From: Deltaproteobacteria bacterium
Lineage (GTDB): Bacteria; Desulfobacterota; Syntrophorhabdia; Syntrophorhabdales; Syntrophorhabdaceae
Assembly (NCBI GenBank): GCA_022711595.1
Contig: JAKLET010000033.1
Location: 1-35,796, forward strand
Direction of reading: 5' to 3'
Length of the DNA stretch: 35,796 bases
Positions within the stretch are counted from its first letter, which is position 1. Every line of letters starts with the position of its first letter. A program made the translations under genes and the position numbers. Below, one piece after another: positions 1 through 35,796 of the stretch. A model generated the notes under the pieces. It worked only from the letters and a program-made list of their open reading frames with translations, did not search any database and was not told where the DNA came from.

Positions 1-35
1 TCCTGCAGAACTTTCTCGATCTCACCATCACCTGA
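1..35 (+). CDS. 3' tail of an unidentified gene (partial)
   Basis: Only the final ten codons and the TGA stop are visible, so no family can be assigned. The second copy of the repeat carries more upstream sequence in the same frame (about 99-188), reading like an ordinary C-terminus with an Ala/Pro linker and then an amphipathic, Leu/Gln-rich helix. The upstream gene presumably had this C-terminus before the duplication. Confidence 0.35.
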   Translation, partial: LQNFLDLTIT

Positions 36-98
36 GCGTATCACCGGACGGCTCGCATAAGCGAGCAAGAGGGGGAGGATCCGCGGGCTTTGCCCGTG

Positions 99-188
99 GA
101 GGGGGCGACGCCAGCCCCGGCAATCGAAAAGAGCCAGAAGGTGGGGCTGCAGCTCCTGCAGAACTTTCTCGATCTCACCATCACCTGA
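99..188 (+). pseudogene. Orphan duplicate of the upstream gene's 3' end
   Basis: This is the second, longer copy of the gene end: about 29 codons closing at TGA 186-188, in frame with the first copy but after its stop. No start codon with a ribosome binding site precedes it, so it should be untranslated unless the TGA at 33-35 is read through. It is best read as a by-product of the tandem duplication. Confidence 0.35.
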
Positions 189-312
189 GCGTATCACCGG
201 ACGGCTCGCATAAGCGAGCAAGAGGGGGAGGATCCGCGGGCAAAGAAAACCTCTTTTTTCTTTATTTACTGACCGGATAAACCGAATGAACGTGACAAAC
301 CGGATAGACCAT

Positions 313-345
313 AAAAAAAGGGGCTCGCAATGAGCCCCTTTTTGA
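313..345. terminator. Intrinsic terminator, likely bidirectional
   Basis: A 7-bp GC-rich stem (GGGGCTC 320-326 with GAGCCCC 332-338, five-base loop) is flanked by an A-run on the left and a T-run on the right, so it has U-tracts on both strands. It lies 20 bp beyond the stop of the minus-strand binding-protein gene and should end that transcript. Confidence 0.85.
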
Positions 346-363
346 CCTTGTGTTGGTAAATGT

Positions 364-1386
364 TTAGTTCTTTTTCAGGAAATCTACCGCGAACTTCACT
401 GCCTCGTCGCCAGGAAGCTTTTTGGATTTCAATGTTTTTACCTGGTCATCAAGAAGAGGTTTGACAGCCTTGGCCCACTTGGCGTCTTCTGCGGCGCTGA
501 GCGTGATGACCTGGTTGCCTCTCTTTTTCGTGAAGGCATAGCCTTCCTTGTCGATCTCATCCCATACCTTGCCCTGTTTCACTACCCATTCTTTGCTGAC
601 ATCTTCGAAGATCTTCTGGACATCGGGAGGAAGGGAATTCCACTTCGCCTTGTTCATGACTACAAACATGGCGGTCGTGTATGCGGAACCGAAGTTCTGC
701 GTCGTTGACTTTACAACTTCGCCCCACTTCCAGCCCTGGAGCGATTCAATAGGCGCCATGGCGCCGTCGGCAACGCCGGTACGGAGCGCATCGTAGGTTT
801 CCGGCATGGTCGTTCCAACGGGGGCCGCGCCGAGTGCCTGGACAACCTTTGCGGCAAGACCGGTGGCACGGATCTTCATGCCCTTCATATCCTCGAGCTT
901 GTTGACAGGTTTTTTGCTGTGAAGGATGCCGGGGCCGTGCGCGTGAAGCCAGAGCACCTTGACATCGGCAAGCTCTTTCGGTTGGAACTTGGCATAAAAG
1001 GCATTGACAAGATTCGTTGCCGCAACGCCGGATTTATATCCAAGAGGAAGGTCCAGGGTCTCCATCATGGGGAATTTACCCCTTGTGTAAGCGAAGCAGC
1101 TCTCGCCGATATCCGCTATACCCTTAACTACGTTGTCATAGGTCTGTGCCGCAGGTGTCAGTGTGCCGCCAGGGAAATAAGTGATCTTGACCTTGCCGGC
1201 CGCTCTCTTTTCGACCTCTTTACACCACTGCTGCGCTATGATGCTGTTCTTGTGCGGTGCCGGGAAGAAGTTCGAGTAATTCAGCGTTATGACCTTCTGG
1301 GCAGAAGCCATGACGGGAAAAAAGGCGAGACAAGTTGCTGCAAAGAAAACCAAAAGTAAACACTTTACCCCGAAAACCCGTTTCAT
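364..1386 (-). CDS. TRAP transporter solute-binding protein, DctP family
   Basis: A periplasmic receptor that captures an organic acid and hands it to a DctQM-type permease driven by an ion gradient. The 340-residue length is normal for the family. Residues 1-29 form a signal peptide (basic start, hydrophobic core, ASA cleavage site). The KIRATG segment around Arg173 matches the position of the conserved carboxylate-binding arginine, and PETYDALRTGVADG (195-208) is the usual family segment. The start is fixed by an AGGAGG just upstream. It has its own promoter and terminator and diverges from the hydroxylase operon; the likely partner genes dctQ and dctM lie 5 kb away on the same strand. The ligand is unknown. 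Confidence 0.93.
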   Translation of the reverse strand: MKRVFGVKCLLLVFFAATCLAFFPVMASAQKVITLNYSNFFPAPHKNSIIAQQWCKEVEKRAAGKVKITYFPGGTLTPAAQTYDNVVKGIADIGESCFAYTRGKFPMMETLDLPLGYKSGVAATNLVNAFYAKFQPKELADVKVLWLHAHGPGILHSKKPVNKLEDMKGMKIRATGLAAKVVQALGAAPVGTTMPETYDALRTGVADGAMAPIESLQGWKWGEVVKSTTQNFGSAYTTAMFVVMNKAKWNSLPPDVQKIFEDVSKEWVVKQGKVWDEIDKEGYAFTKKRGNQVITLSAAEDAKWAKAVKPLLDDQVKTLKSKKLPGDEAVKFAVDFLKKN

Positions 1387-1415
1387 AAACCCCTCCTGAG
1401 ATATGATTTTCTCTC

Positions 1416-1444
1416 TTTATAGTAAACGGGATGCCCTTTGTCAA
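1416..1444 (-). promoter_or_regulatory. Sigma-70-type promoter of the DctP gene
   Basis: Read on the minus strand: TTGACA (1444-1439), a 17-bp spacer, then TATAAA (1421-1416). Transcription would begin about 25 bp upstream of the DctP start codon. Confidence 0.8.
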
Positions 1445-1480
1445 CAGAATTGCAAAAAAAAACAACGGCCGGCGCTTGAA

Positions 1481-1534
1481 GTTCATAATAGTGAACAATA
1501 AGTTTCTTAAAAAACCCTGCAATATTAGGCAATA
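1481..1534. promoter_or_regulatory. Candidate operator sites between divergent promoters
   Basis: A perfect dyad, GTTCA (1481-1485), six bases, TGAAC (1492-1496), lies between the divergent promoters. A direct repeat GCAATA (1519-1524 and 1529-1534) with a 10-bp period follows. The 10-bp period puts both hexamers on one helix face. These are plausible binding sites for a regulator coordinating uptake and oxidation genes. No regulator gene is in the window, so this is inference. Confidence 0.35.
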
Positions 1535-1566
1535 CAGACCTTTGTTTATTATGGTAAAAAATAAAC

Positions 1567-1625
1567 TTGACTTTTGGACAATTTTCGTAAATAATTTTGA
1601 CATATGTGTCTCACCATTGTATGAT
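1567..1625 (+). promoter_or_regulatory. Tandem sigma-70-type promoters of the hydroxylase operon
   Basis: The proximal promoter is TTGACA (1597-1602), 17 bp, TATGAT (1620-1625), one mismatch from consensus; transcription should start near 1632, 20 bp before the first gene. A second set, TTGACT (1567-1572), 17 bp, AATAAT (1590-1595), lies 30 bp upstream. Confidence 0.75.
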
Positions 1626-1651
1626 TACTTTCTCCCAAGAGGTGCCCTGTT

Positions 1652-1927
1652 ATGGCCAAGCATAAAATAGTATGTCCCATCTCCGGAACCGCCTGTGTGG
1701 AATGCGCCATCTACCGCGGCAGGCATTATTACCTGTGTTATTCCTCATCTTACAAGGGAAGCTCCTTCGACCCCGAACGGGTAAAGGAATTAAAAGCGAC
1801 GGAGCGCAAGGAAGACCCCGGCAAGACCTTCGGGATGCCCGAGAAGATAGATGTCGGTTCCCAGTGTATACATAATGTTGAGGAATACGGCATAGAGAAA
1901 GAATTTGCGGCCCTGAAACAGCATTAA
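1652..1927 (+). CDS. Small Cys-rich protein, first gene of hydroxylase operon
   Basis: A 91-residue protein with no assignable function. Cysteines at 8, 15, 18 and 29 form a C-x6-C-x2-C-x10-C cluster in a basic, Tyr-rich segment (around YRGRHYYLC), suggesting a metal or Fe-S site; the remainder is charged with one more Cys near 72. There is no signal peptide or membrane segment, so it should be cytoplasmic. AAGAGGTG lies 8 bp before the ATG. It is the promoter-proximal gene and lies 55 bp before the FAD subunit, so it should be co-transcribed. A role as assembly or electron-transfer partner is a guess from position. Confidence 0.75.
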   Translation: MAKHKIVCPISGTACVECAIYRGRHYYLCYSSSYKGSSFDPERVKELKATERKEDPGKTFGMPEKIDVGSQCIHNVEEYGIEKEFAALKQH

Positions 1928-1982
1928 GCTAATTTGAAAGAAAAAGAACCAGTAGAAAAGAACCAGTAGAAAGGAGAGGATC

Positions 1983-2855
1983 ATGATCAACGATTTTCAT
2001 TACCTGAAACCTGCAAGCCTGAAAGAAGCGCTTGCAATGTATGCGCAGCATGATGATTGCAAGGTCATCTGCGGCGGGCAGTCCTTGTTGATCGTCATGA
2101 GGCAGGGCATGCTTGCTCCCGAATACCTCCTTGACATCAAGCACGTGAAAGAGCTCAGCTACATCAAGTTCGATGATAAGGACGGCCTCAGGATCGGCGC
2201 AACAACAACGCATCGCGAGATCGAGAAATCCGACATCATTGCAAAGAAATACCCCGTTCTCGTAGCAATGGAACAGAAACTTGCCTCCATCCAGACCCGC
2301 AACTGGGGTACGATTGGCGGAAATCTCGCCCATGCCGATCCCGCGGGCGACCCCGCACCCGTGCTTATGGCACTCAAGGCGAACATCAAGTTCGGTAACG
2401 AAAAAGGCGACAACACCATGCCGCTTGATGAGTTCTTCGTGGACTATTTCGAAACGAAGATGGATCACGGCGACCTCGTTCTCGAAGTTCATGTGCCGGC
2501 TCCGGAGCCTAAATTCGGCTGTGCATATCAGAAATTCAACCTCCTTGACAGTGACATGGGTATCGTCGCGGCGGCCGCGGCGGTTACGCTTAATGCTGAC
2601 GGCACCTGTAAGGAAGCCCGGATCGTTCTCGGGAACGCCGGACCGACACCCATGAGGGTGACAAAGGCCGAAGATCTTTTGAAAGGCAAAAAGCTCGACG
2701 ACAAGCTGTTCGCCGAGGCCGGCCAGATCGCTTCCGAGGAAGCACAGCCCGTTGCAGACATCCACGCGTCTGAGGAACACAGAAGACACGTTCTGGGCGT
2801 TCTCACCAAGAGGATGCTGAAAAAGGCCTTTGAACAAGCCCAGAAAGCTGCTTAA
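1983..2855 (+). CDS. Molybdenum hydroxylase, FAD-binding medium subunit
   Basis: A CoxM/XdhB-type flavoprotein that passes electrons between the 2Fe-2S subunit and an external carrier. The 290 residues show the two FAD pyrophosphate-binding loops, CGGQSLL (30-36) and [14 protein letters not shown] (110-123). It lacks the Cys-containing insertion that carries a 4Fe-4S cluster in the medium subunit of 4-hydroxybenzoyl-CoA reductase, so it resembles the CO/xanthine dehydrogenase form. AAGGAGAGG precedes the ATG. It lies 11 bp before the 2Fe-2S subunit. The medium-small-large order is common in this family. Confidence 0.93.
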
Positions 2856-2866
2856 GGAGGAGAGAT

Positions 2867-3352
2867 ATGGAAAAGCATATATTGCGTTTAAAAGTTAACG
2901 GCGACGAATACGAAGTTTACATACATCCGAAAACATTGCTTGCGGAAGTGATCAGGGATCACCTCGGTCTCACAGGCACAAAGAGGGGCTGCGATACGGT
3001 ATCGTGCGGCGCCTGCACCGTGAATGTTGAAGGCAAATCAGTGAAATCCTGCTCCGTCCTCGCAATTCAGTGTGAGGGTCTGGAGGTCACGACAGTTGAA
3101 GGACTCGAAGTAAACGGCAAACTGAGCCAGATCCAGAGAGCCTTCCTTGATAACGGTTCCTACCAGTGCGGTTTCTGTACGCCCGGAATGCTCATGTCCT
3201 CAACAGCCTTCCTCAGCGAACTTGAAGGAAAGAAGCCCTCCGAGGAAGAGATACGTGAAAGCATTGAGGGCAATGTATGCCGATGCACCGGTTACAATAG
3301 CATTGTAAGAGCCATTGACGCCGTTGCCCAGGGCAAATACAAGGAGGAGTGA
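2867..3352 (+). CDS. Molybdenum hydroxylase, 2Fe-2S small subunit
   Basis: A 161-residue electron-transfer subunit with both expected [2Fe-2S] sites. The N-terminal plant-ferredoxin-like cluster uses Cys42, 47, 50 and 62. The C-terminal helical-domain cluster uses Cys101 and 104 (QCGFCTPGM) with Cys138 and 140 (CRCTGY). All eight ligands are present and the length is typical. An AAGGAGGAGAG ribosome site precedes the ATG. The stop lies one base before the large-subunit start, implying translational coupling. Confidence 0.96.
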
Positions 3353-3353
3353 T

Positions 3354-5639
3354 ATGAGTCACGCAAAATATTCTGTCATAAACACACCAGTGCACAATAT
3401 AGACGGCATTGCGAAGGTAACCGGCCGGGCAACCTACACCTTTGACGTAACACTTCCGGGAATGCTTCACGGGAAGATCCTCCGCAGCCCCCACCCCCAC
3501 GCGAAGATCATCAACATTGACGCCACCCGGGCAATGGAACTCTCCGGCGTGAAGATAGTCGTCACCGGCAAGGACACCCTCGGCATAAAGCAGGGCATCT
3601 GGAGGCGCTACGAAGAGCTTTGCGACGAGCAGGTTCTCCCCCTTGAGAAGGTTCGCTACATCGGCGAGCCCGTCGCGGCCGTTGCCGCAATAACGGAAGA
3701 GATCGCGGAAGCGGCTCTCGACCTCATCGATGTGGAATATGAAGTTCTCCCCGCTGTTTACGAACCGCTGGAGGCGATCAAGAAAGAGGCCCCCACGATC
3801 CATGAAGGTGTGGAGAGGAACGTCAACGTAACCCGCCATATCGAGTGGGGCGATGTTGACGAGGCATTCGAAGAAGCAGACTATATTCGGGAAGACTGGT
3901 TCAAATGCTCCGGCCAGGCGCATATGTGCATGGAGACCCGCGCCGCCGTTTCGAGTTTCACGCCGGAAGGCAAGCTCACCTGCTGGGCGTCCACCCAGTC
4001 TGCCTACTATACACAGGGCCTCCTTGCGGGTGTTCTGGGTCTTCGCGAAGGCGATGTGCGTGTTCTGGCGCCTTACGTAGGCGGCGGCTTCGGCGGCAAG
4101 TTCGAGCTTGATGCGGCCATGTTCTGCAGCGCAGTTATGTCCATGAAGCTTCATAAACCGGTCAAGGTCATATTCACTCGCGAGGAAGACTTTATCGCCT
4201 CTAAGAGGCGGACCCCCATGTTCTACTACGTCAGGACAGGCATGAAGAAAGACGGCACCTTCTGTGCCCGCGAGTCACGCATGTTCTCCAATGGCGGCGC
4301 ATACACAGGTATGGGCGCGACCGCCCTTTACCTGTCGGGGTTTTTCCACTCATTCCCGTACAAATGGAGGGGTTACCGCTATGACGGTTACAGGGTATAC
4401 ACGAACACCCTGCCCTCCACATCGATGCGCGGCTTCGGTGCCCCCCAGGCCATGTTCTGCTCCGAGCAGCAGATCGACTGGATGTGCGCCGATCTCGGTC
4501 TCGATCCCTTTGAGGTAAGAAGAAAGAACGGCCACACCGAGGGATATGAGGTACCCGGCCAGGCATTCATAGCGAGTTGTGGACTCGAGCAGTGCATCAA
4601 TGAGATTGAGAAATGGGTAAAAGCAAAAGGCAAAATGCCCCCAAACCGGGGCATCGGCATCTCCTCCTGCGGCTTCATGTCAGGCGGTATCTTTAACTGG
4701 TTCGATTCACCCTATTCTTTCTCTTCGGCGGTTGTCACCATCAATGTCGATGGCACCGTGGAACTCCATGTCGGCTGCCAGGACATCGGCCAGGGTTCCA
4801 ACACGACGATGGCAATTATTGCCGCGGAGACCCTTGGCGTAAAGATGGAGGATATCAAGGTTCACTCTGGCGACACAACGCATTGCCCGGCAGACCTTGG
4901 TGCCTGGGGATCGAGACAGACCCTCATGGCCGGCAATGCAGTAAAGATGGCCTGTGAAGATGCCAAGAAACAGCTCCTTGAGTTTGCATACGCAGAGATG
5001 GGGATCAACATCGTTTACGATCTCGACATCAAGGACAGGTGGGTTCACATCGTTGCCCGTCCCGAAAGGGGCCTCGACTATTTTGAACTGGTAAAGAAGG
5101 TGCTCCGTGCAAAGGACGGCCAGCGAGTTGTCGGCAGGGGCTATTATACACCGCACAGAAAAGGCATGATATCCCCCGCATACAGCTACATGATGCAGGC
5201 GGTTGACGCCGAGATCGATCCCGAAACGGGCAGGATCAAGATCCATGAGGTTATGACTGCCCACGACTGCGGCCAGCCCATCAACCCGCTGGGCCTTATC
5301 GGCCAGCTTGAGGGCGCAGCTTCTATGGCACTCGGCTACGCATACCTGGAAGACATGCCCTTCGAGGACGGCAAGCTCATGAACCCAAATCTTGTCGACT
5401 ACAAGGTCATAAAGGCACCGGAGATGCCCCCAACAGGCATTATCGAAATCGATACCTATGAACCGGAAGGACCGTACGGTGCGAAAGAGGCCGGCGAAGG
5501 ACTCACGAACCCGACGGCAGCGGCCCTGGGCAATGCAGTATACAACGCACTGGGCATACAGATGAAAGAGCTCCCCATCACCCCCGAGAGGATCCTTAAG
5601 GCCCTGAGGGAGAAGAAAGAACAGGAAGCCCAGAAATAG
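3354..5639 (+). CDS. Molybdenum hydroxylase, molybdopterin-binding large subunit
   Basis: The catalytic subunit of a xanthine-dehydrogenase-family enzyme, 761 residues. Visible motifs are GGGFGGK (about 243-249) and QDIGQGS (about 476-482), both at the Mo-cofactor, SMRGFGAPQ (about 357-365), and KEAGEG (711-716), whose Glu715 aligns with the catalytic glutamate. The AYRCSFR loop of aerobic CO dehydrogenase is absent, so it is not that enzyme. The ATG at 3354 is preferred over one 39 bases upstream because AAGGAGG lies 6 bp before it and family homology begins there. Size and motifs fit purine, nicotinate-type or aryl-CoA enzymes; the substrate is undetermined. Confidence 0.93.
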   Translation: MSHAKYSVINTPVHNIDGIAKVTGRATYTFDVTLPGMLHGKILRSPHPHAKIINIDATRAMELSGVKIVVTGKDTLGIKQGIWRRYEELCDEQVLPLEKVRYIGEPVAAVAAITEEIAEAALDLIDVEYEVLPAVYEPLEAIKKEAPTIHEGVERNVNVTRHIEWGDVDEAFEEADYIREDWFKCSGQAHMCMETRAAVSSFTPEGKLTCWASTQSAYYTQGLLAGVLGLREGDVRVLAPYVGGGFGGKFELDAAMFCSAVMSMKLHKPVKVIFTREEDFIASKRRTPMFYYVRTGMKKDGTFCARESRMFSNGGAYTGMGATALYLSGFFHSFPYKWRGYRYDGYRVYTNTLPSTSMRGFGAPQAMFCSEQQIDWMCADLGLDPFEVRRKNGHTEGYEVPGQAFIASCGLEQCINEIEKWVKAKGKMPPNRGIGISSCGFMSGGIFNWFDSPYSFSSAVVTINVDGTVELHVGCQDIGQGSNTTMAIIAAETLGVKMEDIKVHSGDTTHCPADLGAWGSRQTLMAGNAVKMACEDAKKQLLEFAYAEMGINIVYDLDIKDRWVHIVARPERGLDYFELVKKVLRAKDGQRVVGRGYYTPHRKGMISPAYSYMMQAVDAEIDPETGRIKIHEVMTAHDCGQPINPLGLIGQLEGAASMALGYAYLEDMPFEDGKLMNPNLVDYKVIKAPEMPPTGIIEIDTYEPEGPYGAKEAGEGLTNPTAAALGNAVYNALGIQMKELPITPERILKALREKKEQEAQK

Positions 5640-5668
5640 TTAAGAGATAAATAAGGAGGAGGTATACC

Positions 5669-5884
5669 GTGAGCTTTAAATGTCCAGCATGTAAAAAAGA
5701 ATGGCCTAACAGCAAACAGGTTGCGCGCCACATGTTCGGTACCGGTGACAAGGCGCACAGGGCATGGATCGAATCACAGGGTCACTCGTACATCGAGCTT
5801 CTTCTCGCGCAGACCACCGAAGCGGGCAACAAGAGCTATGAGATCCTGTCGGACCTGATAGAAAAGGCACAGGACAAGCTGTAA
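5669..5884 (+). CDS. Small C2H2 zinc-finger-like protein in hydroxylase operon
   Basis: A 71-residue protein starting at GTG with a strong AAGGAGGAGGT site. The N-terminal third has a C-x2-C-x11-H-x7-H arrangement (Cys5, Cys8, His20, His28) like a classical zinc finger; the rest is predicted helical and acidic. There is no membrane segment. It lies 29 bp after the large subunit and 51 bp before the CoxG-like gene, so it is in the operon. C2H2-type fingers are uncommon in bacteria. It could be a metal-binding assembly factor or a DNA/RNA-binding regulator; neither can be chosen from sequence. Confidence 0.8.
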   Translation: MSFKCPACKKEWPNSKQVARHMFGTGDKAHRAWIESQGHSYIELLLAQTTEAGNKSYEILSDLIEKAQDKL

Positions 5885-5935
5885 GAATAAAAAAGGCCGC
5901 CGCAAGGGGCCGGATACTTAACACAAGGAGGTACC

Positions 5936-6388
5936 ATGATCATAGAGGGTGGTTTTACCTTAAAGGCACCAATAGACAAACTCTTCGATTTCCTGCTGAA
6001 ACCGGACACGATCCTTACCTGCCTTCCGGGCGCGGAATCAGTGAACATTATCGATGACACGTCATACGAATGCATCGTGAAGCAAAAAGTGGGACCCATC
6101 AAGGCCAGGCTGAAATTTGTCAACAAATTGACCGTCGTAGAGAAGCCGACCCACATGGAGATCGAAGGCGAGGGCGAGGACATGACCAAGCTCGGCCATT
6201 TCAAGAACAAGACCGTCGTTGATTTAAAAGACAAAGGCAACGGAGATGTTGAGGTCAGCTACAAGACTGACGTGAACATAGTCGGCAAGCTCGCCATGTT
6301 CGGGGACAGGATCATGAGGGCGAAGGCGAAGGACACGGAAAAGGAATTCACCAAGAACCTTCAGGAGAAATTGAAAACCATCGCTTAA
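5936..6388 (+). CDS. CoxG-like SRPBCC-fold protein
   Basis: A 150-residue member of the CO dehydrogenase subunit G family (START/SRPBCC fold), recognised by its start (FTLKAPIDKLFDFLLKPD), the CLPGAE segment and the GKLAMFGDRIM region near the C-terminus. In aerobic CO-oxidisers CoxG helps attach or mature the Mo-enzyme at the membrane; relatives occur beside many Mo-hydroxylases of other specificity. This copy lacks the long membrane-anchoring C-terminal tail of some CoxG proteins. AAGGAGGTACC precedes the ATG. It is the last gene of the operon, followed by a strong terminator. Confidence 0.85.
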   Translation: MIIEGGFTLKAPIDKLFDFLLKPDTILTCLPGAESVNIIDDTSYECIVKQKVGPIKARLKFVNKLTVVEKPTHMEIEGEGEDMTKLGHFKNKTVVDLKDKGNGDVEVSYKTDVNIVGKLAMFGDRIMRAKAKDTEKEFTKNLQEKLKTIA

Positions 6389-6410
6389 AAAGAAGAAATT
6401 AAAGGTTAAA

Positions 6411-6450
6411 ACAGGGTTCCGGCTTACCGCCGGAACCCTGTTCTTATTTT
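6411..6450 (+). terminator. Intrinsic terminator of the hydroxylase operon
   Basis: A perfect 13-bp stem (6411-6423 with 6429-6441, loop TTACC) is followed by a T-rich tract to 6450. It begins 22 bp after the CoxG-like stop. Confidence 0.92.
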
Positions 6451-6470
6451 CAGGCATAACGGCTTTCAAT

Positions 6471-6562
6471 TGTTTTGCTCGGTTTCTTTTGTTTGTAGCA
6501 TGATAAATTAAAACAGCTTATTACCTGAATAAAAAAACCATACAAACCATACAAACCAGAGA
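6471..6562. repeat. Imperfect inverted repeat, CAAACC-type
   Basis: The left arm (6471-6502, rich in GGTTTCTTTTGTTTG) is partly complementary to the right arm (about 6538-6562, repeated ACAAACCAT units). The arms mispair at several positions and are separated by an AT-rich loop. It lies between two convergent terminators and belongs to the intergenic repeat group also seen at 13212, 13791, 14557, 18013 and 18857. Confidence 0.55.
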
Positions 6563-6597
6563 AAAAAAACCCGCTCCGGTAAGAAGCGGGTTTTTTA
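6563..6597 (-). terminator. Intrinsic terminator of the dctQM operon
   Basis: On the minus strand a stem of A-run plus CCCGCT (6564-6575) pairs with AGCGGG plus T-run (6585-6596) around a nine-base loop, with U-residues following. It starts 16 bp beyond the dctM stop. Confidence 0.9.
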
Positions 6598-6612
6598 TGG
6601 ACATATCTGTTT

Positions 6613-7920
6613 TTAGCCGGGCATCAGCCAGCCGGGCAGCCAGGTGGAAAGAGCGGGGAAAAGAAAGACAAGGATGCCGCCGAGGATGATACTGATGAGG
6701 AAGGGGTAGACGCCTTTGTAAATGACGCCGAAGGGTGTCTTGGTGATCTGCTTGACGACGAAGACGCATATGGCCATCGGCGGGAGAACGACACCGAGCA
6801 TAACGGTGATGCCGATGAGGATGCCGAACCACATAGGGTTGTAACCAAGCTTGAGGATGGCGGGATAGAAAATCGGTGTTGCAAGGATCATGAACGCGAG
6901 GTCATCGATGAAAGAACCGCCGATGAGGTAGATGAGGGCGATGAAGACGACGATGACCCAGGAAGGCATGTTGAGGCTGACGATCCAGTCCGCTGCGACC
7001 ATGGGGATGGTCGTAACGGCGATGAAGTGGCCGAGGACGGTGGAACCGGCGATGAGCATCAAGACCATGGTGGCCGTTCTGACCGCTTCCGCGACGGACT
7101 TGATGTAGCCCTTGATATTGAGATCGCGCATGGCAAAGGTCATGACGAGGACCAGGAAGGTGCCCACGCTGCCTGCCTCTGTGGGGGTGAAGACGCCGCC
7201 GAGGATGCCGCCGATGACGAGACAGAAGATGACAAGCACCATGAGGACTTCCGGGATGGTCTTAAACCGCTGGCCCCAGGTTGCTTTGGGGCTCTTCGGG
7301 CCGATCGCGGGATTCATCTTGCACCACCCGTAGATGACCACAACAAAGAGGGCGGCGATGATGAGCCCGGGAATGATGCCGGCGAGGAAGAGGCGGCCGA
7401 TCGACTGGTCGGTGATAATACCATAGAGGATCAGGGTAACACTTGGCGGAAGGAGTATGCCCAGGGTGCCGACGGTGGCGACGATGCCTGTGGACAACCT
7501 CTTGTCATACCCGTACCTGTCCATCTCGGGAACGGCCACGCTGGCAAAGGTCGCCGAGGTGGCGGGCGAAGAACCGCAGATCGCCTTGAATACCGTTGCG
7601 CCGCCGACGGTCGCCATGGCAAGGCCGCCGGGGATGTGGCCGAGGAACTTGTGCGCCGCGTCAAAAAGGCGCTTGGCAATGCCCGAGTTGAATGCCACCT
7701 GTCCCATGAGGACGAAGAGGGGGATGACGGTAAAGCTGTACGAGTTGAGAACATCGTACATGTCCTTCGCCAGCAGATTGAATGCCGCATCAAAAGAGAT
7801 GAGGTACCCGAAACCGAGAAAACCCATGAGGACCATGGCGAAACCCAGTTCGATACCGGTGAGGAAAAGAAAAAGTACGATTAGCAGTCCGGCGATTCCA
7901 ACAGTAATAGGATCACTCAT
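6613..7920 (-). CDS. dctM: TRAP transporter large permease subunit, DctM family
   Basis: The 435-residue integral membrane channel of a TRAP transporter, with about a dozen hydrophobic segments. Typical family stretches include the region around residues 80-100 (GGLAMATVGGATVFKAICGS, then SPATSATFASVAVPEM) and LGILLPPSVTLILYG. The ATG at 7920 is chosen over an in-frame start 30 bases earlier because GGAGG lies just upstream and the N-terminus then matches the family. It overlaps dctQ by 8 bp, so translation is coupled. The cognate binding protein is probably the DctP gene at 364-1386, now separated by the hydroxylase operon. Confidence 0.93.
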   Translation of the reverse strand: MSDPITVGIAGLLIVLFLFLTGIELGFAMVLMGFLGFGYLISFDAAFNLLAKDMYDVLNSYSFTVIPLFVLMGQVAFNSGIAKRLFDAAHKFLGHIPGGLAMATVGGATVFKAICGSSPATSATFASVAVPEMDRYGYDKRLSTGIVATVGTLGILLPPSVTLILYGIITDQSIGRLFLAGIIPGLIIAALFVVVIYGWCKMNPAIGPKSPKATWGQRFKTIPEVLMVLVIFCLVIGGILGGVFTPTEAGSVGTFLVLVMTFAMRDLNIKGYIKSVAEAVRTATMVLMLIAGSTVLGHFIAVTTIPMVAADWIVSLNMPSWVIVVFIALIYLIGGSFIDDLAFMILATPIFYPAILKLGYNPMWFGILIGITVMLGVVLPPMAICVFVVKQITKTPFGVIYKGVYPFLISIILGGILVFLFPALSTWLPGWLMPG

Positions 7921-8398
7921 ATTGACCTCCGAAGATCTTGAAGATGTCACATATCAGGACGAGGCACTGGATAAAGCAGCAGACCGCCATCCCGTATGCG
8001 ACGGGATAGAAGGGGATCTGCCGTGTCAGCGATACCTCGCCCGATACATAGAGGTCGTACCCGTACTTGATCAAATTGTGACCGATGAGGTAAAAAAGAC
8101 CGATACTTACAAGGCGAGTAATGATGTTGATGATGCCTTGCCCCACTTTGGGGAATTTTACAACGAAAAAATCGACGAATATGTGGCCCCTCATCCATGA
8201 GGTGATGGGAAGGGCGAAACCGATGGCTACCGCCCCGCCTAAACCGACTATCTCAAAGGTTCCGATAATGGGCCTGTCGAAGAAATAGCGCAGGAAAACG
8301 TCACATACCGTGAGCAACATGATAAAGGTGAGTGATGCTCCAGCAACGACGCTCATCAATCTGCTGAGCTTTTCAGCAATCCAAAGTATGGCTCCCAT
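7913..8398 (-). CDS. dctQ: TRAP transporter small permease subunit, DctQ family
   Basis: A 161-residue membrane protein with four hydrophobic segments, of normal DctQ size. The motif FLRYFFDRPIIGTFEIVGL and the following GFALPITSWMRGHIFVD fit the conserved DctQ core. It forms the transmembrane complex with DctM. The ATG has a strong GGAGGAG site. It is the first gene of the minus-strand pair, with its own promoter upstream. Confidence 0.92.
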   Translation of the reverse strand: MGAILWIAEKLSRLMSVVAGASLTFIMLLTVCDVFLRYFFDRPIIGTFEIVGLGGAVAIGFALPITSWMRGHIFVDFFVVKFPKVGQGIINIITRLVSIGLFYLIGHNLIKYGYDLYVSGEVSLTRQIPFYPVAYGMAVCCFIQCLVLICDIFKIFGGQYE

Positions 8399-8452
8399 TG
8401 CTCCTCCTAACTAAAACTATGTGTTTATTTGTACCCCGTGAGTTATTACGGC

Positions 8453-8482
8453 ATAATAAGTCATTCAAGAGAGGCTTGTCAA
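8453..8482 (-). promoter_or_regulatory. Sigma-70-type promoter of dctQM
   Basis: On the minus strand: TTGACA (8482-8477), an 18-bp spacer, TATTAT (8458-8453). It lies about 55 bp upstream of the dctQ start codon. Confidence 0.7.
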
Positions 8483-8539
8483 GCGAAAAAAATAACATCA
8501 CAACGTATTAATATTGTTGTTGTTTAGCCGACATTGTAC

Positions 8540-8707
8540 CCCAGGTTCACCCCTTGTTGAGGCCGGAAAGTGCCGCGCGGGCACAAGCGCAACAGAGGTT
8601 TTCCGCCAATGCAGGCGCGGGGAGAACAATAAAAAGGCCCCTTCGGCCCCGGGTTTATGAAAAAACCCTGACTTGCTTTGAAATTAATGGCGAAAGATGT
8701 TAATACC
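8540..8707 (+). promoter_or_regulatory. Structured leader upstream of mobA
   Basis: About 170 bp before mobA are GC-rich and carry several small dyads: GTGCC/GGCAC (8570-8574 and 8580-8584), GGCC/GGCC around 8646-8657, and GGGTTT/AAACCC near 8650-8668. No U-run follows, so none is a plain terminator. A Mo-cofactor riboswitch is conceivable given the gene it precedes, but I cannot match the consensus by eye. Confidence 0.3.
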
Positions 8708-9298
8708 ATGTGTATGGACATGGCGTGTGTCATACTGGCCGGCGGCAGGAGCACGAGAATGGGAAGGGACAAGGCGACGGCCGCCTTCTGCGGGGGGACG
8801 CTCATCAAGCGGGTCTACGATACGGTGAAGGACGTCTTTTCAGAGATCCTTGTCATCTCCAGCCTCCATGACACAATAGACGGTGTTGACGCACCCATAG
8901 TGAAGGATGTCGTGCCGCTGCAGAGCCCCATGGTGGGGATCGCGACCGGCCTGATGCATTCACAGCGCCCCGGTGTTTTTGCCGTTGCCTGCGACATGCC
9001 CTTTCTGTCCGTGGACGCGATCCGGTATGTGCTCGCGCAGGCGGGCAACGAGGACATCACCATCCCGAAGATCGGGGGATACTATGAACCCCTTCACGCC
9101 ATATACCGGAGAACCTGCCTCGCACCTTTTCTGAGGCTGATAGACTTGAACCTGCTGAAAGTTGCCGGCGTATTTCCTTATGTGACCGCGAAGGCCGTTG
9201 ATGACCATCCGTGTTTTCATGCCGGCGACTTTCTGGTCTTTTCGAATATCAACACCCTTGAGGCCCTGGAAATGATCGAAACCGGAGGGCCCCGCTGA
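8708..9298 (+). CDS. mobA: Molybdenum cofactor guanylyltransferase MobA
   Basis: Transfers GMP from GTP to Mo-molybdopterin to give the guanine dinucleotide cofactor used by DMSO-reductase-family enzymes. The N-terminal nucleotide-binding loop LAGGRSTRMGRDK is clear, followed by the ACDMPFLS metal-binding segment and PLHAIYRR, all typical of MobA rather than the cytidylyltransferase MocA. The start is uncertain: ATG codons at 8687, 8708, 8714 and 8720 and a TTG at 8678 share the frame and none has a good ribosome site; 8708 is a compromise. The stop abuts the rimI ATG (TGAATG). Confidence 0.85.
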   Translation: MCMDMACVILAGGRSTRMGRDKATAAFCGGTLIKRVYDTVKDVFSEILVISSLHDTIDGVDAPIVKDVVPLQSPMVGIATGLMHSQRPGVFAVACDMPFLSVDAIRYVLAQAGNEDITIPKIGGYYEPLHAIYRRTCLAPFLRLIDLNLLKVAGVFPYVTAKAVDDHPCFHAGDFLVFSNINTLEALEMIETGGPR

Positions 9299-9754
9299 AT
9301 GACCGGCGCGGCACCGGCAAGGATGCGGAAGATGGGAATCGAAGACCTCCCGGAGGTCCTCGCGATCGAAAAGATTTGTTTTTTATCACCGTGGACGCGG
9401 GGAATGTTCGAATCCACTATGGCGTCACCCATAGCGAATTGCCTCGTCATCGAACGTTCCGGGCATATCTTGGGGTACGCCGTATTCTATTTCGCCGGTT
9501 TTGAGGCGCACATCATGAACATTGCCGTTCATCCCGGCGTCAGGCGTCGCGGCCTTGCCCGCGAGATGCTCTCCCGCGTGCTGGCCCTTGCCCGCCGGAA
9601 GGCGGTCGAGGAATGCTTTCTGGAGGTGCGCGAAAGCAACATACCCGCCAGGGGCCTTTATGAAAAGCTCGGCTTCGAGGCGGTGGGAAGGCGAAAGGGA
9701 TACTACCAGGAGAGCGGCGAGGACGCCCTGGTGATGAAACTCCGGCTGTGTTAG
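9299..9754 (+). CDS. rimI: Ribosomal protein S18-alanine N-acetyltransferase RimI
   Basis: A 151-residue GNAT acetyltransferase. The acetyl-CoA pyrophosphate loop is seen in VHPGVRRRGLAREML, and the C-terminal EVRESNIPARGLYEKLGF, then GRRKGYY with the Tyr pair, is the RimI signature. It acetylates the N-terminal alanine of ribosomal protein S18. The ATG at 9299 directly follows the mobA stop, implying coupling; an ATG at 9323 would give a more family-like N-terminus and is a reasonable alternative. Confidence 0.9.
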   Translation: MTGAAPARMRKMGIEDLPEVLAIEKICFLSPWTRGMFESTMASPIANCLVIERSGHILGYAVFYFAGFEAHIMNIAVHPGVRRRGLAREMLSRVLALARRKAVEECFLEVRESNIPARGLYEKLGFEAVGRRKGYYQESGEDALVMKLRLC

Positions 9755-9776
9755 GTTTTCAGTTGCGCCACGCAGG

Positions 9777-9852
9777 GGTTACGGGTTAAAATCCGTTACC
9801 GAAGATACCTCTATATATAAATAATTGTTATCCCCCTGTTCGGGGATCTTTT
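9777..9852 (+). promoter_or_regulatory. Two-hairpin leader before pyrK, possible attenuator
   Basis: The first dyad is GGTTACGG/CCGTTACC (9777-9800, one mismatch). After an AT-rich stretch comes ATCCCC/GGGGAT (9830-9835 and 9842-9847) followed at once by CTTTT. The second hairpin resembles a weak terminator and ends 10 bp before the pyrK start, so it could also hide a ribosome site. Pyrimidine-responsive control is inference. Confidence 0.4.
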
Positions 9853-9862
9853 GGGACGTACC

Positions 9863-10621
9863 ATGGATGACATACCTGGAAGGATCATAGAGAACATCAA
9901 TGTTGCACCGGGATACTTCCGGCTTGTTATCAGGCTTGAGAGACCCCTTGGAAAGGCTTCCCCGGGACAGTTCGTCATGCTGAAAATACCGGGAGAAGAG
10001 GTGTTCCTCCGCAGGCCATTCAGCATATTCGGTTCACGCGGCAAAACGCTTGTTGTCATGTACCGGGTCGCGGGCAAGGGGACCGGCTGTCTGAGCCAGG
10101 CCTTGAAGAAATCGCCCGTCATGGTGCTGGGGCCCCTCGGGCGCGGGTTTACCATAAAAAAGAGGGACGCCTACCTTGTCGTAGCCGGCGGGATCGGTTT
10201 TGCCGGCACCAGGATGCTCCTGGAAAAGCTTGGAGAGAAGGCGACCCTGTTTTTCGGCGTCGGGGCGAAGGAAGAGCTTTCCGTGGCAGAGGACTTAAGC
10301 GGCATCTGCGTCCATGTATCCACGCTCGACGGCTCCCGTGGGTTCAGGGGTGACGTGGTCTCCCTCCTCGGACAGCACCTTGATGCCTGCCGCCAGAAGG
10401 ATATGGAGGTCTTTGCCTGCGGTCCTGCCGGTATGGTGAAAAGCTTAAGGGCGCTCCTCGAATCAGGGCATATACCATGCCAGGTTTCCGTAGAAGAGAG
10501 GATGGCCTGCGGGATGGGGCTGTGCTTCGGGTGCGTCGTCGCGACAAATGATGAAATAAACCCCTTCAAAAGGGTATGCAAGGAAGGACCGGTTTTCAGT
10601 ATATGGGACCTCTCGCTGTAG
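9863..10621 (+). CDS. pyrK: Dihydroorotate dehydrogenase electron-transfer subunit PyrK
   Basis: The FAD/2Fe-2S subunit that links the type 1B dihydroorotate dehydrogenase to NAD+. The FAD-binding RRPFS (50-54), KGTGCLS (72-78) and the NAD-domain VAGGIGFAGTRML are present. The 2Fe-2S ligands are Cys216, 221, 224 and 239 (CGMGLCFGC then VC). Starting at ATG 9863 gives 252 residues, typical for the family. The 3' end overlaps pyrD by 19 bp, so the two subunits should be made together. Confidence 0.94.
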   Translation: MDDIPGRIIENINVAPGYFRLVIRLERPLGKASPGQFVMLKIPGEEVFLRRPFSIFGSRGKTLVVMYRVAGKGTGCLSQALKKSPVMVLGPLGRGFTIKKRDAYLVVAGGIGFAGTRMLLEKLGEKATLFFGVGAKEELSVAEDLSGICVHVSTLDGSRGFRGDVVSLLGQHLDACRQKDMEVFACGPAGMVKSLRALLESGHIPCQVSVEERMACGMGLCFGCVVATNDEINPFKRVCKEGPVFSIWDLSL

Positions 10622-11505
10622 AACTGTTTGGAAAGAAGTTCAAAAATCCCGTCATGAACGCCTCGGGCACCCTCGGCTACGCCGTTGAGATAGAGCCGCT
10701 CTGGGGTGTGGAGACAATGGGGGCGTGTGTGACCAAGGGCCTGTCCGCTTTGGCCCACCACGGCAACCCGGTCCCCCGCGTCTGGGAGGAGCGCCATGGC
10801 ATGATAAACTCCATCGGCCTCCAGAATGTAGGTGTTGAGAGGTTTTTTTCCGACCACTTCCCCTTCTTCGTGGAAAAGAATACCCCCATAATCGTAAACT
10901 TCTTTGGTTTCAGCGAGGATGAGTACCTTTCCTGCGCGGAAAAGATAAGGCCCCACGAACTGATAGCCGCCCTTGAAATGAACCTTTCCTGCCCGAACAT
11001 AAAAAAAGGCGGGATCAGCTTCGGGAAAGAGGCGTCCACCGTTTATTCCATGGTTCGGTCGGTCAAGGGCATAACGGACATACCCCTTATCGCCAAGCTC
11101 ACCCCGGAGGTGAAGAACCTTACCGAGATAGCCATCGCAGCATATGAGGCGGGCGCCGACGGCCTTACGCTCATAAATACCCTGCCCGCCGCAGCGGTGG
11201 ATGTGAAGAAGAGAAATGTCCCCCTGAAGGGCGGGCTTTCCGGCCCCATCCTGAGGCCTGTAGCCTTGCGCGCCGTGCACGAATGCTCGAAGGCCGTGCC
11301 CATCCCCATCATCGGTGTCGGGGGCATCATGGACGCCCAGGATGCACTGGCCTTTTTCATGGCCGGAGCGTCGGCGGTCCAGGTGGGAACGGCCACCTTT
11401 GTGGACCCCTTCGCCATACCGAAGATCATTGCCGGCATGGAGGCCTGGCTCGTCTCCGCGGGCCTTGACAGCATCCGGGCCATCACGGGTGTAACCCATG
11501 AGTGA
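10603..11505 (+). CDS. pyrD: Dihydroorotate dehydrogenase catalytic subunit, class 1B
   Basis: Oxidises dihydroorotate to orotate in UMP synthesis using FMN. NASGTLGY near the N-terminus, MINSIGLQNVGVERF, NLSCPN (127-132) with catalytic base Cys130, and the FMN-phosphate loop GVGGIMDAQDAL are all present. The cysteine base and the adjacent pyrK mark the NAD-linked class 1B type. ATG 10603 (300 residues) matches the usual LAVELFG start; an upstream ATG at 10576 would add nine atypical residues. The last 8 bp overlap recJ. Confidence 0.95.
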   Translation: MGPLAVELFGKKFKNPVMNASGTLGYAVEIEPLWGVETMGACVTKGLSALAHHGNPVPRVWEERHGMINSIGLQNVGVERFFSDHFPFFVEKNTPIIVNFFGFSEDEYLSCAEKIRPHELIAALEMNLSCPNIKKGGISFGKEASTVYSMVRSVKGITDIPLIAKLTPEVKNLTEIAIAAYEAGADGLTLINTLPAAAVDVKKRNVPLKGGLSGPILRPVALRAVHECSKAVPIPIIGVGGIMDAQDALAFFMAGASAVQVGTATFVDPFAIPKIIAGMEAWLVSAGLDSIRAITGVTHE

Positions 11506-13183
11506 CCACGCCGCAGCATGGCCGGCCGCCGGGGACCCTTCCGGGGAAGCCCTGCGTGACATAACGCAAGACCTCGGCCTGCCGGCGCTCATAGCCCGCA
11601 TCCTCGTCGCGCGGGGAGTCCGGACGCCGGACGAGGCCAGGGTTTTCCTCAGGCCGAAGCTTGAAGACCTGTCGGATCCTTTTCTGCTGCCTGACATGGA
11701 AAAGGGCATCACCCGGCTCATTGATGCCGTGAAAAAGAAACAAACGATCTGCCTCTGGGGAGACTACGACGCGGACGGCGTTTCATGCCTTGCCCTGATG
11801 GTCAATTTCCTGCGGTATTTCGGGATATCCCCGATAGTCCACATACCGACACGAGAGGAGGGCTACGGGCTCCATGCGGAGGCAATAGGGGAATTCGGCG
11901 CCAGAGGAGCGAGACTGCTTGTGTCCCTCGACTGCGGAACCTCCAACGCTGACGAGATCGCGTATGCAAAAAGCCTCGGAATGGACACCATCGTTATCGA
12001 TCACCACGAGGTCGGCTCCGGGATACCTCCTGCCGAGGCCGTGATAAATCCCAAGAGAAAAGATTCCCTGTTCCCCACAAGGGACCTTGCCGCGTGCGGC
12101 GTCACTTTCTTTTTCCTTCTCGGGCTTAGAAGGGTCATGCATGCACAGGGGCTTATCCCCGGCCACATCAATCTCAAACGGGAGCTCGATATCGTCACGG
12201 TAGGCACCGTGGGCGACATGGTCTCTCTGACGGGTGACAACAGGATCCTCGTAAGGCACGGCATGGAAGTGATGAACAAGGCCCCGCGGCCGTGGCTGAA
12301 GTCAATGTACGACAGCAAAGCGGTACCGAAGGGGCTCGTCAACGAATTTGCCCTTGGTTTTATGATCGTTCCCAGGATCAACGCGACAGGCAGGGTCTCA
12401 AGGGCCCAAAAGTCCCTCGATTTCCTTGTTTCTCTGGATGCGGCCGGCGCTGCCTCTTTACTTAAGGAGCTCCAGAGCGCGAACAAGAAAAGGCAGGAGA
12501 TCGAGGAGAAGACGCTGCGCGAGATCACGAAGGCCATAAAGGCGGGCGAATACTCGGGGGAGAAGACCATTGTGGCCTTCAAGGAGAACTGGAACCCGGG
12601 CGTTCTCGGCATTGTTGCCCAGAAACTGACGGAACAGTTCGGAAAACCCTCCATTGTTATAACCAGGGTGAACGGGGCCTGGAAAGGCTCCGGCAGGGGC
12701 GGCGACGGCCTGGACCTTTTCGGGGCCATATGTTCGCTCTCCCACCTGCTTTTGAAATACGGAGGCCACAAATACGCATGTGGGATCTCGCTGGCGCAGG
12801 AGAACCTGAAGCCCTTCGCGGACGAGTTCGAGAGGGTGGTCACGGGGAGCATCACCGCAAGAAAAAAGGAAGTGCACGTCGACACGCAGGCCGCCTTTGA
12901 CGAGCTGACAACAGAGGTAATGGACCGCCTGGAAGAGCTGGGGCCCTTCGGTATCGGCAACCCAAGGCCGAACCTGCTTTTCAACCCTGCAAGCATCGCA
13001 AGCACAAACAACGGACGGGTAAAGATCACCGACGGGAGCAACAGGACATGGTATGGTTTTTACCCGGTGAAAGGCCCCTCCATCAATGCCGGCCCGGCAA
13101 GGGTGATCGCCTCTCCGGTGGTGCGGATGGAGATGGGGGAGAGGTTCATCAATTTGAATATAAAAGAAATGATCATACCGTGA
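11498..13183 (+). CDS. recJ: Single-strand DNA exonuclease RecJ
   Basis: A 5'-3' single-strand exonuclease of the DHH family acting in recombination and mismatch repair. The first metal motif is DYDADG (89-94), with SLDCGTSN next and the DHH triad at 168-170 (VIDHHEVG). The DHHA1 motif GGHKYACG lies in the C-terminal half, followed by an OB-like domain. The 561-residue length is normal. The start is inside the pyrD stop (ATGAGTGA), indicating coupling. A YbaK-type gene follows after a repeat-filled gap. Confidence 0.94.
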   Translation: MSDHAAAWPAAGDPSGEALRDITQDLGLPALIARILVARGVRTPDEARVFLRPKLEDLSDPFLLPDMEKGITRLIDAVKKKQTICLWGDYDADGVSCLALMVNFLRYFGISPIVHIPTREEGYGLHAEAIGEFGARGARLLVSLDCGTSNADEIAYAKSLGMDTIVIDHHEVGSGIPPAEAVINPKRKDSLFPTRDLAACGVTFFFLLGLRRVMHAQGLIPGHINLKRELDIVTVGTVGDMVSLTGDNRILVRHGMEVMNKAPRPWLKSMYDSKAVPKGLVNEFALGFMIVPRINATGRVSRAQKSLDFLVSLDAAGAASLLKELQSANKKRQEIEEKTLREITKAIKAGEYSGEKTIVAFKENWNPGVLGIVAQKLTEQFGKPSIVITRVNGAWKGSGRGGDGLDLFGAICSLSHLLLKYGGHKYACGISLAQENLKPFADEFERVVTGSITARKKEVHVDTQAAFDELTTEVMDRLEELGPFGIGNPRPNLLFNPASIASTNNGRVKITDGSNRTWYGFYPVKGPSINAGPARVIASPVVRMEMGERFINLNIKEMIIP

Positions 13184-13211
13184 AGCGTTCAAAGACCGTA
13201 AAGCGTATAAA

Positions 13212-13298
13212 CGTAAAGTGTAAAGCGTAAGGAGTAAGGAGTAAACGTCCGCGGTTCAAGTTCTTAAACACCTTACACCTCACGCTTTACGCCTCACG
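13212..13298. repeat. Imperfect inverted repeat, GTAAAGCGTAAGG-type
   Basis: Two 36-base arms (13212-13247 and 13263-13298) around a 15-base loop are complementary at 27 of 36 positions. Each arm reiterates a short word of the form GTAAAGCG or GTAAGGAG. It fills nearly the whole recJ-ybaK gap. There is no U-run, so it is not a standard terminator. Confidence 0.8.
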
Positions 13299-13304
13299 AT
13301 TGTT

Positions 13305-13790
13305 ATGGTTAAGGACAAAACACATGTAACGCCCGCCGTCAGGTTTCTTCGGGGCAGGCAGGTGCAGTTCTCAGAGCACCCCTATCAATATGTGGAGCAC
13401 GGGGGCACCTCAGCATTCGCGAAACAATACCACGTCGATGAACACATGGTAGTAAAGACCCTTATCATGGAGGATGAATACAAAAAACCTCTCGTTGTTC
13501 TCATGCACGGCGACAGGGAAGTTTCCACCAAAGAGCTCGCGCGGGTCATGGGGGTGAAAAAGATCGGGCCCTGTATGCCGGAGATTGCGCATAAGCACTC
13601 GGGATACGTGGTCGGCGGCACCTCGCCCTTCGGCACCCGCAAGGCCATGCCCGTTTACATGGAAGAGACGATCCTCGATCTGTCGAAGATCTACATCAAC
13701 GGCGGCAGGCGGGGGTACCTGATCGCGATGGATCCCCGTGATATCGTAAAGACGCTAAGCCCCACCCTGGTCAATGTGGGGATAGAATAA
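13305..13790 (+). CDS. ybaK: YbaK/EbsC-family aminoacyl-tRNA deacylase
   Basis: A 161-residue editing-domain protein related to Cys-tRNA(Pro) deacylase YbaK. Markers are VVKTLIM with the conserved lysine, the KELARVMG helix, and GYVVGGTSPFGTRKAMPVYME, followed by YINGGRRGYLIAM. It would hydrolyse mischarged tRNA in the cytoplasm. No clear ribosome site precedes the ATG, only the inverted repeat. It has inverted repeats on both sides and appears to be a single-gene unit. Confidence 0.9.
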   Translation: MVKDKTHVTPAVRFLRGRQVQFSEHPYQYVEHGGTSAFAKQYHVDEHMVVKTLIMEDEYKKPLVVLMHGDREVSTKELARVMGVKKIGPCMPEIAHKHSGYVVGGTSPFGTRKAMPVYMEETILDLSKIYINGGRRGYLIAMDPRDIVKTLSPTLVNVGIE

Positions 13791-13885
13791 AAGACAGGTG
13801 ATGGGTAATGGGTAATGTGAAAACAAAACCAGGGAGCCTTTCCGCCTTTCCTGTCACCTATGACCTATAACCCACCACCTGTCTT
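13791..13885. repeat. Imperfect inverted repeat, GGGTAATG-type
   Basis: The arms 13791-13817 and 13859-13885 begin with ten perfectly paired bases (AAGACAGGTG with CACCTGTCTT) and continue with repeated GGGTAATG-like units opposed by CATAGGTC-like units; about 20 of 27 positions pair. The loop is about 41 bases. It begins immediately after the ybaK stop and may stabilise that 3' end. Confidence 0.8.
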
Positions 13886-13891
13886 GTTAAA

Positions 13892-13920
13892 TAGACAACA
13901 ATGCCCGAAAGGACTATAAT
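13892..13920 (+). promoter_or_regulatory. Sigma-70-type promoter before a truncated gene
   Basis: TAGACA (13892-13897), a 17-bp spacer and a consensus TATAAT (13915-13920). Transcription would begin near 13927, upstream of the short truncated frame and then of the thioesterase gene, which this promoter may now drive. Confidence 0.75.
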
Positions 13921-13954
13921 GTCGAAAGCACACATCAACCGGTAAAGGACCTCT

Positions 13955-14077
13955 ATGTCCCCTGAACTGTCTGCGTTGCTCATAACGGCTGAATCCATCG
14001 GTTTTTTTCACGCTTTTTTCGGGCCTGACCATCCTCACCTGCGGCCTGATGATCGAGTTCCCGGGACTGTGACGTAA
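13955..14077 (+). pseudogene. Truncated 5' remnant of a membrane-protein gene
   Basis: A 40-codon frame with a good AAAGGA ribosome site and a strong promoter. Its first 27 residues, around SIGFFHAFFGPDHP, resemble the N-terminus of TauE/SafE- or UreH-like membrane transporters, which carry a GFFHxxxGPDH segment in the first helix; this is from memory of the family. After that the frame turns hydrophilic and stops. A shifted frame over the same bases reads as a hydrophobic tail ending at TGA, as if an internal deletion joined the two ends of a gene. It could instead be a real small protein. Confidence 0.4.
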
Positions 14078-14092
14078 AGGAAAGGTGGAAGC

Positions 14093-14551
14093 ATGCGCGG
14101 GAACGAAGAATTCCTTTCTGTTGTCAATGAATTGTTCAATGAGAAGATCCCCTTCAACAAGCTGCTGGGCCTCAAGGTCGAGTCGATAAGCCGCGAGCGC
14201 GTGAGCGTGGGGTTCCGGATGCGCGATGAACTGATGGGGCACTACCAGCGCGGCATGGTCCACGGAGGGGCCATATCGGCGGTGCTCGATGTCACCGGCG
14301 GCCTGGCGGCGTTCATGGGCGTCCAGGAAAAAATGGCGGGTGAAACCCTGGAGGCGAAGCTTGAGAGGTTCGGCAGGGTAAGCACCATAGACATCCGTGT
14401 TGATTTCCTGCGCCCGGGGATCGGCAAGAAGTTCATTGCCACCGCCTATGCCCTGAGAACGGGAAAAAAGGTCGCCGTTACGAGGATCGAACTGCACAAC
14501 GAAAAAAAAGAGCTCATCGCCGTCGGTACCGGTTCCTACATAGTGGCATAA
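14093..14551 (+). CDS. PaaI-family hotdog thioesterase
   Basis: A 152-residue acyl-CoA thioesterase of the PaaI/YigI type. The hotdog-helix motif VHGGAISAVLDVTGG (56-70) is clear, preceded by the family's N-terminal pattern (FNKLLGLKVES) and followed by the RVSTIDIRVDFLRPG strands. Such enzymes hydrolyse (often aromatic) acyl-CoA esters in the cytoplasm. AAAGGAAAGG lies upstream of the ATG. It lies 15 bp after the truncated frame. The substrate is unknown. Confidence 0.88.
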   Translation: MRGNEEFLSVVNELFNEKIPFNKLLGLKVESISRERVSVGFRMRDELMGHYQRGMVHGGAISAVLDVTGGLAAFMGVQEKMAGETLEAKLERFGRVSTIDIRVDFLRPGIGKKFIATAYALRTGKKVAVTRIELHNEKKELIAVGTGSYIVA

Positions 14552-14556
14552 AGACA

Positions 14557-14657
14557 GTTAAAACCGCTTGAGCGGCTTAAACAGCTCGAACCTTGAAAGC
14601 TTTTTATGAAATATGTCCTTAAAATTCAAGCTATTCAAGCATTCAAGCGGTTGAAAC
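14557..14657. repeat. Imperfect inverted repeat, CGCTTGAA-type
   Basis: The left arm (14557-14590) and right arm (14624-14657) pair well through AACCGCTTGA with TCAAGCGGTT and on through further GCTTGAA-like units with one gap. The unit reiterates along each arm. It occupies most of the gap between the thioesterase and flavoprotein genes, without a U-run. Confidence 0.75.
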
Positions 14658-14680
14658 CATCTTTATTGGAGAGAGGCTGA

Positions 14681-16228
14681 ATGAGATCAACAGGAAAACA
14701 ACAGGTACCGCCCCCGGCAGACCGGGGGCATGAAGCTGACATCGTTATTGCCGGCGGCGGACTGAGCGGGCTTTCGGCGGCGCTGACCGCGGCCGAAAAC
14801 GGCGTGAAGGCGATCGTTCTGGAAAAGATGCCCTTTCCAGGCGGCGCCGGCCTTTTCCCGGAAGGTTCCCTGGGGATCGGCACCCGCTACCAGAAGGAGA
14901 ACGGGATCAGGACAACTACCGATCAGGTCTTTGCCAGGGTCATGGAATTTCACCACTGGCGCTGCAACGCGCCGGTGATCCGCACCCTTCTCGACGAATC
15001 GGGCGCTACGATCGACTGGCTGGAGGACCACGGGATCAGGATCAAGGGGATCAGGACGATGTTCCCGCCCGAAAAGAGCCTGCAGGTATGGCACATCTTT
15101 GAAGGCGGCGGGGTAAGGGTTGTGAAGGTGATGTCCGGGTCCATCAAGGAGAAGGGTGGACCGATCCTTACCGGGACCCCGGTGGAAGAGCTGCTGATCA
15201 ATGACGGCGGGGTCGTGACCGGGGTTATGGCCAGGGGCGCCGGAGGTGAAACGATAACGATCGCCGCAAAGGCCGTTATCATAGCGACCGGCGGTTTTGC
15301 CGGCAACGCGGAGATGCTCAGGAAATATGTGCCCGATGTCAACGCCCCGGGGATGGCAAAGCTCATGCACCGCGGCCCGGCCGTTGACGGCAGGACGGGC
15401 GACGGGATCAATATGGCGCTGAGGGCGGGCGCCGCGCTCTCCGGCATGGGCACCCTCGCGGGGAACAGCCCCTATCTCGACAACGAGCCCGCGATCAGGC
15501 AGTTCAGCGGACCGGACCACATGAAACAGATGCGCTGCGCGCTGAGCCAGCCCTTTCTCTGGGTGAACAGGCAGGGGGACCGTTTCTACAACGAATCATT
15601 CGGTTCGGTCTTCAGCGATGTGTACAACGCGATGACCTCCAACGGCGGCCTGATGTGGTCCATCTTTGACGACAGCATGCGCAGATACATGATCGAAAAC
15701 GGCCCCCTCACCCCGTTCAACGCCATTGTCGTCCCGGGGCAAAAGATGACCGCCCTCGATAAAGGCATCCAGAAGGGGATCGGATCAGGGTTTGCCTTCA
15801 AGGCCGATACCATTGAGGAGCTGGCCGGGAAGATCGGTATAGGGCCGGATAAATTGCGTGATACGATCGAGAAGGTCAATCATTATGCCGATCAGAAAAA
15901 AGACCCTGATTTCAACCGAAAACCGGAGCATTTGATCAAATTTGACACGGAAAACGGACCATACTACGCATTGAAAGGCCTTCGGGCCTTTTTCCTGACC
16001 CTCGGCGGAGCCCAGGTGAACACGCGCATGCAGGCCCTGAACGGGGACGGGGAGGTGATCCCCGGCCTGTATGTGACCGGCCAGGACATGGGCGGCCTCT
16101 ACGACAGCACATACGACCTGCTCGCCGAAGGGTCCGCGAGCAGCTTCGCGCTGAGCTCCGGCCGCATCGCGGTAAGGAGCATTATGGAGATAGGTCTGGC
16201 TGGAAAAGGCGGTGAATTCGCCCGCTGA
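14681..16228 (+). CDS. FAD-dependent oxidoreductase, fumarate reductase/KstD-like
   Basis: A 515-residue flavoprotein of the FAD_binding_2 group (fumarate reductase flavoprotein, 3-ketosteroid dehydrogenase). The dinucleotide-binding loop IVIAGGGLSGLSAA (21-34) is followed by LEK at the second strand; the second FAD contact VIIATGGFAGN and the C-terminal PGLYVTGQDMGGLYDSTYD and AEGSASSFALSSGRIA are clear. No heme-binding CxxCH, signal peptide or membrane segment is present, so it is a soluble cytoplasmic enzyme. It may reduce or form a C=C bond in an unknown substrate. GGAGAGAGG precedes the ATG. Confidence 0.87.
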   Translation: MRSTGKQQVPPPADRGHEADIVIAGGGLSGLSAALTAAENGVKAIVLEKMPFPGGAGLFPEGSLGIGTRYQKENGIRTTTDQVFARVMEFHHWRCNAPVIRTLLDESGATIDWLEDHGIRIKGIRTMFPPEKSLQVWHIFEGGGVRVVKVMSGSIKEKGGPILTGTPVEELLINDGGVVTGVMARGAGGETITIAAKAVIIATGGFAGNAEMLRKYVPDVNAPGMAKLMHRGPAVDGRTGDGINMALRAGAALSGMGTLAGNSPYLDNEPAIRQFSGPDHMKQMRCALSQPFLWVNRQGDRFYNESFGSVFSDVYNAMTSNGGLMWSIFDDSMRRYMIENGPLTPFNAIVVPGQKMTALDKGIQKGIGSGFAFKADTIEELAGKIGIGPDKLRDTIEKVNHYADQKKDPDFNRKPEHLIKFDTENGPYYALKGLRAFFLTLGGAQVNTRMQALNGDGEVIPGLYVTGQDMGGLYDSTYDLLAEGSASSFALSSGRIAVRSIMEIGLAGKGGEFAR

Positions 16229-16445
16229 ACCATGGCGGGGCAATGAACAGCGGGTATCGCCGCCTGCTGCAAGGCAAGGCCTCATGGCAGCGCGCGCAGC
16301 GGAGCGTCCGGGCGAAACGGCATCACGGGCGCAAATAGCGGCCATTGGCCCTGTTCTTTCAATATCTGTCCCATATAACCTTTTTTAATGCAGAGATCAT
16401 ATAAAAACCACTGAAAGCCGCGTTAATTTTGTTATAATATCTTCC
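16229..16445 (+). promoter_or_regulatory. 217-bp gap with a promoter abutting the next gene
   Basis: The first half is GC-rich with small dyads (for example GCGG/CCGC near 16251) but no gene I can support. The second half is AT-rich and ends with CTGAAA (16411-16416), a 16-bp spacer and a consensus TATAAT (16433-16438). Transcription should begin at about 16445, on or next to the following gene's ATG, so its mRNA may be leaderless. Confidence 0.55.
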
Positions 16446-17387
16446 ATGCAATCCGATCTTTCCATGCTCGAGAAGTGCTGTGTCTGCCCGAGGCGCTGCG
16501 GGGTGAACCGGCTCAAGGGCGAGCGCGGGTTCTGCGGGGCCGCCGGTGAGGTCCTGGTGGCGCACTTCGGGCCCCACTTCGGGGAAGAGCCCCCCATCAC
16601 CGGGACAAGGGGCTCGGGAAATGTCTTCTTTTCCTTCTGCAACCTGCGCTGCATCTTCTGCCAGAACTACCAGATAAGCCACGAAGGCCGCGGCGAGGCC
16701 GTGACGCAGGAGGAGCTCGTCGACATATTCTTTTCCCTCGAGGCCGCGGGCTGTCACAACATCAACCTTGTGAGCCCAACCCCCTATATCCCGCTCATCG
16801 CACCGGCGATCAGGGAGGCAAGGGAAAAGGGGATCGGGATACCCTTTGTTTACAACACGAACGCCTACGAGAGCGTCGAGGTGCTCGCGACCCTCGAAGG
16901 CCTCATCGATATCTACCTTCCCGATCTCAAGTACTGGAGCGCCGCGATGGCAGAAAAACTGTCCGGTGCGGCAAAGCACGCCCCCTACCGCGATTGCGCG
17001 CAGTCGGCCATCCTGGAGATGAAGCGCCAGGTGGGGGACCTTGTCATCGAGAACTACCTGGCAAAAAGGGGCGTCCTTCTCCGCCACCTTGTCCTGCCGG
17101 GCGGGCTCGCCGGCTCGCGCGATGTGTTCGCATGGGTCCTCGAGAGCCTGGGCAGGGCGACATCCATCGGGCTCATGTCCCAGTACATGCCGATCTTCCA
17201 GTCGGCACGGTATCCCATCCTTGCCAGGAGGATAAGACGGGAGGAATATGACGAGGTCGTTTCGTACCTTATTAATAATGGTTTCGACAATGTTTTCATA
17301 CAGGAACTGGAAAGCGCCCCCCTGTTCGTGCCCGATTTCGGGAAGGAAGAACCCTTTGAACGGCCAGGAAGCGGTCCCGATCAATAA
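16446..17387 (+). CDS. Radical SAM protein, PflX-type (PFL-activase homologue)
   Basis: A 313-residue radical SAM protein. The [4Fe-4S] motif is Cys65, Cys69 and Cys72 (CNLRCIFCQNYQ). An N-terminal cysteine-rich segment with Cys12, 14, 18 and 30 (CVCPRRCGVNR, then GFCG) is the mark of the PflX group related to pyruvate formate-lyase activase. The TIM-barrel continues with NLVSPTPYIPLI and IDIYLPDLKYW. No pyruvate formate-lyase or other glycyl-radical enzyme is nearby, so its target is unknown. There is no ribosome site before the ATG; a second ATG at 16464 is possible. Confidence 0.85.
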   Translation: MQSDLSMLEKCCVCPRRCGVNRLKGERGFCGAAGEVLVAHFGPHFGEEPPITGTRGSGNVFFSFCNLRCIFCQNYQISHEGRGEAVTQEELVDIFFSLEAAGCHNINLVSPTPYIPLIAPAIREAREKGIGIPFVYNTNAYESVEVLATLEGLIDIYLPDLKYWSAAMAEKLSGAAKHAPYRDCAQSAILEMKRQVGDLVIENYLAKRGVLLRHLVLPGGLAGSRDVFAWVLESLGRATSIGLMSQYMPIFQSARYPILARRIRREEYDEVVSYLINNGFDNVFIQELESAPLFVPDFGKEEPFERPGSGPDQ

Positions 17388-17511
17388 CGGCAGGAACAAA
17401 TATCCGGGCTTTGTTTTTAGTTTTTAAATAACCAGAGAAACCAGAGAAACTGAAGAAACCGGATAAACCGGTAGAAACGGTTTTTTCATCACTTTATGCG
17501 AAGGAGGCAGT
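17388..17511 (+). repeat. Gap with reiterated AGAAACC units
   Basis: Between 17431 and 17480 the word (C)CAGAGAAAC/GAAGAAACC recurs about five times in imperfect form, ending in a small hairpin (AAACCG with CGGTTT) followed by T-residues, which may act as a weak terminator. Unlike the similar sequence at 18857-18944, no opposing arm is evident. Confidence 0.5.
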
Positions 17512-17994
17512 ATGGAACTCAAGACCGTGAAGATCGACATACCGGAGGGGCTCAACATCGTTATCGGACAGTCCCATTTCATCAAGACCGTCGAGGACCT
17601 CTACGAGATACTCATCGGGTCCGCGCCGTCGCTCAAGTTCGGCGTCGCCTTTTCCGAGGCGAGCGGACCGTGCCTCACGAGATACGAGGGCAACGACGAG
17701 TCCCTGGCGAAGCTTGCCGCGGATACGTCCTTCAAGCTCTCCTGCGGCCACACCTTTGTCATATTCATGAAGGACGGTTTTCCCATAAACGTCCTCAACG
17801 CCGTGAAAGCCTGCCAGGAGGTGTGCCAGATCTTCTGCGCCACAGCCAACCCCCTCGATGTGGTGGTGGCCGAAACGGACCAGGGCCGGGGCATCTTGGG
17901 CGTCATCGACGGCTCCAGACCTGCGGGCATAGAGAAGGATGAGGACAAAAAGGCACGCAGGGAGATGTTGAGAAAGTTCGGCTACAAACTGTGA
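17512..17994 (+). CDS. Adenosine-specific kinase family protein (DUF355)
   Basis: A 160-residue protein matching the family first called adenosine-specific kinase from archaeal structural work. The core NVLNAVKACQEVCQIFCATA is followed by NPLDVVVAETDQGRGILGVI, which is very strongly conserved in the family. AAGGAGG precedes the ATG. The biochemical role in bacteria is not firmly established. It stands alone between repeat-containing gaps. Confidence 0.85.
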   Translation: MELKTVKIDIPEGLNIVIGQSHFIKTVEDLYEILIGSAPSLKFGVAFSEASGPCLTRYEGNDESLAKLAADTSFKLSCGHTFVIFMKDGFPINVLNAVKACQEVCQIFCATANPLDVVVAETDQGRGILGVIDGSRPAGIEKDEDKKARREMLRKFGYKL

Positions 17995-18012
17995 TAGACT
18001 TCAGTTTGTGAT

Positions 18013-18098
18013 GGCTTGAACCGTTTGAGCAGCTCGAAGGACGAAAACTTTTAAAAAGATGTATCCTTCGTGTTCAAGCGGTCCAAACGTTTGAAACC
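18013..18098. repeat. Imperfect inverted repeat, GTTTGAGC/GCTTGAA-type
   Basis: The left arm (18013-18038) and right arm (about 18073-18098) are complementary at 19 of 26 positions, both built from TTGAA-like units; inner parts also pair through CGAAGGA with TCCTTCG. A separate perfect 8-bp dyad, ACAAACTG/CAGTTTGT (17984-17991 and 18002-18009), overlaps the preceding stop codon. Confidence 0.7.
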
Positions 18099-18118
18099 GT
18101 TTTTAAGGGAGGTGCGTT

Positions 18119-18829
18119 ATGAAGCGGACACTATTCATGGTATCGGTCATCGCGGCGGTTGTTCTTGGCGCGGTTCTTTCCTGCGGTGCGGCCGACGACA
18201 TGGCGGCATTCGTGAAGTCCAATATCCAGTGGCTCGGCCATGACACGTTCAGGATCGCCGGGGACAGGACCGTTTATATCGACCCCTTCAAGATCAAAAA
18301 GGCGGACAAGGCGGACATCATCCTCATAACCCACGACCACTTCGATCATTGTTCCGGGGCCGATGTCAAGAAGCTTCTTGGGCCGAAAACGGTCGTTGTG
18401 ACCCCGGGAGGGGGCTGCAAGGGCTTCAGGGCCGATGAGCGCATCGTAAAGCCCGGAGACCGCCTGGAGGTGGGGGGAATCGCCATTGAGGTCGTGCCTT
18501 CCTACAACGTGAAAAAGGATTTCCACCCAAAGGACAAGGGGTATGCGGGATATATAATCACGGTAAAAGGAAAGCGCATATACCACGCCGGCGACACCGA
18601 CCACATCCCCGAGATGAAGACCTTCAAGAACATCGACATCGCCCTGCTTCCCGTGTCGGGCACCTATGTCATGACCGCCGATGAGGCCAGGGCGGCCGCC
18701 CTCGAGATCAAGCCCCGCATTGCCATACCCATGCATTACGGCGACATCGTCGGTACAAGGGGCGACGCCGAGCGCTTCGCCGAGGGGCTGAAGGGGAAGG
18801 TGGAGGTCATTATCCTGGAGAAGCAGTAG
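18119..18829 (+). CDS. Exported metallo-beta-lactamase-fold hydrolase
   Basis: A 236-residue MBL-fold protein of the UlaG-like group. The metal motif HDHFDH (72-77) is complete, with the later ligands in HAGDTDHIPEM and IPMHYGD. Residues 1-20 are a signal sequence (KR then a hydrophobic core); Cys22 in VLSCG could be a lipoprotein anchor though the lipobox is imperfect. Most UlaG-like proteins are cytoplasmic, so export is notable. AGGGAGGTG precedes the ATG. The substrate is unknown. Confidence 0.87.
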   Translation: MKRTLFMVSVIAAVVLGAVLSCGAADDMAAFVKSNIQWLGHDTFRIAGDRTVYIDPFKIKKADKADIILITHDHFDHCSGADVKKLLGPKTVVVTPGGGCKGFRADERIVKPGDRLEVGGIAIEVVPSYNVKKDFHPKDKGYAGYIITVKGKRIYHAGDTDHIPEMKTFKNIDIALLPVSGTYVMTADEARAAALEIKPRIAIPMHYGDIVGTRGDAERFAEGLKGKVEVIILEKQ

Positions 18830-18856
18830 GACCGCCATGCCCGCCGGGGGCATCAT

Positions 18857-18944
18857 GGTTTATCCGGTTTCTTTTGTTTCTGCAGTTTCTTTGGTTATTG
18901 AAAAAACCAGAGAAACCAGAGAAACCAGGCAAACCGTATAAACC
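18857..18944. repeat. Imperfect palindrome with 44-base arms and no loop
   Basis: The arms 18857-18900 and 18901-18944 meet directly and are complementary at 33 of 44 positions. The right arm reiterates ACCAGAGAA and the left the complementary GTTTCTTTG-like word. A perfect dyad AACCGTT/AACGGTT (18941-18947 and 18954-18960) follows. It sits between the MBL gene and the aminotransferase. Confidence 0.82.
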
Positions 18945-18978
18945 GTTTTTTGGAACGGTTCTTGCTTGCCTTTTCCTG

Positions 18979-19007
18979 TTGATTGTGGCCGGAGTAATGT
19001 GTTACTT
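18979..19007 (+). promoter_or_regulatory. Candidate promoter of the aminotransferase-hom operon
   Basis: TTGATT (18979-18984), a 17-bp spacer and TTACTT (19002-19007). The inferred start is about 4 bp before the ATG, which has no ribosome binding site, so the message would be nearly leaderless. Confidence 0.45.
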
Positions 19008-19017
19008 TTCATCATAA

Positions 19018-20198
<1,181 letters not shown>

Positions 20199-20202
<4 letters not shown>

Positions 20203-21488
20203 TAGGCATAGGAATTATAGGATTAGGCACCGTGGGGACCGGGACATACCGGATCCTCACCGAACATGCCGGCCTCATTCGTGAGAGGACCGGACTCGAT
20301 ATCGGGGTTGTGAGGATCGCCGAGGTCAACGCGCGCAACATTAAAGGAAAGGGCATCGCCCGCGGCATCGTCACGGCCGACGCCATGGACCTCATCCGCG
20401 ACAGCAGGGTCGATATTGTTGTGGAGCTCATTGGCGGCATTCATCCCGCCTGCGACTTCCTCGCGGCGGCACTGGACCTTAAGAAGCATGTGGTCACGGC
20501 GAACAAGGCGCTTCTTGCCCGGGAGGGGGATGCCCTCTTCAGGCTTGCCGCGAAGAGGGGGTGTGAAATAGGCTTCGAGGCCTCCGTGTGCGGCGGCATC
20601 CCCGTGATCAGGGCAATACGGGACGGCCTTGTCGGCAACGACCTCACCTATATACTGGGAATTCTCAACGGCACGAGCAATTACATCCTTTCGCAGATGA
20701 CCGACGAGGGAGTGTCCTTTGCCGAGGCCCTGAAGGACGCGCAGCATAAGGGTTATGCGGAAAAAGACCCCACATTCGACGTGGAAGGGACAGATGCAGC
20801 CCACAAGCTCTCCATACTTGTCAGGCTTGCCTTCGCCCGCCCCATCACCATGGACGGGATAACAACAAGCGGGATATCGAAGATCGACCCCGTCGATATC
20901 GGTTTCGCCCGCGACTTCGGATACAAGATAAAACTGCTCGCCATTGCGAAAAAGCTCGGTGCAGGGGTCGAGGCGCGCGTCGAACCGGCAATGCTTCCCT
21001 TGAACCACCCCATGAGCAGCGTGAATGGCGTCTATAACGCGGTCTACATCGTCGGCGACATGGTGGGGCCCAACCTTTTTTACGGGAAGGGCGCCGGAAG
21101 CGAACCGACGGGGAGCGCCGTCGTGAGTGACATCGTGGATATTGCGAAAAAGCTCGGTGCGGGGGGCATGCCGCGCGGTGTCCGCACTCTGGGCCCGGCA
21201 GGCAGGTCAAAAGAGGCAAAGGGGTCATCAGTGCCATACTACCTGAGGGTTATGGCCCAGGACCGGCCGGGGGTGCTCTCAAAGGTTTCGGGCGTTCTTG
21301 CGGAATACGGGATAAGCATATCCGCCGTTACCCAGCAGGGCAGAAAGGTCAGCGGTTATGTCCCCGTGGTCATGGTTACCCATGAGGCCACAGAAAAGGC
21401 GCTGAAAAAGGCCAAGGGAGAGATCGACAGGCTTTCTTTCGTAAAAGGGGAGAGCGTTCATATAAGGATCGAAGAAGGCAACCTGTGA
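20199..21488 (+). CDS. hom: Homoserine dehydrogenase
   Basis: Reduces aspartate semialdehyde to homoserine for threonine and methionine synthesis. The N-terminal Rossmann loop [12 protein letters not shown], the catalytic-domain [14 protein letters not shown] and [11 protein letters not shown], and a C-terminal ACT domain from about residue 347 ([17 protein letters not shown]) are all present. The ACT domain suggests feedback control by threonine. The 429-residue length is typical. The ATG overlaps the aminotransferase stop (ATGA). Confidence 0.96.
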
Positions 21489-21621
21489 AAGACAGAGGAT
21501 CCACGGTTCATGGCGTGATTGAAAAGACCGCCGGGGGACCCCGCAGGGCCCTGCATTGCGTTTGCTTTCCCGACAACCGCAGACCCGTGGCCGGCATGCC
21601 CTCTTTTAACGGCGGTGGATT

Positions 21622-25251
<3,630 letters not shown>

Positions 25252-25255
<4 letters not shown>

Positions 25256-26220
25256 GCCTTTTAAAGACGGGGAAAGAGGTGTTGAAAAAGGAGGCCGAGG
25301 CGCTCCTCAAGATCATGGAGGACCTTGACAGCTCCTTTGACGAAGCGGTCAGGACCATTCACGACTGTCCGGGCAGGGTCGTCCTTACGGGTATGGGGAA
25401 ATCGGGCCTCGTGTGCAAGAAGATCGCCTCCACCCTTTCGAGCACTGGCACGCCGGCGCTTTTTATCCACCCGGCCGATTCGCTCCATGGCGACCTTGGG
25501 ATGCTTCAGCGCGGCGATGTGCTTATAATCGTCAGCAACAGCGGCGAGACCGAGGAGATCCTCAGGATCATTCCCTGGATCAAGCGCCTTGACATACCCG
25601 TCATCATCATTACCGGTGAACCTGAATCCGCCATCGCGGGGTTCGGAGACGTTGTCCTTACCGTGAACGTCGACGAGGCGTGTCCGTACAATGTTGTCCC
25701 CACATCGAGCACGACAGCCACCCTTGCCCTGGGCGACGCCATTGCCATCGCGATCATGGAAAAGCGTTCATTCAAGGTCGAGGATTTCGCCCTTCTCCAT
25801 CCCGGCGGTTCCCTGGGGAGAAAGCTGCTCCTTAAGGTCGCCGACCTTATGCATACGGGCGACTCGATGCCCGGGGTTTTCGAAGACGCGTCCATGAAGG
25901 ACGCCATTCTTGAAATAACGTCGAAAAGGCTTGGCGTAACGGGTGTTTACAGCCATGACGGGGGGCTCGCCGGGATCATAACCGACGGGGACTTAAGGCG
26001 CGCCATCGAACGTTACGACGAATCTCTCATGGCAAAAAAGGCCGCCGATGTGATGACAAAAGGCCCCAAGGTCATCCGCAGTGACGCTCTGGCAGCGTAT
26101 GCGCTGAAAAAGATGGAGGATTTTTCCATTACGTCACTTTTTGTCGTCGACGATGAAAAAAGCAGGCAACCCGTCGGGATCATACATATCCACGATCTTC
26201 TGAAGGCAAAGGTAGTATGA
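25252..26220 (+). CDS. kdsD: Arabinose 5-phosphate isomerase, SIS plus two CBS domains
   Basis: Converts ribulose 5-phosphate to arabinose 5-phosphate, the KdsA substrate. Residues 1-190 form the SIS domain (TGMGKSGLVCKKIASTLSST, NSGETEEIL, PTSSTTATLALGDA), and two CBS domains follow to residue 322. It starts with GTG overlapping the kdsA stop (GTGA), with AGGATAGGGGA upstream. In many relatives kdsC follows; here it does not. Confidence 0.95.
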
Positions 26221-26319
26221 GCATAAAAACCGGGACCGACGCAGTATTTCCCCCGGTGTTGAAGCGGCCTTGAAACGGCCACTGAAAAAAGATGGACATT
26301 CCATTCCGCATGAGGATAG
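26221..26319 (+). other. 99-bp gap where kdsC is usually found
   Basis: No gene is supported. It holds a small dyad (AGCGGCC with GGCCACT-like bases around 26263-26283) and the lptC ribosome site GAGGA (26312-26316). No recognisable KdsC phosphatase fragment remains. Confidence 0.5.
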
Positions 26320-27246
26320 ATGAGCAGCAGAAAGATCATTCTTTATATCTCTTACGCATGTGTCCTGGCAAGCCTGGTCCTTGCCCTCTATTTTTTTCTC
26401 CATAAGCCCCAGAGACCGCCGTCGCCGGTTGTGGAAGACAGTAAAAAGGCTATCATTTTCAAGGACGTCAGGTACACGGGCGAGAAGCGCGGCGTTGTGG
26501 ACTGGGAATTGACAGCGAAGATCGCCCGCAAGTATATCGACCAGCCGTTCATTGAACTGGAGGATCTCAAGGGGATATATAAACCAAAAGAGGATGTCGC
26601 CATCGAGTTCACCGGGACGAAGGGCTCCATGGATACCGAAAAGGAGTCGGGAAGCGTCGAGAACGTGGAGGTTTTATACAAGGGGGAGTATACCCTGAAG
26701 AGCTCCACCATGAACTTTGATTTCAAAAGCGGACTGACCAAAACGGACGCCCCCGTCGACATAACGGGGAAGAAGCTTAATATGAGAGGCATAGGGCTTC
26801 TGGCAAACACTTCGGAGCAGACCGTCAAGCTCCTCTCCGACGTAGCGGGTATTATCACGACGGAGAAGGCGAAATACCGCTTCCAGTCCGACACGCTCAC
26901 CTATTATTTCGAGGTGACCACCTATCTGCTTGAAGGAAAGGTCATCATGAGGGGTGAGGACCTGAATCTTGTCTGCGACGTTTTGCACATATACAGTACC
27001 AATGACGAGGTTGAACGCATCGAAGCCGACGGCAATGTCCGGGTCATATCGAAAGGTACTGTTGCGAAAAGCCAAAAGGCGGTATATCATTTTAAGGAAG
27101 GCAAAATAGTGTTTACCCAGTCACCGAGGGTTTTCAAAGACAACGTGGAAATGAAAGGCGAACGTGTGATCTACACGACGAATGACGGAAAACTGTCCGT
27201 AGAGAGACCCAAGATAAGGATGGAGAAGGGAAAGGAAAAGCCATGA
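26320..27246 (+). CDS. Apparent LptC-LptA fusion, LPS transport
   Basis: A 308-residue protein that seems to join two LPS-export components. One inner-membrane anchor lies at residues 5-27. Residues about 40-185 fit LptC (DVRYTGEKRGVVDWELTAKIA). Residues about 186-302 fit the OstA-like jellyroll of LptA (IEADGNVRVISKGTVAKSQK, then VFKDNVEMKGERVIYTTNDG). LptC is usually about 190 residues and LptA a separate periplasmic protein; no internal signal peptide or restart is seen, and no separate lptA precedes lptB. It could alternatively be an elongated LptC. The stop overlaps lptB by 4 bp. Confidence 0.8.
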   Translation: MSSRKIILYISYACVLASLVLALYFFLHKPQRPPSPVVEDSKKAIIFKDVRYTGEKRGVVDWELTAKIARKYIDQPFIELEDLKGIYKPKEDVAIEFTGTKGSMDTEKESGSVENVEVLYKGEYTLKSSTMNFDFKSGLTKTDAPVDITGKKLNMRGIGLLANTSEQTVKLLSDVAGIITTEKAKYRFQSDTLTYYFEVTTYLLEGKVIMRGEDLNLVCDVLHIYSTNDEVERIEADGNVRVISKGTVAKSQKAVYHFKEGKIVFTQSPRVFKDNVEMKGERVIYTTNDGKLSVERPKIRMEKGKEKP

Positions 27247-27980
27247 CGGGAATACTGGCCGCCTCCGACCTCTCCAAGACCTACAACGCCAGAAAGGTCG
27301 TCGACGGCATCAGCATGCAGATGGAAACCGGTGAGATCGTGGGACTTTTCGGCCCTAACGGAGCCGGGAAAACAACATCCTTCTACATGATCATCGGTTT
27401 TATCAAGCCCAACGGCGGAAAGATACTTCTCGACGGCGAGGACATCACGGAGCTTCCCATGTTCATGCGGGCAAGAAAGGGTATTACCTACCTGCCGCAG
27501 GAACCGTCGGTTTTTAAAAAAATGACAGTGCAGGACAACCTCAGGGCTATTCTGGAGTTCCTCGGCATCGACGGCGAAATGATAAATCACCGGGTCATGG
27601 AGATACTGGAGTCCTTCAAGCTTGAACACCTGGCGCGCAACAGCGCTGACTCCCTCTCCGGAGGCGAGCGCAGAAGGCTGGAGATAGCGAGGGCGCTTAT
27701 GACATCGCCGCACTTCATGCTCCTCGACGAGCCCTTCTCCGGCATAGACCCCATATCGGTCTCGGACCTGAAAAAGATAATCTTCGGTCTCAAGCACCGG
27801 GGCATCGGCGTGCTCCTGTCCGACCACAACGTCAGGGAATCGCTGCCAATATGCGACAGGGCCTATGTTGTCAACGAGGGCAAGGTGCTCCTCGAGGGCA
27901 CACCGGAGAGCGTTGCCCAGGACAAGATCGTAAGAGAAGTGTACCTGGGAGAGGAATTCAATATCGATGTTGGAACTTAA
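27243..27980 (+). CDS. lptB: LPS export ABC transporter ATPase LptB
   Basis: The cytoplasmic ATPase that powers LPS extraction with LptFG. The Walker A GPNGAGKTT, signature LSGGERRRLEIARAL, Walker B FMLLDEPFSGIDP and switch histidine (LLSDHNVRE) are intact. The 245-residue length and position before rpoN are typical. It overlaps rpoN by 14 bp. Confidence 0.97.
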   Translation: MTGILAASDLSKTYNARKVVDGISMQMETGEIVGLFGPNGAGKTTSFYMIIGFIKPNGGKILLDGEDITELPMFMRARKGITYLPQEPSVFKKMTVQDNLRAILEFLGIDGEMINHRVMEILESFKLEHLARNSADSLSGGERRRLEIARALMTSPHFMLLDEPFSGIDPISVSDLKKIIFGLKHRGIGVLLSDHNVRESLPICDRAYVVNEGKVLLEGTPESVAQDKIVREVYLGEEFNIDVGT

Positions 27981-29355
27981 ACAGACCCAGAAATTATCAC
28001 CCGTGCTGACGCAGCAGCTCCAGCAGGCCATCCGGCTGCTGCAGCTCTCGAAGCTGGAACTTGTCGAGGCCATCGAGCAGGAGGTAAAGGAAAACCCCAT
28101 CCTGGAGGTCGGTGAAGAGGAAACCTCCAGAGAGGAAGCGCAAAGAAGCGAGCGGGAGCAGGAAGAGACCAGGGAAGAAAAGCAGGAGATGGAGGAATTG
28201 CTGGAGCGATTCTCGCCGTCGGAAGAATTCATTCCAAGAGAGGACAAGGACGCACCCGACTACGAGAACATGGTCAGAAAGACCTACAATCTCCGGGACC
28301 ACCTGCGCTGGCAGGTCGGCCTTTCAGAGTTCGACCCCCGGGAACGGTTGGTGGCCGAATGGATCATAGAGAACATCGACGACAACGGGTATCTTATCTG
28401 CAGCCTTGAAGAGATCTCCAAGGACTCGGGTTTTCCCGTGGAAGAGCTTGAACCGGTGCTGAAAAAAGTGCAGAAGCTGGAACCCACCGGAGTCGGAGCC
28501 CGCGACCTCAAGGAATGCATCCTTCTTCAGTACGATGCGGCGGGGGAGAAAGACCCCGTTCTGGAGAGCATCATCATCGACCATTTCGACCTTTTCCAGC
28601 ACAACAACCTTAAAGGTATCTTAAAGGCGACGGGACATTCCCCGGAGCGGGTAAAGGAAGCCTTTGAAAAGATCAAGTCCTTCGATCCCAAACCGGGGAG
28701 GAACTTCAGCGACGAGCTCATCTCATACATCGTGCCGGATATTTACGTGGTCAAGACGGAAGACGGTTTTGACATAGCGCTCAACAATGACGACATTCCC
28801 GAGCTAAGGATGAGCCGGTATTACCTGGAGCTTGTTACCAACAAAAAGGTCGGCGGCGATACAAAAAAGTACATAAAGAACAAGATGAAACAGGCCGAGT
28901 GGTTCATTAAAAGCATCCAGCAGCGGCAAAGGACGCTCTATCTTGTCGCGCAGAGTATAGTGAACTTCCAGCGCGAATTCTTTGAGAACGGCCTGCGGTC
29001 GCTCAGGCCGCTGATACTGAAGGACGTCGCACAGGACGTGGGTGTGCACGAGTCCACGGTGAGCCGCATAACAACAAGTAAATACATGAGCACGCCGCAC
29101 GGTGTATATGAGTTGAAATTCTTCTTCCCGACAAGCATAAACAAGGGCGAGGGGGACCCCCTCTCCACGAATGTTGTCATGGACTTCATAATGGAGTTTA
29201 TAAAAAAAGAGGACAAGAGAAAACCCATGACCGATGACGAGATCGCCCATATCCTGAAATCACGGCATGACATCAACATCGCGCGCCGCACTGTCGCGAA
29301 ATACCGGGAGATACTCAATATACGGTCTTCGAGGGAAAGGACGGTGATGGAATAA
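27967..29355 (+). CDS. rpoN: RNA polymerase sigma-54 factor
   Basis: The enhancer-dependent sigma factor. The Gln/Leu-rich region I starts at residue 1 (QTQKLSPVLTQQLQQAIRLLQ), an acidic Glu-rich linker follows (about 45-90), then the core-binding domain and the RpoN box ARRTVAKYRE (439-448), which reads the -24 element. The 462-residue length is normal. It begins inside the lptB 3' end. The following genes hpf and ptsN are its usual neighbours. Confidence 0.97.
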   Translation: MLELKQTQKLSPVLTQQLQQAIRLLQLSKLELVEAIEQEVKENPILEVGEEETSREEAQRSEREQEETREEKQEMEELLERFSPSEEFIPREDKDAPDYENMVRKTYNLRDHLRWQVGLSEFDPRERLVAEWIIENIDDNGYLICSLEEISKDSGFPVEELEPVLKKVQKLEPTGVGARDLKECILLQYDAAGEKDPVLESIIIDHFDLFQHNNLKGILKATGHSPERVKEAFEKIKSFDPKPGRNFSDELISYIVPDIYVVKTEDGFDIALNNDDIPELRMSRYYLELVTNKKVGGDTKKYIKNKMKQAEWFIKSIQQRQRTLYLVAQSIVNFQREFFENGLRSLRPLILKDVAQDVGVHESTVSRITTSKYMSTPHGVYELKFFFPTSINKGEGDPLSTNVVMDFIMEFIKKEDKRKPMTDDEIAHILKSRHDINIARRTVAKYREILNIRSSRERTVME

Positions 29356-29443
29356 AGACATAACATTCCGGATGCATGTACAGCTTGGGTTGCCTTGACG
29401 CGGGTTATGTGACTGATTTACGTAATACTTACGGGGAACTGGA

Positions 29444-29472
29444 TTGACACTGCATGGCATATCTGTTAATGT
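29444..29472 (+). promoter_or_regulatory. Candidate promoter in the rpoN-hpf gap
   Basis: TTGACA (29444-29449), a 17-bp spacer and TAATGT (29467-29472), with TG at 29464-29465 making an extended -10. The 168-bp gap is otherwise empty. It would let hpf and the downstream PTS genes be expressed apart from the LPS genes. Confidence 0.5.
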
Positions 29473-29523
29473 TATGGGCGTGGGTTGGTTCAGGCCAACC
29501 TTATTTTTATCAACGGAGGTACC

Positions 29524-30048
29524 ATGGATATCACGACCAGCTTCAGACATATTAGTGCAAGCGAAGATGTAAAACGCTATGTCGAAGAAAAACTCGCGCG
29601 TCTCCAGAAGTACGTGGAGACCCCCTTGGATATACACGTCGTCATCTCCCTCGAAAGGAGATACCGTCAACGCATCGACGTCATGTTCACCATCAACGGG
29701 GTTGTCATCAACGCGCACGAGGTAATGGACGATATCTACGCAGCCGTGGACAAGATACTCGATAAGCTTGAGCGCAGGCTGACGAAGTACCGGGACAAGA
29801 TAAAAGAATTCCGCGAAAGCAAGTCGAAGCGCATCGCCGCGCCGCAGACGGTGGAGGAATCAGGGATCATTGTCACGAGGACCGTAGACGCAAAACCCAT
29901 GGATCCGGAGGAGGCCGTAATGCAGCTTAAAGCCTCCGGCGACATGTTCATGGTCTTTCGTGAACGCGAGGGAGACAACGTGTGCATCGTATATAAAAGG
30001 AAGGACGGGAAGTTCAGTCTTATTGAAACGATGGGAAAAGGTTCTTGA
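29524..30048 (+). CDS. hpf: Ribosome hibernation promoting factor, long form
   Basis: Binds the 30S subunit and dimerises ribosomes in stationary phase. The N-terminal HPF/RaiA domain is residues 1-100 (DITTSFRHISASEDVKRYVE; INGVVINAHEVMDDIYAAVD). A linker leads to the C-terminal dimerisation domain, about 120-174 (MDPEEAVMQLKASGDMFMVF). The ATG at 29524 follows GGAGGT; an upstream in-frame start has no such site. The stop overlaps the ptsN start by 4 bp. Confidence 0.95.
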   Translation: MDITTSFRHISASEDVKRYVEEKLARLQKYVETPLDIHVVISLERRYRQRIDVMFTINGVVINAHEVMDDIYAAVDKILDKLERRLTKYRDKIKEFRESKSKRIAAPQTVEESGIIVTRTVDAKPMDPEEAVMQLKASGDMFMVFREREGDNVCIVYKRKDGKFSLIETMGKGS

Positions 30049-30506
30049 GGCTTGTCGACATATTGAAAGAGTCCTCGGTCGTTGCCGATATCAAGGGGAA
30101 GACCAAGAAGGACGTGCTGTCCGAGCTTGTGGGACAACTGGTAAAAGCCAACCTCATTAAAGACCCGGGACCGGCTACCGCCGTCGTTATGGAGCGTGAG
30201 GCCCTGGGCAGCACCGGCATCGGTGACGGGGTGGCCATCCCCCACGGCAAGATGAAAGGTGCGGGCGAGATCCTGTGCGCCTTCGGCCGCTCGATCGGCG
30301 GAGTCGATTTCGATGCCGCCGACGGGCAGCCTGTCCATATCTTTTTTCTTGTACTGGCACCTGAAGATTCAGCCAGTGCTCACCTGACTGTCCTGTCAAG
30401 GATCTCCAAGATCCTTCGAGACCAGACTTTCAGAAAGAGACTGCTTGGCCTCCCCGATGCCCATGCCATATATGAGAGCATCGCGGAGGAGGACGACAAG
30501 CTGTAA
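30045..30506 (+). CDS. ptsN: Nitrogen-type PTS EIIA component
   Basis: A regulatory phosphocarrier of the EIIA-Ntr family, 153 residues. The phospho-accepting His67 lies in VAIPHGKMKG. The TTG start overlaps the hpf stop (TTGA) with AAAAGG upstream; no ATG alternative gives a family-length protein. It would receive phosphate from HPr and modulate target proteins rather than transport sugar. Confidence 0.94.
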   Translation: MRLVDILKESSVVADIKGKTKKDVLSELVGQLVKANLIKDPGPATAVVMEREALGSTGIGDGVAIPHGKMKGAGEILCAFGRSIGGVDFDAADGQPVHIFFLVLAPEDSASAHLTVLSRISKILRDQTFRKRLLGLPDAHAIYESIAEEDDKL

Positions 30507-30596
30507 AGGTCTTTTCGGGGGGCCAGTCAACATGGGCGGCCACCGGAAAACGGGCACGAGACCATACGGGGCCATGACCCCCCGGGAAAAAGGCAC

Positions 30597-31535
30597 ATGA
30601 AAGGTATAGCGGTCCAGGAACTCGTTGATGACGAACTGTACGGATTGGAGCTGGAGGTCCTTGCCGGGAAAAAAGGCCTTTCAAGGAAGATATACAACCC
30701 CAGGATCCAGAAGCTGGGCCTTGTCATAACGGGTCACATGGTCTATCTCCATCCCCACAGGGTCCAGATCCTCGGCAACATCGAGATATCCTACCTGAGA
30801 TCCCTTGCGGAGGCTGAAAGCAGGCGCATCATCAAGGAGCTTTGCAGGAACAACGTCGTCTGTTTCATCATCGCAAGAAATCTGAAGGTTCCCGAACATT
30901 TCCTCACAGCAGCGGAGGAAAAAGGGATCCCCATGCTCAGGACGAAGCTCGTCACCTCCATCTTTATAGAGAGGATCTCGAAGCTCCTTGAAGAGTGGCT
31001 TGCCCCCTCCACCTCGGTGCACGGTGTCCTGATGGACATACTCGGTGTGGGCGCGCTCATCATGGGGAGGCCGGGTATCGGCAAGAGCGAGAATGCCCTG
31101 GAGCTTATCATGCGCGGCCACCGTCTTGTTGTGGACGATGCGGTGCAGGTGAAAAAGATCGGAGCCATCGATCTGTACGGCGAGGCTCCGGAAATGATCA
31201 AGAGCCTCCTCGAGATTCGCGGTGTGGGGATAGTCGATATACGCCACCTCTTCGGCGTATCAGCGGTCATCGACAAAAAAAAGATAGATCTTGTGATCGA
31301 GCTTTTCGACTGGGACACGTCCCTCGAATGTGAGCGCGTAGGCCTCAGGGAAGACAAATACAGGGTGCTCAGCGTCGATCTGCCTTTCGTGAGGATACCC
31401 ATCAGCTCCGGCAAGAACGTCTCGGCGATCATCGAGCTGGCGTGCCGCAACTTCATTCTCCGCAGGCAGGGCATCAATACGGCCGTGGAGCTGGAAAAGA
31501 GGATGCTCAGGTCCATGGAAGGAGGGCGGGACTGA
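30597..31535 (+). CDS. hprK: HPr kinase/phosphorylase
   Basis: Phosphorylates and dephosphorylates HPr on its regulatory serine. The Walker A loop is GRPGIGKS (157-164) and the family signature EIRGVGIVDIRHLFG follows. The 312-residue length is usual. The HPr encoded at 32807 has a serine at the standard target position. AAAAAGG precedes the ATG; the 90-bp gap before it holds no clear promoter. The stop shares one base with the rapZ start (TGATG). Confidence 0.96.
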   Translation: MKGIAVQELVDDELYGLELEVLAGKKGLSRKIYNPRIQKLGLVITGHMVYLHPHRVQILGNIEISYLRSLAEAESRRIIKELCRNNVVCFIIARNLKVPEHFLTAAEEKGIPMLRTKLVTSIFIERISKLLEEWLAPSTSVHGVLMDILGVGALIMGRPGIGKSENALELIMRGHRLVVDDAVQVKKIGAIDLYGEAPEMIKSLLEIRGVGIVDIRHLFGVSAVIDKKKIDLVIELFDWDTSLECERVGLREDKYRVLSVDLPFVRIPISSGKNVSAIIELACRNFILRRQGINTAVELEKRMLRSMEGGRD

Positions 31536-32380
31536 TGGATGTTCTTATTGTCAGCGGTATCTCCGGTTCGGGCAAAACAACTTTCCTGAGGGCCCTGGAG
31601 GACATAGGGTTCTTCTGCGTCGACAATTTTCCCCTGGTCATGCTTTTGAAGTTCCTGGAACTCAACCGCAGCGAAAAGGAGAAGATATCCCGCCTGGCCT
31701 TTGTGGTGGATGTCCGCCTGAGGGATTTCTTTGAAGGCGGAGGAGAGATCATAGACAAGGTAAAGAAAGAATTTGGCGCAAAGATGCTTTTTCTGGAAAG
31801 CTCCGAAGACATCCTTGTCAGGCGCTACCGGGAGACAAGACGCTCTCACCCTCTGTTCAACTCGTCGAATATCAAGGACGCCCTGAAAGAAGAACGGGAA
31901 CTGGTGTTGTGGCTCAGGGACAAAGCGGACCAGGTCATCGACACGACACACCTGATCCCCCATGAACTGCGCAGTTTCGTGCTCAGGAAATACGGGACCG
32001 AGGACCAGCGGATGAAGATCAACATCATGTCCTTCGGATACGCCTTCGGCCTCCCTCTTGAGGCCGATATGGTCCTGGACGTGAGGTTTGTGCCGAACCC
32101 CTTTTTCGTTGAAGGCCTCCGGGACAAGACAGGCCTCAATGATGAGGTGGCGGCGTTCATTAAATCACAGGAAGTATTCAGGAAATATTTTCTTTTTCTT
32201 TCCGATTTTTTGGTGTACCTTATACCTTTGTTCGAGAAGGAAGGGAAAAGCTATCTGACCATATGTTTCGGATGTACCGGAGGGAAGCACCGGTCTGTTT
32301 TCATTGCCGGCGAACTTGCGGAGCAGCTGACGGCAATGGGTTATAATGTATCGATAGTCCACAGGGACATCGAGAGGTAA
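31535..32380 (+). CDS. rapZ: RapZ-family nucleotide-binding protein
   Basis: A 281-residue P-loop protein: Walker A GISGSGKTT (8-16), Walker B-like VVDVRLR, and the C-terminal domain with MSFGYAFGLP and CTGGKHRSV. In E. coli RapZ guides RNase E to the GlmZ small RNA and so sets amino-sugar supply for the envelope. The role in this lineage is less certain. It is coupled to hprK through TGATG and has GGAGGG upstream. Confidence 0.95.
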   Translation: MDVLIVSGISGSGKTTFLRALEDIGFFCVDNFPLVMLLKFLELNRSEKEKISRLAFVVDVRLRDFFEGGGEIIDKVKKEFGAKMLFLESSEDILVRRYRETRRSHPLFNSSNIKDALKEERELVLWLRDKADQVIDTTHLIPHELRSFVLRKYGTEDQRMKINIMSFGYAFGLPLEADMVLDVRFVPNPFFVEGLRDKTGLNDEVAAFIKSQEVFRKYFLFLSDFLVYLIPLFEKEGKSYLTICFGCTGGKHRSVFIAGELAEQLTAMGYNVSIVHRDIER

Positions 32381-32389
32381 GGAGGGGAC

Positions 32390-32800
32390 ATGACGGGTCT
32401 CGTTGTGGTGGCCCATTTCAACCTTGCGCGGGAAATGGTGGCCGCCACGGAATTGATCGTTGGAAAGCAGGAGCAGTTCGTTGCCGTCGATATAGTTCCC
32501 GATGAACCGGTGGAAAAGATAAAAGAAAAGATCGTTTTATCGTTGAAAGAATGTAACAGCGGCGACGGAGTGATCATACTGACGGACATGTTCGGAGGAA
32601 CCCCTTCCAACATAAGTCTGTCCTTTCTGGAGGATGGCAATGTGGAAGTGGTGGCCGGCGTCAACCTTCCCATGCTCATCAAGCTGGTGACGTACCGGGA
32701 AGGAAAACCTCTGGACGAACTTGCGAGCTTTATCACTCAGTACGGACAGAAGAACATATACCTTGCGACGGATGTCCTCAAGGCGCGGAAGAAGGAATAG
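32390..32800 (+). CDS. Mannose-family PTS EIIA domain protein
   Basis: A 136-residue single-domain EIIA of the mannose/fructose type. The phospho-accepting His9 lies in VVVAHFNLA, and ILTDMFGGTPSNIS is the conserved core. No EIIB, EIIC or EIID gene is in the window, so it is likely regulatory. It lies 9 bp after rapZ and 6 bp before HPr. Confidence 0.93.
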   Translation: MTGLVVVAHFNLAREMVAATELIVGKQEQFVAVDIVPDEPVEKIKEKIVLSLKECNSGDGVIILTDMFGGTPSNISLSFLEDGNVEVVAGVNLPMLIKLVTYREGKPLDELASFITQYGQKNIYLATDVLKARKKE

Positions 32801-32806
32801 GCTTTC

Positions 32807-33073
32807 ATGCAGGAAGGGATATTTACGATCAGGAACAGGCTTGGCCTCCACGCGAGGGCCGCGGCGATGTTCGTTAAGGCGGCCGCAAAGTTCAAGTCCA
32901 GCGTGATGGTCGAAAAGGACGGGATGGAGGTCAACGGAAAAAGCATCATGGGCCTTCTCATGCTGGCCTGTCCGCTGGGGAGCAAGGTGGTCCTCAAGAC
33001 CGAAGGGGACGACGAAGAAAAGGCCTTTAAGGAGCTTGGAGGCCTCGTGAACGATGGATTTAACGAGGAATGA
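32807..33073 (+). CDS. ptsH: Phosphocarrier protein HPr
   Basis: An 88-residue HPr. His15 (GLHARAA) is the enzyme I phosphorylation site, and Ser46 in NGKSIMGL is the HPr kinase site; both are intact. It passes phosphate from enzyme I to the EIIA proteins. The stop overlaps the ptsI start by 4 bp. Confidence 0.96.
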   Translation: MQEGIFTIRNRLGLHARAAAMFVKAAAKFKSSVMVEKDGMEVNGKSIMGLLMLACPLGSKVVLKTEGDDEEKAFKELGGLVNDGFNEE

Positions 33074-34860
33074 AGGAAGAGTTATTCGCCAATAAGACAC
33101 TGGAAGGCATCGGTGTTTCTTCAGGGATCACCATCGGGAGGGTCCACCTCCTTGAGCGGGGTGCGGTTTCCATAACGAAGCGCTCCATAACGCAGCGCCA
33201 GGTGGAAAGAGAAATCAGCCGCCTGAAGAGCGCGATCCAGGGAGCGATCGACGAACTGAGCAATATAAAAGATACCATTCCTGACGACGACGTGCGCAAG
33301 CACACCTTCATTATAGACGCCCATATACTGATCCTCCAGGATGATTTTTTTGCAAATTCGGTCATTGAGGTCATACGCGGCGAGCACATAAACGCCGAGT
33401 GGGCCCTTGATGTTGTCGTCTCCAGGTTCCTTGCCAGTTTCGAAAAGGTCGAAGACCCCTATCTGAAGGAACGCGGCCACGATATCAGATACATCTACGA
33501 AAGGCTTGTCAGGATCCTCATAGGCGGAAAGAAATCTTCCATGGACACAAAGAACGTCAAGGGAAGATCGATAATCGTAGCCCACGACCTCTCCCCTGCC
33601 GATACGATACAGCTCAACATCAACCGGATCTCCGGATTTACCACCGACGTGGGCGGCAGGACCTCCCACACCTCCATCGTCGCACGGGCACTCGAGATAC
33701 CTGCCGTGGTGGGAGTGGGGAACGTGACGAGCCTTGTCAAGAACAATGATCTTGTCATCATAGACGGCGAAGACGGTGTCGTCATAATCAACCCCGACAA
33801 AGAATTGCAGAAGGAATACATGGCGCGGCAGGCCCACCTGAGGACCCAGAAGAAGGAATATCTCAGGGTGGCCAGGCTGAAGGCGGAGACAAAGGACGGC
33901 TTCCGGCTGAAGGTGGGGGCCAACATCGAGCTTCTGGCCGAGATGGACATCGTCGAAAAATACGGTGCGCAGGGCATTGGGCTCTACCGCACGGAATATA
34001 TCTACCTGTCAAAGAAGAACGACCTTCCCACGGAGATGGACCATTACCATATCTACCGGAAGCTCGCAGAAAACAGGTCGTTGGAATATATAACGATAAG
34101 GACCCTCGATATCGGCGGAGACAAGTTTGTATCGGAGATCGAGATACCGCAAGAGATAAATCCCGCAATGGGGCTGAGGGCCATCAGGCTTTGCATCAAG
34201 GAGGTCCCCCTTTTCAAGGCACAGCTCAAGGGCATCCTCCGGGCGAGCGCCTTCGGGCCGCTGAGGATCCTCATACCCATGGTGTCCGGTATCGAGGAGG
34301 TGCGCAAAACGAAGGCCATCATCGCCGAATGCATGGAAGAGCTCTCCCGTAAGCGTGTAAGTTTCAACAAGAACATCAAGACAGGCATAATGATCGAGGT
34401 ACCCTCGGCATGTATGATAAGCGACAAGCTTGCCGCGGAGGTGGATTTCTTCAGTATCGGCACCAATGACCTTATCCAGTATACCCTTGCCATAGACAGG
34501 GTCAACGAATATGTTTCATATCTTTATGAACCGCTCCATCCGGCGGTTCTCAAAATGATCAAAAAGGCCGTCGATGACGCCCACGCCCACAAGATCACCA
34601 TAGCCCTGTGCGGCGAGATGGCCGGTGAGCCCCGTTATGTACCGGTCCTTCTCGGGCTCGGGCTCGACGAGCTCAGTATGAACCCTTACTCCATTCCGAG
34701 GGCGAAGAAGGCCATAAGGGGCCTCGACCACGGGTATTGCAGGGAGCTCCTCGAGGAGATCATGAAAAAAGATTCTCCCGGTGAGGCGGAGGCGATGCTC
34801 GATGAAGAAATGACAAGGCTGCTGCCGGGGGATTTCTCCAAGGGCCACGGATATAATTAA
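33070..34860 (+). CDS. ptsI: PTS enzyme I
   Basis: Phosphoenolpyruvate-protein phosphotransferase, 596 residues. The active His200 lies in GGRTSHTSIVARALEIPAVVG-type sequence, and the PEP-binding domain has GLYRTEYIYL, PMVSGIEEVR, FFSIGTNDLIQYT and the late catalytic LCGEMAG. There is no N-terminal GAF domain, so it is the classical form rather than the EI-Ntr form, despite serving an apparently regulatory PTS here. Confidence 0.97.
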   Translation: MKEELFANKTLEGIGVSSGITIGRVHLLERGAVSITKRSITQRQVEREISRLKSAIQGAIDELSNIKDTIPDDDVRKHTFIIDAHILILQDDFFANSVIEVIRGEHINAEWALDVVVSRFLASFEKVEDPYLKERGHDIRYIYERLVRILIGGKKSSMDTKNVKGRSIIVAHDLSPADTIQLNINRISGFTTDVGGRTSHTSIVARALEIPAVVGVGNVTSLVKNNDLVIIDGEDGVVIINPDKELQKEYMARQAHLRTQKKEYLRVARLKAETKDGFRLKVGANIELLAEMDIVEKYGAQGIGLYRTEYIYLSKKNDLPTEMDHYHIYRKLAENRSLEYITIRTLDIGGDKFVSEIEIPQEINPAMGLRAIRLCIKEVPLFKAQLKGILRASAFGPLRILIPMVSGIEEVRKTKAIIAECMEELSRKRVSFNKNIKTGIMIEVPSACMISDKLAAEVDFFSIGTNDLIQYTLAIDRVNEYVSYLYEPLHPAVLKMIKKAVDDAHAHKITIALCGEMAGEPRYVPVLLGLGLDELSMNPYSIPRAKKAIRGLDHGYCRELLEEIMKKDSPGEAEAMLDEEMTRLLPGDFSKGHGYN

Positions 34861-34902
34861 TGGAATATTTGTTAATTTGATTATACAAGGAGGAAGTAGA
34901 AA

Positions 34903-35796
34903 ATGGGAATGAGCAGATATTTTTTCACGTCTGAATCGGTAGCGGAAGGACATCCGGACAAGGTTGCCGATCAGATATCGGACGCGGTGCTTGATGCCAT
35001 CATCGGCCAGGACAAGAAGGCCCGGGTGGCATGCGAAACATACGTAACGACAGGTCTCGCGCTTGTCGGAGGCGAGATAACCACGGATTGTTATGTAAAT
35101 GTGCCGGATATAGTCCGGCAGACTGTGAAGGGGATAGGGTATAACGATTCCTCGATGGGGTTCGACTGGGAGACATGTTCGGTGCTGACCGCGATCGATG
35201 AGCAGTCCCCCGATATCGCCATGGGCGTCAACGAGACGACCGACCACGAGCAGGGTGCCGGCGACCAGGGCCTCATGTTCGGATATGCCTGCAACGAAAC
35301 GGCCGAATTCATGCCCATGTCAATAATGTATGCACACAAGCTTATAAAAAAGCTTGCCGATGTACGCAAGGCGGGCGTGCTCCCCTTCCTGCGCCCGGAC
35401 GGGAAGAGCCAGGTGACCGTAGAATATATAGACAGGATACCGGTCAGGGTCGAGGCGGTGGTCATCGCCGCGCAGCACAACCCCGACGTAACCATCGAGA
35501 AGATCCGCGAAGGCATCACGGAAGAGGTGATAAAGAGGATAATCCCTGCCGAGATGATGGACGACAATACGAAGATATTCATCAATTCCACGGGAAGGTT
35601 CGTCGTGGGCGGCCCCAAGGGCGACTGCGGTGTTACGGGAAGGAAGATCATAGTCGATACATACGGCGGTGTGGGCAGCCACGGCGGCGGCGCTTTTTCA
35701 GGAAAAGACCCCTCAAAGGTGGACCGGAGCGCCTCCTACATGGCCCGCTATATCGCAAAGAACCTCGTGGCTGCGGGACTTGCAGACAGGCTGGAA
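34903..35796 (+). CDS. metK: S-adenosylmethionine synthetase (partial, 3' end off window)
   Basis: Makes S-adenosylmethionine from methionine and ATP. The first 298 codons are present; the full protein is normally about 390. The N-terminal [20 protein letters not shown], the central [12 protein letters not shown] and the [14 protein letters not shown] segment then the [10 protein letters not shown] loop identify it. AAGGAGGA lies 8 bp before the ATG. The 42-bp gap after ptsI leaves no room for a SAM riboswitch. Confidence 0.97.

What the first reader, a model, noticed from the sequence alone, without database searches (positions are those of the whole stretch)
1652..6388. Six-gene Mo-hydroxylase operon with two small Cys/His metal-site proteins
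The three catalytic subunits are standard, but the operon also carries a 91-residue Cys-cluster protein at its head and a 71-residue C2H2-finger-like protein plus a CoxG-like protein at its tail. Usual maturation partners (CoxD/E/F, MocA, XdhC-like) are absent. The small proteins may be dedicated assembly, electron-transfer or regulatory parts of an undescribed variant.
Basis: partly seen in the sequence, partly recalled or inferred. Interest (0 to 1): 0.72.

Follow-up and report, generated by a model that had tools for sequence, protein, structure and literature searches.

The report
Molybdenum enzyme operon with dedicated partners
A gene set for a molybdenum enzyme in anaerobic, aromatic-degrading bacteria carries two small metal-site proteins, one of which was found only beside this enzyme in every genome checked, so it is probably an undescribed dedicated partner of the enzyme.

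Summary
The six-gene operon is real and conserved. Order head–FAD–FeS–Mo–tail–CoxG, with a promoter-like site 27 nt before the head gene and a strong terminator after CoxG. In the window's class 42 of 46 genomes carry it, 37 complete on one contig and 5 cut by contig ends. The 71-aa tail protein is exclusive: all 43 loci found in 84,980 species genomes, across several phyla, lie directly after this Mo subunit. In 395 genomes of the phylum, tail carriers are exactly the 20 genomes with a Mo subunit at least 77% identical; the tree supports a single origin. The head protein is operon-linked too, often overlapping the FAD gene by 4 nt, but belongs to a wider family with unlinked members. The enzyme is a xanthine-oxidase-family Mo-hydroxylase, nearest 4-hydroxybenzoyl-CoA reductase, without that enzyme's extra [4Fe-4S] domain. 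Missing maturation genes are not special: XdhC and a MocA-like gene are elsewhere in the genome. Most likely: a variant Mo-hydroxylase with a dedicated zinc-finger subunit or assembly factor (tail), a Cys4 metal protein (head) and CoxG. Substrate and reaction direction unknown.

The parts
1597..1625 (+). promoter-like site TTGACA-17-TATGAT before the operon
   Evidence: consensus scan, 11 of 12; consensus only, 5 found against 4.1 expected in shuffles
1652..1927 (+). head: 91-aa Cys4/His protein (C8-x6-C15-x2-C18-x6-H25-x3-C29)
   Evidence: ORF; no Pfam or NCBIfam match; C8, C15, C18, H25 invariant and C29 nearly so in 34 operon-linked homologues
1983..2855 (+). FAD subunit (CoxM type, 290 aa), without the [4Fe-4S] loop of HcrB
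   Evidence: PF00941 and PF03450; alignments to solved structures
2867..3352 (+). [2Fe-2S] subunit (161 aa)
   Evidence: PF00111 and PF01799
3354..5639 (+). molybdenum-cofactor subunit (761 aa), nearest solved relative 4-hydroxybenzoyl-CoA reductase alpha
   Evidence: PF01315, PF02738, PF20256; 1RM6_A 449 bits against 273 for the next
5669..5884 (+). tail: 71-aa C2H2-finger protein (C5-x2-C8-x12-H21-x8-H30 plus helices), exclusive to this enzyme
   Evidence: ORF, GTG start; invariant ligands; AF2 pLDDT 96; 43 of 43 loci next to Mo
5936..6388 (+). CoxG-like SRPBCC protein (150 aa)
   Evidence: PF06240 80.7 bits, cut-off 22.2
6410..6442 (+). intrinsic terminator after the operon
   Evidence: 14-bp stem, 9 G-C pairs; MFE -28.3 kcal/mol, z -5.5

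Best explanation
The operon encodes one enzyme system: a three-subunit molybdenum hydroxylase of the xanthine oxidase family (Mo, FAD, 2x[2Fe-2S]) in a clade near 4-hydroxybenzoyl-CoA reductase, acting on a catabolic, probably aromatic, substrate. Substrate and direction (hydroxylation or dehydroxylation) are not known. The tail is a dedicated zinc-finger partner of the Mo subunit, either a small fourth subunit or an assembly factor, gained once in the ancestor of this clade. The head is a small Cys4 metal-site protein made together with the FAD subunit and probably helps its assembly or electron exchange. CoxG probably links the enzyme to the membrane or quinone. MCD synthesis and sulfuration come from XdhC and a MocA-like protein encoded elsewhere. 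Shown: gene order, conservation, exclusivity of the tail, single origin, family membership of the subunits. Inferred: metal binding, complex formation, all functions of head and tail, substrate class.
For: Same six genes in the same order in 42 of 46 genomes of the class and in Aminicenantes, Desulfomonile and others. Tail next to Mo in 43 of 43 loci; 20 tail genomes = the 20 genomes with Mo at least 77% identical, of 395; tail-bearing Mo subunits are one side of a branch, 100/100. Head/FAD overlap of 4 nt in many genomes, Mo/tail overlap in L153, L154, L164. Terminator only after CoxG. Closest solved relative 4-HBCR alpha. XdhC and a MocA-like gene in trans. Aromatic context: BamA directly downstream in L152 (569 bits, cut-off 464), same gene cut by the contig end in L154; BamA over cut-off in 15 of 20 tail genomes against 78 of 375 others.
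Against: Tail never shown to bind the enzyme or zinc; no biochemistry. L163 and L166 carry Mo-tail but no CoxG downstream, and L163 has no head upstream, so the six parts are not inseparable. BamA is lacking in some operon carriers (G002, G003) and present in G001, which lacks the operon, and the BamA association is confounded by kinship. The order-mates G002 and G003 have the operon beside a tungsten aldehyde oxidoreductase and indolepyruvate-oxidoreductase-like genes instead.
Confidence: 0.62

Rival explanations
1. The tail (and perhaps the head) is a DNA- or RNA-binding regulator of the operon rather than part of the enzyme.
For: C2H2-like fold; best sequence matches in the PDB are DNA-binding zinc fingers. 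Head relatives are fused to a receiver-like domain in a sister lineage (19.8 bits, cut-off 30.2).
Against: Regulators are not expected to sit inside the operon, between Mo and CoxG, in several phyla, with Mo/tail overlaps, and to be found in no other context. Conserved columns run through the helical part.
Confidence: 0.15
2. It is simply a 4-hydroxybenzoyl-CoA reductase of these phenol and benzoate degraders, and head and tail are minor extras.
For: 1RM6_A is by far the best solved match; TIGR03194 is the best NCBIfam match of the Mo subunit; benzoyl-CoA pathway gene nearby in Aminicenantes.
Against: All three TIGR equivalog cut-offs missed (677/994, 132/404, 166/258). No HcrB [4Fe-4S] loop. 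The same genome has another paralogue with an HcrB-like Cys loop (L190 15517-16461) and two whose Mo subunits score higher for TIGR03194 (890 and 911).
Confidence: 0.15
3. A CO-dehydrogenase-like oxidising hydroxylase that feeds electrons into the quinone pool through CoxG, with an unrelated small substrate.
For: CoxM-type FAD subunit and CoxG in the operon; CoxG proteins anchor enzymes to the membrane and bind menaquinone (PMC11962113, PMC13240472).
Against: CODH equivalogs far below cut-off (271/991). The CoxG here is 150 aa in nearly all genomes and Pfam's domain spans 5-146, so there is no room for a C-terminal anchor.
Confidence: 0.2

Closest known systems
4-hydroxybenzoyl-CoA reductase (HcrABC, 1RM6)
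   Same: Closest solved relative of the Mo subunit over its whole length (449 bits); same three-subunit plan.
   Different: Misses all three NCBIfam cut-offs; FAD subunit lacks the [4Fe-4S] loop; head, tail and CoxG in the operon.
Aerobic CO dehydrogenase (CoxMSL with CoxG)
   Same: CoxM-type FAD subunit and a CoxG-family protein.
   Different: Mo subunit far below the CoxL cut-off; no CoxD/E/F; short CoxG.
Urolithin C dehydroxylase Ucdh (Enterocloster; PMC12771579)
   Same: Xanthine-oxidase-family three-subunit enzyme whose closest characterised relative is also 4-HBCR; XdhC encoded in a separate cluster.
   Different: No head or tail protein is mentioned in the passages read; sequences not compared here.
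DUF5810 (haloarchaeal) and N-terminal domain of SSO2700 (4LQX)
   Same: Weak relatives of the tail: DUF5810 in 25 of 41 members at E <= 0.01; fold match Z 8.0, rmsd 2.2 over 57 residues, 21% identity.
   Different: The tail is below the DUF5810 cut-off (20.3/26.9); no Mo-hydroxylase link is known to me for either.

Membership tests
Xanthine oxidase family (molybdenum hydroxylase) | Mo subunit with Ald_Xan_dh_C and MoCoBD_1/2 domains | tested here: met
   All far over cut-off; full-length alignment to 1RM6_A
Xanthine oxidase family (molybdenum hydroxylase) | two [2Fe-2S] domains and a FAD_binding_5 subunit | tested here: met
   PF00111 (23.2/21), PF01799, PF00941, PF03450 over cut-off
4-hydroxybenzoyl-CoA reductase | equivalog scores TIGR03193/03194/03195 | tested here: not met
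   165.7/257.8, 677.3/994.55 and 131.9/404.55 bits
4-hydroxybenzoyl-CoA reductase | extra [4Fe-4S] loop in the FAD subunit | tested here: not met
   1RM6_B matches only in two stretches and the insertion is absent; no Cys loop in the sequence, unlike paralogue L190b
4-hydroxybenzoyl-CoA reductase | reduction of 4-hydroxybenzoyl-CoA | not testable with these tools
   needs enzyme assay
Aerobic CO dehydrogenase | CoxL equivalog score | tested here: not met
   TIGR02416 270.9/991.15; NF040766 344.6/950
CoxG family (PF06240) | Pfam cut-off | tested here: met
   80.7 bits, cut-off 22.2
C2H2 zinc finger (tail) | two Cys and two His ligands, invariant | tested here: met
   C5, C8, H21, H30 invariant in 21 and in 41 homologues
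C2H2 zinc finger (tail) | Pfam zf-C2H2 cut-off | tested here: not met
   zf-C2H2_4 16.7/27
C2H2 zinc finger (tail) | zinc binding | not testable with these tools
   needs metal analysis
DUF5810 (tail) | Pfam cut-off | tested here: not met
   20.3/26.9; 25 of 41 homologues match at E <= 0.01

The most novel reading that the evidence does not exclude
The head protein is a detached low-potential Fe-S module that takes the place of the [4Fe-4S] domain of 4-hydroxybenzoyl-CoA reductase, and the tail is a fourth structural subunit, so that this is a new five-part aromatic dehydroxylase able to run on the energy-poor electrons of syntrophs. In favour: translational coupling of head to the FAD gene, the lack of the HcrB loop, and the fourth Cys (C29), which is kept in Mo-linked heads and missing at that spacing in the distant unlinked ones.
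Probability: 0.14. Interest if true: 0.75.

Novelty: new variant of a known kind. Interest (0 to 1): 0.5.

Why it matters
Xanthine-oxidase-family enzymes are thought of as three subunits plus general maturation factors. A small zinc-finger protein that accompanies one clade without exception, in several phyla, points to an unrecognised subunit or assembly step, and gives a ready marker for a conserved enzyme of uncultured syntrophic aromatic degraders whose substrate is unknown.

Tried and rejected
Filing it as 4-hydroxybenzoyl-CoA reductase or CO dehydrogenase: rejected on curated cut-offs and the missing HcrB loop. 'No maturation partners': rejected, they are in trans. Head structure: AF2 pLDDT 67, not usable. 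No solved structure matches the head profile (best E 5.4). Foldseek for the tail gave no match under E 0.001; the VIA second look gave 4LQX at Z 8.0, which may mean only a common arrangement. BamA as a strict partner: rejected, present in 15 of 20 carriers only and confounded by kinship. Neighbouring transporters and the FAD_binding_4/CCG trio vary between genera, so they do not fix the substrate. Literature searches found no description of these two small proteins with a Mo-hydroxylase; the library holds open-access papers only.

Full report
Observation. The middle three are a FAD subunit, a double [2Fe-2S] subunit and a molybdenum-cofactor subunit of the xanthine oxidase family; the last is CoxG; all are over Pfam's cut-offs. 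The 91-aa head protein matches no Pfam or NCBIfam family, and the 71-aa tail protein only sub-threshold C2H2 and DUF5810 models. A promoter-like site (11 of 12) precedes the head gene, though such sites are about as common in shuffled sequence, and a strong terminator hairpin follows CoxG. This fits one transcript.

Conservation. The window lies in a genome of a class with 46 searchable genomes; named relatives of its genus are Syntrophorhabdus MAGs. Head was found in 42 genomes and tail in 41. Reading the regions gave the order head-FAD-FeS-Mo-tail-CoxG in 42 of 46 genomes: 37 complete, 5 cut by contig ends (the G031 head was found by the profile). Four genomes (G001, G019, G025, G045) lack it. 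Head and FAD overlap by 4 nt in many genomes, also in Aminicenantes; Mo and tail overlap in L153, L154 and L164.

The tail is exclusive. A scan of one genome per species for 84,980 species gave 43 loci, and in all 43 the tail directly follows this Mo subunit; about 14 lie outside the class (Aminicenantes, Desulfomonile, Syntrophobacteraceae, an Acidobacteria and a Bacteroidetes MAG). In 395 genomes drawn from the phylum, 20 have the tail, and these are the same 20 whose best Mo subunit is at least 77% identical to the window's; the next Mo subunits (54-57%) have none. In a tree of 51 Mo subunits the 35 tail-bearing ones are one side of a branch with full support. The scan used conserved peptides, so very divergent tails could be missed. 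C5, C8, H21 and H30 are invariant. The predicted structure is confident (pLDDT 96): a finger followed by helices, with one possible fold relative, the N-terminal domain of SSO2700 (4LQX, Z 8.0).

The head is linked but not exclusive. All 20 tail carriers of the phylum sample have it upstream of FAD. Operon-linked heads share C-x6-C-x2-C-x6-H-x3-C, L155 being an exception where the last Cys is shifted. Relatives lie elsewhere: in a cluster with XdhC, a NifX-like protein and DUF5320, near other cofactor genes, and, in the sister Mo clade, fused to a receiver-like domain and sometimes within about 1.4 kb of the Mo gene on the other strand. Distant unlinked members lack the fourth Cys at that spacing. 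Its structure could not be predicted well.

The enzyme. The Mo subunit's best solved match is 4-hydroxybenzoyl-CoA reductase alpha (449 bits; next 273), but all three subunits miss that enzyme's curated cut-offs, and the FAD subunit is CoxM-like without the [4Fe-4S] loop. The genome has eight Mo-hydroxylases; one other carries an HcrB-like Cys loop and two score higher for HcrA. So this is a separate clade near that enzyme, not a member by the tests made here.

Maturation. XdhC homologues lie on C16 and C40 and a MocA-like gene on C8 of the same genome. Their absence from the operon is ordinary when one genome holds eight such enzymes.

Context. In Aminicenantes L152 the gene after CoxG is 6-oxocyclohex-1-ene-1-carbonyl-CoA hydrolase (BamA), over cut-off; L154 shows its start before the contig ends. 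BamA is over cut-off in 15 of 20 tail carriers against 78 of 375 others (Fisher p 8e-7, kinship not corrected). Other neighbours are TRAP and branched-chain-type transporters, an acyl-CoA ligase, a trio of two FAD_binding_4 proteins with a CCG Fe-S protein, and in G002/G003 an aldehyde ferredoxin oxidoreductase. This suggests aromatic catabolism but does not name a substrate.

Mechanism. Best reading: a Mo-hydroxylase variant whose Mo subunit has a dedicated zinc-finger partner (tail) and whose FAD subunit is made with a small metal protein (head), while CoxG links it to membrane or quinone, as shown for CoxG homologues elsewhere (PMC11962113, PMC13240472). The CoxG here is only 150 aa, so an anchor at its C-terminus is unlikely. 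Gene facts are shown; metal binding, interaction and function are inferred.

Verdict. Observation confirmed, interpretation partly supported, new variant of a known kind. The main finding is the strict, single-origin link between an undescribed small protein and one Mo-hydroxylase clade.

Noticed in passing
window 1-88 and 154-241: Two identical 88-nt direct repeats at the contig start, spaced 153 nt; perhaps an assembly-end repeat.
   Followed up: partly
L262 926-1576, L263 6620-7249, L265 7494-8123, L267 1410-2000, L269, L270: Head domain fused to a receiver-like domain (PF00072 19.8 bits, below cut-off) in the sister Mo clade's genomes.
   Followed up: partly
L124, L126, L127, L128: Proteins of 144-163 aa with a three-Cys head domain and a shared C-terminal part (three end in FMFLAGG or FMILAGG), in contexts without Mo-hydroxylases; no Pfam match for L126.
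   Followed up: no
L087, L091, L095, L096, L098, L104, L106; also L275: A trio of two FAD_binding_4 proteins and a CCG Fe-S protein, whole or in part, beside the operon; a similar FAD_binding_4 protein lies beside a more distant Mo-hydroxylase in L275. Possible electron-transfer partner.
   Followed up: partly
L114, L116 (and L117, L119): Head paralogues in a cluster with NifX-like, DUF5320, XdhC or DUF364 proteins; in the window's genome the matching XdhC cluster (L252) has no head gene.
   Followed up: partly
window 364-1386 and 6613-8398: TRAP transporter parts (DctP, DctM, DctQ) on the other strand on both sides of the operon, shared by several genera.
   Followed up: partly
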